From positions 1 through 59,045 of the IMG/VR virus record IMGVR_UViG_3300034196_000113: a stretch of 59,045 bases of DNA. The stretch is one strand, 5' to 3'. Numbering within the stretch: position 1 is the first letter of the stretch; each line of letters opens with the position of its first letter. A model generated the notes under the pieces. The model saw nothing but the letters and a program-made list of their open reading frames with translations. It did no database searches and had not been told where the DNA came from. This stretch comes from a virus. Below are positions 1-59,045 of the stretch, piece by piece. The position numbers were made by a program, and so were the translations under genes.

Positions 1-173
1 CGCCTTCGCCCAGGGGGACGCCGGACCCTCGCCCCTGACCCTCGCCCAGGGGGACGCTCGCCTTCGCCCAGGGGGACGCCGGACCCTCGCCCCTGACCCT
101 CGCCCAGGGGGACGCTCGCCTTCGCCCAGGGGGACGCCGGACCCTCGCCCCTGACCCTCGCCCTGGGGGACGC
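1..173. repeat. Three tandem 58-bp repeats
   Basis: Three nearly identical 58-bp GC-rich units start at positions 1, 59 and 117. Each contains two copies of a core reading CGCCCAGGGGGACG. The third copy differs slightly (CCCTGGGGG). The window begins inside or at the edge of this tract, so the true copy number may be larger. No convincing coding frame crosses it. It may mark a contig break at a repeat, or a repeat-rich cis site of the element. Confidence 0.9.
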
Positions 174-200
174 GAACAAAAACCCCTCGCGGTTTTCGCC

Positions 201-500
201 CCTTAAATACCCGACATTTTCACTTAAAATACCCGACGGTTTCGCTTAGTAGACGCCACGTTGCGCGGGCGACCCGAGGACGCCGCGTGCTAGTAGACGG
301 ACAGTGGATTTTTAGTAGACTTTTCGTATACAACAGCCCTCCCAACTGGTCGTGGGAGCCCCTGGTTGGTTGCATACATGGTCAAAAAGGGGCCTGGAGC
401 GGTTTCGAGAAAGCCCATACACGGTCGAAAAGGGGCCTGGACCGGTTGCGAAAAAGCCCCTGACCGGCCGCATACACGGTCGAAAAGGGGCCTAAGCCGA
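201..500. repeat. Cluster of short direct repeats, non-coding
   Basis: Several different direct repeats lie here. Two imperfect 22-bp copies built on AAATACCCGAC occupy 201-244. TAGTAGAC occurs three times (247, 291, 313). Three copies of a block reading CATACACGGTCGAAAAGGGG start at 373, 416 and 471, followed in two cases by CCTGGA and a CGGTTnCGA-like segment. The small open frames here are by-products of the repeats. The region lies downstream of the leftward operon. It could be a partition or replication cis site; that is inference. Confidence 0.7.
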
Positions 501-509
501 TTTCCAGTT

Positions 510-1394
510 TTACCGTTTCGCTTTCGCGAATCCTTCGGCAATCGCGCGGCTCAGTTGGCCCGACCATTTTGCTTTGAAGACCCGCCGCGAGACGCCGATG
601 AAGTCATAGCGCTGGCGATATTCGGGTGCGCCGCGGACGATGATTAGGATCGGGGCGATTTTTCCTTTGGCCCGCTGGCGCTCCCAGATCGCGCGAACGC
701 CGCGGATGGTCGCGACGAAATACTTGGAGCGCTGGGCCGGTTCGTCGGGGAGGATGCGCTTGCGCGCCCGGGTGCCGGGACGGTTGCTGATGGGGTCGAG
801 CATGGCGCCTTGGTCCGAGAGGATCTTCGTCCAGGTGCCGGGGGGCACGTTGCCGTAGCGGTCGAGTTTGATCTTGCCGGGCACAATGTATTCGTCGCTG
901 CGCAGAAGTCCGTGGGCGCGCAACGCATTCTCCACGCCCTTGGGCCGGCGGGGCCCGCCGCGGATCTGGGGCATGAGGTATTTGGCCGCGGCATTGTTGC
1001 TTGAAGACGAGCCGCGCAGGCGCTTGGAGACCCGATAGGTGCCGGTCTTTTTTTGGTTCTTGGACTGCTGCTCCATGCTCTGGCCCGAGTAGGCCGCGGC
1101 TGGCAGGCTTGGCATATCGTTTTCGGAGTCTTTGAGCCAGACGCGGGCCCAGGGTTCGGCTTTCGTGGCGCCCTGCATGTAGACCGAGCGCAACGTGAAA
1201 GGCGTCGGCCGGTCGAAGACCCGCTCCATTTCCCTCGGCTGTTCCTCTTTGATGTCTTTCGCGGTGCGCGTCAGTGCCACAACGGCCGCGAATCCGACGT
1301 TGCGAAGCGCCTGGTCGAGCTTGAGCTTGATCTGCCCGGGAGTGGGACCGCGACGGGTGACCGTGACGAGGTGGGAAAGGGCGCTATAAGCCAT
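510..1394 (-). CDS. Minor tail protein Z-like (tail completion)
   Basis: About 294 residues from the ATG at 1394; a TTG 66 bases upstream could extend it. The N-terminal half has the pattern ALTRTAKDI..REMERVFDRPTPFTL..VYMQGATK, which I recognise from phage head-tail/tail completion proteins of the lambda gpZ (HK97 gp10-like) group. The C-terminal part, with YRQRYDFIG and a closing basic helix ending in AKAKR, also fits. Members act where the tail tube is finished and joined to the head. The gene is separated from all other virion genes and is last in a replication/nucleotide operon. No good Shine-Dalgarno sequence precedes the chosen start. Confidence 0.65.
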   Translation of the reverse strand: MAYSALSHLVTVTRRGPTPGQIKLKLDQALRNVGFAAVVALTRTAKDIKEEQPREMERVFDRPTPFTLRSVYMQGATKAEPWARVWLKDSENDMPSLPAAAYSGQSMEQQSKNQKKTGTYRVSKRLRGSSSSNNAAAKYLMPQIRGGPRRPKGVENALRAHGLLRSDEYIVPGKIKLDRYGNVPPGTWTKILSDQGAMLDPISNRPGTRARKRILPDEPAQRSKYFVATIRGVRAIWERQRAKGKIAPILIIVRGAPEYRQRYDFIGVSRRVFKAKWSGQLSRAIAEGFAKAKR

Positions 1395-1502
1395 AAAAAA
1401 AGGGGACCGGCGCAGGGAGTGGAGGGGGAGAGGGTTGCGCGCGGCCCCGCATAAGTGCAAGCGAGACGACAGGGACAGGAGAGAACAGTAACAGAATGGG
1501 TT

Positions 1503-1943
1503 CTATAAGTCCTCGGGCGGCGATTCAGGTTCCGAGAGGCTATCGGATTCTTCCAAAGGATAGACGGCCGCGACCATCACGATCATTTGGGCGATGAAGT
1601 CGCCGGCCACAATCTCCACTCGCTCGGTGCCGTGGTTGCGCATGTAGACATGGATCTCGCGCCGGCAGTCGCCATCGACTACGCCAGCCTCCACCACGCG
1701 CCCCTGTTGGGGGCCCGAGCTAAGGTCGCGGATCATCCCGAATTCCATCGTTGGTATCCCGATATCCGGGATGCCTTTGGCGCTGGCCGGGTCGATCTCC
1801 CAGGCGAACCCGGTTGGGATCTTGGCGACCTCCCCGGGGTCGATGACGGTGCCCTCGCTGGCCTGGAGGCGCCATCCTGGAGCCCCGCGGGCGATGCGCT
1901 GGGGCAACGGCAGTTGGTGATCGCCTACGCGTTGGATTCGCAT
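1503..1943 (-). CDS. dUTPase-like protein lacking motif 5
   Basis: A 146-residue protein with trimeric dUTPase signatures: a motif-1-like segment (residues 21-28, APGWRLQA, with the usual Asp replaced), a motif-2-like IRDLSSG near residue 71, a good motif 3 AGVVDGDCRREI at 86-97 with the catalytic-type Asp90, and motif 4 GDFIAQMIV at 114-122. The glycine-rich motif 5 is missing; the tail is acidic and Ser/Pro/Glu-rich instead. The family hydrolyses dUTP to dUMP, keeping uracil out of DNA. The start overlaps the end of the upstream gene, suggesting translational coupling. Because of the missing motif it may be a regulatory or binding relative rather than an active enzyme. Confidence 0.7.
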   Translation of the reverse strand: MRIQRVGDHQLPLPQRIARGAPGWRLQASEGTVIDPGEVAKIPTGFAWEIDPASAKGIPDIGIPTMEFGMIRDLSSGPQQGRVVEAGVVDGDCRREIHVYMRNHGTERVEIVAGDFIAQMIVMVAAVYPLEESDSLSEPESPPEDL

Positions 1944-2200
1944 CGGTCGTCGCGCTCCGGTTCAAGGTCTTCCAAGCCGCGTTCGATCTCTGGATGCAGC
2001 AGGGCCGCATCGGTGTAGTCCACACACCGTCTCCAGGTGCCGCGTCCGGGGATGCGTAGGCGATGCTTTGAGGCTCGCGCGCAGCGGTCGATGGTCCCGC
2101 CCGTCTTTCCGTCGCCCCGAAACGTCCCGGCGCGGTGATGGGCGCACCAGGCGCCCCCGCAGGTAATATCGGTTTCGATGGGCGGGAACTGGGAAGCCAT
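1925..2200 (-). CDS. Small Cys/His-containing phage protein, unknown function
   Basis: A 91-residue frame starting with ATG at 2200. It contains CGGAWCAHHRAG near the N-terminus and further cysteines (DRCARAS, RRCVDY), which could bind zinc. The competing overlapping frame (1962-2216) is arginine-rich and looks like a shadow. It overlaps the dUTPase-like gene by 19 bases and follows the GapR-like gene closely, so it is probably part of the same leftward operon. I do not recognise the family. Confidence 0.5.
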   Translation of the reverse strand: MASQFPPIETDITCGGAWCAHHRAGTFRGDGKTGGTIDRCARASKHRLRIPGRGTWRRCVDYTDAALLHPEIERGLEDLEPERDDRCESNA

Positions 2201-2222
2201 CGTCGCGCGGCCCCATTACTGC

Positions 2223-2741
2223 CTACGCGACCGGCATCCGCTTACCGCGCCGGCTGGCCGAGGGCGCCGCATCCGGATCGGCCGGATCCACGAATGCGGC
2301 CTGGGCCGCGGCCACGGGATCGCGTTGCCGGGCCGATTCATCCTTGGCGCGCTTGGCTTGGTCCTCCTTGACGGCGCGTTCCAATTGCTGGTCGAACAGA
2401 TCGAACTGGACCGGATCGCCGAGGGCGCGCCGGCCGACCTCGTAGCTAAGGTCGTAATTCACCTTGGCTTCGTCCTTGAGCTTGACGTAGCGCATGGCCG
2501 ACCTCAGGGCGTCTTTGTTGACCGCAAAGTCCGCGTTGAGCTGGGCGAAGATGGCGGTCTTGCTGGCCGTCAGTTCGATGCGCTTTTCGTCGATGTCTTC
2601 GACTTGGCGAACGGCTTCTCGGATCTTGTCGAGGAAGCCTTCGTCGGGGTTTTTCAGGATCTCCGACGGGGGGCCGGCACCCCCCGCTCCTGCTCGCCGG
2701 TCGGCTAGGTTCGACACGCTGGAATTGTTGGTTCTAGCCAC
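2223..2741 (-). CDS. GapR/DUF2312-like phage protein
   Basis: A 172-residue protein. Residues about 40-100 form a charged helical region (VEDIDEKRIELTASKTAIF, then NKDALRSAMRYVKLKDEAK) that resembles the small DNA-binding GapR/DUF2312 proteins, which bind overtwisted DNA ahead of replication forks. The N-terminus (Ala/Gly-rich) and C-terminus (Ala/Asp/Pro-rich) look disordered. It overlaps the end of the nuclease gene by a few bases. A role in replication or recombination is inferred from neighbours; the resemblance is by eye and modest. Confidence 0.45.
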   Translation of the reverse strand: MARTNNSSVSNLADRRAGAGGAGPPSEILKNPDEGFLDKIREAVRQVEDIDEKRIELTASKTAIFAQLNADFAVNKDALRSAMRYVKLKDEAKVNYDLSYEVGRRALGDPVQFDLFDQQLERAVKEDQAKRAKDESARQRDPVAAAQAAFVDPADPDAAPSASRRGKRMPVA

Positions 2742-3393
2742 TGCGGGCGCCTCCGGGTATTTTCAGGATTCCGAGGTTTTTGAAAATGCGGTACGTGAGA
2801 TTGATCGCGTAGCCGTTGCGCACTTGCCCGCCTGTGAAGCGCAACAGGGTCCACCCCAGGGCTTGGGCCTCGCCGTATTTCACGCAATCGGCCGTGAAAC
2901 CCTTGGTGCTGGTATGTCGCCCGTGCCCGGGAGCGCCTTCGATCTCCACTGCCATGCGCAGAGTTGGCCAGGCGAAATCCATTCTCCAATCGCGCAATCC
3001 ACTGGACAGCAGTAGGTCTTTGAAGTTGCCCTTGCCGACGTTGTTGCCGTCGATATCCCAGCCGGCCGCTTCCGCGCCGAACCTGTAGTTGCGCACCGGT
3101 TCGGGGAATCGCAGCGTGCGCAGTTGGGCGAGGAAGGGGACTTCCCACTTGTCGCGATCCGCCTTAGCCCGAGCGGAGCGCAGTTGCGCCGCGGCGCTCT
3201 TAGGCGCGGCAGCGGTCGTTGCTTTGACCGTCGGCTTGGGCTTGGGCTTTGACTGGGATTGGGATTGCGCAACGACGGTTGGCGGTTTCGCGTCGATGTC
3301 GAGGCCGAGCTGGAGCTGGAAGCGTTCATAGTCCGCGTCCGTACACTGATCTGCGAGCCGTGAGGCCCAAGGCGGGAGGATTGCGGAAGGCAT
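2734..3393 (-). CDS. PD-(D/E)XK endonuclease, Vsr/DUF559-like
   Basis: A 219-residue protein. A Ser/Lys/Pro-rich linker (about residues 44-70) precedes a nuclease-like domain with the pattern WRMDFAWPTLRMAVEIEG, then GRH, GF..DC.KY and GWTLLRFTGGQV. The D...(V)EIEG arrangement is the PD-(D/E)XK core of Vsr and DUF559-type enzymes. Phages often carry such nucleases in the place of Holliday-junction resolvases, next to replication genes, as here (P-like gene 22 bases upstream). DNA-branch or mismatch processing is likely; the exact substrate cannot be read from sequence. Confidence 0.65.
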   Translation of the reverse strand: MPSAILPPWASRLADQCTDADYERFQLQLGLDIDAKPPTVVAQSQSQSKPKPKPTVKATTAAAPKSAAAQLRSARAKADRDKWEVPFLAQLRTLRFPEPVRNYRFGAEAAGWDIDGNNVGKGNFKDLLLSSGLRDWRMDFAWPTLRMAVEIEGAPGHGRHTSTKGFTADCVKYGEAQALGWTLLRFTGGQVRNGYAINLTYRIFKNLGILKIPGGARSG

Positions 3394-3414
3394 TCGCTCG
3401 AGGACGATGCTCGA

Positions 3415-3876
3415 TCAGTGGCGAACGAGGCTGAGCAAATTGGCGATGCAGCGCAGGCCGGCGGCGCGTTGCTCGGGGGTGCGTCGCGAGTAGCCGGCGA
3501 TGGTCAGTCCGCGGTTGCGGGCCCGCTGGTCGTCGGGGTGGGACAGGGCGCAGGCGGTACGGAATTCGGCGATGCTCGGTGGCCAGGGGCAGGTTGCGCG
3601 GCAGATCGACAGTCCGCGGGCGATTTCCTCTGGCGTGGCGCCGGCCAGTCCCTCGGCCCATTCGAGTGCAAGCACTTCGGTCGCAAAGCCGGCAATGTTC
3701 TTTTCCCATTTCACGCCCCAGATCATGGCGAAATGCTCTAAGAGCAGGGCGATCTCGGATTCAAAATGGAAGTTTGCCGCCGGGGAAGAGGCTCTTAAGG
3801 TGCTCGAATTTAAGTCGGTGTTGTTCTTTTCGCTGTTCGTTGAGAGTGAATGCGTCTGGGGTGTGGGCTGTGCCAT
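3415..3876 (-). CDS. Replication protein P-like (helicase-loader position)
   Basis: About 153 residues from the ATG at 3876, preceded by GGTGGAAAG seven bases away; a GTG at 3888 is an alternative. The middle reads HFAMIWGVKWEKNIAG..ALEWAEGLAGATPEEIARGL, then WPPSIAEFRTAC. This is the layout of phage replication proteins of the lambda P/DnaT group that recruit the host DnaB helicase. The 5' end overlaps the O-like gene by 116 bases; both frames look coding there. Its position immediately after an O-like initiator supports the call. Confidence 0.65.
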   Translation of the reverse strand: MAQPTPQTHSLSTNSEKNNTDLNSSTLRASSPAANFHFESEIALLLEHFAMIWGVKWEKNIAGFATEVLALEWAEGLAGATPEEIARGLSICRATCPWPPSIAEFRTACALSHPDDQRARNRGLTIAGYSRRTPEQRAAGLRCIANLLSLVRH

Positions 3877-4972
3877 TGGTCTTTCCACCGGGGTTGCTAT
3901 TGAGCGGCGTGTCGAGCTGACCGATGTAGTTTTCGCAATTGCTGGATCGGAATAGCGTGGCGGGTCGCAGGTATTGCCGCATGGCGTCGTCCGATCCCCA
4001 TTCCGCCGTCTTGCGGTCGATGACCCGTAACAGTTCCGACTTACCGTAATCCAGGATGCGCGCTTTGGCTAGGGCGGCGCCAGCCGTCGCCTTGCCGGTG
4101 TTCGTGCGGCTGCGGAAGGCGGTTCCGGCTTTCGCGTTGAGGTAATCGTACACATCGTCCACATCGTGCATCGTCGGGCTACTGCCCGACAAATGTGGAG
4201 GTTGCGGTTGGTGTTCGGGGATCGGCGCGGGGGGGGACAGGGGGAGGTCTTTTTGTTTACCTTCTTTGTTTATGTCTAATGATCGCGCGCGCGAGGCAAG
4301 CGTGTCCGAGCAATCTTTGACCACTTCGGGGGCAAAATCGGGGGCGAAAGGGGCGGGGGGGGTGCAATGGGTTGCATCGGGGGAAGTCCGGGGGGTGCAA
4401 CCGGTTGCATCGGGGAATCCCCGGGGGGTGCAACCGGTTGCATCGGGGAATCCCCGGGGGTGCAACTGGTTGCATCGGGCAATCTCCCAGGTGGGTGGTG
4501 GATTGGATGGCTCAGGCGCCGCATTATTGTTCATAAGCACCGGCCCTATTCGGATCGTGGTCGCGTAATCATACACAGCCCAGCTACTCTTGGGTTCGGG
4601 AACGGATGAAGGAGGGGGATTGGACGGGCGTCGAGCGCTATCGCCCCGTGTTCTTTCACGTAGTTTCTTATCCGACAATCGGTCGGTCGCCGGGGCTATA
4701 TCCCCGACCGCAAGACGGTAAACCGGGGCCCTTCCAGGCGTGCGCTCCAACGTCAATAAACCCCCCGTTTCCAGGCTTAGAATGCAGTACCGGATGGCGC
4801 GCTTCGTCAGTCCGATGTCCCGCTCCAGCCGTTTCATATTCGGCACGGCAATGTGATCCCCGGTGTTGTCGTCACCCCGGCTCGCCTGTCTGGCGAGCGA
4901 CACGAGGATAAATTTCGCGCTTGGATTCGCAATCTCTTGGCCATAAGCCCAGTTCATCGCCGCATCGCTCAT
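3761..4972 (-). CDS. Replication initiator O-like, wHTH plus phage C-terminal domain
   Basis: A 403-residue protein. Residues about 1-95 form a helix-turn-helix region (ERDIGLTKRAIRYCILSLE, then GGLLTLERTPGR). A Pro-rich linker holds three 10-11-residue repeats of the type GFPDATGCTP plus diverged copies (about 165-200). The C-terminus (about 275-355) has VYDYLNAKAGTAFRS, VIDRKTAEW and MRQYLRPATLF, the conserved phage replication C-terminal domain (Phg_2220_C type). It binds the origin and recruits the P-like protein in comparable phages. The repeated linker is encoded by DNA iterons inside the gene, as in lambda O. It starts 9 bases after the upstream stop. Confidence 0.75.
   Translation of the reverse strand: MSDAAMNWAYGQEIANPSAKFILVSLARQASRGDDNTGDHIAVPNMKRLERDIGLTKRAIRYCILSLETGGLLTLERTPGRAPVYRLAVGDIAPATDRLSDKKLRERTRGDSARRPSNPPPSSVPEPKSSWAVYDYATTIRIGPVLMNNNAAPEPSNPPPTWEIARCNQLHPRGFPDATGCTPRGFPDATGCTPRTSPDATHCTPPAPFAPDFAPEVVKDCSDTLASRARSLDINKEGKQKDLPLSPPAPIPEHQPQPPHLSGSSPTMHDVDDVYDYLNAKAGTAFRSRTNTGKATAGAALAKARILDYGKSELLRVIDRKTAEWGSDDAMRQYLRPATLFRSSNCENYIGQLDTPLNSNPGGKTNGTAHTPDAFTLNEQRKEQHRLKFEHLKSLFPGGKLPF
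4363..4480. repeat. Four origin-like iterons inside the O-like gene
   Basis: Palindromic cores occur at 4363-4376, 4396-4409, 4429-4442 and 4461-4474, spaced 33, 33 and 32 bases apart. The two central cores are the perfect palindrome TGCAACCGGTTGCA; the outer two each carry small changes. They are joined by GC-rich linkers (CGGGGAATCCCC). An AT-rich stretch (4250-4285) lies beside them. Four palindromic iterons in the middle of an O-type gene beside an AT-rich segment is the arrangement of the lambda origin, so this is probably the lytic origin. Confidence 0.75.
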
Positions 4973-4981
4973 TGCCGTCCC

Positions 4982-5350
4982 CTAGCATTGGCGCCGACGC
5001 GCGTTGAGTTCGTTGTCCCTGATGCGCTGGTTACGCGAGATTTCGATGAAAGCGGCTTGGACATCCGGGTTCATTGGAATCGACTTGTCGCCGCGCAGGT
5101 AGCGGTCGATGAAATACGCGTCGTCCACTCCGACCGTGGCGCAGGCCTCCAGGCCGCGGGCGACGAACTCGACGGGGGAGCCGAACTCGTCGGCCAGGGC
5201 GGCGGCTTTGGCCCACGAGAAGCGCTCGGCTAGCTCGGGGGCGTCGAGGATGCGGATGTTCTGCGAGGTGTAGGAAGGGTCGTCTGGGGGGGCCTGGGGG
5301 GCGTCGGACGGGTCTGGGGTGCGATCTAGCGCATGATCTGTCTCGGTCAT
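4982..5350 (-). CDS. Hypothetical protein, first gene of leftward replication operon
   Basis: A 122-residue acidic protein. Residues 1-30 are Asp/Pro-rich and probably disordered; the rest is helical (ELAERFSWAKAAALADEF, then PVEFVARGLEAC). It ends 9 bases before the O-like gene and should be co-transcribed with it. I do not recognise the family. The start ATG is preceded by pyrimidine-rich sequence with no Shine-Dalgarno match. Confidence 0.6.
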   Translation of the reverse strand: MTETDHALDRTPDPSDAPQAPPDDPSYTSQNIRILDAPELAERFSWAKAAALADEFGSPVEFVARGLEACATVGVDDAYFIDRYLRGDKSIPMNPDVQAAFIEISRNQRIRDNELNARRRQC

Positions 5351-6220
5351 GGGGAGGGTCCAGGGGTAAGGGGTAAATCCGGGCGCGCGAAATCCTTCCG
5401 GCGCAAAGGATTATGGCCGGTGCGGGGATTGTCGCGGCGTGGAAGTCGCACGCGAACGAACGGAACCGGGGCGCGGGGGCGTTGCTGGGGGCCATAACGC
5501 CGGCTCTTCTGCGTGCGGGGGAACGGCGAGGGCTCCAGGGGTACAATCAATCCTGGGGTGTGTCGCTGTCGCGTCGCCGGCTCTGGGACGCACTGGGGCC
5601 GGGGGATTGCAGCCGGCCCGAGACAGGGGCGAAAGGTTTGGACGAGCGGCGTTGCTGCGCAGTTCCGAAACCGGCCGCTAAACGGCGCTCTGAGCGCCCG
5701 AGCGGGCGACCCGCTACTCCCCTACCGGCCCCCCGGTCGTGAAACGCCTGCGCAAGCCGTCCGTGCGTCCCGGGAGGCATCGCGGACCCCTTCCGAGGGC
5801 TCCCCAAAGGCACCGACCGAATTTTCCGGCTTTCCGGATGTCCGTCTTTCTTGAAGGGCCCACCGGTTGCTGGTGCGCGGTGTCCAACGAGTCGTCGGCG
5901 TCATGCGGCGACCGTTGGGCCCTTCCCTCCCCTCCCCTCCCCTCTTGGTCCCCTCCCCCTCTTCGGCTTTCCCGCTTCGGCCCCTCTGCGCCCCGGTGCC
6001 TTCCGGCGTGCCCGGGAGCCGTCCGCATCCTCCCCGTCGGCAGCCTCTTCGATTCGGATCTGTCCGCACCCTGGGTGTAGGGGGCGGGCTGGGATCTTGA
6101 CGCGCGGATCTGGTTTTTTTTGGGCGCGATTTCCAAGGAAGCGCGCACGCTCGCGTTTTCCGTTTTAAGGTTTTAGAGTTTTAGAGAGGTTTTTCGCCAT
6201 TAAAATCAGTGGGCTACAGG
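5351..6220. other. GC-rich non-coding gap upstream of the plasmid origin
   Basis: About 870 bases with only overlapping, low-complexity open frames on both strands, which I do not accept as genes. Visible structure includes the hairpin CGCCCG-AG-CGGGCG around 5695-5708, a pyrimidine tract of CCCCT repeats at about 5930-5965, and an AT-rich end with TTTTAGAG repeated (about 6165-6195). Divergent promoters for the leftward replication operon and for rep are expected here. The AT-rich stretch next to the iterons would suit an unwinding element. Confidence 0.5.
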
Positions 6221-6227
6221 GGTATAT

Positions 6228-6343
6228 GTGGACAAATCTCCTGTTCAAAGTGGACAAATCTCCTGTTCAAAGTGGACAAATCTCCTGTTCTATGTGACAT
6301 TATTTGAGCGTGTCCCTGTGGATAACTTTTAGCCTGCGGATAA
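6228..6343 (+). other. Plasmid-type origin: three 22-bp iterons and DnaA boxes
   Basis: Three tandem copies of GTGGACAAATCTCCTGTTC start at 6228, 6250 and 6272 (22-bp period, one turn-multiple apart). A perfect DnaA box in reverse orientation, TGTGGATAA, lies at 6317-6325, and a one-mismatch copy, TGCGGATAA, lies at 6335-6343, just before the rep start codon. Iterons plus DnaA boxes directly upstream of a Rep_3 gene define a theta-type plasmid origin, and usually also the site of Rep autoregulation. Confidence 0.85.
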
Positions 6344-6345
6344 CC

Positions 6346-7224
6346 ATGACTCCTGCCGATAGCTCGCTCGTCACTCAAGCAAACCAAGTTGTTGAATCGT
6401 CTTACAAATTGACGCTGGCCGAGAAGCGCCTAATCCTCGTCGTGTTGACGAAGATCGACAGCCACCCCGACAAGCCCGCGGCACGGCCGGAAACGCTGAT
6501 CGAGATCGACGCAAGCGAGGTATCGGCGCATTTGCACCTGCCGCAGAGCGAGGCATATTTGATGCTCAAGGAAGCCGCGGATCGTCTGGCCGAGCGCTGG
6601 ATCATTATCGACCGGCCCCACCCCAGGAAGCCGAAGATGAAGCAGACCAAGACCCGTTGGGTGTCGGCGATTTCCTACATACCGGACGAAGGCAAGGTGC
6701 TTCTGCGCTTAGCCGAGGACGTGCTTCCGTATCTCACGCATCTGGCCGGCGAGTTTGTCCGCTACAGCATCGACCAAGTCGCCGATATGTCGTCGGTTTA
6801 CGCGATCCGGTTCTATGAGTTGCTGTTGCAATGGCTGGGGGAAGGTCAACGCGACGTTCCGCTTGACTGGCTGCGGGAAAAATTCGCGCTTCCCGATTCC
6901 TATAGCAACATTCGCGACTTGAAGCGCCGGGTTGTCGATCCTGCCGTAGAGCAGATCAACCTACATAGCAACCTCGAGGTTTCCTACGTACAGCGCAAGC
7001 GCGGGCGAATCGTGCAGTCGTTTCTTTTCACGTTCGGTGTCAAACAAGAACCCAAGCCGGCGCCCGCCGCCAAGCGTTCTCCCCGCACCAACAAGAAGGC
7101 GGAAACAGAAGCCCGGATAACCGCCGCGGCCAAGCCCGGCGAAACCCGCGAGCAGGTAATAGATCGGCTGGAACAGCTCCGCAAGCTCAAGGACGCCGTG
7201 AACGCCCCGGCGCCTAAGCCTTGA
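6346..7224 (+). CDS. rep: Plasmid replication initiator, Rep_3 family
   Basis: 292 residues from the ATG at 6346; an upstream TTG would include the DnaA boxes, so I reject it. The N-terminal winged-helix region has the family pattern VVESSYKLTLAEKRLILVVL, then LIEIDASEVSAHL. The second winged helix has VYAIRFYELLLQW, WLREKFALPDSYSNIRDLKRRVVDPAVEQIN. The C-terminal 60 residues are basic and Ala/Pro/Lys-rich. Rep_3 proteins bind iterons and load host replication proteins; those iterons lie directly upstream. This gene is the clearest sign that the phage can live as a plasmid. Confidence 0.9.
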   Translation: MTPADSSLVTQANQVVESSYKLTLAEKRLILVVLTKIDSHPDKPAARPETLIEIDASEVSAHLHLPQSEAYLMLKEAADRLAERWIIIDRPHPRKPKMKQTKTRWVSAISYIPDEGKVLLRLAEDVLPYLTHLAGEFVRYSIDQVADMSSVYAIRFYELLLQWLGEGQRDVPLDWLREKFALPDSYSNIRDLKRRVVDPAVEQINLHSNLEVSYVQRKRGRIVQSFLFTFGVKQEPKPAPAAKRSPRTNKKAETEARITAAAKPGETREQVIDRLEQLRKLKDAVNAPAPKP

Positions 7225-7423
7225 CCAACTGCTCTGGCAAACACCCTTGCGCGGTTGTTTTGTCCCACCCGAGAACGCCCGTCTCCTGGTCGAAGCGGAC
7301 AAAAACATACACGGCGTTGTGGCTACTTACGGTCCCTTGCTCGCAGTCGGGGTGGTTTACGCTGTCGGCATGGTTCGGTACATAGATCACACGCTGCCCG
7401 TCTTCGACCTCTTCGATGTTCAT
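7214..7423 (-). CDS. Small conserved phage protein, unknown function
   Basis: A 69-residue protein with the pattern RVIYVPNHADSVNHPDCEQGTVSSHN, continuing VFVRFDQE and ending CLPEQLV, split here only by description. I recognise this small beta-rich protein from many phage and prophage early regions, without a known function. It converges with rep, overlapping its end by 11 bases, and its start overlaps the stop of the next minus-strand gene by four bases. Confidence 0.7.
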   Translation of the reverse strand: MNIEEVEDGQRVIYVPNHADSVNHPDCEQGTVSSHNAVYVFVRFDQETGVLGWDKTTAQGCLPEQLVKA

Positions 7424-7707
7424 CGCGTGTCGGTCTTCTTCCTAGGCCCCGGCAGAATCCCCGCGCCCGCCTGCCCGACCGTGCTCGGGGCAGGTTCCGC
7501 CCGGGGGATGTCGTCGAGGGCGAACAGGTTGCCCGGGGGGATCGCGTAGGGCACCCCGTCGACCTCTATGGTGTGGCGCCGACCGATCTTTTTGGACCCC
7601 AAGGCGACCACGGTGCCGATCTTGTCGTGAAGGTACGACGCTCGGTTGGTCGTGCGGCTTCCGTAGCGGATCCGCACGCGGGTTCCTATTTCCGGCCAGC
7701 TCAGCAT
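7420..7707 (-). CDS. Small basic protein, possible SH3-like fold
   Basis: 95 residues from the ATG at 7707. The N-terminal 65 residues alternate short beta-type segments (GTRVRIRYGSR, KIGTVVALGSKKIG, HTIEVDGVPYAI), like small SH3-type or KOW-like barrels. The C-terminus is Pro/Gly-rich and basic. It overlaps both neighbours by a few bases, so the three minus-strand genes form one unit read from the regulator at 8057. Function unknown. Confidence 0.55.
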   Translation of the reverse strand: MLSWPEIGTRVRIRYGSRTTNRASYLHDKIGTVVALGSKKIGRRHTIEVDGVPYAIPPGNLFALDDIPRAEPAPSTVGQAGAGILPGPRKKTDTR

Positions 7708-8057
7708 ACCGAGACGATCCTTGGTGGAGGGGTGGGCACCACCACTTCGGCTCCCGGCCGCGGTTTCGGTTCCGGCCCGTAAACGGGAAGGGGCTTGCGC
7801 GCGGCATCCAGATGGGCGAACACCCGCTCGATCTTGAGAACGCCGGGGTCTTCGATCTCGCGCCGCTCCAGCTTGCGCAGCCACTCCAGCCCCACGTCGC
7901 TTTGCCGCCCGATCTGTGCCAGCACCGCGGATTTCGACCTCCCGTCGGCCAGCGCCGCGCGCACCGACTTATCGAGTAACTTGTACGTTCGGTGTAAGAG
8001 CGAGGACGCGGGGATCGGGGCGCGTTTTGTTGATGGCGATGCGTTCTTTCTTCTCAT
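7701..8057 (-). CDS. Putative HTH transcriptional regulator
   Basis: 118 residues from the ATG at 8057. Residues about 22-70 read LLHRTYKLLDKSVRAALADG, SKSAVLAQIGRQSDVGLEWL, RKLERREIEDPGVLKIERVF, which looks like a lambda-repressor-type helix-turn-helix. The C-terminus is Pro-rich. I prefer this start because a perfect palindrome (8081-8095) lies just upstream and would otherwise be inside the gene; starts at 8120 and 8153 are possible. It is divergent from the repeat array and the recombination genes and is a candidate repressor of them. Confidence 0.6.
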   Translation of the reverse strand: MRRKNASPSTKRAPIPASSLLHRTYKLLDKSVRAALADGRSKSAVLAQIGRQSDVGLEWLRKLERREIEDPGVLKIERVFAHLDAARKPLPVYGPEPKPRPGAEVVVPTPPPRIVSVC

Positions 8058-8079
8058 AATGCGCAGAATCTCTAAGATA

Positions 8080-8110
8080 TTTGGCCGCTGGCCAACGACT
8101 AGACTGTTAT
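8080..8110. promoter_or_regulatory. Palindromic operator with overlapping rightward promoter
   Basis: TTGGCC-GCT-GGCCAA at 8081-8095 is a perfect 6-3-6 palindrome, 23 bases upstream of the HTH gene start. On the plus strand TTGGCC can serve as a weak -35, with TGTTAT at 8105-8110 as -10 (18-base spacing). That would start transcription just before the array at 8144. Operator binding could therefore control both the regulator and the array; this is inference. Confidence 0.5.
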
Positions 8111-8143
8111 CCGGCTGCATTGTACCGGGGAAAAGATTCCCGG

Positions 8144-8632
8144 GCGAGGACACGAGCCGTATCGAGCGCGAGAACCGTCTAAGTAGTGCGACCAGCCGTT
8201 GAGTCGAGAGTACCGGGGTCGAAAGCGAAGCCGTGTGGAAAGAGGGAACCGGAGCGACTACGCGATAGCCGCAACGTCAACGAGAATCGAACTACCCGTG
8301 CGATAGTCGTGCAGTCGAAGAGTACCGGTCTGAAGACGCGACACTCAGCCGCTCCAGCGACGCGAATCGAGGGACAAGAGCGACAGCCGTCTTTCCAGTG
8401 AGGACCGGTTCGGATGCGCGACATCCCGAAAAGGATACGTGAAAATACTGTTGTCACGGTAATGTTTTGTTGGTAGGATTTTCCCGGTGGCAGGGATGCC
8501 GCTGGCCAATGAGCCGGGTAAAATGCGAGAACCGTTGGTAAAGCGCGACAAGTCGTGTTCGATACCAGAACCGAACCAGCGATGCGATAAGTCTTGCTCG
8601 TTGTGCGAATCGTAAACAATGCGCGAAAGCTA
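8144..8632 (+). repeat. TIGR-like array, segment 1 (about 12 units, partly decayed)
   Basis: Alternating motifs of the type GCGACCAGCCG / GCGATAGCCG (motif A) and GCGAGAACCG or shorter GAACCG/GAATCG forms (motif B) recur with a 38-39-base period. Examples: B at 8166, A at 8186, then degenerate pairs to about 8415. Units from roughly 8420 to 8530 are barely recognisable; clear ones resume at 8526. The segment between B and the next A is 10 bases and differs in every unit. It is on the same strand as the genes that follow. No coding frame is supported. Confidence 0.8.
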
Positions 8633-8842
8633 ATGACGAACGACCCCGACGACAATCCCCCGTCTCCGAGTTATGACGACCCGGTATTCTTCACGCCAGG
8701 TTGCACGGTGCTGTATCAAGAAGTCGCCTGGGTGGTCCGCCGCGTCAATGTCGGAGCGGACGGGAAGGTCTACTCGCTGAACATCGACCGGCCTGGGGTG
8801 ACGACGTGCGTGGGGCCGAGTCATGTGATTAGGGTTGAGTGA
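8633..8842 (+). CDS. Small protein inside the array region, unknown
   Basis: 69 residues from the ATG at 8633; a TTG at 8594 lies inside array sequence. The N-terminus is Asp/Pro-rich and acidic. The rest looks like a compact beta fold (GCTVLYQEVAWVVRRVN, then GKVYSLNIDRPGV). It is flanked on both sides by array segments and is on the same strand, so it is probably transcribed with them. I do not recognise the family. Whether it acts with the array is unknown. Confidence 0.6.
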   Translation: MTNDPDDNPPSPSYDDPVFFTPGCTVLYQEVAWVVRRVNVGADGKVYSLNIDRPGVTTCVGPSHVIRVE

Positions 8843-8849
8843 GCCGACA

Positions 8850-9846
8850 TCAACACGGGAACCGTGCCGGATATGCGAAGCCTGGGGTAACGTGGGATCT
8901 GTGTCAACAGTGCGAAGTCGGGCAAAGGGCGAGAACCGTTTCGGAAGTGCGAAGCCGTTGTCAGAGTGTGGACCGCGCCATCTGCGCGAAGTCGGGCGAA
9001 TTGCGAGTACCGAATCAGAAGTGCAAGCCGCCATGTCAACGAGAACCGTGGAAGACAAGCGATCAGTCGAGTTGTGGGCGAGAACCGCGCGCGAAGTGCG
9101 ATAGCCGGGTTCCGCGTATGAAGCGCGCCCGAAATGCGATAGTCGAGAAATCCGCGAGAAACCGTGCGTTTAGTGCGATAGTCGAGAAGTCAGCGGGAAC
9201 CGTGCGGGGGTGCGATGAACGAGCCGAAAAGCCGGCGAGAACCTAAGACCAAATGCGAGTCGTGAAGCCGATGTGAATCGGTATAGTTGTGCGACAATCC
9301 GTAAATATAGCGAGAACCGCATCTTGAGTGAGAAGCCATGAAATTGGCGTGAACCGGAGAAGTTGTGCGATAGCCGCAAAGTATGCGAGAACCGGAAGGC
9401 CGACGCGATAGCCGGGCGGATGCGAGATACCGCAGTCGAGGTGCGAGAAGCCGTGAAGTAGGTCAGAACCGGAAAACGAACGCGATAGCCGTTCCGTCTG
9501 TGGGAACTGTACGTGCGGTGCGATAGCCGCGTAGATCGCTAGAACCGAAGCAAGCGCGCATTAGGTCAATAGCCGTATGAAATGTGAAAACCGGGCCGCG
9601 CGTGCGACGAGCCGACAGACTAGCAAGAACCGAAAACGATGCGCGATCAGCCGCTTGTCCAGCCTGAACCGTATGAAGAATGCGACCAGCCGCAATGCTG
9701 ACGAGAGCCGCGAACCCTGCGCGAGAAGCCGCTAAGAAAGAGTGAACCGTGCCGTCAATGCGATCAGTCGTAATTGACGTGAGAACCGTACAACCTGCGC
9801 GCGAAGCCGCAACATGAGTCTGAACCGTGACAATAAAGCGAGAGCA
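8850..9846 (+). repeat. TIGR-like array, segment 2 (about 25 units)
   Basis: Same architecture as segment 1, running from the stop of the small gene to the leader of the Tas-like gene. Typical units around 9375: motif A GCGATAGCCG, 8 variable bases, motif B GCGAGAACCG, 10 variable bases, next A. The last unit runs into the leader of the following gene. Motif A varies at two internal positions (GATAG, GAGAAG, GACCAG, GATCAG); motif B often keeps only GAACCG. Variable segments are all different. Confidence 0.85.
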
Positions 9847-9853
9847 ACAAACA

Positions 9854-11044
9854 ATGAATGAAGCAAGTGCGATACCGAGCGACGACAGCGAAAAAGACGG
9901 CAAGAAGTTCAAGAAGAAAGAACTCAAGGAGCAGTTGGCCAAGAAGGCAAAGGAGATCAAAGAGCAGACCAAGGAAATGCTGGAGCAGGAGAAGCCGCCC
10001 GAACAGTTGCAGCCGATGATCCGGCTGAACAAAGACGGGGTTGCCGCCCTGTTGGCCGGGCAATCCGGGGGGCCGATGCCGTCGGCGGGGGTTGCCGGGG
10101 CGTCGAATATCTCCGAGGCGCGCATCCTGGTCGATCTGTATTACGCGATGCAGGAGTACCGCAAGGGCTTCGACAATCAGGTGGGGGCCATCGAGCGGGG
10201 GGCCGATCAGGCGACCACGCACGTCAGCGCAGACTTCATCGGCACCCAAATCGACGTGCTGGAGAGCAACGCCAAGCTGTTCCTCGAGGTGTTCGCGTCC
10301 TCGCATCCCATGTGGGGCTGGTTTAAGGCCGTGCATGGGATCGGTCCCGTGCTCGCCGCCGGGCTCATTGCCCACTTCGGAAGCCGCGCCCTCCCGCCCA
10401 CGGTGGGCCATTGGTGGCGATTCGCAGGCCTCGATCCCAGCCAACGATGGTTGAAAGCCGATGCGCTGTCCGACCTGTGGAACGAGCAGGAAGGCGACAT
10501 CGACCAGCGGACCCGCAACGTCGCGGCCATTGTGGGCCGCTCGCCCGACACGGTGATTCGGGATGCGACCGTCGATTTTAAGACCGGGGAGACCAAGCCG
10601 CTGACCCGGGCGGGAGCGCTCAAATCGTTGGCGCGGATTCCGTTCAATCGGCCATTGAAGACCCTTTGTTGGAAGGTCGGAGATCAATTCGTGAAGCTGG
10701 GGGCCAGAGAGGACGCCTTTTATGCTCGGTATTACCGCAACCGCAAAGCCCAAGAGATCGCCCGCAATGAGGCCGGCGAGCGTGCCGCATTGGCTGCGAA
10801 GACCTTATCTGAAAAACCGAGCCATGCGCAACGGGCGACCTATGCGGACGGGCGCTTACCGGACGGGCGGGTAGACTTAATGGCGAGACGGGCGACCGTC
10901 AAGTTGTTTCTCTCTCATTTGCATGAAGTGTGGTGGAGGGTCGAGCATGACGGAGAAATGCCGCCGAAGCCATTCTCTGTAAGCATTCAGGGTCATGCAC
11001 ATTACATACCGCCACCACACTTGGATGCCGTAGGGCTGGAATAG
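9854..11044 (+). CDS. Tas-like protein: Nop/IS110 C-terminal-type domain, no nuclease
   Basis: 396 residues from the ATG at 9854; the GTG at 9827 lies in array sequence. Residues 14-48 are a Lys/Glu-rich coiled coil. The core has KAVHGIGPVLAAGLIAHFG (159-176), GHWWRFAGLDPSQ (185-197), then after an approximately 60-residue insertion PFNRPLKTLCWKVGDQFVK (263-281) and YARYYRNRKAQEIARNEAGE (290-309). The end has VKLFLSHLHEVWW and HAHYIPPP. This is the C-terminal (Transposase_20) module of IS110 transposases, equivalent in fold to the Nop domain of box C/D proteins. There is no DEDD/RuvC or HNH domain, so it is not an intact transposase. A Nop/IS110-like protein embedded in a two-spacer array matches TIGR-Tas, in its nuclease-free form. 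Expected role: binding array RNAs and, through them, DNA. Confidence 0.8.
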   Translation: MNEASAIPSDDSEKDGKKFKKKELKEQLAKKAKEIKEQTKEMLEQEKPPEQLQPMIRLNKDGVAALLAGQSGGPMPSAGVAGASNISEARILVDLYYAMQEYRKGFDNQVGAIERGADQATTHVSADFIGTQIDVLESNAKLFLEVFASSHPMWGWFKAVHGIGPVLAAGLIAHFGSRALPPTVGHWWRFAGLDPSQRWLKADALSDLWNEQEGDIDQRTRNVAAIVGRSPDTVIRDATVDFKTGETKPLTRAGALKSLARIPFNRPLKTLCWKVGDQFVKLGAREDAFYARYYRNRKAQEIARNEAGERAALAAKTLSEKPSHAQRATYADGRLPDGRVDLMARRATVKLFLSHLHEVWWRVEHDGEMPPKPFSVSIQGHAHYIPPPHLDAVGLE

Positions 11045-11049
11045 AGAGT

Positions 11050-12826
11050 CGTACAGCGCGCGAGAATCGACGCCAGAGTGCGAGCCTGGCGAGAGGTCTG
11101 AACCGAATCGAACGCGCGACAAGTCGAGTAGTACGCGAGAACCGTATGCCAAGCGCGAGAAGCCTGGATTTTGGCGAGAACCGTACCAAGCACGCGATAG
11201 CCGTCTTGGAGGCGAGAACCTGACAAATAGTGCGATAAGTCGGGCCTTTTGTGGGAACCGTATAAACGGCGCGACCAGCCGCAGCTCCAACAAGAACCGT
11301 CCCGCCCGTGCGATAGCCGTGGGATCTATGTGAACCGGGCGAAAGGAGCGACAAGCCGAATTCCAGGCGTGAACCGAATGCGAAGCGCGACAAGTCGTGA
11401 ATACTGCGTGAGCCGTACAAGAGGCGCGACCAGTCGAAAACCAAACGTGAACCGAAACCGATACGCGATTAGCCGTATTGGCTGTGGGAATCTACACCGT
11501 GGCGCGATAGCCGGGCCTTTGGCGAGAACCGTATTCGCAACGCGAGAAGCCGCACAGTTCGCGTGAACCCCTTGTCTGGTGCGACAAGCCGTGAAGCTAG
11601 TGAGAACCGAACACTGAGTGCGAGAAGCCGTGAAGCGTGCGAGAACCGTCAATCTAACGCGAGAAGCCGTGAACCGTGAGTGAATCGTCACGCGAACGCG
11701 ATAAGTCGAGCAGGCGACGAGAACCGAGTAGCGGACGCGATAGCCGTGATAAAAGCGGAGAACCCGAACACCAAACGCGATAGCCGCGGACTCGGCGTGA
11801 ACCGAGCAGTTCGCGCGATGAATGATCCGGGATGAAGGCGAGTACCGTTGAGGTAGCGACCAGCCGTGAAAGCCAAGAGAACCGTCGCGGATATGCGAGA
11901 AGCCGCGAAGAAGACGTGAACCGAAAGCGTAGTGCGAGAAGCCGCGAAGAAGACGTGAACCTAAGGCGTAGTGCGATAAGCCTCACGTATACGAGAACCG
12001 TGGAGGCGTGCGATGAAAGAGCCGTGAATTACGTTAGAATCGTAGCCGTCGCGCGATGAGTCGAGAAAATAGCGAAAACCGTTTCTAGAGTGCGATGAGT
12101 CCAGAAAAGAGTGAGAAACCGCCGGAATAGTGCGATCCGCGCCAAACGCGAAAGCCGGGCCTAGTGTGAATAGCCCGTAGAGATATGAGAAACCGAGAGA
12201 ATTGAGCGAGTCTTGAGGGTACACGAAGCGAACTACGCGTGCGATAAGCCGGAAGTAAAGCCAGAACCGATTCTCGCGTGCGACCAGCCGTGGGAGTAAG
12301 TGTAACCGTCGGGCCGGCGCGACCAGCCGTTAATCAGGTGGGAACCGTCTATAAAGTGCGAGAAGCCGCGGATCGTGTTTGAACCGACTGGGCCATGCGA
12401 GAAGCCGCGCGGTTCGCGAGAACCGAAATGAAGGCGCGACAAGCCGACGAACTAACACGAACCGTTATCGGGGTGCGACCAGCCAATTGAACTGGCGAGA
12501 ACCGCGTGGGTGATGCGAGAAGCCGTGACAGGCATTTGAACCGTGTAGGTAATGCGACCAGCCGCCTAACTGGCGAGAACCGTAAGAAAAACGCGACCAG
12601 CCGTGTCTAATGAGTGAATCGTGCCGATGGTGCGAGAAGCCTTCAACCCAGTGTGAATCGGAAGAACTGTGCGACCAGCCGTCAGTTCAGCGAGAATCTG
12701 AGTTGGAGTGCGATAAGCCGGCAGACAGAGCGAACCGGAATAAGGAGCGAAGCCGTATGATCACGCGTGCCGACCCAAAGCGCGATCAGTCGAGATAGCC
12801 AAGAGAACCGGTGAAGTCGCGCGATG
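11050..12826 (+). repeat. TIGR-like array, segment 3 (about 45 units)
   Basis: The longest segment. I counted about 45 copies of motif A (consensus GCGANNAGCCG) alternating with motif B (consensus GNGAGAACCG). In the clean part (11100-11690) the B-to-A segment is exactly 10 bases in 14 consecutive units, and the A-to-B segment is 8 (or 9 when B begins CGTGAACC), giving a 39-base period, or 38 when A is one base short. Units at 11895 and 11934 are near-identical, showing tandem duplication. Units around 12060-12240 are degenerate. All are in plus orientation. Confidence 0.9.
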
Positions 12827-12841
12827 GAGTACCCTACTCTT

Positions 12842-12859
12842 TGCCGCAGGGATGCGGCA
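12842..12859 (+). terminator. Hairpin at the end of array segment 3
   Basis: TGCCGCA-GGGA-TGCGGCA is a perfect 7-bp stem with a 4-base loop just after the last array unit and before the next start codon. No T-tract follows, so it is more likely an RNA-end or processing structure than a strong terminator. Confidence 0.4.
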
Positions 12860-12883
12860 CCACTCGGCGATCAGAGTTCTACG

Positions 12884-13126
12884 ATGATAAAGCTCAAGAA
12901 ACTGAACAAAGAGAAGTGGGAAGCAATCGAATACCTCACGATTTGGCAGTTCGCTTGTATTGCCAACGACGTGGAGCCGCCGGAGTCGTTAGAGGAATTC
13001 CTGGACTCGTATGCCGGGTTCGTGCATATCGGGGTCTTGTTTATGATGCTCTCTATTGCAGAGAAAGCCGGTCAATTCGAGATTATAAAAAACCCCGACG
13101 AGCCGGATAAGAAGGTTGTTCACTGA
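12884..13126 (+). CDS. Small phage protein, unknown
   Basis: 80 residues from the ATG at 12884; an in-frame ATG at 12824 lies in the last array motif and across the hairpin, so I prefer the shorter form. Pattern: KWEAIEYLTIWQFACIANDV, EPPESLEEFLDSY. Helical and acidic at the end. It sits 15 bases before the RecE-like gene and is probably co-transcribed with it. No family recognised. Confidence 0.6.
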   Translation: MIKLKKLNKEKWEAIEYLTIWQFACIANDVEPPESLEEFLDSYAGFVHIGVLFMMLSIAEKAGQFEIIKNPDEPDKKVVH

Positions 13127-13141
13127 GCGGGCGATACCGGA

Positions 13142-14092
13142 ATGAGCCAAGACTTGATCGTTGTGCAGAAAGGCGACCCGTGGGAGCCCCCGGCGATCAT
13201 CTACGATCTGCCGGCCGAGCAGTATTTCGGCATCGAAGCGGCCAGCTCGCATTTGTTGTCCGCGATGGTGCGGCAATCCCCGCTGCACGCGAAGACCGAG
13301 AAGCCGCCGACCAAGGCCAAAGACCTGGGGTCGCTGGCCCACCTGATGATCCTGGAGCCCGACCGGGCGGCGACGGACGTGCAGGTTAAGCCGCGCAATG
13401 CCGACCGTGCGAGCAATGCCGGGAAGCGGGCGCTGGTGGGGTGGATGCTGGAGATATTGAAATGTCCCGAGCCGGCGACGACCCCGGGGCTTGCGCCGGG
13501 CAAGGCGCTGGACGAAATGCTCGCGGTGCTGGAGCCCATGCTTGCAACGTCCGATGCGTTCGTGGCGACCCAGCAAACATTCGAGACGGCGCAGCGGATG
13601 CGCGATTCGGTATTTGCCAAGGCGATTGGGCGGGCTATCTTTGAAGACGGGAAAGCGGAAGTGACGATGCTCGCCAAAGATCCGGAGACCGGCGTGCTGT
13701 GCCGGATCAGGGCGGATTGGATGCCCGATGGCCACTGGTTGATGGTGGATCTGAAATCGGCGGCGAGCGTGTGTTACGACGAGTTTGCCAAGGCGGCGGG
13801 GAAATATAACTACCATATCCAAGCCGCGTTTTATCGGCATGTGGAAGCGCTGGTCAGCGGCGTCTTGAAGAAAAAATTCCTGCATGTGGTGGTAGAAAAC
13901 GTCGAGCCGTTCGACTGTGCATTCTACGAGCTGGACGAGGTTGCTCTGGATCACGGGACGCGGCGCTACGAACAGGGACTCGATTTATATGCCCGCTGTA
14001 TGTTGGCGGGATATTTCCCGGGGGTGCAATGGGATTGGGGGGTCAACGATTACCGGATCGAGTCGCTGCAATTGCCCAAGTGGGCGCTGTAG
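13142..14092 (+). CDS. RecE-like exonuclease (PD-(D/E)XK)
   Basis: A 316-residue protein with the features of the RecE C-terminal/DUF3799 nuclease: SSHLLSAM near residue 35, GSLAHLMILEPD with His67 (63-74), a glutamate around 173, then IRADWM and MVDLKSAAS with Asp203 and Lys205, and KYNYHIQAAFYR (221-232). These are the catalytic motifs of the 5'-3' double-strand exonucleases that feed annealing proteins in phage recombination. The next gene is RecT-like, which supports the pairing. Leader: GCGATACCGG lies directly before the start, close to array motif A. Confidence 0.85.
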   Translation: MSQDLIVVQKGDPWEPPAIIYDLPAEQYFGIEAASSHLLSAMVRQSPLHAKTEKPPTKAKDLGSLAHLMILEPDRAATDVQVKPRNADRASNAGKRALVGWMLEILKCPEPATTPGLAPGKALDEMLAVLEPMLATSDAFVATQQTFETAQRMRDSVFAKAIGRAIFEDGKAEVTMLAKDPETGVLCRIRADWMPDGHWLMVDLKSAASVCYDEFAKAAGKYNYHIQAAFYRHVEALVSGVLKKKFLHVVVENVEPFDCAFYELDEVALDHGTRRYEQGLDLYARCMLAGYFPGVQWDWGVNDYRIESLQLPKWAL

Positions 14093-14134
14093 CGCGCCGG
14101 GACCATTCTTCACTTTGCGAGAGCACCCAAGCCC

Positions 14135-15418
14135 ATGCCCAACGAAATGGCAACGATTCAGTCGTCGAACGAAATGACGCTGGTCTCCCGGCCGCAACCC
14201 GTCAACATTTTCGGTACACCGGAGAATTTCGCCTTTGCCGCCCGGATGGCCAAAGCCTTCACCAGTTCGGCCTTGGTGCCTAAGCACTACCGGGGCGAGG
14301 AAAACCTGGGGAGCGTCCTGATCGCAATCGACCTGGCGAACCGGCTGGACGTGTCCCCGCTCATGGTCATGCAAAATATGTCCCCTATCGAGGGCAAGCC
14401 GGCCTGGAGTTCCAAGTTCCTGATCGCGGCCGTGAACGCGAGCGGGCGCTTTACCCCGTTGCGGTTCAAATTCGAGCGGGACGAGAAGCCGCACGACGTG
14501 GAGTGGACCGACTACGTGTGGGGCGACGGGAAGCGCCCGACGCCCACGAAGAAGGTGGCGAAGGACATTTTGAACCGACGGTGCCGCGCCTACGCGACGG
14601 ATCTGCGCACCGGCCTGGAGTTGGAAGGGCCGGAAGTCTCCATCGTCATGGCCATCCAAGAGCGATGGTATTTCCGCAATGGGTCCAAATGGCCCACGAT
14701 GGGCGAGCTGATGCTGAGCTACCGGGCCGCGAGCCTTTGGACCGGCATCTTCGCGCCCGAGCAGACGATGGGGTTGCCCACGGCAGACGATGCGGCCGAC
14801 GCGATCGATGTCACGCCCGAGCGGGTGATGGAGACGAAGGAACCGGAAGTGGCCAGCGGATTGGACTCGCTGTCGGCGCGGGCCCGCGAACTGCGCGAGA
14901 AGGAGACGGACGCAGGGCCCACCGAGCCCGAGCCCACCCCCGCGCCCAAGGAAGCCAAGAAAGCGCCCGAGGACGATGCCGATGCGGATGTGTCGGGCGA
15001 ATGGCCCCGCGCCGCGCCCAATGGCGTGCTCTACGACGCCCGCGGCGTAACGCATATCCCCGGCTGTCACTCGGGCGGAAAGACCTGTAACCGGGACGGG
15101 TCTTGGCGGCTGCGTAAGGGAGTGGCCGAAGTGGCGGCGAACGCGATGGAAGCCCGCTACCCGAGAGTCGACCCGAAGAGCCTCGAGGCCCCTCCCCCGC
15201 CGGATGACGAACCCGGCGAGGCGTTCGCGGCGCCAACAAAAGGCGGGGACAATGACGGCCCCAGTTACGACGACGCCCTAGAGTGGATCGCGTCGGCCGA
15301 TACCACCGAAGAAGTCGACGGGGGTCTGGACGCGGCGCGCGATCTGGATCTTAGCGAGGGACAGCGGGCGGATCTCGTGGAGTATGCCGAGAAGCGCCGG
15401 GCGGAATTGATGAGGTAG
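14135..15418 (+). CDS. RecT-like single-strand annealing protein
   Basis: A 427-residue protein. Residues about 20-230 carry the pattern ENLGSVLIAIDLANRLDVSP, LMVMQNMSPIEGKPAWSSKF, LIAAVNASGRFTPLRF, and MGELMLSYRAASLW, which I know from phage RecT-family proteins encoded beside exonucleases. The C-terminal half is acidic, Pro/Glu/Lys-rich, with a small Cys/His patch (GCHSGGKTC) and a helical end. It should anneal strands resected by the upstream exonuclease, for replication-linked recombination. A GCGAGAGC leader box lies 12 bases before the start. Confidence 0.7.
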   Translation: MPNEMATIQSSNEMTLVSRPQPVNIFGTPENFAFAARMAKAFTSSALVPKHYRGEENLGSVLIAIDLANRLDVSPLMVMQNMSPIEGKPAWSSKFLIAAVNASGRFTPLRFKFERDEKPHDVEWTDYVWGDGKRPTPTKKVAKDILNRRCRAYATDLRTGLELEGPEVSIVMAIQERWYFRNGSKWPTMGELMLSYRAASLWTGIFAPEQTMGLPTADDAADAIDVTPERVMETKEPEVASGLDSLSARARELREKETDAGPTEPEPTPAPKEAKKAPEDDADADVSGEWPRAAPNGVLYDARGVTHIPGCHSGGKTCNRDGSWRLRKGVAEVAANAMEARYPRVDPKSLEAPPPPDDEPGEAFAAPTKGGDNDGPSYDDALEWIASADTTEEVDGGLDAARDLDLSEGQRADLVEYAEKRRAELMR

Positions 15419-15543
15419 GAAGTCGTCGCGGTTGCGAGAACCGAGACTTGCGTGCGAGAAGCCTTGCGAGAAGCGAGAACCGCTAACGACGTGCGACAAG
15501 CCGTCCGAAAGACAAGAACCGTCCCGCGAGTGCGATGCTAACC
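15419..15543 (+). repeat. TIGR-like array, segment 4 (about 3 units)
   Basis: Immediately after the RecT-like stop codon: motif B GCGAGAACCG, 10 bases, motif A GCGAGAAGCCT, 8 bases, motif B GCGAGAACCG, 10 bases, motif A GCGACAAGCCG, then a degenerate pair. The spacing rules and strand are the same as in the large segments, although 2.6 kb of coding sequence lies between. It ends at the terminator at 15544, so all four segments could be on one transcript. Confidence 0.85.
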
Positions 15544-15574
15544 GGGTGGGCCGCAGGGCCCACCCTCCCCTTTT
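15544..15574 (+). terminator. Strong terminator between convergent operons
   Basis: GGGTGGGCC-GCAG-GGCCCACCC is a perfect 9-bp stem (15544-15565), followed on the plus strand by TCCCCTTTT. It closes the rightward array/recombination transcript and abuts the last stop codon of the leftward virion operon. Confidence 0.85.
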
Positions 15575-15968
15575 AGTAATGCGCCGCCGGAGGAACCGGG
15601 CCCGGGTCTTCGGTGCCGGGCAGCAACTCCGGGTCGGGCTGGGGCTCGCCTTCTCCACCTTCCCCACCTTCCCCGGGCAGCGAATGGGCCGAGACGGCTT
15701 CCGCAAGCACCTGAGTTTGCGCGTCGAGCGCATCGCGTAGGGCCGTGAGTGCGGCCGGATCGTTCTCGGCAATCGCTTCGTCGAGCTTGTCGCGGATGCC
15801 GGTGATGAGGGTAACCGCCGAGTCGATGGCGCCGCGATTTTCTTCCACTTCCGCGCGCAGACTGTCGAGTAGCTGGGACATAGTATGTGTTCGCTCCAAG
15901 AGAATATCGAGTTGGGCCGTCATTGTAGAGTCCGGTTGGACGAAGACCCGCACTTCTACGAGAGGCAT
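15573..15968 (-). CDS. Coiled-coil phage protein at end of virion operon
   Basis: A 131-residue protein. Residues 20-95 are a predicted coiled coil (DILLERTHTMSQLLDSLRAE, VEENRGAIDSAVTLITGIRD), followed by a Gly/Glu/Pro-rich tail. Proteins of this shape are common after tail genes in siphoviruses, where they are minor virion parts or accessory factors. It is the last gene of the leftward operon, 36 bases after the previous one. Function uncertain. Confidence 0.65.
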   Translation of the reverse strand: MPLVEVRVFVQPDSTMTAQLDILLERTHTMSQLLDSLRAEVEENRGAIDSAVTLITGIRDKLDEAIAENDPAALTALRDALDAQTQVLAEAVSAHSLPGEGGEGGEGEPQPDPELLPGTEDPGPVPPAAHY

Positions 15969-16004
15969 TGGGTTAGACCTTTGTGTGTCGCCGGAAGAAT
16001 AGCA

Positions 16005-16421
16005 TCAAACTGCCTGGGTGGTGACGAACGCGGCGGTTACCCGGTAGATCCGATCCGGCCACTGTGAAACCGCTTCGACCTGGACCAGTTCTTCGACCTC
16101 CAGGCCCCCCTCGCTTTGGGACCGGTCGAACATCACGGCGAAGGTGACCGCATTGCCGATGGTCAACGTCCGCTCGGGATCGGCCGGATCGTTGAACAAC
16201 ACCTTGAGCGCTTGCAGTTCCTCCAGGTTGAAGAGCCCGCAATAGCCGTCGGAGATTTGGCCGGTCTGGATGACGATGCGCCGCCCGGAGAGCATCGTAC
16301 TCTGCTCGATTAGGAGCGCGCCGGTTAGAAGTTGGGTGTGTTCCTGCATCAAGGGCGAAAAGCCATGCCGGTTGTTCCAAACCACCCCCTGCGGAAAGGT
16401 GAAGTCGTCGAGCGTTACCAT
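16005..16421 (-). CDS. Tail-associated protein, unknown
   Basis: 138 residues from the ATG at 16421. Pattern: DDFTFPQGVVWNNRHGFSPL, then LEELQALKVLFNDPADPERT, YRVTAAFVTTQ. It resembles small proteins encoded beside tail-tip hub genes, but I cannot name a family. The longer open frame upstream is a shadow of the 807-residue gene. It starts 5 bases after that gene ends. Confidence 0.6.
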   Translation of the reverse strand: MVTLDDFTFPQGVVWNNRHGFSPLMQEHTQLLTGALLIEQSTMLSGRRIVIQTGQISDGYCGLFNLEELQALKVLFNDPADPERTLTIGNAVTFAVMFDRSQSEGGLEVEELVQVEAVSQWPDRIYRVTAAFVTTQAV

Positions 16422-16426
16422 AATTT

Positions 16427-18850
16427 TTAGAACACTTCGATTTCGATGGAAGGAAGTTCGGGGCCTAGGTCTTGGATCCGCCCATCCTTCACCCAGACCG
16501 GTGTGCCGAGCGAGAGGGCGAGCGCTTCGTTCGCGCGCACCCGCAGGGTTCCCCCGCCGATGGGCTGGACGGTGACCGTGCCGTCGCCATGCAGTATAGA
16601 CACCGCGCCCAGCAGCAGCGGGAACTCGGGGAGGATGCGTTTCCATGCGGCCCACTGGTTGGAAGTTTCCTCGCCGATGGTGACCGTTTGCTTGACCGAG
16701 AGCTTGCCGCCGGAGTTGGTGACGGCGATGCCGACCGAGTTGGCGATGCCGCGATGGTCGTCCCCGCCCAGCTCCACCGAGATTAGTTGACCGATTTCGA
16801 CCAATGGGAAGTGCGCGCCGCCCAGCGGAAGCTCGAACGTGCGAACCTGGGGCTGGCGTTCTTGGGCCGCGAGCAACCGGGAGCCGAAGAGTCGGGCCCC
16901 GTCCGTGTGGGTGACGAGCGGGGAGATTCCGGTTTCGGGGATGTGGTGGTCGCCGGCCGTGCCGGAGCGCCAGACGCGCGCGAGCATTCCGCCAACCTCC
17001 TGCCCGTGGACGTAGACGGCATTGGCTTGGGCGGGGAAGCTGGTCGCGAGCGAGAGCACGCGCAACGCCGCATCGGGCACAACCAGATCGGGATCGGTTT
17101 CGTCGTAGTGCCAGGGCAGGACCGGATAGCGCGGCTGCACAACCAGCACCCGCTCGGCCGGCTGCGGGATGACCACGAGCCCCACGCTGAGCGCCGCTTG
17201 ATGGATCGCTTGAATCGGGGATTGGTTTTGCCAGCCGTAGGCGCCGGCCGGGATCAGCCAATCGGGGGTGCCGGGAGCGAACTCCAGGGACCACGGGGAG
17301 CCGAACGGAATGGACTCGGCCATTGCCTGTTGGATGGTGCGGTCGAATGCGGTGGACCCGGACGTGGCTTCTTGGGCGGGGGTGGCCAGCTCGGCGGATA
17401 GTCCGCGGCCCGACACGCGCACGGTGCGCCGGTTGAATGCCCGGTCGTGACCCCATTCCTCCACCACAAGGTGCCAAATTCGGTCGTCGATGCGGGCCTC
17501 GAGGATGACCGGCTCGCCCAACGCCGACGGCATGACGGCCTCGAGCGCATCGGCCCCGCCGATGGACCCGCTCCAGGCATAGGACCAGGAGTCGCAGTCG
17601 AGCGAGATCCCGAGAGAGACCGGTGCAACGGGCAAGCGGTCGCTCAGGCGGACCAGCTCAATGTCGTGGAACACGATATAGCTCCTGCGGCGCGGGATCG
17701 TAAAGGGTTCGCGAAGGCTGAAATCGCACCCGAGAACGCCCAGGTCGAGCCGGGCGCCGGGCGGGAGCGGATAGCCGAGGCAGAGGCGTGCGCTCCAGGT
17801 CGGTTCCCAGGGACCGGGGGGTTCGACTACCGGGAGACGGGCGACGTACAGGATGAGCCCCGCGTCCCTCCAGGTCGGCAGACGGGCGACCAGCAGCGGG
17901 AGGCCTGCGGCAAAGCGAAAGCGCAGCGAGTCCTGGACCCGGCCCGCATCGCGCCATCCGTGCAACGCCCGGCCTGCGCGCCCCGGGTTGATGCGCCGCG
18001 GGTACTCTCCGGGGAAATCGACTGCGTTCCAGGGCGGCGGATAGTCGAGATACCGGAACAGATTGAAATCGTTTGGACCAATCAGGAGCGGCAGGGGCTC
18101 GTCGAAGTGCGGGGACTTGGGCTTCCAGCTCGCCGCCGGGCCGACCCGCTCCCCTCGCCCACCCTGCCAGCGCCCGAGGCGCGCGGCCTGCGCCCGTGCC
18201 GCCCCCGTCCAGCCTACCGGCGCCCGCCCGGCCACCGGCTTGCCGTCTCGCCAGGGCGCCGCCGCGGACCCGGCAGACGCCGGAACGGATCGCCAGCCGG
18301 GGCGTTCGTGCCGCGTTGCAGCCGTCGCGTCTCGCCAGGGCGCGGGAGACGCGCCAACCGCTCCTGGAGCCTCCACGAACCGGATCGCGTGGGCGGCGTC
18401 CGTGGCCAGGGCTTCGCGCCAGGATGCAGGCGAACGCCCGACGGTATCGCTGAGCAGGTTGGGATCGTAGGAGACGGCGACGATGGCCCGCGGGGAGCTG
18501 GTCCGGGCGACCACCTCCACGCGGCGCACGTCGAAGACCTTGCCTGCAAACTGGGGGGCACGGGTCTGGGCGGATATCGCCAGCGGGAGGATCTGCCCGA
18601 CGATGGCCGCGAGGCGCGGTGCACGAGTGCGACCGGAGATCGCCAGCGAGCGGTTGTTGGTGGGCTCTTCCCCGGTCCCTCCGAGGTTCAGTCTGGGATT
18701 GCCGATGGCCCCTTTGAGATCGAGTGCCGCCGAGACTGGCGGTTGTCCGCCTTCCGACTCGGCCTCGAAATAAACCCAGCCTTCCGCTATCTCGTAACCT
18801 GTCGCAAGATCGAAGTCTACGGCATCGAATAGCGGAGAAGAGTACGACAC
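16427..18850 (-). CDS. Large tail-tip/baseplate protein
   Basis: An 807-residue protein starting MSYSSPLFDAVDFD. Residues about 90-260 are Ala/Arg/Trp-rich and repetitive (several copies of APWRDG/SWREA-type segments). Residues about 400-690 look like a hub-type domain: DCDSWSYAWSGSIGGADALE, VILEARIDDRIWHLVVEEWG, RTVRVSGRGLSAELATPAQE. The last 120 residues contain an OB-like segment (GAVSILHGDGTVTVQPIGGG). This looks like the tail-tip hub that carries fibres. Position between LamG proteins and the operon end agrees. Confidence 0.6.
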   Translation of the reverse strand: MSYSSPLFDAVDFDLATGYEIAEGWVYFEAESEGGQPPVSAALDLKGAIGNPRLNLGGTGEEPTNNRSLAISGRTRAPRLAAIVGQILPLAISAQTRAPQFAGKVFDVRRVEVVARTSSPRAIVAVSYDPNLLSDTVGRSPASWREALATDAAHAIRFVEAPGAVGASPAPWRDATAATRHERPGWRSVPASAGSAAAPWRDGKPVAGRAPVGWTGAARAQAARLGRWQGGRGERVGPAASWKPKSPHFDEPLPLLIGPNDFNLFRYLDYPPPWNAVDFPGEYPRRINPGRAGRALHGWRDAGRVQDSLRFRFAAGLPLLVARLPTWRDAGLILYVARLPVVEPPGPWEPTWSARLCLGYPLPPGARLDLGVLGCDFSLREPFTIPRRRSYIVFHDIELVRLSDRLPVAPVSLGISLDCDSWSYAWSGSIGGADALEAVMPSALGEPVILEARIDDRIWHLVVEEWGHDRAFNRRTVRVSGRGLSAELATPAQEATSGSTAFDRTIQQAMAESIPFGSPWSLEFAPGTPDWLIPAGAYGWQNQSPIQAIHQAALSVGLVVIPQPAERVLVVQPRYPVLPWHYDETDPDLVVPDAALRVLSLATSFPAQANAVYVHGQEVGGMLARVWRSGTAGDHHIPETGISPLVTHTDGARLFGSRLLAAQERQPQVRTFELPLGGAHFPLVEIGQLISVELGGDDHRGIANSVGIAVTNSGGKLSVKQTVTIGEETSNQWAAWKRILPEFPLLLGAVSILHGDGTVTVQPIGGGTLRVRANEALALSLGTPVWVKDGRIQDLGPELPSIEIEVF

Positions 18851-18856
18851 GCTAAC

Positions 18857-20506
18857 TCATCGGTCGGGGAAGACTACAGCCGGGGGCGTGAAGTTTGCCG
18901 TATACCGGGCTACACCCTTGGTAATTCTTACTTCGTCAATGTTTCCAAAGAATTTATGCGAAGGATTTGTATCGTCTGCCCCGATAACCGCTCTACCGCC
19001 ACCGGGAATACCGATGGCATTCGCATAAGTAACATTTCCTAGAGGAACGCCGTCTTGGTAATAGGTAATAACCGAACCAGAACGCACCCAGGCAACGTGC
19101 GTCCACGTCGTTAATGGGAGTGGAGTCCCGGTCGCCGTTAGCAAATTACCACCACCGATGAACGTAACGGAGGCGCCAGAGCCATCGAATCCAAGCAAGA
19201 ACGGATATCCGCGCGCGGATACCCAATCCCCGAAAACGCACCGATATGAGCTTCCAGGCTTCGCAAAAACGAACGCTTCAAACGTGAAATCTCCAGGGAA
19301 GTAAAAATCAACGCTCGTCCCGGTATAAATACAGCCACCCGTCCCGTTTAAGTCGAGAGACGAGCTTCCTTGCTTCTTAATGCCAGTAACATGCTTTGCA
19401 GTTCCGACAGTCGTAAGGGCGCCTCCTTTTGTAGCCGTAAATACCGCCGAGTCGTTTGCCCCTTCCATATGGCACAACAGAACGACATTGGCGAAGTATG
19501 GATCTGCCCCAGGGTCGGCCTCAAGGAACGCCGCAGTCGGAGGCGTAAAGTTTGCGGTGTAACGTGCAAGTCCTTTGGTGATTCTTATTTCGTCGAGATA
19601 GCCATGGAAGCCTCCCAAAATTTCTCCGTTATACAGGCATCCGCCAATTCGAGACACCGAAGACGATAAACTACCGGAGGTAGTCCCCGTTGCGTCCAAT
19701 ACCCCGTCGAGAAATAACCGGCGCGCAGTCCCTTGGCGGGTCAATGCAAAGTGGTGCCAAGCGTTAAGCGTAACCGTCGTCGCGCCAAGAAGTTCCCCGT
19801 CCCCGTTTCTAAACGCATAAAGTTTGTTGCTATTATCTTCTTTGAAGCCAAGAAGAAAGCGATTGGTGAAATCCGTTGCGGAATCGTATTGGCTATAAAT
19901 GTATCTGCCCCATGCCACGCTCGAAGAGTAACTAATCGGGAAAAACCACCCCTCAATCGTATAATCCTCGGAAGCAATAAGCGAAACCCCTGCACCAATA
20001 GCGTCCCCATCTCCGTCGAAATAAGCGGATGCCGTTCCGAACTTCTTTTGCGCAGTTACCTGTTTAGCATTGCCTGCAACGGCTATCGTTTTTCCTTTAA
20101 CGTCTACGAATGCTGTGGACTGGTCGGCCCCGTCCATATGCAGCAATAACACCACCTTGGCCCAATGCTCATCGTAGGCTATTGCCATCACTTCGACATG
20201 CGGCTCAATCCGCCCATGAACGAGCGGCCTGACCCCATCCCCGTAATCGCAAACGACAAGGTAAGTCTCCCCAGCCTTCATCACCAGCCCAAGGTTATCC
20301 TCGAACTTGTAATAGCCGTTAACTGCACTGGCGATAACCTTCGCCCGAAACTCCAGATCCGCATAGTTGTGAAGCGAAACAACCGCGGCGACTGGTTCTC
20401 CGTTTAACCGGGCAACGCCTTCGATGGTGTAAATGTTGCCCGCGAATCCTCCGAGCCCGACCCAGTTGCCCGTAACCGTATTCCAAACTTGCGGCGAATA
20501 GCTCAT
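18857..20506 (-). CDS. Tail protein with two LamG-like domains
   Basis: A 549-residue protein, N-terminus MSYSPQVWNTVTGNWVG, followed by a carboxypeptidase-like beta segment (GVARLNGEPVAAVVSLHN). Two concanavalin-A/LamG-type repeats follow, each with LLHMDGADQS or LLCHMEGANDS, YFDGDGD, WHHFALTRQG or WTHVAWVRSG, LFLDGVLD, and YLDEIRITKGLARYTANFTP. Such domains bind sugars and fit receptor recognition at the tail tip. Base composition is visibly more AT-rich than neighbours. It overlaps the next gene by 4 bases. Confidence 0.75.
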   Translation of the reverse strand: MSYSPQVWNTVTGNWVGLGGFAGNIYTIEGVARLNGEPVAAVVSLHNYADLEFRAKVIASAVNGYYKFEDNLGLVMKAGETYLVVCDYGDGVRPLVHGRIEPHVEVMAIAYDEHWAKVVLLLHMDGADQSTAFVDVKGKTIAVAGNAKQVTAQKKFGTASAYFDGDGDAIGAGVSLIASEDYTIEGWFFPISYSSSVAWGRYIYSQYDSATDFTNRFLLGFKEDNSNKLYAFRNGDGELLGATTVTLNAWHHFALTRQGTARRLFLDGVLDATGTTSGSLSSSVSRIGGCLYNGEILGGFHGYLDEIRITKGLARYTANFTPPTAAFLEADPGADPYFANVVLLCHMEGANDSAVFTATKGGALTTVGTAKHVTGIKKQGSSSLDLNGTGGCIYTGTSVDFYFPGDFTFEAFVFAKPGSSYRCVFGDWVSARGYPFLLGFDGSGASVTFIGGGNLLTATGTPLPLTTWTHVAWVRSGSVITYYQDGVPLGNVTYANAIGIPGGGRAVIGADDTNPSHKFFGNIDEVRITKGVARYTANFTPPAVVFPDR

Positions 20507-21411
20507 ACCGGCATCACTCGCTTACCGATGAGAAGGTCGTTGTATTTATCTTCGGAGTCGAGCAGGAGCACGTTATGTTCTACTGCCGGGACGAACATCG
20601 AATAGCGGCCTTGCACATCGCTTTGTGCAGTGGTAATAAACTCCCCAGCACGAGAAATCGCCTGCACGGTGCGGATTGCTGGATCTCCTTTAGCGTCTCG
20701 GATGCAGTCTATACCGGAACCGGAGTTTGCTATCGTTCCCATCAAACTTCCGGGAACGGGGAAGTTAGCCGTATGCAAAGCCACATCTTGAACAATAAAA
20801 AAATCCTGTAAATAGCCTGCATACCCCCTACCTCCAAAATTTGCATCGCCTGAAATATAAAACGATGTGGAAAGATCAACAATGGTTATGGAACTAGTCA
20901 GTGACGCTACAGACACCCCATCAAGCCATAACGACCATAAATTATTATCCCCCCGAGACACTTCAATATAATGCCAAGCCCCATCTGCCACGTTCCCGGA
21001 AGAAGCGGCGAGCATTGGCACGGAATCGTTATAATCCGACACATACAATTGAAGTCTTCCGTTAGAAGCTCCAGGGTTAAAAAATAGCGCCCAAGCTCCA
21101 GAAGTAAAACTATAAGACGAAGGCTGGGTCATAAGGCAGGTATAATGGGTAGCGGAAGTCGTTTTAACCCATAATCCAATAGTAAATTTTTTGTTGCCTA
21201 ACTTGATGCTCTTCGTGGTAGCCAAATAAGAAGTGCTTCCGTTAAAGTACCCGCTACTGCCGTAAAACTTAGATTGATCCGTTTTTATACTGGCTCCCCC
21301 ATAGCCAATAACCGGGCTCTTAGCGAGAGAGTATTCTTTGAAGACGGTGCCATTGTTCGCCCCATTCATCGGCAATAACAGAACGCATTTATCGTAACTT
21401 GCGATTGCCAT
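20503..21411 (-). CDS. Tail protein with one LamG-like domain
   Basis: A 302-residue protein. Residues 1-215 form one LamG-type domain (LLLPMNGANNGTVF, FYGSSGYFNGSTSYLATTKS, WHYIEVSRGDNNLWSLWLDG, VALHTANFP), followed by a beta segment (GDPAIRTVQAISRAGEFI) like that at the start of the neighbouring LamG protein. It starts 6 bases after the upstream gene's stop. Codon use is AT-rich. It is probably part of the adsorption apparatus, and the two LamG genes look like duplicates. Confidence 0.7.
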   Translation of the reverse strand: MAIASYDKCVLLLPMNGANNGTVFKEYSLAKSPVIGYGGASIKTDQSKFYGSSGYFNGSTSYLATTKSIKLGNKKFTIGLWVKTTSATHYTCLMTQPSSYSFTSGAWALFFNPGASNGRLQLYVSDYNDSVPMLAASSGNVADGAWHYIEVSRGDNNLWSLWLDGVSVASLTSSITIVDLSTSFYISGDANFGGRGYAGYLQDFFIVQDVALHTANFPVPGSLMGTIANSGSGIDCIRDAKGDPAIRTVQAISRAGEFITTAQSDVQGRYSMFVPAVEHNVLLLDSEDKYNDLLIGKRVMPV

Positions 21412-21417
21412 CGGCGC

Positions 21418-21816
21418 TTACCCCTCTGCAATAACCTGCGAAGTAATCGCCGCGAGGGCGCCCTGCACGAAGCTGGCGTTTTCCACAATGATCGCCGCCC
21501 CCGACCCGGCCACGCCCACATCTGCATCGGAAACCACGGCACCGACCGAGTCCAGATAGCGGCCCCAGACCGGGCTACCGGCCGCGAGGATCATAGCCGG
21601 AGCCGGGATCGCGCCGGTCCATACCCCGTCCTCTGCAACCCCGCTCGGGTCGGGCAACTCGAATTCGCAGAGTTTGACCTGGGCGCCGACTGCGGTGTCC
21701 GGGGAAGCCGGGCGCGCCGAGGTGTAGAGCCGGAGTTTCCCCCCGTTGAGCCATATGGAATGCTGGACGGCGCGGATCTGGCGCCGGGCGCTGGCAAAAG
21801 CAACGAGATCGCTCAT
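21418..21816 (-). CDS. Hypothetical tail-region protein
   Basis: 132 residues from the ATG at 21816, overlapping the upstream stop by four bases. Beta-rich pattern: KLRLYTSARPASPDTAVGAQ, VKLCEFELPDPSGV, then SPVWGRYLDSVGAVVSDADV. Similar small proteins are found among tail fibre genes of many prophages, but no function is known to me. Confidence 0.6.
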   Translation of the reverse strand: MSDLVAFASARRQIRAVQHSIWLNGGKLRLYTSARPASPDTAVGAQVKLCEFELPDPSGVAEDGVWTGAIPAPAMILAAGSPVWGRYLDSVGAVVSDADVGVAGSGAAIIVENASFVQGALAAITSQVIAEG

Positions 21817-22163
21817 TCGCCTTCGGCCGGCAGCTCGGCATCGTGCGCCACCATGTTGGCCCAAGCGAAGCTGAACAAGGCGACGAACAGCTCTTGGTAG
21901 GTCAACGTCGGATTGCCCGGCAGCGGCTCGTTGGTTTCCGGGTTCAACAGCGGAAATGACGCGCCCATATCGGCCGGGCGCCGCACAACGAATTCGTCGA
22001 GAAACACGGGGGCTTGCGGTTCGTCGCCAATGAACATCGCTTTTTCGCGGCGTTGCAGCAACGAGAAATTCCCGCCGATGGGATACTCGAAATACATGCT
22101 ACAGGTGCGCACGTAGCTCTTGGCCGGTTGCGCGGCGATGGCTTGCTCGTCGTATTCGGTCAT
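21813..22163 (-). CDS. Hypothetical tail-region protein
   Basis: A 116-residue protein, with YFEYPIGGNFSLLQRREKAM in the middle and a helical C-terminus (LTYQELFVALFSFAWANMVA). It lies between the fibre gene and another small tail-region gene, with a 4-base overlap downstream. It could be a fibre-assembly factor by position only. Confidence 0.55.
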   Translation of the reverse strand: MTEYDEQAIAAQPAKSYVRTCSMYFEYPIGGNFSLLQRREKAMFIGDEPQAPVFLDEFVVRRPADMGASFPLLNPETNEPLPGNPTLTYQELFVALFSFAWANMVAHDAELPAEGE

Positions 22164-22180
22164 GATTGAACCTCAGTGAA

Positions 22181-24589
22181 TTACCAGGACGCCAAGGCGG
22201 CGCGTTTCCAGACGTTCGGCGCCACGCAAGTATAGAAAAAATCGGAGTCGAAACAGGTCTCGCCGGTCAGACCAGGTGCGGTCGCACTCGCTGGAGTGCG
22301 CGCCGTATCGGAAAGCCTTAGCTTATTGCTGGACGACTTGATTAACAGCGTACCGTCGGAGGCAACGATAAAGCTCGCATAAAAACCCGTGCTATAGCCT
22401 ATCCGCAGTTGCTCGCTTGTGCTGATAACGTGTAGCTTTGCACTAAGGGTTGTTGTGCCTATCGCTAACGTGCCATTGATATAATTAGATGCTGTACCTG
22501 ACATATACAGGTTCCAGCGATTAGCGGCAGCGGGTATGTTTCCATAGAAACCATAGTTATTAGTTGCTCCAATTAAAGAAGCCTCTACATTATACCCATA
22601 TTGATTCGTTACGGTAGCTGCCGCTCCTATAGTACCTTGAGATGCAAAGAAATGAGTTAAGTTAGTTGTAAATACAACATCTTGAACGCCTAATTGCGAT
22701 CTAACTCCATAGCCTGCTGATATTGCATCAGATTGAACGACACTGTTAATATATATAGCATAGGCAGAAGATGCTCCGTTAATTATTTTATCTATATAAA
22801 GGCGAGCTATAGCCGCAGGAGTAGCACCTATAGTTAGATTACTATTTGTAATAAGACGCAAACCTGAACTACTTAAGATAGTATTACCAGCACTATCTAC
22901 CGTAAAACTCGCATACTTCGTCGCGTCATAGCCTAAGCGTAGTTGTTCGGTAGTAGCTGTTACGTGCAGCTTGGCAGAGATCGTGGTGCTACCGATGCCT
23001 AGCGTTCCTGCCATATAGTTAGGTGCAGTGCCGGCAGCATAGAAGTTCCAGTTATTATTAGGGCCAATAGGAAGTTGGCTTGAAAAACCATAGTTTGTTA
23101 GAGCGCCAACAATGTTAGAAAAGGCAACATATCCTTGTTGACTGGTTACTATAGATCCGACCCCTATTGTACCCTGCGATGCAGCATAGTGTACTAATCC
23201 GGTTAATGTAAAGACATCTGCTACTGTACCCAATGCTGTCCTACACGCATACATAGCCGCAGTTACGTCTGCTTGTACTGTACTAGCTAAATAGACTAAA
23301 TTTATATTAGAAGCGCCAGTAACATTTCTTTGAACGGTTAAAGCCGAATAAGGAGATGCAAAATTAATAGTTCCAATTGTTGCTCTGGCATTAAATACGA
23401 TATTCGACTGCGCGTAACAAGTTAGTTTTCCTTCATTGTCTACCGCAAAACTCGCATACTTATCCGCGTCATACCCTAACCTTAACTGCTCCGTTATCCC
23501 TGTAACCTTCGCTAACCCGGTAAAGTTAGGCGACTCTAGCGGCGCGTAATAGCTCCCCTGCTGCCCGTCCAGCAGGTCGGCATCGAGCCCGGAGTCAGGC
23601 CCGTCGACCCCGAGCAATTTCGACAACACATCCGCCGCGGTGTAGAGCGCGGATTCGAGCTTGGCGGCCAGCGCCGCCGGAAGCGCGGCCATCAGCGCCC
23701 GCTCGGCGGCGGTCAAAATCTTCGCCGTTGCAGTCTCGACCAGGACCGAGACCTCCGCGCCAGGCTGCACGGAAGAGTCGGCCAGGGCGCCCTGCTCCGT
23801 GGTCGCTTTGCCATTGAGGGCGGTCTGTTGAGCCGTCGAGACGGGCTTAGATGCGTCGGCGGTATTGTCGACGCTGGCGAGGCCGACCATCGCTTTGGTA
23901 ATTCCGCCAACGGTCCCGGTGAACGTGGGGCTCGCCAACGGGGCTTTGAGCGCAATCGCTGTTGCTTGCGCAGTGGAGACGGGCTTTCCCGCATCGGTCG
24001 TGTTGTCGACGTTGCTCAGGCCGACCATGGCTTTCGTAATGCCGGCGACGGTCCCAGTGAACGTCGGGCTGGCAATGTTCGCCTTGAGCGCCAACGCCGC
24101 AGGCTGTACCGCAGAGCTGGCTAGGGCGCCCTGGGCAATGCTGGCCTTTAGATCCAACGCGGCCTGTTGGGCGACGGACACGGGCTTTGCGGTATCGGGA
24201 GTGTTGTCGACGCTGGCAAGACCCACCATAGCTTTGGTGATACCGCCAACGGTCCCGGTGAACGTGGGGCTATCGAGGCTCGCCTTGAGATCGAGCGCCT
24301 CCTGCAATCCAGCGACATGACCAAGGGCATGGCCGTGCAATGCCGCGGCCTTTCCGGCGAGTCCTTCAATGAGCCCGACGATATCCTCCAGGGCGTGCAG
24401 ATGCTCCAGAGCGGCCTTTTCCGCCAATGCCGCATCGAGTACGCCCGGCTGTACCGCCGAGTCGGCCAATTCTCCCTGCGCGCCCGTGGCGAATCCCGTC
24501 TCGGGGAAGATCCCAGGGGGGCCTTGCAGGCCGGTGACGACGACAATGCGCGGTCCGCCTACAGAGACGACGACACGATTAACCGACAT
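22181..24589 (-). CDS. Tail fibre protein
   Basis: An 802-residue protein. A short collagen-like GLQGPPGIF sits near residue 20. Residues about 100-280 hold repeats of SPTFTGTVGGITKAMVGL plus VDNTPDTAKPVS, typical of tail fibre shafts. Three later repeats share EQLRLGYDADKYASF or close variants, each beginning after an AKLHV segment, in a beta-rich distal part. The first 350 residues are encoded by GC-rich DNA and the distal part (22320-23530) by AT-rich DNA. This suggests exchange of the receptor-binding end. No intramolecular chaperone is evident. Confidence 0.85.
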   Translation of the reverse strand: MSVNRVVVSVGGPRIVVVTGLQGPPGIFPETGFATGAQGELADSAVQPGVLDAALAEKAALEHLHALEDIVGLIEGLAGKAAALHGHALGHVAGLQEALDLKASLDSPTFTGTVGGITKAMVGLASVDNTPDTAKPVSVAQQAALDLKASIAQGALASSAVQPAALALKANIASPTFTGTVAGITKAMVGLSNVDNTTDAGKPVSTAQATAIALKAPLASPTFTGTVGGITKAMVGLASVDNTADASKPVSTAQQTALNGKATTEQGALADSSVQPGAEVSVLVETATAKILTAAERALMAALPAALAAKLESALYTAADVLSKLLGVDGPDSGLDADLLDGQQGSYYAPLESPNFTGLAKVTGITEQLRLGYDADKYASFAVDNEGKLTCYAQSNIVFNARATIGTINFASPYSALTVQRNVTGASNINLVYLASTVQADVTAAMYACRTALGTVADVFTLTGLVHYAASQGTIGVGSIVTSQQGYVAFSNIVGALTNYGFSSQLPIGPNNNWNFYAAGTAPNYMAGTLGIGSTTISAKLHVTATTEQLRLGYDATKYASFTVDSAGNTILSSSGLRLITNSNLTIGATPAAIARLYIDKIINGASSAYAIYINSVVQSDAISAGYGVRSQLGVQDVVFTTNLTHFFASQGTIGAAATVTNQYGYNVEASLIGATNNYGFYGNIPAAANRWNLYMSGTASNYINGTLAIGTTTLSAKLHVISTSEQLRIGYSTGFYASFIVASDGTLLIKSSSNKLRLSDTARTPASATAPGLTGETCFDSDFFYTCVAPNVWKRAALASW

Positions 24590-24941
24590 GAGTCTGGTCC
24601 TTTATGACGTTCAAATAAACCGTCTCGGTCGACATCACGGTGCCGTCGGCGTAGCGCATTTCCAGATCGAAACTATGCAAGCCCACCGGGAACAGCGCCG
24701 TTGCCGCGGCGCTTACGCGCAGATCCACCCTCCCGGCAAGCCCGTCGATTTCGAGTACGCCAGTCTCCGATGGTTCGTCGCCGATATCGAGCAGCAAAGC
24801 GTCGGTGACGAACTCGCGCAATTGCAGCCGGGCACGACAGCCGGAAAGGTCCAACGCGGGACCGGTTTCGGATTCCTGATGCCACCAGAACTGCTGGAGC
24901 CAGGTATCGCCGCGTATGATCGAAATGGCTGGATTTCTCAT
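24579..24941 (-). CDS. BppU-like N-terminal baseplate protein
   Basis: 120 residues from the ATG at 24941. Pattern: ISIIRGDTWLQQFWWHQESE, LDLSGCRARLQLREF, GRVDLRVSAAATALFPVGLH, FDLEMRYADGTV. This matches small phage baseplate or fibre-anchoring proteins with the BppU N-terminal-like fold. It overlaps the fibre start by 11 bases, so it may anchor the fibre to the tail tip. Confidence 0.6.
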   Translation of the reverse strand: MRNPAISIIRGDTWLQQFWWHQESETGPALDLSGCRARLQLREFVTDALLLDIGDEPSETGVLEIDGLAGRVDLRVSAAATALFPVGLHSFDLEMRYADGTVMSTETVYLNVIKDQTHVG

Positions 24942-24943
24942 TA

Positions 24944-25243
24944 CTATGGCATCGGTTCTGGGGTGATGTAGTCTGCAATGGCGGCATTCACTGGTTGTCC
25001 CGTATCGTCGAAAGCGACGACGAAATAGCCTCCTAATTTGTATGCGATACAATCGAACGTATAAGCGCCGTCTGTATTGCTCACAGTCTCGGCAATTAAA
25101 ATCCCGCTACGACGGGAATACAAGCAAACGCGATAAGCGCCGGCTAGACCGAGGCGCGAGACGTGCTCGGAAATTCTGTAACGCCCACTCTCGTTTCCCA
25201 TTGGAAGCAAAACCGAAACGCCTTCGATGAGTACGTGGCTCAT
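24944..25243 (-). CDS. Small tail-tip beta protein
   Basis: 99 residues from the ATG at 25243, which has GAGGG nine bases upstream; an ATG two codons earlier is possible. The sequence SEHVSRLGLAGAYRVCLYSR, TVSNTDGAYTFDCIAY is a carboxypeptidase-regulatory-like or Ig-like beta fold, related to segments in the LamG proteins nearby. It overlaps the upstream gene by four bases. Confidence 0.55.
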   Translation of the reverse strand: MSHVLIEGVSVLLPMGNESGRYRISEHVSRLGLAGAYRVCLYSRRSGILIAETVSNTDGAYTFDCIAYKLGGYFVVAFDDTGQPVNAAIADYITPEPMP

Positions 25244-26325
25244 TGCCATGGACCCTCGATCTGAATAACGGCCTTCCCTATATATTGGGAATTGCTGTCT
25301 TCGACATACGCGTCTATAAACATCCCGGCCAGTCCGTTTGGCAAGATAATGGTTGACTTGTGCGAAGGTAACACCGATTTGTTTTGGTAAGGTTGAAGTA
25401 TTCCACGCAACCACCCGTAAATTACTCCAGCCTTAAGATATGGTTTTAGAAATACAAGCGTAGAACCTGGAAGAGTCGTTGTTGGCCCTCCAATACCCCA
25501 AAACCCAGTGACAAAAGAGGCTAAACCACTTGCCAAAAATCCAGCAACACCAGAAAAAGACCGAGCACGATAAATTTTCGAGTCAACAGTCCCCAAAACC
25601 GCCTGCACGTCGTTAAACAAATAAGCGTTCCATGTATCCCCTACAATCAGCGACGCATGATCTCCAAAAGAAAACGTAGTCAGACCGAGCCGACCAAAAT
25701 TCCAGTACCTTCCCCAGAAGAGATAAACGGTTTTGTCGTCGGCAACTAGAATCCAGGGAGCCGCAGCACCCGAATTCAAGTTCTTATCCACGACACCTGC
25801 CGAGGCAGCCAGGGTTCCTGAATCTATTCCCGTCATTGCCTCGTACATCGTCGGAGTAAATTGCGTGCTAGTTTCCTCGAAACGGTAATACAAACGTGGA
25901 CCCCCGATACTCGCAGACCGATAAACGCCCTTGGCTGTTCCCGTATAGACCAACTCCCACCCGGCAGGAGCACGTTTGACCGTGATCGTCCCGGTTGCCG
26001 TTTGATCGGAAACCCCTGGCGTTAGAAACGTAAAATGCGTCGAGTCAGGAACCGACGCAACCCGAAAGCGTCCGCTGAGAGCCGCAGGGGTCGCCCCAGT
26101 CACTATTACGACCGGCCCCGTTGTCCCCACCATTGCGAGCCCGTGCCCTCCGCTAACGGTTGCTGTCGCCACACCGGAAGATACAACAAGGCTACCGATA
26201 ACAACCGATCCGAATCCAGTGACTAGACAGGCTGAAATCATAGCCTTTACTGTCTCTGCACCAGAAACAATTGGCGGAGCGCCAGTCATCGTAGAATCGA
26301 AATAGCATACGGTTGTGTCTATCAC
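25240..26325 (-). CDS. Tail-region protein, unknown
   Basis: A 361-residue protein, Gly/Thr/Val-rich and beta-predicted. It starts MIDTTVCYFDSTMTGAPPIV. Segments LYYRFEETSTQFTPTMYEAM and WILVADDKTVYLFWGRYWNF recall conserved proteins of Mu-like and siphovirus tail tips of unknown role. Relatively AT-rich. It is followed by overlapping small tail genes and preceded by a 51-base gap. Confidence 0.6.
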   Translation of the reverse strand: MIDTTVCYFDSTMTGAPPIVSGAETVKAMISACLVTGFGSVVIGSLVVSSGVATATVSGGHGLAMVGTTGPVVIVTGATPAALSGRFRVASVPDSTHFTFLTPGVSDQTATGTITVKRAPAGWELVYTGTAKGVYRSASIGGPRLYYRFEETSTQFTPTMYEAMTGIDSGTLAASAGVVDKNLNSGAAAPWILVADDKTVYLFWGRYWNFGRLGLTTFSFGDHASLIVGDTWNAYLFNDVQAVLGTVDSKIYRARSFSGVAGFLASGLASFVTGFWGIGGPTTTLPGSTLVFLKPYLKAGVIYGWLRGILQPYQNKSVLPSHKSTIILPNGLAGMFIDAYVEDSNSQYIGKAVIQIEGPWQ

Positions 26326-26376
26326 GATTGCGCGCCCATAATTTCTAAGTCTATAGCCATATCGGTTACTCGTACC

Positions 26377-29300
26377 CTAGGCGTCTACATTACCGATCAA
26401 GAGCAATTCGACCCGGTCTACAAGCCCCGACGGATCGCCCGGCTGAATCGCCCGCACCGCATCGAGCGGATAGCACGCCCCCGCGATTGTGAAGCGCAGA
26501 CAGTTGCCGGTCGCCCACCCGATGCCCCACCCGCGATAGTCGATGGTGAAATAGGGCTTGCCGGTGAGTTGGTTGACCGGCGCGCAGTCCTGGCTGACGG
26601 TCCCGATCCCGATCACACCCAGATTTTCGCCGACAACTCTAAAGTCCGTGGCGCTGGTGAACTGCACCAGGAACCGATCCGGATAGGCGCTTTCGTTGGT
26701 GACCTTGAGCGGGTAGATGGCGTTGTTGTACTGCGCCAGCGGGGCCGATCCGATCAAGCTATCGGACCAGGCAGAGGTCCAGGTCGCTTGCGCGAAGAGC
26801 CCCACCACCCGGGCCTGGAGCGTGCCGATGTAGAGCACGCCCGAGAGGTACGTTTCGCCGGCCGGGTAATTGTGCGTCAAGGGGCCCAGCAGGGTGACCG
26901 ACCCATTGATGTCGGCGCTTCGGATGCGGCGCAGATCGGCCACGGTGTGCCGAATCGCGTAAGGGGCAACCAACCCGGTCAGCGGCAGCGGGTTCGCCAT
27001 CGTCACAACCCCCAGCTCCCGGTTGACGGTGTAGAGGTCCGCCGGAAGCCGCACGCCCGCGGAGTCTTCAATGGCGACGCGATAGAGCCGGGTGCGCCCG
27101 CAGTCGATTGCCTGGCTGGCCGAGAGGGTTGGCCGGGAGACGGACGCGGTGTGATGCACCAGGGCGAGCATCCCCGGGCGCAGGATGAGCGCCTTGCCGT
27201 CGGGCGGGAGCTTGGCGGCATTGATGCCGAGCAGATCGGAGTCGGGCGGCATGTACGCCTGACCGACAGCGTTGTAGACGATCGAATCCGACAGCACCAT
27301 TTGCGGCTTCCAGACCATCGCAATCCCGCCGATGGTTTCTGCGGCGTCCGCGTTGTACCACTCGGCGACCAACTCTTCCGGGGTCAGGGCGGATACCGCC
27401 CGGTAATGCCCGAACTTCACTGCCACCACGCCGGTTTGCGCGTCGACCTGAATGGTCGCGTCGGTATCCTCGACATAGCCGTCTTCGTCGACGGTCTTGC
27501 TCTTCGCCGCCCCTTCCAGCGTGGACCAGCGCAGTTGGAACGAGCCGGAGCGGATGGGCGAAACGACGGTCATAAAAACCGCCTGCGAAACCGGATGGGC
27601 CCCGATCTCGGTGGTCAGCGCATCCAGCGCGATATCCGGCGCCCCGCCGGCCACCCAGGATGTGATGCGGGCAATCCCGGCCGCTTGATCGAGCGTCCCG
27701 GCCTGCATCCCCGCCCCGGTCGCGGGGCTGGGGTCGCGATAGATCGCCCCGGCCATGTGGACGTAGAGCGCGCCGGCCAAGCGAAAGCGCAAGCTGTTGG
27801 GGGTGATCTGCTCGCCCCAGGTCTTGTTAAGGTCGATCTCCAGCGCCGTCAGGGCCGAGGTTTCGGTGGTGGTGCTATCGCCGCCGACCGGGCGATAGCG
27901 CACCCGCACATCCCCGTTGGCGAAGACCATTTGGCACGCCGTCATTTCGGTGCCCATGAACCAAGTGACGGTCCTTGAATAAGCCGTCGCGGACGATCCG
28001 AACGGCACGGTCCCGCTCGTAACCTTGGTGCGGTATTGCGGGACCGGATAGCTCGCCGTGAAGTCGGGAAGCCACGAAAGGGTGCGGGCGCCGTAGTTGA
28101 CCGATCCGTTAGAGCCGCCGGAAACGACGAGGGCCCCGGCCCCGTTATCGCGCACCCGCTTGGTCACCGTGATGATGTTGCCGCGCGAGTCGGAGAGCAC
28201 GTCGCCATCCCGGGTGGCGAAGACCGGGTATTCGATCTCGACCAGACCCGCGCGCGGGACGAGGTCCATCTGCAACAGCAGCGTTCCGCCGGGCTCGCGG
28301 GCCGGGGCCGAGAACGTCTGTTCGGACAGCGGGCCGTGATCGTAGGTCAGGCTGAGCACCGTGCCGGCCGGCGGCAGGACGCTCGGGCGGATCTCGTAGT
28401 AGCCGTCGGAATAGCGGATGGTGCCGGTGCCTCCGGTGCCGGCGAGAATCCCGGCGCCGTTGTCGACCAGGGCGAAGTTGCCGGCGCCGACCGTCCAGGC
28501 GGCATGGACCGTCCCCGGTGCCGCCCCGGCGTTCGCCAGGGTGCCGCGCCAGGCGGGCGTGGCCAGCGCCGAGCCCCCGCGCGCGACGGTTGTGATGGGT
28601 ACGCCCCACACCAGCATGATCGCGCTATCCACGTCCGGGAGGGCGCCCGTGGTGATCTGCACGGTCCCGGTCGACAGCGACATCACGCCCGAGCCGTAAC
28701 TGCTATCGACGCCCAGCAGCGTGCCGTTGCCCCCGTCGGCCAAGGTGTACCAGTTCCCCGCCGCCCGGTAGGACACCCGCAGGCTCCCCGGGCTCGGGAT
28801 CGGCTCGACCGTGGTCACGTACACGTAGCCCTGATTCTCGACGGTGACCGGGATCGCGGCGGTATTGCCGACCCGGATGGGCGCGGCCGACGGCTTCCAG
28901 GTCGCCGTTTTTTGGTTGGCCCCGAACGCCGGGCAGGCGGTATTCCAGGTGACCGTCCCCGCCGAATAGCTGACCGCACCGACGACGGTGCCGCCCATGA
29001 GGGCGGATCCGGCCGAGTCGACGATGGTGGAGCCGGCGCACGCAATCGACAGGGTGCCGGGGTAGATGCCGGTCCCCAGAAACCACGAGAGGTTCGGCCC
29101 GATGCAATTGGCGGTTGTCGTCGACGAGACGGTTGCGGCGTTCGCCAGGACCAGGGTCGCCACGGTCGCTGCCGGCGTGGTATCCGCAATCGGGGTTTCC
29201 GCCAGTGCGGTGGGAATGATCGGCGCGTACAGGTTATCGACCCGCACCGAATAGGCGCCGAAGTCCGCGTTGGCGACCAGCGCTTTGATGCCGCACATCT

Positions 29301-29973
29301 CCACGGCATAGGGATCGTAATTGGAGTCGTAGATCAGCGTGCCCGGCGCATTTGCCGGGGCGAAGCGTGTCGGCTCGGACCCGCTGTAGGCGTTCTTCAA
29401 CGGCTCGGCGACTTCCAGCACCACTTGCTTGATGTAGTACGGGCCGTTGATATCGGTCAGCGTCAAATCCGATGTGAGCACCCGCGTAATCCAGGCCACC
29501 TCGGAAATCGTTCCGGTGACCAGGAAGATGCGCCCGTTGACCGACGGCAATTTCGCTTCCGGGCGTTGCCACAGGGTGATCGAGCGCTGCCCGTGGGACC
29601 ACAGGTATCCGTCCCAGCGCCCCCCGCGCACGATGGCGCCCTCCAGCTTGCCCACCAGGGCCGTGCGGTCGTCGTAGAACGAACCGGTGGAGAACGCGCA
29701 GACCGTCACCCCCGCGCCCAGCGGCGGCGAGACAATCGCGAAGCCGGCGTCCAGGTATTTGTCGGTGTCGTTGCTCTTTACCAGGGCGTAGACCTTGCGG
29801 ATCGACACGTCCCCGGCCGCATAGTCAACGTCGGTAATGTCGTCGAAGATTTGGTTTTCGATGCCGGAAACGATCTCGGTCCCGACCATCCGTCCGCCAC
29901 CGTCCGGTTGATCGGTCATGCGTTCCGACTTATAGAAGCGCAGGCTATCCGCGGTAATGGCCATCGTGGGCAA
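26377..29973 (-). CDS. Very large tail structural protein
   Basis: A 1198-residue protein in the place of tail-tip genes after the tape measure (starts 10 bases downstream). Mostly beta-predicted, with many Gly/Thr/Val-rich repeats. The N-terminus (EIVSGIENQIFDDITDVDYA, ADGDVSIRKVYALVKS-like) is a type I recognise from large virion proteins in siphoviruses with D3112/YuA-like tails, without a defined function. The long open frame on the opposite strand is a GC-skew shadow. Confidence 0.6.
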   Translation of the reverse strand: MPTMAITADSLRFYKSERMTDQPDGGGRMVGTEIVSGIENQIFDDITDVDYAAGDVSIRKVYALVKSNDTDKYLDAGFAIVSPPLGAGVTVCAFSTGSFYDDRTALVGKLEGAIVRGGRWDGYLWSHGQRSITLWQRPEAKLPSVNGRIFLVTGTISEVAWITRVLTSDLTLTDINGPYYIKQVVLEVAEPLKNAYSGSEPTRFAPANAPGTLIYDSNYDPYAVEMCGIKALVANADFGAYSVRVDNLYAPIIPTALAETPIADTTPAATVATLVLANAATVSSTTTANCIGPNLSWFLGTGIYPGTLSIACAGSTIVDSAGSALMGGTVVGAVSYSAGTVTWNTACPAFGANQKTATWKPSAAPIRVGNTAAIPVTVENQGYVYVTTVEPIPSPGSLRVSYRAAGNWYTLADGGNGTLLGVDSSYGSGVMSLSTGTVQITTGALPDVDSAIMLVWGVPITTVARGGSALATPAWRGTLANAGAAPGTVHAAWTVGAGNFALVDNGAGILAGTGGTGTIRYSDGYYEIRPSVLPPAGTVLSLTYDHGPLSEQTFSAPAREPGGTLLLQMDLVPRAGLVEIEYPVFATRDGDVLSDSRGNIITVTKRVRDNGAGALVVSGGSNGSVNYGARTLSWLPDFTASYPVPQYRTKVTSGTVPFGSSATAYSRTVTWFMGTEMTACQMVFANGDVRVRYRPVGGDSTTTETSALTALEIDLNKTWGEQITPNSLRFRLAGALYVHMAGAIYRDPSPATGAGMQAGTLDQAAGIARITSWVAGGAPDIALDALTTEIGAHPVSQAVFMTVVSPIRSGSFQLRWSTLEGAAKSKTVDEDGYVEDTDATIQVDAQTGVVAVKFGHYRAVSALTPEELVAEWYNADAAETIGGIAMVWKPQMVLSDSIVYNAVGQAYMPPDSDLLGINAAKLPPDGKALILRPGMLALVHHTASVSRPTLSASQAIDCGRTRLYRVAIEDSAGVRLPADLYTVNRELGVVTMANPLPLTGLVAPYAIRHTVADLRRIRSADINGSVTLLGPLTHNYPAGETYLSGVLYIGTLQARVVGLFAQATWTSAWSDSLIGSAPLAQYNNAIYPLKVTNESAYPDRFLVQFTSATDFRVVGENLGVIGIGTVSQDCAPVNQLTGKPYFTIDYRGWGIGWATGNCLRFTIAGACYPLDAVRAIQPGDPSGLVDRVELLLIGNVDA

Positions 29974-29982
29974 GCCCTCGCT

Positions 29983-32900
29983 TCAAGATGAATAGATGCG
30001 GGCCCGTCGCAGCGCCGCGATGAGGTTGGTTTCCTGACCTTCGACAACATCGACCGGCGTGGTCTTTCCCGCCGATACGAGTTCGACGCGCACGGTGCGG
30101 AAATAACCCCGCTTGCCTTGGGTATCGGTGAGCGCGTTCCCAGCCTGCGTTTCCTTGGCCGCTTGTTGCTCGTCCAGTTTAGCCCGACGCGCGTCGAATA
30201 GCTCTTTGGCGGTACTGGGCGCGGCTTGGGCGGGCTCGCCATAGGCCCCTTGTTGCTCGAGCCATTTGCGGTATTCCTCGGCAATTAGTCCCTGCCGGTC
30301 TCCGGGGCTCGCGGCTTGGACCCGGCTGATATCGGTGCCGTACTGCTTGAACAGTTGCTCGAAGTCGACGAACATTTTGCGCGAGGCGTTGGCGTCTTTG
30401 AGTTCCTTGGTTTTGGAAAGGATCTCGTCGAGTGCTGCCTTGTACTCTTCGGCCCCGAGTACGCCCCGCTCGAATGCCTCGCGCAAGGCCCGCCCCAGCG
30501 CTTCGATCTCCTGACTGGACGCCGCAGCGGCAATCGCCTGGCGCACGTCGTCCATGGTCTTGACGCCTTTCGCCCCGGCCTTGGCGAATTCCTCCCCGAG
30601 CACGCGTTGCTGATTGGCCAGCGCCCGGGTTGCGTCCAGGGCATCGCGCTTGGCCTTTACGTCGATCCCCATGCGCTTGGCCGACAGCCCGGCCATTTCC
30701 GCCATATCGCGCATCGCGTCGACAGCGGCGCGTTCTTCCATGGTGAAGTCGCCATCGGCTTTCGCGGCAATCTCCATCGCGTTCGTCTTCTGGCGCAGGA
30801 GTTCGGCTTCTTCGCGCTTCGCGTCCGCCGACTCGCGCAGCAGATTGAGTTCCTGCCGGTACAGTTCCGCGGTGAGATTGAGGGCGACAATCTCTTCGCC
30901 GGCCGCCGTCGCCATGTCGCGGCGGCGCGCAATGTCGGCCATTTGGATGTCGGCGCGGGCGGCGAGAAGCGCCTGCTCGCGCCCGAGGGCCGCAACCTTC
31001 TCGTCGATCCGGGTTGCCGCGTCTTCGGCCGCATCCGCGACCAGTTTGACGGACAGGGCCAGGTCGCGATGCAGTTGCGCGGAGCGTGCGGTGGCAATCT
31101 CGTCGGCCGCTTGGGTCACCGACAGTTCTTCGATCTGGATTTTGGCGGCGAGGTAATCGGCCGTCAGCGCTTGAAGGTCGTCCCCTCCCGTGCGCGCCGC
31201 TTCGTAATAGCGCTCGCTGATATCGAGCAGGTTGGCTTTGGCCGCAGTCAATTCCCGGGTGCGCGCTTCCGCCTCTGCCAGCGCACCGAGTTCGGCCACG
31301 ATGGCATCCTGCGCGTTCTTCAACTCGATCAGCTTGGCGGATTGATCGCCGTAGGTCAGGGTCGCGGCTTTGGTCGCCACCTGCTCGGCCTGGAGCGCTT
31401 CCACATGGGCGAGCCCGGCATCCGCCGCGGCCCGTGCCGCAACCGCATCGCGCTCCAGCGTCGCAATGTGGTCCTTGACCGCGGCGCTATCGGCCCCCCG
31501 CTGTTGCGCCTGTTGCCGAGCCACCAAGAGCCGGGCTTCGGAGACCGCCAGGACGTTGCGCGTCGCCTGCTCTTCGGCCTGCGCGGCGGCAACCTCGTTG
31601 ATCTTCGCCGCCGACAGCAGATCGAGCGCTTGGCGTTCCGAGCCGAGTGCCTTTAGCGTGCTCGCCTTGGTTTCCAGCAGTTCCGTTTCGGATTTGGCGC
31701 GTTTGCGGTTGGCCTCGATATCCTTTTCCAGCGCCTTGACGGTGCGCGCATAGGCCGAGTCCACGTCGCCCATTCCCTGGACCAGTTCCTTGGCAACGGC
31801 AATGCCCCGCTGCCAGGTGCCGTTGCGCTTGTCTTCGACGATCAGTCCGGATTCAACCCCGTCGCGGTACTGCTTCATCGTTTCGATGTTGAGCCCGGTC
31901 TGGAAATTGACCTCCTTGAGCATCTTGGCCAGCCCTTCTTTGGACGCCTTGGCCTTATCCTCCTGCTCGCGGTAATCCCGATAGTTGGCGCTAACCGCCT
32001 GCAACCCTTCGTCGAGTTTGCGGAAGCCGGCCGCGCCGATCTCGGTCCCCATCGCCCACTCGCGCAGCATCGCGCCCACTTCGTAGCCCATCCAGATGGA
32101 CATCGACGCGTTGAGCGCCCCGCTCAAACTCCCCAGTTCCTTGAGGGCCCCGCCGAACGAAGCCAGCCCGGACTTGAGGGCCGACTGCGCCTTGACGGTC
32201 TTGGTAATCGCCGCGCTGTTGGCAAGTTCGGCCGCGGCCACGGCTGCAACGTCGCCCTTGTGCGCGTTGCGTAGCATGGCCAAGCGCGACTCTTCCATCA
32301 CCAAAGCGGCCGTTGTGCCGGCCGTTGCCTCGAATTGCCGTGCCAGCGCCCGCTCGGCCAACGTGACCTCGGTGTTCGCCAACCGCAATTTGATCCGCGC
32401 CCGCGCGAGGGCTTCGGTGAATTCGGCGTCCTGGGCCAGCGCCGGGGCCGCGGCCAGCGCCGCCTCCGACAATGCGATGGTGGACTCCACCACCAGCTTG
32501 GTATTCTTCGCTTCGCTCAAGCGCGCCACACCCATCCGTGCGCTGACCCCCGCGGCTTCTTGCGCGGCCCGGGTGGATTGGATCGTCGCTTCGGCTTTCT
32601 GGATCTCGGCCGCGGCGGCGAGCTTGGCGTCTTCGGCGCGCCCCAGATCGTTCATCGCGAGGGCTCGCCCGGCCTCGGCTTCCTGGAGGGCCAGCTTCAA
32701 GGAGCGCTCTTGCGCCAGGGCAAGTTCCTTCTTCGACTTGACGACCAACCCTTCCGAGCTGACAACGGCCGTATTGGACGCGATGCTCGCGCGCTTGGCC
32801 TGGTCCGCGGCCATGAGCGATGCGCTCCAGATCCCCACCACGCTCGCCCCGCGCAGCAGGAGCGTAATCATCGCCACCATGCCGACGGTGTCGATCGCAT

Positions 32901-33801
32901 CGCCGACGTTGTGCAGGTTGTTCGCGAGGAACTGGAGCGACTTAGCGAACGCCTCGGTCATTTCCGGCACTTTGTCGGCCGTGCCGAGATATTCCGTGAA
33001 GGCGCTCTTCAAGTTCTCCATCGCGCGACCGATGGTCAGCGGGATGGTCTCGGCCTGCTTGCGCCATTCCTCCGACATGCCGGCAATGGACCGGCGAAGC
33101 ACTTGGCTGGTGATCTGCCCCTGCATCGCCAGGTCGCGCAATTGGCCCTTGGAGACGCCTAGCTCCTTGGCCATCGCGTCCAGGATGACCGGCGACTGTT
33201 CGGCCACCGCATTGAATTCCTCGCCGCGCAGCACGCCGCTCGCCATTGCTTGGCTGAACTGCATGATGGCGCCGCCGGCTTCGGAAGCGCTGGCCCCGGA
33301 GAGCAACAGGGCGTCGCTCATCGCCTGGACCATGCCGAGCAATTCTTCCTGCGAGACGTTTTGCTCGGAAAGCCCTTGGGCGAGGCGTGCGTAGAGCGTG
33401 CCCACGTCCTTGAGCGGGGTGCGCGACTCCTGGGCGATCTGCGCGATCCGGCCCATGGTCTGCGCGGTGTTGGCGCCCTCTTCTCCGAAGATGGCAACCC
33501 GGGCCGTGAGTTCTTTCCACGTGTCCGATAGCTCGCCCACCTGTTGCAGCGGGGCAAGCAGCGAGAGGATCAGGCCGCGGATCTCGTTCAGGGCCAGGGC
33601 TTTCAACCCCAGCGACTTGAGCGAGGTGCCGAAGCGGTCGGACGCGCGACTGGTTTGATCGAAACTGGAGGTAAGGGAATCGGTACTGCGGTCGAGCTTA
33701 TCGAGCGTCGCGCCGGCACGGGCACCCTCTGCGCTCAGTTGGTCCCTGAGCGCAAGGATGACTTCCGTTAGATAGGCGTCGCGTGCGCCGATAGTCGCCA
33801 T
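29983..33801 (-). CDS. Tail tape measure protein
   Basis: A 1272-residue protein. Residues about 75-260 match the tape-measure N-terminal domain (GELSDTWKELTARVAIFGEE, LYARLAQGLSEQNVSQEELL, AMASGVLRGEEFNAVAEQSP, LRDLAMQGQITSQVLRRSIA). Long Ala/Glu/Arg-rich coiled coils occupy about 330-1150, with a hydrophobic stretch around 300-325. It sets tail length and is ejected with the DNA. It is preceded not by gpG/gpGT chaperones but by the lysis genes, and starts 3 bases after the upstream stop. Confidence 0.9.
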   Translation of the reverse strand: MATIGARDAYLTEVILALRDQLSAEGARAGATLDKLDRSTDSLTSSFDQTSRASDRFGTSLKSLGLKALALNEIRGLILSLLAPLQQVGELSDTWKELTARVAIFGEEGANTAQTMGRIAQIAQESRTPLKDVGTLYARLAQGLSEQNVSQEELLGMVQAMSDALLLSGASASEAGGAIMQFSQAMASGVLRGEEFNAVAEQSPVILDAMAKELGVSKGQLRDLAMQGQITSQVLRRSIAGMSEEWRKQAETIPLTIGRAMENLKSAFTEYLGTADKVPEMTEAFAKSLQFLANNLHNVGDAIDTVGMVAMITLLLRGASVVGIWSASLMAADQAKRASIASNTAVVSSEGLVVKSKKELALAQERSLKLALQEAEAGRALAMNDLGRAEDAKLAAAAEIQKAEATIQSTRAAQEAAGVSARMGVARLSEAKNTKLVVESTIALSEAALAAAPALAQDAEFTEALARARIKLRLANTEVTLAERALARQFEATAGTTAALVMEESRLAMLRNAHKGDVAAVAAAELANSAAITKTVKAQSALKSGLASFGGALKELGSLSGALNASMSIWMGYEVGAMLREWAMGTEIGAAGFRKLDEGLQAVSANYRDYREQEDKAKASKEGLAKMLKEVNFQTGLNIETMKQYRDGVESGLIVEDKRNGTWQRGIAVAKELVQGMGDVDSAYARTVKALEKDIEANRKRAKSETELLETKASTLKALGSERQALDLLSAAKINEVAAAQAEEQATRNVLAVSEARLLVARQQAQQRGADSAAVKDHIATLERDAVAARAAADAGLAHVEALQAEQVATKAATLTYGDQSAKLIELKNAQDAIVAELGALAEAEARTRELTAAKANLLDISERYYEAARTGGDDLQALTADYLAAKIQIEELSVTQAADEIATARSAQLHRDLALSVKLVADAAEDAATRIDEKVAALGREQALLAARADIQMADIARRRDMATAAGEEIVALNLTAELYRQELNLLRESADAKREEAELLRQKTNAMEIAAKADGDFTMEERAAVDAMRDMAEMAGLSAKRMGIDVKAKRDALDATRALANQQRVLGEEFAKAGAKGVKTMDDVRQAIAAAASSQEIEALGRALREAFERGVLGAEEYKAALDEILSKTKELKDANASRKMFVDFEQLFKQYGTDISRVQAASPGDRQGLIAEEYRKWLEQQGAYGEPAQAAPSTAKELFDARRAKLDEQQAAKETQAGNALTDTQGKRGYFRTVRVELVSAGKTTPVDVVEGQETNLIAALRRARIYSS

Positions 33802-33804
33802 GGG

Positions 33805-34218
33805 CTAGGTCTTATTTTGGGAACCCATCTTGTCTTTCATCTGGCGCATCACAGCCGCCACGTCCGCGACCGAACTGCGAATCGACTTCTGGTGTTCGAT
33901 TAGGTCTTTCTGCATCACGCAATCCCCTTCGACCGTGCGCAAGAGCCCTTCCAGCTTGACCTCGATTCCCCGCGTGCGCCGCCCGCAGACCCGGTGCTCT
34001 TGATCGAGCCGGGCATGGGATTCCCACAGGCGGCGAATCTGATCGTCGCGCGTGGCCAGGCGCTCTTGCCACACGGCGCTGGCTTCCACCCGACGTTCCT
34101 CGGCGTCCTCGAATTCCTTGGCGATATGCGAGAGCATATCGTTGGACGCCATCCGCAAGAGCCCTAGTAACGCAATCACCACGGTAACCACCGTGCCGAA
34201 AAGGGCCCACTCGTTCAT
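33805..34218 (-). CDS. Membrane-anchored coiled-coil protein of lysis cassette (Rz-like or holin)
   Basis: A 137-residue protein. One N-terminal transmembrane helix (residues about 5-22, LFGTVVTVVIALLGLL), then a long charged helix rich in Glu/Arg (EFEDAEERRVEASAVWQERL) to the end. This topology fits an inner-membrane spanin (Rz) or a class III-type accessory holin. It overlaps the holin gene by four bases. No separate outer-membrane spanin was identified within it. Confidence 0.6.
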   Translation of the reverse strand: MNEWALFGTVVTVVIALLGLLRMASNDMLSHIAKEFEDAEERRVEASAVWQERLATRDDQIRRLWESHARLDQEHRVCGRRTRGIEVKLEGLLRTVEGDCVMQKDLIEHQKSIRSSVADVAAVMRQMKDKMGSQNKT

Positions 34219-34553
34219 GCTGGCGATTCCGCACCGGGTTGTTGTTGGGCGAGCTGCTTATTGCGGTAGATGCGCCACAGTTCCCGGAGTTTGGAGAACG
34301 CGGACGCGAACGCCGCAATGCCGGCCATTGCCATAATCAGCAAGTCGTTGCTCGCCGCGAGCATCGGGCCTGCCGCATCCAATGCGATAATTGCATCCTC
34401 GAAGCTGACTCCGTTCGCCATCAGCGGGCCGACCTTGGCCCAAAACGACTCGAATGCCTGTTGAAAGGTCAGGATGCTCGCCATGACCACCAGCACCCGC
34501 CCGCGCAACAGCGACAGCCCCAAAGAATCCTTCTGGGAATACTCGGCGTCCAT
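34215..34553 (-). CDS. Putative holin
   Basis: A 112-residue protein with a mildly hydrophobic N-terminal segment (about residues 17-32) and a clear membrane helix near residue 70 (LLIMAMAGIAAFASAF), followed by a basic segment (KLRELWRIYRNKQ) and a hydrophilic tail. Size, topology and position next to the M15 endolysin support a holin that times membrane opening. It is coupled to both neighbours by near-overlap. Confidence 0.6.
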   Translation of the reverse strand: MDAEYSQKDSLGLSLLRGRVLVVMASILTFQQAFESFWAKVGPLMANGVSFEDAIIALDAAGPMLAASNDLLIMAMAGIAAFASAFSKLRELWRIYRNKQLAQQQPGAESPA

Positions 34554-34555
34554 TT

Positions 34556-35035
34556 CTACTTACACTCCCCCAACGAATAGTGATTCGGATCTTGGAAACG
34601 TCCGCCCCAGCTCCCGCCTTGGGTTTCCCACCAAAGCCCGAGCGGCCGGTGCTCTTCCCCGGATGCCAGATATTTCCCGTTCTTGAATAGATTAAGGTCG
34701 ATGGCCAAGCGCCGCTTGTGAAAACTGTTGGGCGTGCTATAGCTCATCTTGACGCCGAGCTTGCCGTGAACGCGCGGGTCGCGAAAGGCATCCCCGAGCG
34801 TCACTTCAAAGCCTTGTTCGACCGCATAAAGAATTAAGTGCGCCGCCATTACGGCGAATTTCGATTGAAGTTGGCGTTCCGTCATTCCGGCATCCTCGTA
34901 AAACCCGCCATCGCAAACGGCAGGGAACCTAGTCATATCGCGACTTTCTCCAGTTAGTTCGTCGCGGATCGTTTGTACGAGTTTGCGAAAGGTTTCACCG
35001 TCGAACGCAACAGTGCGGCGCCCGCGGGCTGGCAC
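34556..35035 (-). CDS. Endolysin, M15 peptidase
   Basis: 159 residues from a GTG at 35035, preceded by GGGGAG. An internal ATG at residue 51 with its own weak Shine-Dalgarno gives the 109-residue core typical of the family. Zinc ligands are visible in SFHKRRLAIDLN (His106, Asp113) and DPNHYS (His152), with WWETQGGSWGGRF between. M15 enzymes cut the L-Ala-D-Glu or similar cross-link in peptidoglycan. Its place between the tail tube and the tape measure genes is unusual. Confidence 0.85.
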   Translation of the reverse strand: MPARGRRTVAFDGETFRKLVQTIRDELTGESRDMTRFPAVCDGGFYEDAGMTERQLQSKFAVMAAHLILYAVEQGFEVTLGDAFRDPRVHGKLGVKMSYSTPNSFHKRRLAIDLNLFKNGKYLASGEEHRPLGLWWETQGGSWGGRFQDPNHYSLGECK

Positions 35036-35061
35036 GACGACACTCCCCGCGGGCCCAACGC

Positions 35062-36105
35062 CTAGGCAGCGGCATACATCAGATTGGTATCGAACGTATA
35101 CGGCTCGGAATATCCCTCGGGAGTCTCCAATTCTCCGCTGAGCGTCAGCAATTTGAATTCCGGGCTTTCCGCCTGGGCAACGAACTGCTGGGCTTCCGAG
35201 GTATAAGCCACAACCTTGTGAACGGTTAAAAATCCCTTGTCGCCGTTTTTGATATCCTTGGCCTTTCCCCGAATACGGAAGGTGACCGCATCCTTGGTCG
35301 CCCCGCGGAAGCGCACGCCGGTTACCGCGCGCGAATCGGCGAAACCGGACACGGCATCGCCGGGCGCCAGATCGCCGCCCGGCAATGGCTTAACGGTTCC
35401 ATACAACGGGTCTACGGAAAAATCGGATCCTTGAACGAGTGCGGTCGGTTCCACGATTGCAAAACTCGATGTGGAGTTTGGCTGAGTCGTCCATGAGGCG
35501 ACCGTGATGGTATCGGCATCGTTGTCGGCAATGGCAACAACTTGGCCACTTCCTGCGCCGCCGGTAATCGCGACCGATTTGCCGACCAGTCCGTCCGGGG
35601 TCCATCCCGCGCCCGTCGCCTCCAGGGTCGTGGAAGTCGCACTCGCCACATTGCCCGACGCCATCCCGGTTGCGGCCGGGCTATGCCCTTTGTGCAGGAC
35701 CACGGATTCCGCGATCAGATTGGTATCCCCGGTGTCGATGTTGAATCCGATCTGGTCGACGAATCCCATAAAGGCGTGACCGGTGCGCGCGGGCTTCGCG
35801 ATGGGGGACATTTTCGCCGCCAGCGCCGCCGCGAGCATGGACATTTCCATGGGTACGCTCTGGCGGTTGACCACGTCGCGGGTCGACAGAGTGAGGGTCG
35901 GCGAACCGGTGCCGATCAAGAACGTGTCGATGGTCTGCGCAAAGGTATCGTCGGGGCGCGACGACACGTTCTTGATGTTGGTGGGCTCGGGCTTGGTAAT
36001 GCTCAGATCGACCAGATTCTTCGCATCCGTATAGTTGCCCCAGCGCTGGTTGTCGTCGTCCCACAGCGAAAGTTGCGCCTCGGTGGTGAGGATGGTAACG
36101 GACAT
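35062..36105 (-). CDS. Major tail tube protein
   Basis: A 347-residue protein. The N-terminal part (LTTEAQLSLWDDDNQRWGNY, SSRPDDTFAQTIDTFLIGTG) and C-terminal part (FRIRGKAKDIKNGDKGFLTV, HKVVAYTSEAQQFVAQAESP) fit a siphovirus tail tube subunit. A Gly/Ala/Thr-rich insertion (about residues 145-230, including GAGWTPDGLVGKSVAITGGA) looks like a surface domain. Located directly after the tail completion gene, as in lambda. Confidence 0.75.
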   Translation of the reverse strand: MSVTILTTEAQLSLWDDDNQRWGNYTDAKNLVDLSITKPEPTNIKNVSSRPDDTFAQTIDTFLIGTGSPTLTLSTRDVVNRQSVPMEMSMLAAALAAKMSPIAKPARTGHAFMGFVDQIGFNIDTGDTNLIAESVVLHKGHSPAATGMASGNVASATSTTLEATGAGWTPDGLVGKSVAITGGAGSGQVVAIADNDADTITVASWTTQPNSTSSFAIVEPTALVQGSDFSVDPLYGTVKPLPGGDLAPGDAVSGFADSRAVTGVRFRGATKDAVTFRIRGKAKDIKNGDKGFLTVHKVVAYTSEAQQFVAQAESPEFKLLTLSGELETPEGYSEPYTFDTNLMYAAA

Positions 36106-36147
36106 GGTGCAAGCGCCTCCGAAGTGGCAGGGTTAATAATTGGATCT

Positions 36148-36624
36148 TCAATCGGGGACGAAGGGACGGTTGCGCAATTCGGTTGCCGCACGCACCACGA
36201 ATACAACGGCCACGTCGACATAGTTGCCGCCCAGGCGGTTGCGGGCCCACGAGTCGGCGAGGATGCTCCCGATTCCAAGCGGCTTGTCGAGATCCTCCCA
36301 ATCGCCTATCGAGCAACAGCGAACCACGTCGTCATAGGCAAGCCGGGCGACCGCTTTGTAATTGTCCGGAGTGGCGATCACGGTCAGACGAACCGCAACC
36401 TTGTATTGCAGGATCGCCGCCCGGCCGGGACCGGTATCGACCTTCGTCCATTCTCCTTGGTCGTCGTCGTATTCGGCGAACGGTTCGGGGCCTTGATCGC
36501 CGGGGGGCGCGCCGTCAATGAAAATGCGCTCCGGCGCAAGCGTGATCGAATAGCCGCGGGCTACGTCGATTTTCGACAGTCGAAGCCGAAACCACGCGGC
36601 CACTTGCTGTTCGATGTTGTCCAT
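36148..36624 (-). CDS. Tail terminator-like (gpU position)
   Basis: 158 residues from the ATG at 36624, which overlaps the upstream stop as TGATG. Pattern: MDNIEQQVAAWFRLRLSKID, ILQYKVAVRLTVIATPDN, NYVDVAVVFVVRAATELRNR. Length, fold pattern and place between the head-tail connector and tail tube genes fit gpU-type terminators. The longer open frame in this frame is an upstream extension without support. Confidence 0.6.
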   Translation of the reverse strand: MDNIEQQVAAWFRLRLSKIDVARGYSITLAPERIFIDGAPPGDQGPEPFAEYDDDQGEWTKVDTGPGRAAILQYKVAVRLTVIATPDNYKAVARLAYDDVVRCCSIGDWEDLDKPLGIGSILADSWARNRLGGNYVDVAVVFVVRAATELRNRPFVPD

Positions 36625-36965
36625 CAGTAGATCGCCGGCACCAGACCCAAAAGCCACAGCCCGCCTTTCGGGCGGAAGTCCTCGACCGCATACAACGCGG
36701 ACGCGTCGATCCAGGCGTAATCCCCGGGGTGCGGATCGGGCACGTCGGCCATCCCCACATAGGCCGCAACGGCCGCTTCCCAGGGACGCTCCGAGTCCCC
36801 GAGGTCGTCGCCGATGTCGCCGGCATCGGCAATCCATTGGATGCGCAGCGCTCGGGTCTCCCCGGTGGCCGCAAACCGGTAGAAGCCGTCTTCTCCGATC
36901 AGGTCGAGAATCGCCGCGGCCATGATCGGATCGTCGGCACTCCCGACATACCGGCTCGTCGACAT
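36624..36965 (-). CDS. Head-tail connector, gpFII-like
   Basis: 113 residues from the ATG at 36965, overlapping the capsid stop as TAATG. It has an N-terminal helix (DPIMAAAILDLIGEDGFYRF), then a beta part ending GLWLLGLVPAIY, similar in shape to lambda gpFII, which ends in a comparable WLGRGVPPAV segment. It would form the ring that receives the tail. Order after the major capsid gene agrees. Confidence 0.6.
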   Translation of the reverse strand: MSTSRYVGSADDPIMAAAILDLIGEDGFYRFAATGETRALRIQWIADAGDIGDDLGDSERPWEAAVAAYVGMADVPDPHPGDYAWIDASALYAVEDFRPKGGLWLLGLVPAIY

Positions 36966-38023
36966 TAGGTGCGCCTGCCCCGCTGGAGCATTCCGGGACG
37001 GGTACACATGAACAGCGGGTAGGAGTACAGCTCGGCCTTGACCCACGCCGCTTGGTTGAAGTCGCCGCCCGCATCGGGATCGACCACCAGCCGGGAATAG
37101 AGATCGCGGCCGGGCTCGTTGACCGTGCCGAAGAACTCGCCGGGGCTAAAGGCCGCGAGGAAGGCGCCGACGGCACCGATGGGGACGAACTTCACGAGAT
37201 CGGTGCCGATCCCCACAGTCGAGCCGTCGTCGGTTCCGCGGAAGTTCACCCAGACCACCCCGCCGTAGGAGAACGACTCGTAGGGCTGCGCCATGGTGCG
37301 CAGTTCCGAGGCCTGCGACTGATTGAGATAGGTCGCAGTCACTTCCTTGTTGGTCGTGAGGTCGTCGAAGAAGTTGTCGCCGCAGATCCCGAGCAGATAG
37401 GTCCGCCCTTCGACCCAAGCCCCTTGCGAGGCGACCTTCGCTTGGCGGATAAGCTGGTTGATCTTCTTGCGCAGGGCCCCGGGTGCCGGGTTGGCGTTGT
37501 CCAGATCGAAGTCGATCTCGGCCGCTTGCGCAATCCCGAACTCGGTGAACCAGTTGTGAATAACCGCCCCGTCGGCATCGAGCACGATGCCCTGAATGGC
37601 CCCGAGCTTTTGCCGTTCCCAGGTCAGCTCGAAATTGCGGGCAACGCCGGTCACCCCGTCGAGGCGCCGCTTGATTTCGCTCTGCACCTGTTGCAGCTCG
37701 CTTTCGGTCCCGAACGCCCGAATCCCTTCCACTTCCGCGGCGGTAATCGTCGCGGCATCGGCCAGACGCGCCGTGTTGAAGTTCCGGATGATCCGCTTTT
37801 CGGCATTGCGGTCGCGGTTGATCGGCTCGCCGCGCTGCGACGTTTGAATCACGCTCAGGACGCCCGAGCGCTCTTCGACGGTGACGAACGGGGTACGGAC
37901 CCGGCGCACATCGAACAAGTTAAGCTGACTGATTCCGCTCGGCTGAAACTGCGTCTTTTCGACAGCCGTCGTCATTTCGATGAGTGTAAAACCCTTGTTC
38001 CTGAAAATGTCCATCATGGCCAT
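36965..38023 (-). CDS. Major capsid protein, gpE family
   Basis: A 352-residue protein with the lambda gpE pattern: FTLIEMTTAVEKTQFQPSGI, VRTPFVTVEERSGVLSVIQT, LADAATITAAEVEGIRAFGT, and near the C-terminus YSRLVVDPDAGGDF and YSYPLFMCTRPGML. It forms the HK97-fold shell. The decoration protein gene lies 31 bases upstream. Start chosen as the first ATG of the MAMMDIFRNKG sequence. Confidence 0.9.
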   Translation of the reverse strand: MAMMDIFRNKGFTLIEMTTAVEKTQFQPSGISQLNLFDVRRVRTPFVTVEERSGVLSVIQTSQRGEPINRDRNAEKRIIRNFNTARLADAATITAAEVEGIRAFGTESELQQVQSEIKRRLDGVTGVARNFELTWERQKLGAIQGIVLDADGAVIHNWFTEFGIAQAAEIDFDLDNANPAPGALRKKINQLIRQAKVASQGAWVEGRTYLLGICGDNFFDDLTTNKEVTATYLNQSQASELRTMAQPYESFSYGGVVWVNFRGTDDGSTVGIGTDLVKFVPIGAVGAFLAAFSPGEFFGTVNEPGRDLYSRLVVDPDAGGDFNQAAWVKAELYSYPLFMCTRPGMLQRGRRT

Positions 38024-38054
38024 AGCGGTATACCCCGATAGCGGTTAATAACGA

Positions 38055-38426
38055 TTAAACCCCTTTGATAAGCCGGATCTTGAGCGCGGCGAGTTGTCCG
38101 ATAGCCGTTGCTTTAGCGGGATCGGCAATACCGTCGGGCCAAATGATGTCGTGGTCGTTGACATCGCACGCCCAGTTGTGGACAACGCACGGCTTATCGT
38201 CATCGGTGGCATCGACCGGATACATGAGAATGCCCGCGGCCACTTCCGCGCCGCCGGCCCCGGCGGCATCGAGTGCCGTATAGCCGCCAGCGACTTTCCC
38301 GAGCACGGTGCCGGTGTCGAGGTTATTCCCCTCCACCAGAACGGCCCCGATGGTGCGCGACTTGCCGTTGGGCAATTCGCTGACGAGGTACTCGAGGGGA
38401 TACCTGCCTTCGGTCAACGTGGTCAT
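38055..38426 (-). CDS. Head decoration protein, gpD family
   Basis: 123 residues from the ATG at 38426. Pattern: PLEYLVSELPNGKSRTIGAV, DTGTVLGKVAGGYTALDAAG, AGILMYPVDATDD, ending IGQLAALKIRLIKGV. This matches lambda gpD-like trimers that cap the expanded capsid. The position between the protease/scaffold and capsid genes is canonical. The 23-residue upstream extension overlaps the previous gene and is not needed. Confidence 0.85.
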   Translation of the reverse strand: MTTLTEGRYPLEYLVSELPNGKSRTIGAVLVEGNNLDTGTVLGKVAGGYTALDAAGAGGAEVAAGILMYPVDATDDDKPCVVHNWACDVNDHDIIWPDGIADPAKATAIGQLAALKIRLIKGV

Positions 38427-38455
38427 TGTTGCAATACCTCGGAGCGCATCGGTTG

Positions 38456-39766
38456 TTAGCGGGTTTCGCTGGGCTTGGCGAATGCAATCGCCCACCCCTG
38501 GCGAGCGGTAGCCAGTTCCTTATCCTCGTCGCCACGGTCGCTGTCCGCGCCGATATCGGGGTTGCCGATCTTGGTCATCATTTCCGCGAACTGATTGCTC
38601 GGGGCGCTTGCGGCAACCGTCGCCGGCAAGGCGGCAAGGACTTCGGCGGCGGCTTCTTGGGTCATGGCGGGAACCTTGGCCAAGGCAATGGCGTGCGGCT
38701 CGCGCCCTTTGGCTTCCTGACTGCCCAAGATGGCGAAGACGCGGGTGCGCTCGGCGGCGGCGGAATCGGCCCCGACGCTGGCGATCTTGGCGAGAATCTG
38801 GGATTCGGACGCATCCGCCGGCAGTCCCAGCGCTTCGGAAACGATGCTCATGTGGTTATCCTCGAGGAGTGGGGTGGAGGCGCCGGGCATAAAGACCCGC
38901 ACGTTCATTTGAGAGACCAGCCGTTCGATCAGCGCATCGGGGGTGTCGAGCCTATCGGCCAAACCCGCCGCGACGGCTTCTTCTCCCATAAAGCAATCGG
39001 CATCGGTGGCGACGATTGCCGCGTGTTCCTGTTTGCGGTTGACGGCGACCAGATCGACGAACATGGTATAGAGCGTGTCGATGCGGCCCTGAATACGCGC
39101 GGCCACGTCGGCGGGGATGTCCTTATACGGGGTGCCGTCGGTCTTATGCTTCCCGGCGAAGAATTCGGTAATGACAATCCCTTCTTTCTTGAGCAGGGCT
39201 TCCATCGACACATGCCGGCAGTACACGCCGATTGAACCGACCGTTGCGGTTTGGGAGACCGAAATGGTGTCGCAGGCGCTTGCCAGGGCGTAGCCGGCGG
39301 AACAGGCCGACTCCGAGACGGCGGCGTGAACCGGCTTGCGCTTGGCCGCTTGCGCGATCAGGACCGCGGTGTCGAACAACGCGCCCACCTCGCCCCCCGG
39401 GGTGTCGAAGACCGGCACGATGGCGCGCACCTGGGGATCGTCCAGGGCGGCGGCGAACATTTGGGCGATCTGCTGATAGCCGACGAGGTAGTTGCACTCG
39501 GCGTCGTAGCGCCCGCGATGCAGGAGGGGCCCGTAGACCGGGATCACGGCCACCCCCCGCTCCACCCGCAGCCCGCTTTGTTCGGCGCGCTCCTGGGCGC
39601 CCACGACGAAGGCTTCGGGGGAGATCGGCTCTTCGCGGCGCAGGGCCGCTTCGATCCCCGGCAGCATCGCCTCAAGCGCGGCCGGAAGAATTAACAAGGG
39701 GGTGTTGTAAATGCGGGCCCAGTGGCGCACGGGCGCGAACGCGGCGCGGGCGCTTTTGTAGGTCAT
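38456..39766 (-). CDS. Head maturation protease, S49 family, with scaffold tail
   Basis: A 436-residue protein. The protease domain shows VIPVYGPLLHRGRYDAECNY, DTPGGEVGALFDTAVLIAQA, the serine motif ESACSAGYALASAC (candidate Ser156) and AGKHKTDGTPYKD (candidate Lys208), as in lambda gpC/SppA peptidases. The C-terminal 130 residues (from about 300) are Ala/Glu-rich and probably the Nu3-like scaffold. It overlaps the portal gene by four bases. Confidence 0.85.
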   Translation of the reverse strand: MTYKSARAAFAPVRHWARIYNTPLLILPAALEAMLPGIEAALRREEPISPEAFVVGAQERAEQSGLRVERGVAVIPVYGPLLHRGRYDAECNYLVGYQQIAQMFAAALDDPQVRAIVPVFDTPGGEVGALFDTAVLIAQAAKRKPVHAAVSESACSAGYALASACDTISVSQTATVGSIGVYCRHVSMEALLKKEGIVITEFFAGKHKTDGTPYKDIPADVAARIQGRIDTLYTMFVDLVAVNRKQEHAAIVATDADCFMGEEAVAAGLADRLDTPDALIERLVSQMNVRVFMPGASTPLLEDNHMSIVSEALGLPADASESQILAKIASVGADSAAAERTRVFAILGSQEAKGREPHAIALAKVPAMTQEAAAEVLAALPATVAASAPSNQFAEMMTKIGNPDIGADSDRGDEDKELATARQGWAIAFAKPSETR

Positions 39767-41406
39767 GCGGGCTTATCCTCGTTGCTGGGAGCGTCCTCGG
39801 GTGCGTCGGTATCGGCGTTTTCCGCCCCGAGATCGACGCCACCGGGCGCGGCGGCGGTTGGCGTGTAGAGTTGAACCCCGATGTCCGCCGCGTAGGTCTC
39901 GATAATCTTTTGCTGGTCGAGCACTTCCATCCAATCGGTGCCCTGTTCTTGGCACTCGATAGCGAGGTTGGAGATTCCGGATTCCATGCGCTTCTGCGCG
40001 CCGATGGCTTCTTTGGCCGGATCGACCCAGCCGCGCCCGGACATGGTCCAACGGCGCACGGTCGACCAGGCATAGCGGTTGTCGTAGAAGCCGGGGCACG
40101 CCACCGCACCCGCATTGACGGCTTCTTCCAGCCACAATCCGTAGATCGCGTTTAGCCAGTTCTCTTCGAGCCAACTGCGCCGCGACATGAAATAGCGCCA
40201 CCCTTCCAGGAGCGCCGCGCGTGCGCTCGAATAATTGGTCTTGGTGAAGTCCTTGCTCAGCAACTCGTAGGGCATGTTCAGTCCCGCGGCAATGTTGCGC
40301 AGGACCGATTCCATGAATTCAGAGAAGGCGTTGTTCGGCCGGGACGGGGTGAACCCGACGAACTTCGCGCCCAGGGGGAGCGCGAGCGTTGCGCCGGGTT
40401 TGAGGGTTGTGCTGCGCCTGGAATCGGCGACCGATTTCGCCCAGAGGTCTTGCGGGGTCATGCCGCTGCCGCCCTGGGCCTTGAACAATCCGGCGGACGC
40501 CTCGGCGTCCAGGGCGGATTCCAGTACCCCGGCGACCAACGAATTGGCGATGACCGCTTGCAGCTCCACGCGCGGGTAATGGGTGGCCATGCGGAACTCG
40601 CGCATGACGGCCGCAACGAGGGGCTTGCCGACCGACTGCCCCGGCCGGTCCTTGTCGTAGAGGTGGATCACCCGCTGCCGGCCCCACGGGTAGAATGCGG
40701 GCACGCGCCGGTACTGGAACTGGTCGCCGAAACTCGGCGGGCCGGATTGGAAGCGTTCGTCGCCCGGGTGCGACTTGCGGATCCAGAAGTGAGTCGTGGC
40801 CCCGTCCCGGTCGATCTCTTTGCCGCCGCGGATATTGGTGCGCCCGGTCCAGAACTCGGGCGTTTGCAGTCGATGCGATTCGATGACTTGCAGGCGGGTA
40901 TTCCACCGGCACCCGGGGCGCGGGCGCCAGATGGGAATGGCCAGCGCCGACCCGGTCAGGAACCAACTCCCGAGTGCCTGGATCGTCAGGCCCCGCAGGT
41001 TCAAGTCGCGCGCCGCGTCAATCTCGCTCGGGGTATGCGCCCAACTCTCGAATTCCGCGCGCGTAATGCGCGACCAGTCTTCGGCCTGATCGTTGGTGAG
41101 CCCAAGAAGTTGCGCGACCGGGGACGGATTGAGGCGAAGCTGGTGCCCGACGATGCAGTCTTTGAGGGTCTGGTTCGCGCCGGCCACATAGCCGTTGTTG
41201 CGCTCCAGGTCGACGTTGCGGTCGCGGATCAGCGGCAGTTCGTCAAGCAACACCGCATCGGCCGAGCCCGAAGACGGTTGCCAGCCGGCCATGGCCGGGT
41301 CTTCGTAGCTCGCCGCCGCATGGTTGGCGTCGGCCCGCGCCGGCACCCACGCGCCCGTGTCGGCCTCGGGGCGCAACCGCGGCTTGGGATAGAGGTCCAG
41401 AGGCAC
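39763..41406 (-). CDS. Portal protein, gpB family
   Basis: A 547-residue protein. Recognisable portal features: NNGYVAGANQTLKDCIVGHQ, WRPRPGCRWNTRLQVIESHR, VIHLYDKDRPGQSVGKPLVA, and SVLRNIAAGLNMPYELLSKD followed by TNYSSARAALLEGWRYF. This is the lambda-type (Phage_portal_2) dodecameric ring through which DNA is packaged and ejected. The acidic C-terminus may be unfolded. It lies 2 bases after the gpW-like gene. Confidence 0.9.
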   Translation of the reverse strand: MPLDLYPKPRLRPEADTGAWVPARADANHAAASYEDPAMAGWQPSSGSADAVLLDELPLIRDRNVDLERNNGYVAGANQTLKDCIVGHQLRLNPSPVAQLLGLTNDQAEDWSRITRAEFESWAHTPSEIDAARDLNLRGLTIQALGSWFLTGSALAIPIWRPRPGCRWNTRLQVIESHRLQTPEFWTGRTNIRGGKEIDRDGATTHFWIRKSHPGDERFQSGPPSFGDQFQYRRVPAFYPWGRQRVIHLYDKDRPGQSVGKPLVAAVMREFRMATHYPRVELQAVIANSLVAGVLESALDAEASAGLFKAQGGSGMTPQDLWAKSVADSRRSTTLKPGATLALPLGAKFVGFTPSRPNNAFSEFMESVLRNIAAGLNMPYELLSKDFTKTNYSSARAALLEGWRYFMSRRSWLEENWLNAIYGLWLEEAVNAGAVACPGFYDNRYAWSTVRRWTMSGRGWVDPAKEAIGAQKRMESGISNLAIECQEQGTDWMEVLDQQKIIETYAADIGVQLYTPTAAAPGGVDLGAENADTDAPEDAPSNEDKPA

Positions 41407-41408
41407 GC

Positions 41409-41675
41409 TCAGAACCCCAGCCCGTTGTAGAGCGCGCCGCCGACCGGCTTGACCAGCCCGAGCTGGGCGTCGATGGCCGCTTGGAGCCGGGCGATATAGG
41501 CGTCGAGATCGCCGAGCTGGCTATATTGGTAGGTGCGGACCTGGCCCGCATTCGCGATGTGGAAGGGTTTGCGGGAGGTCGCTATCGAATGGCGCGCGGT
41601 GAGGGCTTCCAGCAACCACAGTTGCAGCATTTCGATTGAAAGCGAACGCAGGGCGGAGACATCGTCGGTTTGCAT
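41409..41675 (-). CDS. Head-tail joining protein, gpW-like
   Basis: An 88-residue protein with two helices flanking a beta hairpin, as in gpW: LSIEMLQLWLLEALTARHSI, then RTYQYSQLGDLDAYIARLQA. gpW plugs the portal after packaging. The position directly before the portal gene is as in lambda. Confidence 0.7.
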   Translation of the reverse strand: MQTDDVSALRSLSIEMLQLWLLEALTARHSIATSRKPFHIANAGQVRTYQYSQLGDLDAYIARLQAAIDAQLGLVKPVGGALYNGLGF

Positions 41676-41711
41676 AGTGCCGACAAAGCTATGTGCCCCA
41701 GCGTGCGCAAT

Positions 41712-42110
41712 CTACGCAGAATTCTGCCGGGCCCGGTTAGCGATGTCGGAAATGACCTGGCTGAACGTGCGCCGCTTGATGCCATAGCGCCGGCAAATAC
41801 CGTCGCGGATATCGGCCATCGAGCGGGGGTGACCGGATTTCGCGTTGTGGGCCAACTCGGCATTCCAGTCGGCCCAGATGCGCGCGTTGCGCTTGGCGAG
41901 GTCGACGCTATGCACATAGATCGTGCGGGTGCCGAAGTGCTCGCGGATTGCCGCCTCCAAGTCTTCGGCGAGCGCTTCCGCCCGCTCGGGCTCGACCTGG
42001 CAGGCGAGCAGCATCGCGCGCGTCTGCGAGGCGACGAACTCAAGGAGCGTCGTCGTCGCGAGGTCTCGGCGTTGCGTGGTCATTGTCGGCCTGGGGCCGC
42101 AGGTTTGCAT
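41712..42110 (-). CDS. Mor/C-like helix-turn-helix protein
   Basis: 132 residues from the ATG at 42110, which has AGGA seven bases upstream. The second half reads FGTRTIYVHSVDLAKRNARI, WADWN, then ADIRDGICRRYGIKRRTFSQ, the layout of the Mor/gpC transcription activators of Mu-like phages (beta strand, then HTH). Members activate middle or late genes. It is embedded among packaging genes and overlaps the upstream gene by 71 bases. A late-gene activator role is inference. Confidence 0.55.
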   Translation of the reverse strand: MQTCGPRPTMTTQRRDLATTTLLEFVASQTRAMLLACQVEPERAEALAEDLEAAIREHFGTRTIYVHSVDLAKRNARIWADWNAELAHNAKSGHPRSMADIRDGICRRYGIKRRTFSQVISDIANRARQNSA

Positions 42111-42417
42111 TCGTCGTTCCTGCCTTGGTGCGCGCCTCGTAGCCCATCGTCCAGGCCGCGATCAGCGTCTTGCGTTGGTCGTCCGGGACCATCGCCCAGT
42201 AATCCTTGCCAAAGGCATTGCAAAGCGCCTCTTGAGCGACGCTGTCGATGCCGTCGTAGACGATGGTATGGAGCATTTCGGTGGCCTCGGTCAGCGAGTC
42301 GGCAAGCCCTTCGACTTTCAGCGCAACCTTTTGCATGGCCGCGCAGATCGACCGCACCGAGCCGGCAATCTCTTCGTAGCTTTGGGCTTCCAATTCTTTT
42401 TCGGAAAGAGTAACCAT
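42040..42417 (-). CDS. Hypothetical protein in packaging module
   Basis: A 125-residue helical protein (SYEEIAGSVRSICAAMQKVA, EATEMLHTIVYDGIDSVAQE) with a hydrophilic, charged C-terminus. A GGAG lies nine bases before the ATG. It lies between a small Cys-containing gene and the Mor-like gene, overlapping the latter. Family not recognised. Confidence 0.55.
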   Translation of the reverse strand: MVTLSEKELEAQSYEEIAGSVRSICAAMQKVALKVEGLADSLTEATEMLHTIVYDGIDSVAQEALCNAFGKDYWAMVPDDQRKTLIAAWTMGYEARTKAGTTNANLRPQADNDHATPRPRDDDAP

Positions 42418-42423
42418 CGCGCG

Positions 42424-42657
42424 CTACTCCGAGTCTTCGTCGTCGCGTTCGGTGTAATCGACATTCCCGCACCATTCGAGGCCAAGCGCTTTGGCAACCG
42501 TCTGCGCGGTTTTCTTGGCCATGGTCTCTCCGACCATAAAGGGCCCGCCGTAGTATGCCTTGGATGTTGGGTTGAGTTGGCGCATCCCGCACCCTGGCAC
42601 GGCATTATCTGTAATGAGCGATCCGCACTTTCCGTACCATGCTTTAATCGGCGACAT
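42424..42657 (-). CDS. Small Cys-containing protein next to terminase
   Basis: 77 residues from the ATG at 42657, with AGGAG upstream. It contains WYGKCGSLITDNAVPGCGMR and GLEWCGNVDY; the cysteines could bind metal. The longer open frame upstream is a shadow of the terminase gene. Unknown function, conserved position between large terminase and connector genes. Confidence 0.5.
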   Translation of the reverse strand: MSPIKAWYGKCGSLITDNAVPGCGMRQLNPTSKAYYGGPFMVGETMAKKTAQTVAKALGLEWCGNVDYTERDDEDSE

Positions 42658-42677
42658 CGGTTTCGGTCTCCTGTGTA

Positions 42678-44723
42678 TCAGCCTTGCAGCCACGGGTCGG
42701 ACGGTTGCCACGACGCCACATACGCGGGGCGTTCGGTCGGTTCTTGTCCGACGGGCGCCGGGCGGGTCTTGAGAATCTGGATCTGATTGGCGGCGAACCA
42801 CGCAGATCCCTCGCAGTCGAGAAAGTGATTGGCGCGATGCTTCTTCCACGTCGGCACGCCGCGCGCGTCGATCAGCCGGCTTTCCGAAGCGATCTGCTTG
42901 CAGTATTCGTCGTCGATATCCGCCGGCAGGTGCCAGACCATTTCTTTGCGCGCCGAGTGCTTAATGCGGGAGTGGACCCAGCTCTTCAAAACGTCGGTAT
43001 TCAGATGCCAGAGTTTAAGCCCGTAGCGCTTGATTTTCCCGCGCGTGTCAACCTCGGGGCGCGCGGCTTTCCACCAGCTATCCATCGTGTCCCGGCCCTT
43101 GGTCGGGATGCAGGTATCGTTGGCCGCGCAGAATTCGTAGACGCGTTGTTCGCGGTAGCCGGAGTCGATGGCGACCAGGGACACCCGCAGCCCGCCGAAC
43201 ACGCCATCCACAACCCGGGCCTTGAACTGCGTCCAGATATCCTCTTGGTCGGTGTCGCCGTAGAGCACGCCGCGTTGGACTAGGAAACTCTCGAAATTCG
43301 GGTCGTCGCTCGGCACCCAGCCGCGCACCACATACTGGATTTCCGCTTCGTTGAGGTCGGTGCCGACGGTCAACGTGGTCACCGGCTCGGGCACTTCGCC
43401 CAGGCGGTACGTGGACCGCTGCGCCAGGCTCAACACTTCCGTCCAGGGAGGGGTTTCCCCGCGCGCGAGGAAGCATTCCCCGAAGAGCGTGTTGTAAACG
43501 CCCTGGAGCCGCTGGGGCAACTCGCTCTTGAGCGCCAGGACCAGCTTGGACGCCATGCGTCCCCAGGTGTTGCGTGCGCTGAACGAGCACAGTCCGGAGA
43601 CCCAGAAGCTCGCGTTGGTAGCGCCGCGGGGCAGGACGCAATCCCCCCACGGCACGCGCACCGGCACCGATTGAGCCCCGCCCTCTTCGTGCAGGAGGAA
43701 CCCGGGCCCCTCGGGTCCGTCGTCGGCCACGCACCCCCAGTCCTTTTGGTAGTCGGCCGGCTTCTGCCCGGGGGCGACCATGCAGCCGCGGGCGTTCATC
43801 CATGAGCGGGATTTGTCGCGGATCTCCGACCCGCAGTTGGGGCAGACGATGTGCCCCTGCTCAAGCGCCTGCTCGGGCGTAACATCCTCGAGCGGGCGCA
43901 GGAGTTTGGATCGTGGAATGAAGTAGACCGAACACTCGGGGCAGGGCCAGGACCATTCGTGGCGCGTGCATTCCTGCCAATAGCGCCAGATGGCGGATAC
44001 CACGTCGTCCGAGCGGGCCCAGTGCTCCAGGCCGGTCACCGGATGCCGCTCCGCTTCTACCGACCCGTGGGTGGGCGTGCTGGTGCCTCCGACCACGCCT
44101 TCCGGGAAGCTCGCGGTGATGGCTTGGGCCATATCGACGACGGTCCCCTCCCCTGCCGTGGGCCGCTCGGCTTCGATACCGTCTATTTCGTCGATCATTA
44201 CCACGCCGGCCGCATCGGCTTTGAGCCCCGTATCCGAGCCGGCCCAAGTGAAGCGTAATGAAACCGAATTGACGATCTTGACGTGTTTCTTACACTTCTG
44301 GCCCCGCAGCGTTTTACTCCAGAGCGAAGCGGTAGACTCCAGCATGAATTGGACTTTCGGCTCGATCACATCGTCCACGTTATCGCGGGTGGGGCCGATG
44401 TAGAGGATCGGAGTCGGGTCGTCGTCGAGGCGTTGCCCGGCGACGTTGAAGATAACCCCGTTGGTCTTGGCCATTTGGCGGGCCATGACGAAGAAGATTT
44501 CCCGCAGTTGCCAGACCATGAACGCGCGGGCAATGGGGATCACATAGGGCGTGCGCGAGGTCCGCATCCTGCCCTTTTCCGCCGATCCGGCCGGGAGCCG
44601 CCGATTGGTATCAGCCCACTGGTCAGGCGTCCTGTTGGGCGGCGGGGCGATGATCTTCGCCGCTTGGACCGCGTAGTTCCTCTGCGAGCTGGGTAATCTC
44701 GGCGGCGAGCTGTTCTCGAACAT
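42678..44723 (-). CDS. Terminase large subunit, GpA family
   Basis: A 681-residue protein. The ATPase part has a deviant Walker A ARQMAKTN (81-88) and Walker B VMIDEID (175-181), with the GpA-typical ILYIGPTRDNVDDVIEPKVQ between. The nuclease region follows (VGTDLNEAEIQYVVRGWVPS, LVAIDSGYREQRVYEFC). It pumps and cuts DNA during packaging. GpA-type enzymes of lambda-like phages usually cut at cos sites; no cos site was located here. It overlaps the small subunit gene by 101 bases. Confidence 0.9.
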   Translation of the reverse strand: MFENSSPPRLPSSQRNYAVQAAKIIAPPPNRTPDQWADTNRRLPAGSAEKGRMRTSRTPYVIPIARAFMVWQLREIFFVMARQMAKTNGVIFNVAGQRLDDDPTPILYIGPTRDNVDDVIEPKVQFMLESTASLWSKTLRGQKCKKHVKIVNSVSLRFTWAGSDTGLKADAAGVVMIDEIDGIEAERPTAGEGTVVDMAQAITASFPEGVVGGTSTPTHGSVEAERHPVTGLEHWARSDDVVSAIWRYWQECTRHEWSWPCPECSVYFIPRSKLLRPLEDVTPEQALEQGHIVCPNCGSEIRDKSRSWMNARGCMVAPGQKPADYQKDWGCVADDGPEGPGFLLHEEGGAQSVPVRVPWGDCVLPRGATNASFWVSGLCSFSARNTWGRMASKLVLALKSELPQRLQGVYNTLFGECFLARGETPPWTEVLSLAQRSTYRLGEVPEPVTTLTVGTDLNEAEIQYVVRGWVPSDDPNFESFLVQRGVLYGDTDQEDIWTQFKARVVDGVFGGLRVSLVAIDSGYREQRVYEFCAANDTCIPTKGRDTMDSWWKAARPEVDTRGKIKRYGLKLWHLNTDVLKSWVHSRIKHSARKEMVWHLPADIDDEYCKQIASESRLIDARGVPTWKKHRANHFLDCEGSAWFAANQIQILKTRPAPVGQEPTERPAYVASWQPSDPWLQG

Positions 44724-45306
44724 TAAACTCTTCGCGTTTGAGGATGGCCCGCGCTTCGGCGGGGGTCTCCAGGTTGCACATGGTGGGTGCCAGGCGCGCG
44801 ACCATCGACCCGAAGGCGGCGACCACCAGGCCCGCCAGGGTCACCCAGCCGGCCTCGCAGTCCTCGCGCGGCACCAGATTGCGCTCGACGGCCTGCCGCT
44901 CCAGTTGGGCGCGGATGCGTTGCTCGCGAATCAGCATGAGTTTTTCGTCGGCCATGCGCCCGGCATCGTCGTGACCCTCGGCCTTGCGCTTCCACTTCTC
45001 CATGTACCACGGCACCGATTGGCGGAAGTCGAATACGCCGCGGGATTCCCGGGGCATGTTCTCTTCGCGCACCAACCGCTGGACCCCGGTACGCCCGATG
45101 CCCATCACGGCACCGAGATCGTCCGCCGAGCCGTGAAAGCGATTCTCCCGCAAGTGCAGGATGTAGGCCTGAGTACACTTGAAGATATCGAATTTGCCGT
45201 CCAACGGCGGGGGAATAACCTTCTCGACTTGAAGAGCCTGTACTTCCGGCTCCGACAGATTGAAGAGGGCGGCGACTGCGGCTAAGTTCTCTGCTCGCAA
45301 GGACAT
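44623..45306 (-). CDS. Terminase small subunit, Nu1-like
   Basis: A 227-residue protein. Two DNA-binding helical segments are visible: an N-terminal LAAVAALFNLSEPEVQALQV and a middle GSADDLGAVMGIGRTGVQRL HTH, then a long helix (ADEKLMLIREQRIRAQLERQ) and an acidic tail. This is the Nu1/gpNu1-like layout. It is the first gene of the leftward virion operon. Confidence 0.7.
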   Translation of the reverse strand: MSLRAENLAAVAALFNLSEPEVQALQVEKVIPPPLDGKFDIFKCTQAYILHLRENRFHGSADDLGAVMGIGRTGVQRLVREENMPRESRGVFDFRQSVPWYMEKWKRKAEGHDDAGRMADEKLMLIREQRIRAQLERQAVERNLVPREDCEAGWVTLAGLVVAAFGSMVARLAPTMCNLETPAEARAILKREEFNVREQLAAEITQLAEELRGPSGEDHRPAAQQDA

Positions 45307-45430
45307 AGTTCGTTTCCCAAACTCGATTTTCTACATTGTTGTTTTTCTTGATTTTTTCGACTAAACCGGATCTAATATCCTCGCATGTAATTTTTTCCCC
45401 AAAACAGGCTCGAAAAACGGTGAGTTCGCT
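45307..45430. promoter_or_regulatory. Divergent AT-rich promoter region
   Basis: AT-rich gap between the leftward virion operon and rightward accessory genes. On the plus strand TTGATT (45348) and TAATAT (45373-45378) are spaced 19 bases apart and could serve the gene at 45431. The minus-strand promoter for late genes is not obvious, which would fit activator dependence. Confidence 0.4.
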
Positions 45431-45589
45431 ATGTTCGACCCGGAAACAATGAAGCCCATCTTTCTCTTCCTCGGCTTGATGTCGACCAGTCTATGCCTCG
45501 GCTACTGGATCACCGAAGATGCCGTGCGACCCAGATTGGCGTTCGGCGCCGCCGGCATTACGTCGTTTCTCATTTATAGCGTGCTTTGA
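45431..45589 (+). CDS. Small two-helix membrane protein
   Basis: 52 residues, too short for routine gene lists. The start ATG has GGTGAG eight bases upstream. Two hydrophobic helices: PIFLFLGLMSTSLCLGYWI and RLAFGAAGITSFLIYSVL, with the charged turn TEDAVRP between. Small two-helix proteins in phages act as holins, superinfection-exclusion or membrane toxins; which one is open. Confidence 0.6.
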   Translation: MFDPETMKPIFLFLGLMSTSLCLGYWITEDAVRPRLAFGAAGITSFLIYSVL

Positions 45590-45609
45590 CACGCGAGAGC
45601 ACAAAAAGT

Positions 45610-46479
45610 ATGACCGCTGCAAGCAAGCGTACCACCGGCATCGAGTGGACAACCCATACCTGGAACCCGTTTGTGGGCTGTAACGTCCACAGTGCGGGAT
45701 GCTCCCACTGCTATGCCATGCGCCAGGCTTGGCGCTTGGAACATGCCTTCAAAATGCCCCAATACCTGGGGACCACCACCAAAGTCAACGGCAATCCCGT
45801 GTGGACCGGAGTCGTCAACCGGGCGGCAACCACCATGAAGTTGCCCTACAAGCTCGCACCGGGATTGATCTTCGTCAACAGTATGTCCGACTTCTTCCAC
45901 CCCAATGCGGAAGACGCATGGCGCCTGGAAGCGCTGGGAGTGATGCAGGACTGCCCCCAGCACCAATTCCAGATTCTCACCAAGCGGCCCGAGTTAATCG
46001 CCCCGTTTGCGCAACGGTGTGCCCTGGATCGAGGGCCGGGGAACTGGTTTCCCGATAACGTCTGGATCGGGGCCACCGTCGAAGACGCGCGGGTCACGCA
46101 CCGCATCGACACGCTTCGGGGGGTGCGCGCGGCCGTGCGCTTCCTCTCCTGCGAGCCCCTAATCGGCTCGCTCGATTTCCCGGATCTGACGGGGATCGAC
46201 TGGGTCATTTCCGGGGGCGAATCGGGACCGGGCGCCCGGCCGATGAACCCCGATTGGATTCGCGAACTGCGCGACCAGTGCAACGTCGAAGACATCCCCT
46301 ACTTCTTCAAGCAGTTCGGGACCATCGGCAACAACCCGCTCTTCCGCTCCCCGCCGCCCGGGGTATCCGGCACAAAGTGGGTGGAAATGAACGATCCCGT
46401 CGGTAAGGGAGGATCGCGGATCGACGGGGTCGAATGGAAGCAATGGCCATCCGCCTACGTTCCCCCCGATCTGTTATAG
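45610..46479 (+). CDS. DUF5131 (phage Gp37/Gp68) radical-SAM-like protein
   Basis: 289 residues from the ATG at 45610. The N-terminus reads TGIEWTTHTWNPFVGCNVHS, then AGCSHCYAM: the cysteine cluster of the Gp37/Gp68 (DUF5131) proteins, related to radical SAM enzymes. Further signatures: GLIFVNSMSDFFHP, FQILTKRPE, VWIGATVED, FLSCEPLIGSLD, WVISGGESGPGARPM, FFKQFG. These proteins are frequent in phages; the substrate is unknown. A GCGAGA leader box lies 11 bases before the start. Confidence 0.85.
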   Translation: MTAASKRTTGIEWTTHTWNPFVGCNVHSAGCSHCYAMRQAWRLEHAFKMPQYLGTTTKVNGNPVWTGVVNRAATTMKLPYKLAPGLIFVNSMSDFFHPNAEDAWRLEALGVMQDCPQHQFQILTKRPELIAPFAQRCALDRGPGNWFPDNVWIGATVEDARVTHRIDTLRGVRAAVRFLSCEPLIGSLDFPDLTGIDWVISGGESGPGARPMNPDWIRELRDQCNVEDIPYFFKQFGTIGNNPLFRSPPPGVSGTKWVEMNDPVGKGGSRIDGVEWKQWPSAYVPPDLL

Positions 46480-46489
46480 GACATCGCCT

Positions 46490-46696
46490 ATGAGCTGGAG
46501 CCGTCCGACCGTCACCCCCGACCCGGACGGCATCCATGCTGTCTTGGACTTCGGCTCCCAGCGCATCACGGTCTGTCACGATGCCGTCGGTCACTGGGTC
46601 CACGTCGACACTTGGCGCGTCTACTCTGTCGATGGCATCCTGTTGTGGGCCCCGCCTTCGGTACGGGCCCTGCCCGAATACATGCGCCGCCGATAA
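46490..46696 (+). CDS. Hypothetical small protein
   Basis: 68 residues, starting 10 bases after the DUF5131 gene. Beta-type pattern DGIHAVLDFGSQRITVCHDA, GHWVHVDTWRVYSVDG. No family recognised. Confidence 0.5.
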   Translation: MSWSRPTVTPDPDGIHAVLDFGSQRITVCHDAVGHWVHVDTWRVYSVDGILLWAPPSVRALPEYMRRR

Positions 46697-46734
46697 GTCG
46701 ATCCTTCCCCCAACAAATCGAGTACACCCCTTCT

Positions 46735-47307
46735 ATGGACCAGAAAGTTCACCCCGGAAGCGCCCACGTCTGGTTGAAAAAAACCGTCAAGGCGTTTCTC
46801 GACTACCGCTACGATCGGCCGGCTGCAATCGATGTCCCCTGCGGGAGTTGCCACGCCTGCTGCTACGGCTACGAAACGGAGGTCCGCGACAGCGACGACC
46901 CCAGCCTTGAACGCGTCCCGGGCGTGAAGTACGCCTACAGCCTTCCCCAGGAAGCGGACGGACGGTGTAAATACTTCATGGATGAGCAGTGCCAGGTCTA
47001 CGACAAGCGCCCGGCCTGCTGCCGGATCTACGATTGCCGCCAAATGTTCTTCGCGCGCACCCGGGGCAAGCGCACCGACATCAACGCGGCAATCGAACGC
47101 TGGAGCGATACGCAGGTCGTCAAGACGCTCGAGGACAAGGCCGCGCTCCTGCTATTCAGGGTGGTGCGCGAAGACGCGGTACGAATGGCGAACGGGTTGC
47201 GGGAAGGCGAGGACGGCACGAACTGCGAGGATATCGCGATGATGACGGTGATCCTCGCCGGGATGAAGCTCGGCATGATCTCGGAATCCGACAGGCCCCA
47301 AGCATGA
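46735..47307 (+). CDS. YkgJ-type cysteine-cluster protein
   Basis: 190 residues from the ATG at 46735. Cysteines VPCGSCHACCYGYE, then GRCKYFMDEQCQVYDKRP and ACCRIYDC match the YkgJ family of zinc- or iron-cluster proteins (CxxCxxCC plus later cysteines). The C-terminal third is helical. Family members are associated with metal-dependent modification steps. It may work with the DUF5131 protein two genes upstream; that is inference from proximity. The downstream gene starts in its stop codon (ATGA overlap). Confidence 0.75.
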   Translation: MDQKVHPGSAHVWLKKTVKAFLDYRYDRPAAIDVPCGSCHACCYGYETEVRDSDDPSLERVPGVKYAYSLPQEADGRCKYFMDEQCQVYDKRPACCRIYDCRQMFFARTRGKRTDINAAIERWSDTQVVKTLEDKAALLLFRVVREDAVRMANGLREGEDGTNCEDIAMMTVILAGMKLGMISESDRPQA

Positions 47308-47723
47308 CTGCGACCTTGCGAGTCGGTCTCGGAATCCTCGCCGCCCTGGGGGCCTGCTCCGGGTACGCTGCCAACGAAGCGATGGGCGTTCCCTGTTTTG
47401 TGGAGTGGGACTTTCCCCAGACCTACGAGCCAACCATCGACGGGTTCCGCGTCTATGTGGACGGCGCCGCCCGCGCAGAGGTAAAGCCGCACGAGCGCTC
47501 CGCACCCTGCGGGGTACTGATGGCTGGTCCCCATGCGTTTTGGGTCTCGGCATACCGAGTCGCCACCGAATGGTACAAGGAAGAGGCCCAATTCATCGTC
47601 CCTACCGCTCCGATCCAACCCAATCCGACCTGCGGCCCGGAGACTTGGCCGGATCGTACCTGCGGGCTATCCGACCCGCCCCAAGGCACCGTCTACGAAA
47701 ATGGGGCCGTCCCGCCGCCCTGA
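47304..47723 (+). CDS. Secreted lipoprotein-like protein with Fn3-like domain
   Basis: 139 residues. The N-terminus RVGLGILAALGACSG is a signal peptide with lipobox LGAC. The rest looks like one fibronectin-III-type beta sandwich (FVEWDFPQTYEPTIDGFRVY, GPHAFWVSAYRV), followed by a Cys/Pro-rich tail. A phage lipoprotein could act in superinfection exclusion or as an outer-membrane spanin; the Fn3-like part favours the first. It converges with the methyltransferase gene, overlapping its end by 31 bases. Confidence 0.6.
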   Translation: MTATLRVGLGILAALGACSGYAANEAMGVPCFVEWDFPQTYEPTIDGFRVYVDGAARAEVKPHERSAPCGVLMAGPHAFWVSAYRVATEWYKEEAQFIVPTAPIQPNPTCGPETWPDRTCGLSDPPQGTVYENGAVPPP

Positions 47724-48328
47724 ACGAGCATGGCCCCGTAGTGGGTCATGTCGTCCAAATTCCCCGTGTAGTACCCGTGCCACCAGGCAATGCCGTAGCC
47801 CGCGGCCCCGACGATCTCCCCGAGTTTCTGCTGGCAGAATTCCAGGTAGTGGGCCCGCACTTTGTCGTTGCCCCACTGGGCCGCGGCTTTCTTGGTCGAG
47901 CCCACCTTCCAGGCGCCCTTGACGCGCGCGTTCTGCCTCAAGCCGTCGTTCACGGCGAGGACCATCCGCGGGGCGAGAAGGCGACGGGCTTTGAAGAACC
48001 CCTCAATGGTGGGCCAGGGCTCGCCGAAGGGATCAACGTCCAGGACTTCCACCGTGGAGGTCCGAAAGAGCCCCGCCCCGAGCATCGCTTCCGCCTTGCC
48101 CTCGTAGATCGCCCAGGTCGGGCGCTGGCGTGCCAGAAACTCGGCTTTGTCCGGGTCTTTCTCGATAGCGCCGCCCGGGAAGCCGCTATACAGCCGCTTC
48201 CAGATTTCCCCGCGTCCGCCATGCGTCTCCAGGACGAACGGCTTAGCGATTCCCAGCCGCTCCAGCAAGTTCCGCCGCAACGCGATCTTCTCCGCCCCGG
48301 TCGAGTTGACTTGCCGAATCACGGTCAT
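47693..48328 (-). CDS. SAM methyltransferase-like protein, Trm1-type motif
   Basis: 211 residues from the ATG at 48328. FVLETHGGRGEIWKRLYSGF is a motif I region, GGAIEKDPDKAEFLARQRPT a motif II/III region, and VEVLDVDPFGEPWPTIEGFF contains D-P-F-G-x-P, as in Trm1 tRNA guanine methyltransferases. Substrate not determinable: tRNA, DNA or other. It is encoded with, and overlaps by 86 bases, a ParB-like gene. Such pairs occur in phages and integrative elements. Confidence 0.6.
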   Translation of the reverse strand: MTVIRQVNSTGAEKIALRRNLLERLGIAKPFVLETHGGRGEIWKRLYSGFPGGAIEKDPDKAEFLARQRPTWAIYEGKAEAMLGAGLFRTSTVEVLDVDPFGEPWPTIEGFFKARRLLAPRMVLAVNDGLRQNARVKGAWKVGSTKKAAAQWGNDKVRAHYLEFCQQKLGEIVGAAGYGIAWWHGYYTGNLDDMTHYGAMLVQGGGTAPFS

Positions 48329-49040
48329 TGGAATCGACTCCCTGCCATTGCAGATAGACGCGGGCAAGCTCCTGGATCGCCTCTGCCCGATTGATCTTGC
48401 CGGTTGCGGCAATCGCCCGCTCGACCAGCTCGGCCTCGTCGATCAGGTACACGGCTTTGATAACAACCTTGCGCTCGCTGAACGACTTTTGAACCGAGTC
48501 GAAGTTGGTCTTGTCGCGGCCCACGTATTGCGCGGCCAGTTCCAGGGCTTCGCGCGCCTGCGCCTCCAGGTCGTCGAACAGGCCGACCATCGCATCGCTG
48601 CCGGCGGGCCCGTCGTGGCGAATCTCGTTCAGGTTGCGCTGGACCGCGGAATAGTCCGCTTCCGATAGCGCCGTGAGGGCATCGTGCGAGGCCAGGGCGA
48701 TGCGCTCTTCGTCGTCGGTCAGCGTCAGGGGCTCGACCGGAACCTTCTCCCCCGCCGCCTTGGACAGCATCGTTCGCAGATGCCCGTCGATGATGAGGTC
48801 GTGCCGGCCGGTGCGCCGGCTCACCTTCACCCGATCCGTCCAACCCAGCTCGGAGAGCACGCCCCGCATGATCGCTCGCTGGTGCTCCGGGTGGATCCGC
48901 CAGTTATCCGGATGGGCCAGGAGCGTGTCCGGATCGACCCATTCGACCTTGCTCGGATCGGCGAACTTGGAGCGGAAAGCCCCGCGGGGGCCGGTGGATT
49001 GCGCCGCCGGAGGGCGCCGTTTGCTTGGTATGTCGCTCAT
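48243..49040 (-). CDS. ParB-like N-terminal domain protein
   Basis: A 265-residue protein. Residues 30-95 have the ParB/Srx fold pattern: LLAHPDNWRIHPEHQRAIMR, GVLSELGWTDRVKV, HDLIIDGHLRTML. The rest is helical. No ParA is present, so classical partition is doubtful. Similar stand-alone proteins in phages sit next to methyltransferases. A TACAAT box five bases before the start may be its -10. It reads away from the structured RNA region. Confidence 0.7.
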   Translation of the reverse strand: MSDIPSKRRPPAAQSTGPRGAFRSKFADPSKVEWVDPDTLLAHPDNWRIHPEHQRAIMRGVLSELGWTDRVKVSRRTGRHDLIIDGHLRTMLSKAAGEKVPVEPLTLTDDEERIALASHDALTALSEADYSAVQRNLNEIRHDGPAGSDAMVGLFDDLEAQAREALELAAQYVGRDKTNFDSVQKSFSERKVVIKAVYLIDEAELVERAIAATGKINRAEAIQELARVYLQWQGVDSNDRDSASQLDRGGEDRVAAELAGAAGNR

Positions 49041-49135
49041 GCGGTCATTGTAGCAGGGATTTTCCGGCGAATAGGTTGTTTCAAAAACCGTCGGATTTTA
49101 ATTATTGGAAAGACCCAAAAACGCGTGCGATATCA

Positions 49136-49165
49136 TTGACGCATGGGAAAATTTTACCGTACTAT
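49136..49165 (+). promoter_or_regulatory. Promoter in front of structured RNA region
   Basis: TTGACG (49136-49141), 18 bases, TACTAT (49160-49165). This is the best sigma-70-type match I see in the region, and a second TTGACA begins at 49165. It would start transcription at about 49172 into 560 bases of gene-free, hairpin-rich sequence and then the MoxR operon. Confidence 0.6.
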
Positions 49166-49171
49166 TGACAC

Positions 49172-49735
49172 TCGGGATTCCCCTGTACACCGGATGTATC
49201 GGACGCCCGAATCGCTCGGGATCGCCTATCTAAGGATAGGGACGCGATCCGACCGGATAACGCAACCTGCGACCGCTCACGCGATGCCAGGATGCTAAAC
49301 CGGACCCGTACCGCGCGGAATTGCGACCGGATCGGACCTTGCGCAGTGAGAGCAAGCGCAGGCAAAGAGACCGACTCGCAATGGCTCAAGGGGAAGCACG
49401 AGGCTTCCGGAGCAACGACTTTACCGCAGTGTCGCTCGATGGTCGGACATGACTTCCCACCCCATCGAGTTTCATTCGGACCCTGATAGCTTGGGGAAAG
49501 GACAAAAGCTAGACCGGCCTAACCCGCATCCTTGGGGCCTTAAACCGTAAATCGTAGGATGCAAGGGAGACACGCGAACCTATCGGTTCCTGGAGTCTCC
49601 CGCCCGCCCTTGGTGCTGCGCCGTAGCTTCACCGGGGAACGCGGGAGTAATCGGGTCTCCCTCTGAATGAAAGGCCCGATGCGAAACCCGATGGGTTTCG
49701 TTCTGCGTATTCGGTCGAATGCGCAGAATAAAGAC
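49172..49735 (+). ncRNA. Candidate large structured RNA (~560 nt)
   Basis: No credible gene, but many long perfect stems: GGATCG/CGATCC enclosing CCTATC/GATAGG (49219-49250); GGAAGC/GCTTCC (49392-49408); CTCGATGG/CCATCGAG (49435-49469); TAGCTT/AAGCTA (49487-49511); GCATCC/GGATGC (49526-49562); GGGAGAC/GTCTCCC enclosing GAACC/GGTTC (49565-49601); ATCGGG/CCCGAT (49650-49680); CGAAACCC/GGGTTTCG (49682-49700); CTGCG-t-ATTCG/CGAAT-g-CGCAG (49703-49726). Size and phage location recall large ornate RNAs such as GOLLD and ROOL, but I cannot assign it to either. It could also be an elaborate leader of the downstream operon. Confidence 0.65.
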
Positions 49736-49761
49736 CATCATTCCGAGTTGCGAGATCATTC

Positions 49762-50784
49762 ATGGACAATTTGAGCAATTGCGTCACCACGGTCAAGCCT
49801 TCTTATGCCGCGATGTCGATAGAGTGCTTTTTGAGGGCGCGGACCCCCGTTTTTCTGTGGGGCCCCCCGGGTATTGGGAAATCGGACGTGGTCCGTCAGG
49901 TCGCCAAGCGCGCCGGCAGGACCGTGATCGACATTCGGGCCGTGCAGTTCGACCCGGTCGATCTGCGGGGCATTCCTGCCCGCGACAAGCGGGGCTATAC
50001 CGTCTGGTCGATCCCGGATCTGTTGCCGCGCGAAGACAGGGACGGCCCCGAGGGCATCCTGTTTCTGGACGAGCTGACTTCGGCCTCGCTGTCCATGCAG
50101 GCAGCGTGCTACCAGCTCGTACTGGATCGCAAGCTCGGGGATTACGTCCTGCCCGACGGCTGGGACATTATCGGCGCCGGGAACCGGGAGACCGACCGGG
50201 GCGTGACGATTCGGATGCCCACCCCGCTGGCGAATCGGTTCGGTCACCTGGACGTGGCGACCGATTTGAAGGACTGGTGCCGCTGGGCGAATAAGAAGGG
50301 CATCGAGCCCGAGATTATCGCGTTCCTGCGCTTCCGGCCGGAGCTTCTGCACGCGTTCGACCCCCGCTCCGGCGAGAAGGCGTTTCCGACGCCCCGGTCT
50401 TGGGAAATGACCAGTCGGACCTTCGCCGCCGATGTCCCGCTGGCCGTGCAGATGCCCGTCTATGCCGGGCTGGTCGGACAGGCCGCGGCTATCGAACTGA
50501 CCGGGTTCCTGCGGATCTGGGCAACCCTGCCGTCGATTGACGGCATCTTGATGAATCCCCAGACCGCGCCGGTCCCGACCGAAAGCTCGGCCCTGTTCGC
50601 CGTCACTGCCGCGCTTGCCAAGCGGGCCGACGATGCGAACTTCCCCCGGGTGTGGACCTATGCGAAGCGCCTGCCCCCCGAGTACACCGTTCTTCTTATG
50701 AGCGATGCCACCCGACGCAATTCGGCGTTGGAGCAAACCAAATCGTTCGTCGAGTTCGGTAGCGAATACGCGGACGTGCTATGA
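49762..50784 (+). CDS. MoxR-type AAA+ ATPase
   Basis: A 340-residue protein. Walker A GPPGIGKS (34-41), Walker B ILFLDE (99-104), sensor region IIGAGNRETDRGV, and arginine-finger region LANRFGHLDV. MoxR ATPases remodel partner proteins together with VWA-domain proteins; such a partner lies at 53249. The leader has GCGAGA six bases before the start. It is the first gene after the structured RNA region and its stop overlaps the next start. Confidence 0.85.
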   Translation: MDNLSNCVTTVKPSYAAMSIECFLRARTPVFLWGPPGIGKSDVVRQVAKRAGRTVIDIRAVQFDPVDLRGIPARDKRGYTVWSIPDLLPREDRDGPEGILFLDELTSASLSMQAACYQLVLDRKLGDYVLPDGWDIIGAGNRETDRGVTIRMPTPLANRFGHLDVATDLKDWCRWANKKGIEPEIIAFLRFRPELLHAFDPRSGEKAFPTPRSWEMTSRTFAADVPLAVQMPVYAGLVGQAAAIELTGFLRIWATLPSIDGILMNPQTAPVPTESSALFAVTAALAKRADDANFPRVWTYAKRLPPEYTVLLMSDATRRNSALEQTKSFVEFGSEYADVL

Positions 50785-50999
50785 ATTACAACACCGTTAT
50801 CGGCTCGGCAAAGGCGATTGTCGACGGCAAAGAGACCTATCTGTCTCGGTGTACGCCGATTGACCCGTTGCCGCAGTGCGAGCACTGCATTCGGCAAGAC
50901 GTGCGCTTACCTCCCCTGCTGGAGTACAGCGCTGCGAAATGTTGGGGTGTGGGGCCGTGCTTATTCATAACCGGCGAGAACATCAAACGCAGTAAGTAG
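50781..50999 (+). CDS. Small Cys-containing protein
   Basis: 72 residues, coupled to the ATPase gene by a 4-base overlap. Cysteines in CTPIDPLPQCEHCIRQD and CWGVGPC may bind zinc. No family recognised. It is followed by a strong double hairpin. Confidence 0.55.
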   Translation: MNYNTVIGSAKAIVDGKETYLSRCTPIDPLPQCEHCIRQDVRLPPLLEYSAAKCWGVGPCLFITGENIKRSK

Positions 51000-51011
51000 G
51001 AACCTTGACCA

Positions 51012-51067
51012 GAGCCCCGGACGCCGGGGCTCGCGCCAGGGCTCTTTCCTGGATTAAGCGAGAACCG
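51012..51067 (+). other. Intercistronic double hairpin with array-like leader box
   Basis: Hairpin 1 GAGCCCCGG-ACG-CCGGGGCTC (51012-51032), hairpin 2 CCAGG-7-CCTGG (51036-51052), then GCGAGAACCG (51058-51067), identical to array motif B, three bases before the next ATG. No T-tract follows hairpin 1, so readthrough with partial termination or RNA processing is likely. Confidence 0.7.
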
Positions 51068-51070
51068 ACC

Positions 51071-52051
51071 ATGAGCGACAAACAGTTCGCAATTCCCGAT
51101 CTGACCGAAAAGGCCGTGATCGTTCGACACACCGTGACGGGCAAAGGCTACGGGAGTAGCCGCAAGGATAAGGATCTGTCCGAACAGATCGCCAAGGATA
51201 ACGGCGCCCAGGACAAATCGGTCAGGGCATCGAAGATCCTGATTAACCCCAGCTTCACACAAAAGCTGAGCGATGTGGCAACCAAGTCCTACCAGCGCAA
51301 CATCGTTCAGACGTTGCCTTGGAACGATAAGGGCTACCGCATCCTCCCGACGACCAATTATTGGGAGTACATGAGGGAGCAAGGCGCCTTCCGGGAGCAA
51401 TTCAGGGACGCGGTTGCGGATTTTTCCCAGCAATACCCGAACGCGATTGAAGAAGCGCGCGGCAGACTCGGGCGCCTGTTCAAACTCAGCGACTACCCGG
51501 AGATCAACAAGCTCTTCGAGCGGCACCCCAAGACCGGACAGTTCAAGCGCTTCTGCATCGGACATCCGGAGTTCGGGATCGACGTTCAGCCGCTTCCGAC
51601 CGGCGACGATATCCGCATCCAGATTCACGGCGAGGAAGTGAGCCGGATTCAGGCCGCAATCAAGGCCAGATTGCAGACCACGATTAACGTGGCTGTGCGG
51701 GATCTGTGGGCCCGGCTGCGCGACCCCATCGAGAATCTGGTGGAGCGATTGGACCGCTACGAGGTTGCCGACCGCAAGAGTTTCCAATCCGCGTGGGTCG
51801 AGCACATCAAGGACATCGTTGAATTGATCCCCCGGCTGAACCTGACGGGCGATCCGGAGATCGAGAACATCGCGGCAGAGGCGCGGCACTTCCTGTGTCG
51901 CTGGAATTCGGATCAGCTCAAAACGTCCAAGCCCACCCGGCAACTGGTGCGCGCCGCCGCGAGCGATATCCTCGCCAAGATGAGCGTCTACTGCGGCACG
52001 GTGGACGATGACGACGATGAAGACGATCTGGAGTTGGAGGAAGCGGCATGA
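51071..52051 (+). CDS. Hypothetical protein between MoxR and VWA genes
   Basis: A 326-residue, largely helical protein. Pattern: EKAVIVRHTVTGKGYGSSRK, NIVQTLPWNDKGYRILPTTN, YWEYMREQGAFREQFRDAVA, with an acidic DDDDDEDD tail. Position in a MoxR-VWA cluster and general shape recall DUF3150-type phage proteins, but the match is tentative. Its end encodes ELEEAA with the Shine-Dalgarno of the next gene inside. Confidence 0.55.
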   Translation: MSDKQFAIPDLTEKAVIVRHTVTGKGYGSSRKDKDLSEQIAKDNGAQDKSVRASKILINPSFTQKLSDVATKSYQRNIVQTLPWNDKGYRILPTTNYWEYMREQGAFREQFRDAVADFSQQYPNAIEEARGRLGRLFKLSDYPEINKLFERHPKTGQFKRFCIGHPEFGIDVQPLPTGDDIRIQIHGEEVSRIQAAIKARLQTTINVAVRDLWARLRDPIENLVERLDRYEVADRKSFQSAWVEHIKDIVELIPRLNLTGDPEIENIAAEARHFLCRWNSDQLKTSKPTRQLVRAAASDILAKMSVYCGTVDDDDDEDDLELEEAA

Positions 52052-52263
52052 GCATCGCGTATTGTTGCCCGACATGCGGTGGATCGGTATTCAGCGTGTG
52101 CGTAACGCAGATCGCCACCGTCGAGTTTACGGAAGACGGAGAGCACGAGGTATCGGATGTGCGCGGCGACGTGTATTGGGACGATAACACGCCGGTAACG
52201 TGCGATGGGTGCGGCGAGCACGATATCTTAAAACTCTTCAAGGCATTGGAGGAAGCGGCATGA
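52048..52263 (+). CDS. Small zinc-ribbon protein
   Basis: 71 residues with CCPTCGGSVFSVC near the start and CDGCGEHD near the end: a four-cysteine zinc ribbon with a beta-rich middle (VTQIATVEFTEDGEHEVSDV). It starts in the previous stop codon and ends LEEAA like its neighbours. Function unknown. Confidence 0.65.
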   Translation: MSIAYCCPTCGGSVFSVCVTQIATVEFTEDGEHEVSDVRGDVYWDDNTPVTCDGCGEHDILKLFKALEEAA

Positions 52264-52502
52264 GCAACGAATACTTGTTCACCGTCATAGCCCATGTGAC
52301 CGTTGACGCCGATAGCGAAGAGGCGGCGCGAGAAGCAATGTGGAATTCCTGCCTGTATCAGGAAGAAGACGTTGACTATAACGGCATCGAAGTCTACGTC
52401 AACGCGCAGGACGCAATAGACGGCTCGCTGATCGAGATATACGACCCGGAAACCAAGGTCCGTACCGATATTGCCGTTAAGCAAATGGAGGAAGCGGCAT
52501 GA
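52260..52502 (+). CDS. Hypothetical small acidic protein
   Basis: 80 residues from the ATG at 52260, overlapping the previous stop. EYLFTVIAHVTVDADSEEAA looks like a beta-alpha start of the type seen in small ferredoxin-like phage proteins. It ends MEEAA. Unknown function. Confidence 0.6.
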   Translation: MSNEYLFTVIAHVTVDADSEEAAREAMWNSCLYQEEDVDYNGIEVYVNAQDAIDGSLIEIYDPETKVRTDIAVKQMEEAA

Positions 52503-52759
52503 CCGACGAACCCCAAGCCCAACAGACCCCGGAGTTCATCTTTCGTCAGGAGGTCTTGCGGCGCATCGACCTTCTGAACGAACGGGCATTCACGTTGAAG
52601 CTGTCCCTTATGCGGGAAATGCGGGAAACGCAAAACCTGTCGGCGACCGGCTTCGTCCACGATGCCCAGCGCCGGTTCCACGAAGTGGAATGTCCCCTAA
52701 TGTCCGAGCAATCCCAGCTCCACCGTGAGCTGGCCGCTTTGGAATCCCTGATCGCCTAA
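52499..52759 (+). CDS. Hypothetical helical protein
   Basis: 86 residues, mostly two helices (EFIFRQEVLRRIDLLNERAF and AQRRFHEVECPLMSEQSQLH). Coupled to the previous gene by a 4-base overlap and the shared GGAGGAAGCGGC Shine-Dalgarno cassette. Unknown function. It is the last gene before a hairpin. Confidence 0.55.
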   Translation: MTDEPQAQQTPEFIFRQEVLRRIDLLNERAFTLKLSLMREMRETQNLSATGFVHDAQRRFHEVECPLMSEQSQLHRELAALESLIA

Positions 52760-52773
52760 GTCTCCACCCGCCT

Positions 52774-52818
52774 GCCCCGTTTCGAGGAACGGGGCTTTCG
52801 AGTGCGGTCTTTCCGACC
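52774..52818 (+). terminator. Intercistronic hairpin pair
   Basis: GCCCCGTT-TCGAGG-AACGGGGC (52774-52795), followed by TTTCG, then a smaller hairpin GGTC-5-GACC (52806-52818). A weak terminator or processing site of the same kind as at 51012, 54754 and 55870. Confidence 0.6.
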
Positions 52819-52838
52819 ACACGCTACAGGAGACCCCC

Positions 52839-53246
52839 ATGTCGGCTTTTCTCTGCTCGCCGCAGCATATTGCTGCAATCGTTTGCTTCGGCCCGATTAC
52901 CGACGACTACGGCCACTATTCCGTTGGCCCCTTGCCCGAGGAAGTCGCCGAACTGTTGGCCCGCGAAAACGTAAAGAGCGTGGACTATCGCTATCCGCGC
53001 GATATCGACGAGCAAGTCAACGAGGTATTCGTTAAAGAGTGCATCGCCGCGGCAAAGATACTCAACAAGAAAAGACCGAACGTCTATACCGCGGTGCAGG
53101 TTATCAAACTCTGCAATTCGCTGGACTACCAGTCTTGCGAGCATCCCGGCTGGGAAGCGTCGAATGCGAAGGAGACGCTTGACGCCATAGTCGCTATCGC
53201 AATCAGGAACCTGCCCGGTTACGAAGCCGCCGAGTGGAGCATTTAG
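52839..53246 (+). CDS. Conserved phage protein, unknown
   Basis: A 135-residue protein with AGGAG upstream. The C-terminal half has KLCNSLDYQSCEHPGWEASN, a signature I recognise from a widespread phage and mobile-element family without known function. The 3' end overlaps nothing; the VWA gene follows immediately. Confidence 0.65.
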   Translation: MSAFLCSPQHIAAIVCFGPITDDYGHYSVGPLPEEVAELLARENVKSVDYRYPRDIDEQVNEVFVKECIAAAKILNKKRPNVYTAVQVIKLCNSLDYQSCEHPGWEASNAKETLDAIVAIAIRNLPGYEAAEWSI

Positions 53247-53248
53247 CA

Positions 53249-54742
53249 ATGAAGTCCGACGAACCGAGTAGGTCTCTGAACAGGATGGAGATCGCGCGCA
53301 TCGCGATGGTCCTGGAAGCGCCGTTTTTCGGGGCGCTTGCACTCAAGCTGAAACTGACCGAAGCCCCGTGGCTTCCGTATGCGATGGCCGTTGACGGAGT
53401 GCATCTGTACTATCACAAAGATCGCATTTTAGCGATTAACATGGGCCAGCTAAAAGGAATGATCTGCCATGAGACGCTGCATGTGGCCTTGGGCCACCCG
53501 TGGCGCGCGAAGGGCCGCGATCCCGACCGGTGGAATGTGGCGGCTGACTATGTGATTAACCCGATGGTGATATCGGCCGGCATGGAGTTGGCCGACGGGA
53601 TGCTCTTCGCGCCCGAATTCGACGGGCTTCCGTCGGAAACCGTCTATGCTCGGCTGGGGAAGAAGGACGGCGACCCGAACGCATCGGCGCCCCCCGAGGA
53701 AGAGCAGGGCGAAGAAGGGGAGGAACAAGGCGATGGCCAGGGAGAAGGCGAAGGGGAAGAGGAAGGCGAGGGAGAGCAGGAAGGGGAGCAGGAGGGCGAG
53801 GGAGAAGGGGACGGCGAGGGAGAGGGAGAGGGCGACGGAGACGCCGACCTGGAAAGCCAAGGAGAGGGCTCGGGCGAGGGAGAGGGCGGGGGAGAAGGGG
53901 ACGGTCAGGGAGACGGGGACGGGGACGGTGGAGAGGGAGAGGGAGAGGGCCAGGGAGACAGCCAGGGCGACGGACATGCGCCCTCCCCTACCGCGACCAC
54001 GCCCGACGGTCGCCCGCTACCCAGCCCGGAAGCGGCCGGGTCCGGGGCCGTCCTGGAGCCCCCTCCGGACGAGAACGGCAACCCCCAGAGCGATTCCGAC
54101 GCAACCGAACAGGAAGCGGAATGGAAGATGGCGGTTGCCCAAGCCGCCCAGCTCGCCCGCGCCGCCGGCAAGCTGCCCGGTTTCATGGAAGAGATCCTGA
54201 AAGACGATCTGGCCCCAAAGGCACCTTGGCAACAACTGTTGCGCCAGTACATGAACAGCTATGCCAAGGACGACTATACGTGGCAGAAACCCAACAGGCG
54301 CCATGTGGCGAACGGGCTATACCTGCCGAGCATCCGATCCGAAACGGTCGGGACCATCGCGCTCTTTTTCGACACGTCGGGATCGATCGATAGCGTCATG
54401 CTCGCCCAGTTCGTGGCCGAAGTGAATTCGATCCTCGAGGACATCAAGCCCGAACGACTCCTGTTGATCCAGGTAGACACCCAGGTCAACGAGGTCCAGG
54501 ACTTGTCCTACGACGATTTGCCCTTCGAGTTCACGGCCAAGGGCCGCGGGGGTACGTACTTCCAACCGGCATTCGACTGGATCGAAGAGCAGGAGATCGA
54601 ACCGGTGTGCGCGGTGTACCTCACCGACATGGCGCCGGGCGACGTTCCCCGAGATCCGGGGTATCCGGTGCTGTGGGTGGACTTCGCCGCCTACGATTGG
54701 CTTCCCGACATGCCGTTCGGCGAACGGATCTACATTCAATAG
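53249..54742 (+). CDS. HExxH / VWA-domain protein (MoxR partner)
   Basis: 497 residues from the ATG at 53249. Residues 71-83 read MICHETLHVALGH, a zinc-metallopeptidase HExxH motif of the DUF2201 N-terminal type. A 90-residue tract of Gly/Glu/Asp/Gln (about 150-240) links it to a C-terminal VWA-like domain with the metal-site motif FFDTSGSID (about 372-380) and RGGTYFQPAFDWI. Proteins with this layout pair with MoxR ATPases, as encoded at 49762. The cellular target is unknown. Confidence 0.8.
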   Translation: MKSDEPSRSLNRMEIARIAMVLEAPFFGALALKLKLTEAPWLPYAMAVDGVHLYYHKDRILAINMGQLKGMICHETLHVALGHPWRAKGRDPDRWNVAADYVINPMVISAGMELADGMLFAPEFDGLPSETVYARLGKKDGDPNASAPPEEEQGEEGEEQGDGQGEGEGEEEGEGEQEGEQEGEGEGDGEGEGEGDGDADLESQGEGSGEGEGGGEGDGQGDGDGDGGEGEGEGQGDSQGDGHAPSPTATTPDGRPLPSPEAAGSGAVLEPPPDENGNPQSDSDATEQEAEWKMAVAQAAQLARAAGKLPGFMEEILKDDLAPKAPWQQLLRQYMNSYAKDDYTWQKPNRRHVANGLYLPSIRSETVGTIALFFDTSGSIDSVMLAQFVAEVNSILEDIKPERLLLIQVDTQVNEVQDLSYDDLPFEFTAKGRGGTYFQPAFDWIEEQEIEPVCAVYLTDMAPGDVPRDPGYPVLWVDFAAYDWLPDMPFGERIYIQ

Positions 54743-54753
54743 AACGCAACTAC

Positions 54754-54810
54754 GGCGCCCCGCGGGGTGCCGACTGGTGCGCTCTTTCGCGCATCGCGAG
54801 TAAAGCGAGA
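54754..54810 (+). other. Intercistronic double hairpin with GCGAGA box
   Basis: GGCGCCCC-GC-GGGGTGCC (54754-54771), then TGCGC-TCTTTC-GCGCA (54778-54793), then GCGAGTAAAGCGAGA ending eight bases before the next ATG. The second hairpin and following TCGC are shared with the element at 55870. Confidence 0.65.
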
Positions 54811-54817
54811 CAAAAAG

Positions 54818-55849
54818 ATGAAAGTAAAAATCTGCCGCTCTTCCGGGTATTTGAGGGAGAAAACCATCGAGACAGGGCAAAACCAGCCGCGCACCGTAGA
54901 GGTCGAGGTCTCCCCCTCGTTGCTGAGCGAAGAGGCCCGGCGAATCGTTGTCGATCATAATTCCGGGATCTTCCCGTCAACCATTGACGACATCCAGGAG
55001 CGGCATAGCGGTCACTTCTTTTCGCACAACTTCGAGTCGGATGTCGAGTTGGAGGATATCGGCCACGGGCTTATCGAAGAACTGATCGTCAAGGCGTTCG
55101 CTTCGGTCAACGCCGAGGTTGAAGAGATGAAAGCCAAGACGGCTATGTTGGCGCAGGAAGAGCAGGCGCGCAAAGAAGCCGGGGACGCCGCATTCGCGGA
55201 GCGAGCCGCCGCGTTCTTGGCCGATCCGACCGCACTCGTTTTTTCGGTGAAGTTTTTCGAGAAACACCCGATGGCGGACGCGGTTCTTGAAGAGCAAAAG
55301 CGCCGCAAGGAAGCCCACGAAACGGAACAGACCGAACGGCGCAAACTTCAGAACGTCGCATGGCTTTCCGAGTATGGCACCCAGAGCCAGCGGGAGCGCT
55401 ACGCCCGCGGCCTGCTGGACGAGCAAGAGATTGTCGACGGTCTTACCGAAATCGAGTTTTCACGATTCGACGATGGGATCGAGCGCTTCGTCCGGTTGAA
55501 AAAGGCCGATCTTTCGAGGGCAATCGACTCCGGTTATGACGACGATACCACCGAAACCGAGTGCTCTTACAAGCGCCGGGACTTCGAGAACGAAGACCCG
55601 CTTCCGGCATCGGTCTTCGATGCCTTGGCGAAGATCGAAGATCGCGCGGAAGATTGCAACGTGGACATCGAGCTTCACCAGACCGCGGTTTATTGGAGCA
55701 CCTCCGATTGGCCGGAGTTGCGCCGCTGGAAGGTCGTCGCAAGGAAGATCGTCGGGATCTACACCTTGAAGCGGGAATACATGCTGCCCGGAGTCGAAGA
55801 CTGGGTTGCCATGACTTCGGCTTCGACAGCGACCAAGCCCAACGCCTAA
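54818..55849 (+). CDS. Hypothetical protein
   Basis: 343 residues from the ATG at 54818. Mostly helical and acidic; the middle (about 95-190) is a Glu/Lys/Ala-rich coiled coil (AMLAQEEQARKEAGDAAFAE). The C-terminal part ends WKVVARKIVGIYTLKREYML. No family recognised. Probably co-transcribed with the VWA gene through a readthrough hairpin. Confidence 0.55.
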   Translation: MKVKICRSSGYLREKTIETGQNQPRTVEVEVSPSLLSEEARRIVVDHNSGIFPSTIDDIQERHSGHFFSHNFESDVELEDIGHGLIEELIVKAFASVNAEVEEMKAKTAMLAQEEQARKEAGDAAFAERAAAFLADPTALVFSVKFFEKHPMADAVLEEQKRRKEAHETEQTERRKLQNVAWLSEYGTQSQRERYARGLLDEQEIVDGLTEIEFSRFDDGIERFVRLKKADLSRAIDSGYDDDTTETECSYKRRDFENEDPLPASVFDALAKIEDRAEDCNVDIELHQTAVYWSTSDWPELRRWKVVARKIVGIYTLKREYMLPGVEDWVAMTSASTATKPNA

Positions 55850-55869
55850 CTCATAGCCTGTAGCCGGCT

Positions 55870-55928
55870 GCCCCCTTGAGAGAGGGGGCTTCCGGGTGCG
55901 CGCTTCTGCGCATCGCCAAAGAGCGAGA
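55870..55928 (+). other. Intercistronic double hairpin with GCGAGA box
   Basis: GCCCCCT-TGAGAG-AGGGGGC (55870-55889), then TGCGC-6-GCGCA (55897-55912), then GCGAGA at 55923-55928, eight bases before the next ATG. Same three-part layout as at 51012 and 54754. Confidence 0.65.
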
Positions 55929-55936
55929 CGCAACTA

Positions 55937-56479
55937 ATGAATCACTCGGATAGCTGCAAGCGGTTCACGGAGGAATACCGGCAAACGGTTACGACGTTCA
56001 CTCTCCAGCATCCCGACCATTGCGGCGCGTGCGGCGGATGGGGAATGGTCACTACCACTGGATGCTCAGTCCCCTACGGGAGCACCAACGTCAACCTGCC
56101 CGACGATACCGACCCCTGCCCGGCCTGCGTCGAGCAAGGCCGCTGCCCGTGGTGCTGGAAAGAGTCGCTAAGCCAGGACGATACCCTGTGCCTGGAGTGC
56201 GGATGGGAAGACGGCAAGAGCGAAGGATTGCCCGAGCCCTACGAGTGCGAGTGCTGGGACGACCTGGAGATAAACCCCAGCCGGATGCTCATCAAGTCGA
56301 TCACCATCAGGGTACACATCGACGAACCCAAGGGCCCGGAGGGAATGGTTATCGAGCTTGACCCGATCTTCGATCAAATCGACTTTTCCAACGAAGTCGA
56401 AAAAGCAATGCGGGCCATCGTCGAAAAGAACGCGTTGCTCAAAGAGCTGAACGTCAGCATCAGCTATTACGACAACTAA
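55937..56479 (+). CDS. Zinc-ribbon protein
   Basis: A 180-residue protein with many paired cysteines: HCGACGGWG, CPACVEQGRCPWCWKE, CLECGWED and CECW, suggesting two or three zinc ribbons in residues 30-110, like a truncated DnaJ-type cysteine region. The C-terminal 70 residues are a beta/helical domain without cysteines. Nucleic-acid or protein binding is likely; no specific role known. Confidence 0.6.
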   Translation: MNHSDSCKRFTEEYRQTVTTFTLQHPDHCGACGGWGMVTTTGCSVPYGSTNVNLPDDTDPCPACVEQGRCPWCWKESLSQDDTLCLECGWEDGKSEGLPEPYECECWDDLEINPSRMLIKSITIRVHIDEPKGPEGMVIELDPIFDQIDFSNEVEKAMRAIVEKNALLKELNVSISYYDN

Positions 56480-56495
56480 CGGTAGGAGATTTTTC

Positions 56496-57194
56496 ATGCA
56501 AGACCTTACGAAGCCCCCGGCTCGATTCGTCTACCAACTGTCCGACGGCACTATAGCCGTGGAAATGTTCAAGGTCAGTGCCCTGCATCTAACCTGCCTC
56601 ATGGGCGCGATGGCGAAGGACAAGGACGACGCCAGGTACTACCTGAAAGGCATCTACCTGGACATGGAGCGTTCCATGCTTGTGGCGACCAACGGCCACA
56701 TCATGGCGACCTGCCCGGTCTACCTGGATCGCGACGCCCATTGGCCCGAGTTGATCGCGTTCATCAAAGAGCGCGCCGAGAAGAAGACCGAGTTCGGCGC
56801 CCGCTGGTGGAACCACCCGGCCGAGTTGATCTTCCGCCCCGAGAAGGCGCCCAGCACGCGCAGCCAATTGGTTTCGGTCGATCTGCGGACCATGCGGATC
56901 TGGGACAGCTTGAACAAGGGGAAGGCATTCGAGCGCTATATCGAGGCAATGGAAGACGGGCAATTCCCGGCCTGGAAAAGGGTCCACCTGTGGGAAGTCG
57001 ACTACCCGGCATCCCCTGCGTCCATCAAGCCGGATACCAGCGACGGGATCGGCCTTGACGTGTCGATTCTCTCCAAGGTCTGGAACGGCCCGGTCAAACT
57101 GGCAACGATCCCGGGGCACACCGGGTTCCTGATACGCCCAATGGCAGTGGACGCGCAGGACGTGCAAATCACCCTAATGCCAACCCGCATCTAG
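56496..57194 (+). CDS. Sliding-clamp-like (DnaN-related) phage protein
   Basis: A 232-residue protein with a GGAG Shine-Dalgarno. VSALHLTCLMGAMAKDKDDA, RYYLKGIYLDMERSMLVATN, GHIMATCPVY matches the pattern of phage proteins related to the DNA polymerase III beta clamp (a D-x-R-Y-Y-L-x-G strand and V-A-T-D/N-G-H). It is shorter than host clamps (about 370 residues), so perhaps two domains. May tether phage replication factors or compete with the host clamp. Confidence 0.6.
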   Translation: MQDLTKPPARFVYQLSDGTIAVEMFKVSALHLTCLMGAMAKDKDDARYYLKGIYLDMERSMLVATNGHIMATCPVYLDRDAHWPELIAFIKERAEKKTEFGARWWNHPAELIFRPEKAPSTRSQLVSVDLRTMRIWDSLNKGKAFERYIEAMEDGQFPAWKRVHLWEVDYPASPASIKPDTSDGIGLDVSILSKVWNGPVKLATIPGHTGFLIRPMAVDAQDVQITLMPTRI

Positions 57195-57205
57195 CCCCTC
57201 CACGA

Positions 57206-57223
57206 GCCCCGCTTCGGCGGGGC
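57206..57223 (+). terminator. Intercistronic hairpin
   Basis: GCCCCGC-TTCG-GCGGGGC: perfect 7-bp stem with a stable UUCG loop. No T-tract; the next gene starts 27 bases later with an AGGA Shine-Dalgarno. Probably a weak terminator or RNA-stabilising structure. Confidence 0.6.
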
Positions 57224-57249
57224 CGAACGATTCTAACGCAGGACTACCA

Positions 57250-57594
57250 ATGAACGAGTCTAACAGCCTGGTAGAGATCACCATCGGCAATGTGTCCTAT
57301 CGTTGCATCCCGGATTGGGGGTGTTATGCGAACGGGCGCTTCGCCTTGATGTTTTACGATGCGACGACCGGCGAGGCTATTCACAAGGCATCGGTCAATC
57401 TCGTCGATCACCCGCTTGAGCCCTACGAAATGGTCTTGAACAACGACTACGACATCGAGCCGGATCTGGTCCGCGCCGGCATCGCAGCCCCGTCTCACCG
57501 CAAGATCGTCGAGGTACGTCCTTGGGGCAACATCGAGTGGAACGTCTGCCGGCTGATTGATCCGCCCCAGATACCGGGCCATCTGGAGGCGTAG
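57250..57594 (+). CDS. Small conserved mobile-element protein (DUF4313-like)
   Basis: A 114-residue protein. Pattern: ISYRC-like start (VSYRCIPDWGCYANGRFALM), FYDATTGEAIHKASVNLVDH, DYDIEPDLVRAGIAAPSHRK. This resembles small beta-rich proteins common in phages and conjugative elements (DUF4313-type). Function unknown. Its last base overlaps the next start. Confidence 0.5.
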   Translation: MNESNSLVEITIGNVSYRCIPDWGCYANGRFALMFYDATTGEAIHKASVNLVDHPLEPYEMVLNNDYDIEPDLVRAGIAAPSHRKIVEVRPWGNIEWNVCRLIDPPQIPGHLEA

Positions 57595-57953
57595 TGAAAG
57601 TCCGACTGACCAACACGACCATGATGCCGCTATCCGGGCAGTACCAGTGCCAGGAGATCGAAGAGCAGGCGTTTGTGTCGCATCTGGTTGCCTACTGGCG
57701 CCAGGGGATCGTGGTTTCCTACATCGGCTACCCGACAAATCAAGCCTACATCCGCGAAATCTCGGGCATCAACGTGCCCATCAACCGGGGGCCGACCGAA
57801 CTGGAGCCCGGCGACATCATGCTCTGTATGCGGGTGCTCTACGAGCAACAGGACCAGCAACGCAAGCAACCCTCCGACGGCTCCCGACGCTGGGAATTCC
57901 GCGAAGGGCCAAGGCGTTGGCAGTTCTTCCTCGTGCGCTACCAGACACTCTAG
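57594..57953 (+). CDS. DUF1874-like protein without the catalytic His
   Basis: A 119-residue protein. VVSYIGYPTNQAYIREISGI, then NVPINRGPTELEPGDIMLCM, and WQFFLVRY at the end match the layout of the DUF1874 family (STIV B116-like), which includes the AcrIII-1 ring nucleases that degrade cyclic tetra-adenylate. In those enzymes a histidine follows the glycine of the S-x-G-H motif; here it is Tyr (IGY). So it is either a non-catalytic binder or an unrelated function with the same fold. Confidence 0.5.
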   Translation: MKVRLTNTTMMPLSGQYQCQEIEEQAFVSHLVAYWRQGIVVSYIGYPTNQAYIREISGINVPINRGPTELEPGDIMLCMRVLYEQQDQQRKQPSDGSRRWEFREGPRRWQFFLVRYQTL

Positions 57954-57997
57954 GACAAGGCCTTCTTTTTGGTTTGGGACACGGAAGTCCCGCTTCT

Positions 57998-58693
57998 CTA
58001 AAACGACAAGCCGAGAAGCAGATTGGACGGGTAGTGTCCGCGCTTCTTCTTGTACATCCGCTCAGCCTTTTCGGCCTGTTCCGCTGGCAATTCGCCAATC
58101 CACATAATAAAGGGCTTCGCTGCCTTCCGCTGGTTACAGTCTCTACAACACGCGACGAGGTTGTTCGCCGAGTGTTCCCCGTTCAACGCCAACGGCTCCA
58201 TATGGTCGATTACCGTATTCTCTTCGCAGAGTATCCGGTCGCAATATGGACAGCTTTTGCGCTCACCCAATATAGCGGGAAAGTCGACCGTTCCGTCCTT
58301 AAGTAAGGCGACACGTTCCCTTCTTTTTCCTGCCACGTAAACCTGATAGTGCCTGTACGCAGGATCGGTTTCCCTCCTGTTTTTCTGGTACAACCTCGAA
58401 TCCTCCCTGTTTTGCTCAAGGTTCCCGTAATAGCGCCGCTTGAAGTATCCGTCGTCGCGCCGTTTGTCAGCGTTTGTCTTAAGCCCGCATTTGCGCGAGC
58501 AATACTTGGCAGTCGACGCTCTTCCCGACATATCGGCCCCGCATCTTGCGCATTTGCGTTGCGCCGGGGGTTCCGGTTTCGGGGAACAGGTGCGTTTGTA
58601 AGAAAATTTTTGTTGGCAAGACTTCGAGCAGAATCTTGTTTGCCCAATGGTCCATGAAATGTCCTTTCCACACTCGCGGCAGACTTTTGACAT
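57998..58693 (-). CDS. HNH endonuclease with zinc fingers
   Basis: 231 residues from the ATG at 58693. Two CxxC...CSxxC fingers at the N-terminus (CRECGKDISW..FCSKSC and CARCGADMSG..YCSRKC). The C-terminus has CPYCDRILCEENTVIDHMEP, then NNLVACCRDCNQRKAAKPF, a complete HNH with zinc-binding cysteines. The zinc fingers resemble those of homing-type endonucleases. Convergent with the DUF1874-like gene, at the edge of the module, so it may be a mobile nuclease. Confidence 0.8.
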   Translation of the reverse strand: MSKVCRECGKDISWTIGQTRFCSKSCQQKFSYKRTCSPKPEPPAQRKCARCGADMSGRASTAKYCSRKCGLKTNADKRRDDGYFKRRYYGNLEQNREDSRLYQKNRRETDPAYRHYQVYVAGKRRERVALLKDGTVDFPAILGERKSCPYCDRILCEENTVIDHMEPLALNGEHSANNLVACCRDCNQRKAAKPFIMWIGELPAEQAEKAERMYKKKRGHYPSNLLLGLSF

Positions 58694-58932
58694 GGCGGGC
58701 GACCGAATCGGCGGGATTCGTTCAGACATCCGGCCTGTTCGTTTGTCCAAAACAGATCACCCTATGGTTTCTGTAGTAAAATTCGCCCGTTACACGACGT
58801 GCGAACAACTCCGCCCGCCACCCCCCGGAAGGACCCCAAGTATAGACATCTCGTTTACGAAACCTATTGGTTTTCTTCATTCGATCTTCATTCAATGTGT
58901 ATAGCGCGAATGAGTTTTCTTATTCGATTCGT
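58694..58932. other. Non-coding end region upstream of the HNH gene
   Basis: Short open frames only. It becomes AT-rich from about 58850 on. The minus-strand promoter of the HNH gene should lie here, but I see no convincing -10/-35 pair. Confidence 0.4.
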
Positions 58933-59045
58933 CATTGCCTATCCATTGCCTATCCATTGCCCCGTCATTGCCCCGTCATTGCCCCATGCTATTCAATAGA
59001 ACGCGCGGTTTGTATTCTATTCCCTGCCCCCTGCCCCCTGCCCCC
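58933..59045. repeat. Right-end tandem repeats and inverted repeat
   Basis: Five 11-bp units starting CATTGCC at 58933, 58944, 58955, 58966 and 58977 (two variants, ending TATC or CCGT). Then AATAGAA (58995-59001) and its inverse TTCTATT (59015-59021), then CTGCCCC repeated to the window end. As at the left end, the window stops within a repeat. Confidence 0.85.

What the first reader, a model, noticed from the sequence alone, without database searches (positions are those of the whole stretch)
8144..15543. TIGR-Tas-like RNA-guided system with a very large, split array
Seen: about 85 tandem units with two alternating short motifs and two variable segments per 38-39-base unit, around a gene for an IS110-C-terminal/Nop-like protein without a nuclease domain. 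Known: TIGR-Tas systems (reported in 2025 in phages and parasitic bacteria) consist of a tandem interspaced guide array, processed to roughly 36-nt RNAs with two spacers, and a Nop-domain Tas protein related to box C/D proteins and IS110. Inference: this is such a system, in nuclease-free form, with array size and genomic splitting that look unusual.
Basis: partly seen in the sequence, partly recalled or inferred. Interest (0 to 1): 0.95.

Follow-up and report, generated by a model that had tools for sequence, protein, structure and literature searches.

The report
Giant gene-interleaved TIGR-TasA guide array
This phage genome carries a TIGR-TasA RNA-guided DNA-binding system with about 85 guide units, far more than the usual 5-15, laid out between the genes of a recombination operon, and related phages scatter their guide units at gene stop codons, so these systems can be much larger and differently arranged than described.

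Summary
I parse 85 dual-repeat units in five sub-arrays (7+3+26+46+3), all on the + strand. The modal unit is 39 nt: edge YGCGANNAGCCG, spacer A 9, loop YGWGAACCG, spacer B 9. The repeat pattern occurs 42 times against 0.02 expected. The 396-aa protein is a Tas protein. Its family profile hits solved TasR (1.6e-24) and TasH (3e-11) far above IS621 (0.003), and its fold matches TasR/TasH first. No nuclease domain was found, so it is a TasA. All five sub-arrays start and end with half edge repeats, as published for TIGR arrays. Array size and splitting are unusual against the published 5-15 units but recur in relatives: about 70 units in one block, 50 units in 13 clusters over 37 kb, 41 units in 9 clusters over 55 kb. 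Of 32 sub-arrays, 20 begin at the stop codon of the preceding gene (background 4%). Local spacer similarity suggests growth by tandem duplication. No target was found: self- and cross-matches equal shuffled-pair controls. Processing, DNA binding and role are inferred. Verdict: a real TIGR-TasA system with a new architecture (giant, operon-interleaved, stop-codon-anchored arrays).

The parts
8155..8421 (+). TIGR sub-array S1, 7 units, irregular; starts AGCCG, ends CGCGA
8512..8626 (+). TIGR sub-array S2, 3 units
   Evidence: a promoter-like match lies at 8451-8479 in the S1-S2 gap (consensus only)
8633..8842 (+). small ORF (69 aa), no family; its stop codon TGA abuts the first half edge repeat of S3
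8842..9841 (+). TIGR sub-array S3, 26 units
9854..11044 (+). tasA gene, 396 aa Nop/IS110-C-terminal protein without nuclease domain
   Evidence: PHROG 4285 4.5e-31; Transposase_20 region 158-198 weak; family profile hits TasR 1.6e-24 and TasH 3e-11; fold search top hits TasR/TasH
11047..12824 (+). TIGR sub-array S4, 46 units, begins at the tasA stop codon
12824..13126 (+). small ORF (100 aa from 12824, or 80 aa from ATG at 12884), no family; the half edge repeat of S4 runs into its leader
13142..14092 (+). RecE-like exonuclease VIII (DUF3799/PDDEXK) in the same operon
14135..15418 (+). RecT-like ssDNA annealing protein in the same operon
15421..15535 (+). TIGR sub-array S5, 3 units, begins at the recT stop codon
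15544..15574 (+). G+C-rich hairpin followed by TCCCCTTTT, probable terminator of the operon
   Evidence: sequence; not called by the simple scan
7701..8153 (-). divergent ORF, possibly a repressor (very weak match), marking the start of the + strand operon
   Evidence: E=0.07 only

Best explanation
This is a TIGR-TasA system of a tailed phage. The 7.4-kb operon is transcribed as a polycistronic RNA (inferred). Each of the 85 units is cut in the middle of its edge repeats by a host RNase with the help of TasA (inferred from the published systems) into a ~36-38-nt tigRNA: AGCCG - spacer A - loop - spacer B - YGCGA. A TasA dimer holds one tigRNA. Spacer A pairs with one DNA strand and spacer B with the other strand of an ~18-bp site, read on one strand as spacer A followed by the reverse complement of spacer B (this geometry is derived here from the cut sites published for TasR). 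Having no nuclease, TasA would bind and bend the site and block transcription or replication there, most likely on competing mobile elements or on host genes rather than on the phage itself. The array grew to its size mainly by local tandem duplication of units followed by spacer divergence, and new sub-arrays settled between genes, typically at stop codons where they do not break a reading frame. Shown here: family, array anatomy, gene context, stop-codon placement, local similarity of spacers. Inferred: transcription, processing, DNA binding, role.
For: Protein family: profile of 7 relatives hits 9mty TasR 1.6e-24 and TasH 3e-11 against IS621 0.0033. With the Microcystis phage protein left out, TasR 4.8e-16, TasH 1e-4, IS621 0.0036. 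Foldseek: TasR/TasH are the top 8 and top 10 hits with prob 1.00. Array. A 58%-identical TasA with almost the same repeats (TGCGATGAGCCG / TGAGAACCG, 20 units) sits in the same gene order with RecE and RecT in IMGVR_UViG_3300031256_000003. Microcystis phage Mvi-JY20 has a 26-32%-identical protein directly followed by a regular dual-repeat array. Stop-codon placement 20 of 32 against 4% background. Adjacent spacers A more alike than in shuffled order (lag 1: 9 close pairs vs 2.7, p=0.0005; lag 2 mean distance p<0.0005), with no effect at lags 3-4. Mechanism of relatives: PMC12045711.
Against: No guide has a convincing target. Matches of A + rc(B) to the own genome and to six related contigs equal those of shuffled spacer pairs, and two exact scans of IMG/VR for near-duplicate guides found nothing coherent. 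Repeats are more degenerate than in the close relative, so some units may be dead. There are no expression data. The AF2 models are of modest confidence (pLDDT 62 and 72). The duplication signal was not significant in the smaller arrays of relatives.
Confidence: 0.8

Rival explanations
1. The arrays are mainly RNA-processing punctuation of the operon: TasA-dependent cutting at edge repeats separates the cistrons and tunes expression, and the spacers are passive linkers.
For: Sub-arrays lie between genes and begin at stop codons in this window and in relatives; no targets were found.
Against: 85 units, or 70 in one block, are far more than punctuation needs. Spacer lengths are held at 9 nt while the sequence is free. 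Known relatives use these spacers as guides (PMC12045711).
Confidence: 0.1
2. A decaying system: the repeats have drifted and much of the array is no longer functional.
For: Edge length 9-19 nt, several units with broken box C or D, S1 irregular; the close relative has far more uniform repeats.
Against: The tasA frame is open and 58% identical to its close relative along most of its length. The core bases of both boxes stay at 75-100%, and half repeats are intact at all ten sub-array ends.
Confidence: 0.08
3. The protein is an IS110-type transposase and the tandem repeats are an unrelated minisatellite.
For: Pfam and PHROG names say transposase.
Against: The protein lacks the N-terminal DEDD nuclease, and its family profile and fold are nearer TasR/TasH than IS621. 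Independent relatives carry the same kind of dual-repeat array next to the gene.
Confidence: 0.02

Closest known systems
TIGR-TasA with dual-repeat arrays (Faure et al. 2025, PMC12045711; e.g. Flavonifractor plautii FpTIGR)
   Same: Nuclease-free Nop protein, alternating edge and loop repeats, 9-nt spacers, half edge repeats at array ends, phage context
   Different: 85 units against the published 5-15; five sub-arrays threaded through a RecE/RecT operon; variable middle of the edge repeat; box C ends CCG; ~60-aa insertion in the Nop domain shared with the close relative
TIGR-TasR (PDB 9mty) and TasH (PDB 21kl, 9w02-9w04)
   Same: Nop core by sequence profile and fold; box D and box C motifs in both repeats
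   Different: No RuvC or HNH domain, so no cleavage expected
IMGVR_UViG_3300031256_000003 locus (found here)
   Same: 58% identical TasA, near-identical repeats, same neighbours RecE and RecT
   Different: 20 units in two sub-arrays, very uniform repeats, RecT of another family, different structural genes
IS110/IS621 bridge-RNA recombinases
   Same: Distant homology of the RNA-binding domain
   Different: No DEDD domain, no bridge RNA; arrays of guides instead
Box C/D snoRNP (Nop5)
   Same: Same superfamily in the literature
   Different: Hit only at noise level here (rank 34)

Membership tests
TIGR-Tas (TasA) | Nop-domain protein of the Tas clade, closer to TasR/TasH than to IS110 transposases | tested here: met
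TIGR-Tas (TasA) | No fused nuclease (TasA rather than TasR/TasH) | tested here: met
   Pfam and PHROG scans show only the IS110-C-terminal/PHROG 4285 region at 84-388; the N-terminal 83 residues have no credible domain
TIGR-Tas (TasA) | Tandem array of two alternating 8-12-nt repeats with ~9-nt spacers next to the gene | tested here: met
TIGR-Tas (TasA) | Array begins with 5'-truncated and ends with 3'-truncated edge repeat | tested here: met
   all five sub-arrays start AG(C/T)CG and end nGCGA
TIGR-Tas (TasA) | Array followed by rho-independent terminator | tested here: inconclusive
   hairpin plus TCCCCTTTT after S5 only; not called by the scan
[quoted passage not shown]
   YG at the start and CCG at the end of both repeats
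TIGR-Tas (TasA) | Processing to ~36-nt tigRNAs dependent on Tas | not testable with these tools
   needs RNA
TIGR-Tas (TasA) | Tandem-spacer DNA targeting | tested here: inconclusive
   no target excess in own or related phages; host unknown; binding itself needs an experiment
TIGR-Tas (TasA) | Typical array size 5-15 units (usual, not defining: the paper says 'most often') | tested here: not met
   85 units
IS110 transposase | N-terminal DEDD/RuvC-like domain | tested here: not met
   only the C-terminal domain is matched

The most novel reading that the evidence does not exclude
Stop-codon-anchored, operon-interleaved and, in relatives, genome-dispersed guide arrays are a distinct TIGR architecture: a phage-wide guide bank in which guide maturation also cuts the polycistronic mRNA between genes, so guide supply and operon expression are coupled, and units spread by duplication and re-insertion at stop codons.
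Probability: 0.3. Interest if true: 0.78.

Novelty: new variant of a known kind. Interest (0 to 1): 0.62.

Why it matters
What TasA systems do and how their arrays arise are open questions in the founding paper. A system with 85 guides, relatives with 40-70 guides, units scattered at stop codons all on one strand, and traces of local duplication give material to answer how arrays grow (tandem duplication rather than a CRISPR-like adaptation machine) and what they target. The dispersal also means that surveys limited to 5 kb around the gene undercount guides.

Tried and rejected
Self-targeting: four spacer geometries and gaps 0-2, no excess over shuffled pairs. Cross-targeting among seven contigs: no overall excess; the guides of the close relative have one 17/18 and one 16/18 gap-free match in this window (48791 and 14349, - strand), kept only as a lead given multiple testing. 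Exact IMG/VR scans for two near-duplicate guide pairs: none, and three unrelated hits. Direct protein searches of IMG/VR, GTDB genomes, phages and plasmids with the single sequence found nothing; relatives came only through repeat-pattern and motif scans and a permissive phage search. A looser motif scan gave no further TasA. Rfam: none. IS110 transposase and minisatellite readings rejected (see rivals). Host: only a hint of Gammaproteobacteria from the Rep3 initiator. Literature searches found only the founding paper and a review devoted to TIGR-Tas.

Full report
What is there. The window is a 59-kb IMG/VR virus record with terminase, portal, head and tail genes on the - strand and a + strand gene cluster. 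A Rep3-type initiator (6304-7224) lies to the left. From about 8150 the + strand carries: S1 (7 units), S2 (3 units), a 69-aa ORF, S3 (26 units), the 396-aa protein, S4 (46 units), a small ORF, a RecE-like exonuclease, a RecT-like annealing protein, S5 (3 units) and a G+C-rich hairpin with a short T run. I call this an operon; that is inferred from strand and spacing, not measured.

Array anatomy. Each unit is edge repeat - spacer A (9) - loop repeat (9) - spacer B (9). Aligning all 85 units gives edge YGCGA-NN-AGCCG and loop YGWGAACCG. Box C is CCG at the end of both repeats, and box D is YG at the start of both, preceded by a purine in more than 90% of spacers. The same RYG start is seen in the Microcystis phage and IMG/VR relatives. 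Every sub-array begins with AG(C/T)CG and ends with nGCGA, i.e. edge repeats split in the middle, where published tigRNAs are cut. The pattern is 42 against 0.02 expected and confined to these places on the + strand.

The protein. A single-sequence search already gives TasR (PDB 9mty) as the best solved relative (6e-6; identified as TIGR-TasR by the title). A profile of seven relatives gives TasR 1.6e-24, TasH 3e-11, IS621 0.0033. AlphaFold models of the window protein (pLDDT 62) and of the compact relative (pLDDT 72) retrieve TasR and TasH structures first and IS621/ISCro4 second. No RuvC, HNH or DEDD domain was found. It is therefore a TasA.

Relatives. Five IMG/VR contigs were found through the repeat pattern and a WWRFAGLDP-type motif. 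G001 (IMGVR_UViG_3300031256_000003) has a 58%-identical TasA, the same order array-ORF-TasA-array-ORF-RecE-RecT and 20 units. It shares only the TasA region and minor stretches with this window at the DNA level, whereas another contig shares the structural genes and shows no TasA in its 38-kb record, so the locus appears to move between phages. G011 has one block of about 70 units: 58 exact GCGGGCC(A/G) copies, mostly 36 nt apart, the gaps accounting for the rest. G008 has 50 units in 13 clusters over 37 kb and G009 41 units in 9 clusters over 55 kb, all on the strand of tasA. So giant arrays and splitting recur.

Placement. Of 32 sub-arrays in six genomes, 20 start within -14 to +2 bases of the stop codon of an upstream ORF of 60 aa or more; random positions do so in about 4%. 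In G009 the first half edge repeat is usually TAACCA, whose TAA is the stop codon of the gene before it in most cases. ORFs were called mechanically, so a few may be spurious. The founding paper described arrays upstream or downstream of the gene and, for one stem-loop array, three sub-arrays; its stated search span was 5 kb.

Growth. Spacers A of neighbouring units (lags 1 and 2) are more alike than in shuffled order, with no such signal at lags 3-4. S4.23 and S4.24 differ at one of 18 spacer bases. This supports local tandem duplication followed by divergence. The signal was not significant in the smaller arrays.

Targets. From the published 8-nt 3' overhang I derive that a target reads, on one strand, spacer A followed by the reverse complement of spacer B. 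With gaps of 0-2, matches of 14-18 bases in the own genome and in six related contigs equal shuffled-pair controls. Role is therefore inferred only. A nuclease-free TasA most plausibly blocks transcription or replication at its sites on other elements or the host, as the founding paper also suggests. Co-location with RecE and RecT in this window and G001 could also mean a role in recombination; that is speculation.

Status of claims. Shown: family, array, size, placement, recurrence, local duplication signal. From the literature: processing and dual-strand DNA recognition of relatives. Inferred: that this system is expressed, processed and binds DNA; what for. The best explanation carries 0.8 for identity and mode of action; the blocking role on other elements, taken alone, I would put at about 0.4.

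Noticed in passing
L003:3480-3845 and 3839-4546 (Mycobacterium phage Moose MH479919.1, gp72 'transposase'): gp72 of Moose, with matching proteins in dozens of other Mycobacterium phages, is a Tas-like protein (PHROG 4285). Five regular stem-loops with ~30-nt loops lie just upstream, as in stem-loop TIGR arrays, and a Cas4-type exonuclease gene follows. A cultured model with a known host.
   Followed up: partly
L002:4905-5970 (Microcystis phage Mvi-JY20 PP438412.1): Gene annotated as hypothetical is TasA-like and is followed directly by a canonical dual-repeat TIGR array (ATGCGAGCC / ACGAAACCC) ending in a terminator-like hairpin.
   Followed up: partly
IMGVR_UViG_3300047160_007578 (loci L033, L037-L043): TTTTTAATCA and TTAATGATC recur (18 and 29 forward copies against 0.1 and 0.5 expected), many between genes and some at the ends of TIGR sub-arrays. 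Unexplained.
   Followed up: no
L035:8627-8860 (IMGVR_UViG_3300031623_000006): A csrA gene (PF02599, 5e-15) follows the TasA gene and its array in this phage contig.
   Followed up: no
window 13142-15418 and L008:203-3641: A RecE-like exonuclease and a RecT-like protein follow TasA in both close systems although the RecT proteins belong to different families.
   Followed up: partly
window 6304-7224: Plasmid-type Rep3 initiator in a tailed phage, best hits in Allochromatium and Methylotuvimicrobium plasmids (44%), which hints at a phage-plasmid of Gammaproteobacteria.
   Followed up: partly
window, just after S4 (about 12840-12860) and just before S2 (about 8485-8505): Short hairpins around CAGGGAT (GCCGCAGGGATGCGGC, GGCAGGGATGCC) without a T run; perhaps processing or stability elements.
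   Followed up: no

What the first reader, a model, noticed from the sequence alone, without database searches (positions are those of the whole stretch)
11100..11690. Variable segments of fixed length between conserved motifs
In 14 consecutive units the segment from motif B to motif A is exactly 10 bases and the segment from A to B is 8 (or 9), while their sequences all differ. Length under strict control with sequence free to vary is what guide segments show; random decay would change lengths too. When motif A loses one base the period becomes 38, so the motif, not the spacer, absorbs the change.
Basis: seen in the sequence. Interest (0 to 1): 0.8.

Follow-up and report, generated by a model that had tools for sequence, protein, structure and literature searches.

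The report
Phage TIGR guide-RNA array with TasA
The evenly spaced variable segments are the paired 9-letter guides of a large TIGR array, a recently described guide-RNA system that sits next to its partner protein TasA; the kind of system is known, but what it targets is not.

Summary
The window is a phage contig. Alternating "edge" (YGCGA-nn-AGYCG, modal 12 nt) and "loop" (YGAGAAYCG, 9 nt) repeats are separated by 9-nt variable segments. They form five plus-strand blocks between or beside genes from about 8143 to 15545: 84 loops, 81 full units. Without any length preference, 45 of 47 box-to-box distances for spacer A and 45 of 56 for spacer B take one value. Length variation is concentrated in the middle of the edge repeat. 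The gene between the two largest blocks (9854-11044) passes NCBI's curated TIGR_Tas model (154.9 bits, cut-off 100) and matches TaTasR/TasH structures. No nuclease domain was found, so it is a TasA. Three relatives also carry dual-repeat arrays beside tas: another phage (58% identical protein, 39-nt units) and two Pseudomonadota genomes (36-nt period). So this is a TIGR-TasA system (Faure et al. 2025), and the "guide" reading is supported. It is a new member with a large array, variable edges and a CCG box C. I found no convincing target. One pair of units in each phage array looks like an old duplication whose spacers drifted.

The parts
8143..8428 (+). TIGR sub-array 1 (7 full units), degenerate
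   Evidence: parser, count; HMM hits
8504..8632 (+). TIGR sub-array 2 (3 full units), ends directly before the ATG of a 69-aa ORF (8633-8842)
8836..9847 (+). TIGR sub-array 3 (23 full units by the parser), starts on the stop codon of the 69-aa ORF (8840-8842) and ends 6 nt before the tas ATG
9854..11044 (+). tasA: TIGR-Tas (Nop-domain family) protein, 396 aa, no nuclease domain found (an in-frame GTG at 9827 is an alternative start)
   Evidence: NCBIfam NF052498 154.9 bits vs cut-off 100; PDB 9mty E 6e-6 alone, 5.6e-12 with a 3-sequence profile; phrog_4285
11041..12823 (+). TIGR sub-array 4 (46 full units), starts on the tasA stop codon; contains the reported stretch 11100-11690
15417..15545 (+). 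TIGR sub-array 5 (2 full units plus truncated ends), starts on the stop codon of the RecT-like gene
15544..15565 (+). strong GC hairpin directly after the last edge, followed by TCCCCTTTT: possible terminator
   Evidence: fold of 15536-15580: -23 kcal/mol, z -3.1; not listed by the terminator scan
13142..14092 (+). exonuclease VIII (RecE)-like gene in the same plus-strand cluster
   Evidence: phrog_412 E 2.7e-61
14135..15418 (+). RecT-like annealing protein gene, just before sub-array 5
   Evidence: phrog_561 E 3.7e-51

Best explanation
This is a phage-encoded TIGR-TasA system. Shown here: dual alternating repeats with paired 9-nt spacers, on the plus strand, in five blocks around and beside a gene for a TIGR-Tas family protein in which no nuclease was found, and the same pairing of gene and array in three other loci. 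Inferred from the published work on the family: the array is transcribed, probably with the flanking replication and recombination genes, cut within the edge repeats with the help of TasA, and yields about 80 small guide RNAs (about 39 nt here). A TasA dimer holds each guide; spacer A pairs with one DNA strand and spacer B with the other at a site of about 18 bp, opening and bending the DNA without cutting it. My best guess at use is interference with, or control of, other mobile DNA by blocking replication or transcription; that last step is a guess, also raised by the authors of the paper.
For: Protein: passes NCBIfam NF052498 TIGR_Tas_endo (154.9 bits, cut-off 100) and fails the IS110 model (18.7 vs 140); a profile of three homologs hits 9mty (5.6e-12) and TasH 21kl (6.1e-5). 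Array: 9-nt spacers in 72 of 82 (A) and 74 of 83 (B), edge and loop repeats with matching ends (YG...YCG in both); fixed-length tests. Relatives: L097 phage, 58% identical Tas, 18 of 18 fully parsed units 12+9+9+9 nt, on both sides of tas (one further unit with a broken loop was not parsed); L181, an array of about 36-nt period directly upstream of tas; L186, 36-nt units with 9-nt edge, loop and spacers on both sides of tas. Box C mostly ends in G in both repeats of the two phages and in A in both repeats of L186, in line with the paper's statement that the motifs covary. By eye, sub-arrays 2-5 begin with an edge lacking its left half and end with one lacking a normal right half, like the truncated ends in the paper; sub-array 1 is ambiguous.
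Against: No transcript or RNP data. No natural target: composite sites (A + reverse complement of B) show no clear excess in the window, L177, L178 or 1.53 Mb of fetched loci. The AlphaFold model was unusable (mean pLDDT 40.8), so the Nop fold rests on sequence homology. Pfam gives no match above its cut-off for the window protein. Units in sub-array 1 and around 12091-12240 are degenerate and may not work. Box C here is CCG, not the CCA of the TasR arrays. The terminator is uncertain.
Confidence: 0.95

Rival explanations
1. The repeats are a DNA-level binding array (iteron or centromere type) for a phage protein, and the fixed spacing reflects helical phasing rather than guides.
For: Tandem sites of constant spacing near replication and recombination genes; a Rep3 initiator gene and 22-bp repeats before it lie at 6228-7224.
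Against: The repeat ends match the Tas box plan and the adjacent gene passes the curated TIGR-Tas model. Edge length varies from 9 to 17 nt while spacers stay at or near 9, so phasing on DNA is not kept. The gene-array pairing recurs in three other loci, two of them with different motifs and a 36-nt period.
Confidence: 0.03
2. A decaying simple tandem repeat without function.
For: Repeats are degenerate, and at least one unit duplication per array is seen.
Against: Length is kept where sequence is free and varies inside the edge repeat; 45 of 47 spacer A distances are identical.
Confidence: 0.01
3. An IS110-type mobile element with bridge RNA copies.
For: Weak Transposase_20 and IS110 similarity, and PHROG 'transposase' annotation.
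Against: 18.7 bits against an IS110 cut-off of 140; no DEDD domain reported by Pfam; the L097 homolog lacks the N-terminal extension.
Confidence: 0.01

Closest known systems
TIGR-TasA systems with dual-repeat arrays (Faure et al. 2025, PMC12045711; e.g. the Flavonifractor plautii locus named there)
   Same: Nop-family protein without nuclease; alternating edge and loop repeats of 8-12 nt; 9-nt spacers; arrays upstream and downstream of tas; truncated edges at array ends.
   Different: 81 full units against the 5 to 15 given as most frequent; edge repeat modal 12 nt but variable (9-17), giving 39-nt modal units; box C is CCG and box D is YG with a conserved purine before it; five blocks set tightly between stop and start codons.
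TIGR-TasR (TaTasR) and TasH
   Same: Sequence homology of the Nop part; same array plan.
   Different: No RuvC or HNH domain was found in the window protein or in the L097 and L181 homologs.
IS110 transposases with bridge RNA
   Same: Distant homology of the RNA-binding part.
   Different: No DEDD domain found; below the IS110 model cut-off; guides lie in an array.
Box C/D snoRNA guides
   Same: According to the paper, a related two-guide RNA plan bound by a Nop domain.
   Different: They act on RNA; no fibrillarin partner was looked for here.

Membership tests
TIGR-Tas | Tas (Nop-domain) protein encoded beside the array | tested here: met
   NF052498 154.9 bits, cut-off 100; 9mty 5.6e-12; fold itself not modelled usefully
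TIGR-Tas | Two alternating repeats of 8-12 nt separated by 9-nt spacers | tested here: met
   loop 9 nt (about 10 in a few); edge modal 12 nt (49 of 89; others 9-17, 7 of 89 longer than 12); spacer A 9 in 72 of 82, B 9 in 74 of 83
TIGR-Tas | Edge and loop repeats share their box D and box C ends | tested here: met
   mostly YG...YCG in both in the window; UG...CCG in both in L097; both end in CCA in L186
TIGR-Tas | Arrays upstream and/or downstream of tas, with truncated edges at the ends | tested here: met
   truncation read by eye, sub-array 1 ambiguous
TIGR-Tas | Predicted rho-independent terminator after the array | tested here: inconclusive
   strong hairpin at 15544-15565, not listed by the terminator scan
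TIGR-Tas | Processing into unit-length tigRNAs bound by Tas | not testable with these tools
   needs RNA data
TIGR-Tas | Dual-strand DNA targeting by spacer A and spacer B | tested here: inconclusive
   98 units (67 window, 18 L097, 13 L186) against 1.53 Mb: 0 exact sites; 3 sites with one mismatch in the published geometry, 0 in three control geometries; two-mismatch counts 19 against 21, 16 and 22
TasR/TasH subtype | Fused RuvC or HNH nuclease | tested here: not met
   no nuclease family matched in Pfam; NCBIfam gave no separate nuclease domain in the protein nor in its first 88 residues
IS110 transposase | Full-length IS110 model with DEDD domain | tested here: not met
   18.7 bits vs cut-off 140; no DEDD Pfam match
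CRISPR array | Repeats of about 25-36 nt with spacers of similar size | tested here: not met
   repeats are 9 and about 12 nt, spacers 9 nt; cas genes were not searched for

The most novel reading that the evidence does not exclude
The array grows by copying whole units, and its spacers then drift by point mutation under a strict 9-nt length rule, instead of being captured from targets. TasA with about 80 near-random guides would then be a standing library of DNA-binding specificities, or a broad DNA-bending system, rather than a memory of past invaders.
Probability: 0.15. Interest if true: 0.75.

Novelty: new member of a known kind. Interest (0 to 1): 0.45.

Why it matters
The authors of the TIGR paper list array growth, spacer origin, natural targets and the role of nuclease-free TasA as open questions. 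This locus offers an array of about 80 units with an internal duplication, and a related phage whose array is far more regular, so two related TasA phages can be compared for how spacers change. The variable middle of the edge repeat marks where length is tolerated, which fits the reported place of processing.

Tried and rejected
Self-targeting: 67 window spacer pairs against the array-masked window gave 1 pair with two mismatches at gap 0; at least one such pair arose in 24% of 200 re-pairings. One further pair had one mismatch but at gap 3, outside the gap of 0-2 that the paper reports as tolerated. Rejected as evidence.

Kin targeting: 18 L097 spacer pairs against the window gave 2 pairs with two or fewer mismatches at gap 0. 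One is 17 of 18 bases at 48774-48791, in codons for IDGHLR of ORF 48243-49040 (I recall this as a ParB-type motif; Pfam gave no match). Two or more such pairs arose in 2% of 200 re-pairings, and one or more with at most one mismatch in 6.5%. This was one of four source-target pairs in that test, so it is suggestive at most. The L097 record itself has no such site within three mismatches. The syntenic phage stretch L178 had none with two or fewer mismatches in the published geometry, and one in each of two control geometries. In 1.53 Mb of 164 sequences (fetched loci and the window): 0 exact; 3 with one mismatch in the published geometry (the window site above, and sites in two unrelated contigs, L115 and L166) against 0 in each of three others; at two mismatches 19 against 21, 16 and 22 summed over gaps 0-2. 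I derived the geometry (A followed by the reverse complement of B) from the paper's overhang and C-5 rule; the paper's two statements of the cut position seem to disagree by one base.

Spacer similarity beyond the two clear pairs: next best pairs (14 of 18 in the window, 13 of 18 in L097) lie within the shuffle range; neighbours are on average little more alike than other pairs in the window (6.06 against 5.62 matches of 18) and less alike in L097 (5.29 against 5.65). So duplication is not shown to be the general source of units.

Structure: AlphaFold with two sequences failed (pLDDT 40.8); no fold search was run.

Relatives: none in viral contigs beyond L097 (short peptide patterns, so distant ones would be missed); none in the phages collection for the window protein. 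For the L097 protein only weak partial hits: Microcystis phage Mvi-JY20, E 3e-3 (not examined for an array), and a Pseudonocardia plasmid, E 7e-4 (not examined). Whole genomes: 0 of 7, 0 of 392, 1 of 398, and 2 of 244 including the same genome; in the rows shown for at most four candidates per genome were scored, so misses are possible. One search used a pattern that I had written wrongly. Searches for relatives of the ORF 48243-49040 product and of TerL gave none and one.

Coding: sub-arrays 3 and 4 have stops in all six frames. Rfam: no match at gathering threshold. tRNA: none.

Full report
What is there. The window is an IMG/VR virus record of 59,045 bases with phage head, tail and terminase genes. 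The reported stretch belongs to a much larger array on the plus strand, in five blocks: about 8143-8428, 8504-8632, 8836-9847, 11041-12823 and 15417-15545. A parser found 89 edge repeats, 84 loop repeats and 81 full units (7, 3, 23, 46 and 2 by block). Spacer A is 9 nt in 72 of 82 and spacer B in 74 of 83; edges are 12 nt in 49 of 89 and otherwise 9-17. Both spacers are 9 nt in 67 of 81 units, or 70 of 81 if a few loops are read as 10 nt. The parser mildly favours 9, so I repeated the count with bare anchors and no length preference: 45 of 47 (A) and 45 of 56 (B) at one value, against 38 of 72 for the edge interior. In 200 Markov resamplings the modal counts were at most 1 and 2. Length deviation is commoner in the edge than in either spacer, also after dropping the doubtful anchors.

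Anatomy. Loop: YG-AGAA-YCG. Edge: YG-CGA-nn-AG-YCG. Both begin with the same box and end with the same box, and the loop has an A-rich middle, as described for TasR arrays (UG...CCA; PMC12045711). Position 9 of the spacers is a purine in 70 of 70 A and 70 of 70 B in the window and 18 of 18 each in L097, and in 13 of 13 each in L186, so it may belong to box D, leaving 8 free positions. Sub-arrays 3, 4 and 5 start on the stop codon of the gene before; sub-array 2 ends directly before an ATG, sub-array 3 ends 6 nt before the tas ATG, and the last edge of sub-array 4 holds the ATG of ORF 12824-13126. So the blocks are probably transcribed with these genes. By eye, sub-arrays 2-5 begin with an edge that lacks its left half, and end with one that lacks a normal right half. 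The last one is followed by a strong hairpin.

The protein. ORF 9854-11044 lies between the two largest blocks. It matches NCBIfam TIGR_Tas_endo at 154.9 bits (cut-off 100) and IS110 at only 18.7 (cut-off 140). Alone it finds PDB 9mty at 6e-6; a profile of three homologs finds 9mty at 5.6e-12, TasH 21kl at 6.1e-5 and IS621 at 0.19. I take 9mty to be TaTasR because its length, 331, is that given for TasR in the paper's figure 2 legend; the entry title was not shown. No nuclease family was found, nor in its first 88 residues. The NCBI model name says endonuclease; this member shows no nuclease domain, so TasA is the fitting label.

Relatives. L097 (phage contig) has a 58% identical protein with 39-nt units on both sides: 18 of 18 fully parsed units are 12+9+9+9, and one more unit with a broken loop was not parsed. 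Genes that look like the same RecE-like and RecT-like pair follow (read by eye). Two genomes found with profile and protein searches in Pseudomonadota have a tas homolog with arrays of about 36-nt period: L181 upstream, L186 on both sides with edge ATCGAGCCA and loop AAAGAACCA. So the four tas genes that I examined for arrays each have one; in these the motifs agree within a locus and differ between the phage pair and the two genomes. The two weak hits in a Microcystis phage and a plasmid were not examined for arrays. Seven of the 40 genomes that had one match to the array pattern were searched for tas and gave none.

Spacer history. One pair of units in each array is more alike than column shuffles allow: 11894/11933 share 17 of 18 spacer bases (null maximum 15 in 300 shuffles), and L097 5590/5824 share 15 of 18 (null maximum 14). 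The L097 pair is six units apart and differs at three spacer bases. This suggests that whole-unit copying and later spacer change occur; it does not show where most spacers come from, and neighbours are in general hardly more alike than other units.

Targets. None convincing; details, including results against, are under tried and rejected.

Literature. I read parts 1-3 of the text of PMC12045711 and its sections 9, 10, 24, 44 and the figure legends. Of the other papers I saw search listings only: 19 of 19, 5 of 5, and 20 of 113. Those listings showed no other study of TasA function or natural targets; subscription papers are mostly not held. I did not see the paper's table S1, so I do not claim that this is the largest array known, only that it exceeds the 5 to 15 units given as most frequent.

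Verdict. It is a new, large member of a known kind of system, TIGR-TasA.

Noticed in passing
window 6228-7224: About 2.9 exact copies of a 22-bp repeat (GTGGACAAATCTCCTGTTCAAA) directly before a Rep3-type initiator gene. With a terminase whose best phage matches are Vibrio phages VPHZ6 and VP882 and Halomonas phage phiHAP-1 (36-39% identity) this suggests a phage-plasmid lifestyle (inference).
   Followed up: partly
window 4357-4497: 33-nt repeats holding the palindrome TGCAACCGGTTGCA inside the ORF of another replication initiation-like protein (3761-4972 minus), as in origins placed within lambda O-type genes (the comparison with lambda is from recall).
   Followed up: no
window 49762-50784 and 53234-54742: An AAA ATPase gene (PF00004 above cut-off; a MoxR-type match is below its cut-off) and a DUF2201 metallopeptidase/VWA-like gene on the plus strand; DNA similar to parts of both is in phage L178.
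   Followed up: no
window 48774-48791 (minus): 17 of 18 bases match the composite target of one spacer pair of the related phage L097, in codons for IDGHLR of ORF 48243-49040; near chance level after controls.
   Followed up: partly
L178: A phage contig stretch with 72% identical TerL and 63-73% DNA identity over the longer pieces shared with the window; a protein search of its record for tas gave no match.
   Followed up: partly
window 1-173 and 58933-58985: Short tandem repeats at both ends of the contig (58-bp unit at the left, 11-bp units at the right).
   Followed up: no
window 9211-9226, 11814-11829, 12009-12024: Three edge repeats carry longer inserts (e.g. TGCGATGAACGAGCCG), 16 nt instead of 12, while the spacers beside them are 7-9 nt.
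   Followed up: partly

Follow-up and report, generated by a model that had tools for sequence, protein, structure and literature searches.

A stretch between two divergent operons of an IMG/VR virus record very probably encodes a real, conserved structured RNA, judging from its sequence and from that of a homologue in a second phage. The window that we analyzed is the whole 59,045-base record. The RNA combines a variable 5′ domain with a conserved 3′ domain made up of helices P1 to P6 (Table 1). Its position suggests that it likely heads the rightward MoxR/VWA operon as an untranslated 5′ leader. It is an uncatalogued structured RNA of a recognized kind, either a large structured phage RNA or an operon leader, and is neither GOLLD nor ROOL.

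The leftward operon runs from the ParB-like gene into terminase, portal, head, and tail genes, while the rightward operon encodes the MoxR-type ATPase, a DUF2201/VWA protein that is likely the MoxR partner, and a RusA-like resolvase. PHROGs labels the DUF2201/VWA protein an HNH endonuclease (phrog_1314), and the same product name is found in phage records; Pfam assigns it as DUF2201 metallopeptidase-like plus VWA-like, and the PHROG name looks wrong. Within the gap there are just two open reading frames (ORFs) of at least 60 amino acids, one of 75 amino acids on the − strand, with no PHROG match, and one of 64 amino acids on the + strand. Neither is conserved in the relative described below. 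The initial annotation had described the region as free of genes, and this holds for the gap between the ParB-like (−) and MoxR (+) genes.

One genuine homologue was found, on IMG/VR contig IMGVR_UViG_3300034159_000035 (the relative), which was reached by a terminase search. The two terminases are 72% identical and the coding DNA is about 73% identical; the MoxR proteins (62%) and ParB-like proteins (54%) flank the same kind of gap. The relative's RNA is syntenic: it has the ParB-like gene on one side and the MoxR operon on the other, and it was placed at 6246 to 6025 on the strand that reads toward MoxR. Sequence at 6254 to 6020 of the contig matches 49512 to 49736 of the window with 69% identity (blastn E value, 8e-28), and two blocks, 85% over 72 nt and 97% over 32 nt, exceed most of the surrounding coding DNA. 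No reading frame is conserved through this alignment, which contains frame-breaking gaps of 10, 1, 9, and 1 bases. The relative's RNA is shorter as a whole (about 440 to 480 nt), with a 5′ domain that is largely different.

The pairwise alignment of the 3′ domain gave a consensus fold of −73 kcal/mol versus −42 kcal/mol for column-shuffled alignments (z, −7.0; 0/300), and a z of −2.6 on the reverse strand. Across the 52 pairs of P1 to P6, 97% of cells pair, as opposed to 40 to 48% when the partner is slid by 1 to 3 columns. Likewise, seven pairs are doubly changed, against 0 to 2 in the slid structures. The G-U pairs in P2, P3, and P6 are possible on the + strand only. P4 of the relative (GAUCGG/CCGAUC) was paired by hand, the MAFFT register being one base off. 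P5 and the lower stem of P6 are uninformative on pairing because neither varies; their complete conservation suggests a sequence-specific role. P5 and P6 are each present in a single copy in the window. In both phages, CCCCA (near 49460 in the window) could form a pseudoknot with UGGGG in the P1 loop, a match short enough to arise by chance. The initial annotation had proposed a structured noncoding RNA and had named covariation in homologues and a stable transcript as the two things to look for; the first is answered by a homologue with compensatory changes, which now supports the proposal well. The family as known here comprises these two phage sequences, too few to judge covariation at the level of a family.

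Table 1. Features of the gene-free region and its flanks, in window coordinates
Feature	Position	Strand	Description
ParB-like protein	48243-49040	−	First gene of the divergent leftward operon
Intergenic gap	49041-49761		721 bases; without genes, separates two divergent operons
σ70-like promoter	49136-49165	+	TTGACG-18-TACTAT; consensus match only; predicted start near 49172
Variable 5′ domain	49172-49511	+	About 340 nt; as a whole does not align with the relative
5′ hairpin A	49338-49362	+	CUUGCGC / GCGCAGG, loop AGUGAGAGCAA; counterpart in the relative
5′ hairpin B	49392-49408	+	GGAAGC / GCUUCC; counterpart in the relative
Conserved 3′ domain, P1-P6	49512-49736	+	About 225 nt; from blastn, alifold, and covariance model
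P1	49526-49562	+	GCAUCCU / AGGAUGC; nearly invariant 23-nt loop (UGGGGC..UAAACCGU.AAUCG)
P2	49565-49601	+	GGGAGAC / GUCUCCC; three doubly changed pairs
P3	49603-49645	+	Invariant outer CCCGC / GCGGG; two doubly changed pairs in inner UUGGUG / CACCGG
P4	49650-49680	+	AUCGGG / CCCGAU; loop length differs in the relative
P5	49682-49700	+	CGAAACCC-GAU-GGGUUUCG; identical in both phages
P6	49701-49728	+	UUCUGC... / ...GCAGAA; invariant lower stem; compensated upper stem with two doubly changed pairs
MoxR-type AAA ATPase	49762-50784	+	First gene past the RNA; start codon lies 33 nt beyond P6
DUF2201_N metallopeptidase-like plus VWA-like protein	53234-54742	+	Same direction as the RNA

Most of the 5′ domain (49315 to 49511) has 42% identity to the relative and an alifold z of −0.1. 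Within it, hairpins A and B occur in the same order in both phages. The counterpart of hairpin A, at 6422 to 6401 of IMGVR_UViG_3300034159_000035, pairs GGUGC with GCACC around the loop AGUAGAAGAGAU; two doubly changed pairs emerge from hand pairing, the MAFFT alignment here not being clean. Hairpin B is matched by GGUAGC/GCUACC at 6359 to 6341 of the relative, within a conserved CAAGGGG...CAAC, and has one A-U to U-A compensation. These compensating changes were read by eye, and support for the 5′ hairpins appears weaker than that for the 3′ domain.

Folding of the single sequence at 49172 to 49735 gave −233.9 kcal/mol on the + strand (z, −4.37), with 0 of 100 shuffles equaling it. Against shuffled sequence the + strand z was about −4.2 to −4.4, and the − strand reached −3.23. 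For 40 control stretches of the same length from this genome, the mean z was −0.26 (standard deviation, 1.4). Because one of these controls reached −4.7, the z-score alone is strong and unusual but not unique. The excess stability is concentrated in the 3′ part (z, −5.0 for 49512 to 49736 versus −1.8 for 49172 to 49511). The many stems reported by the initial annotation are borne out by these values, and those that it named were placed correctly: 49565 to 49601 is P2, with its nested inner hairpin, and 49682 to 49728 holds the tandem hairpins P5 and P6.

The promoter had been called good. A promoter-like site is indeed present and matches the consensus at 9 of 12 positions, but with about 0.4 such sites expected by chance, the adjective is a slight overstatement. 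The relative's copy also has an upstream promoter-like sequence, TTGACT-17-GATAAT. At the other end, scans of the window and the relative gave no terminator-like site after P6 on the RNA's own strand, and a stricter scan gave no intrinsic terminator between 49.7 and 59 kb, Rho sites being invisible to such scans. The spacing from P6 to the next start codon is 33 nt in the window and 34 nt in the relative, though the gene that begins there is not the same: it is MoxR in the window, whereas the relative has a small ORF, with MoxR about 1.4 kb further on. In both phages a start codon lies this close to P6 and no terminator intervenes, so we consider a leader position likely, with the transcript probably running on into the operon. 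A discrete RNA of about 560 nt, as originally proposed, would go beyond the comparative support, which covers the 3′ 225 nt or so and two 5′ hairpins, and no terminator ends the RNA.

A covariance model built from the two copies (R1) scored its own sources at 271 and 250 bits. When run over 15 further records, comprising five others and ten phages whose tail, terminase, or ParB-like genes are related, it found no copy and one P6-like scrap of 7 bits. Scanning IMG/VR and GTDB genomes with exact patterns from the two sequences gave no true further copy, which is a weak test of absence. One conserved-loop pattern match sits within a coding frame and was rejected as chance, as was an intergenic match in Xanthocytophaga that has one 22-nt block in common only. 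A blastn search of the RNA against phage and plasmid collections returned nothing. Another record encodes a MoxR that is 55% identical and has no RNA, which implies that the RNA is no fixed partner of MoxR. Neither copy matched the Rfam 15 families at the gathering score. The GOLLD covariance model (RF02032) had no match at E values up to 10 in the window or the relative, and the same was true of ROOL (RF03087) in a direct search run without a positive control.

Several other systems were considered and rejected. A retron or DGR template RNA was dismissed, there being no reverse transcriptase (PF00078) in the window record. For a Ro60/Y-RNA system, the record has no TROVE protein (PF05731), and the operon's VWA protein belongs to another family. 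The downstream PHROGs label of HNH endonuclease had prompted us to consider IscB and omega-RNA, but Pfam gives DUF2201/VWA for that protein. A telomere site was rejected as well: protelomerase is absent from both records, while VP882 and phiHAP-1 score in the same search.

Elsewhere in the window, three perfect 22-bp iterons (6228 to 6290) lie directly upstream of a gene for a Rep3-family plasmid replication initiator (6304 to 7224), which raises the possibility that the virus is a phage-plasmid. There is also a second initiator gene, which is O-like (3761 to 4972); the 33-bp palindromic tandem repeats that it holds at 4357 to 4497 have the look of a second origin. Imperfect tandem repeats of 39 bp, with related units (GCGAGAAGCCG...), form several arrays at 11620 to 12583, and a transposase-like protein (phrog_4285) with no Pfam match is encoded at 9827 to 11044. 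The ends of the record (1 to 173 and 58933 to 59045) carry short perfect or near-perfect tandem repeats, with a 58-bp unit on the left and 11-bp and 7-bp units on the right. These are possibly ends at which repeats limited the assembly.

As a working model, the structured RNA would be transcribed rightward from the promoter listed in Table 1 and would form the 5′ leader of the MoxR/VWA operon. The 3′ domain would fold during transcription and act in cis on the operon. It may bind RNA polymerase or a protein and so control elongation or processing at the operon head, in the manner of HK022 put or of other long phage leaders; a cis leader could also affect translation of the operon. We hold this cis-acting mechanism, which draws on analogy, as a tentative preference. 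In the predicted fold, the window's ribosome-binding region is left uncovered by P1 to P6, and the strict scan found no downstream intrinsic terminator that an antiterminator would have to pass, so that no specific cis mechanism gains positive support. The difference in first gene between the two phages also speaks against the cis reading.

A realistic but somewhat less favored possibility is a trans-acting RNA of the GOLLD, ROOL, or ICP1 type, processed from the leader or terminated within it and forming a stable particle or RNP of 500 to 560 nt during infection. The length, the phage setting, the nearly invariant loops, and the GOLLD-like arrangement of a conserved 3′ and a variable 5′ part (PMC12286853) all fit such an RNA, and the ORF-less transcript of about 800 nt in ICP1 is a precedent (PMC7567579). 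Against it, the 3′ end has no terminator or known processing site, the start codon spacing is kept, and the copy in the relative is shorter and largely different in its 5′ domain. The cis reading is put slightly ahead on account of the continuous leader position, in what is nearly a tie.

It is improbable that the RNA resembles phage P4 CI or P1/P7 C4 in serving as a leader for lysogeny or immunity and in being processed into an antisense RNA that shuts off the operon carrying it. P4 and P1 immunity RNAs, at about 70 to 80 nt, are far smaller than the conserved domain here, and no immunity gene was identified in the genome. Consistent with such a leader are the long untranslated region in a divergent control region and the Rep3 initiator with its iterons; PMC7567579 cites antisense RNAs of this kind from phages and satellites. 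Much the same surroundings, with divergent promoters, a ParB-like neighbor, and near-perfect palindromes in P5 and P6, would suit a DNA-level element (an operator array or a partition, telomere, or recombination site) whose inverted repeats merely resemble RNA stems. We consider this highly improbable, as the conserved structure is strand biased and uses G-U pairs, P5 and P6 each occur once in the window, and neither record encodes a protelomerase.

Few families of large structured phage RNA are known, and such RNAs rank with the least understood in nature. We consider it unlikely that the RNA represents a new large trans-acting phage family that has no sequence relationship to GOLLD or ROOL, couples an invariant 3′ core to a swappable 5′ domain, and works with or alongside the MoxR/VWA machinery encoded by the operon behind it. 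If this were true, one more unrelated family that shares the layout, yet heads an operon instead of neighboring tRNAs, would help to tell the common traits of these RNAs from the accidental ones, and the 225-nt core with its one operon would be a compact test case for function.

In GOLLD, the 3′ region is conserved and the 5′ region less so (PMC12286853). The window RNA is likewise a large structured phage RNA with a conserved 3′ and a variable 5′ part, an analogy of layout and not of sequence. It differs from GOLLD in matching no model and in being shorter than the 800-nt class, and whereas GOLLD often neighbors tRNA genes, ARAGORN found none in the 59-kb window. A 14-mer RNA cage is a further trait of GOLLD. 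With ROOL it shares the size class, the phage setting, and the many helices, but it has neither a model match nor a tRNA island. The initial annotation had likened the RNA to these two families and called for an Rfam comparison; this was run for GOLLD and ROOL, and neither matches, so the RNA is not placed in either and the likeness is one of analogy.

The most abundant transcript of ICP1, an RNA of about 800 nt, comes from a gap that has neither ORFs nor a nearby tRNA (PMC7567579). The predicted window RNA resembles it in being long, in lying ahead of a gene cluster in a gap without ORFs, and in having no tRNA. For the cis reading, the closest comparison is the HK022 put RNA, a phage leader that acts on RNA polymerase without a dedicated protein (PMC9378689). 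There, an antiterminator made of tandem stem-loops, located early in the transcript of a phage operon (PMC9378689), acts on the β′ zinc domain of RNA polymerase; P5 and P6, also tandem hairpins, resemble it in layout. While put is about 70 nt with two stem-loops, the window RNA is a far larger domain that ends in two invariant hairpins.
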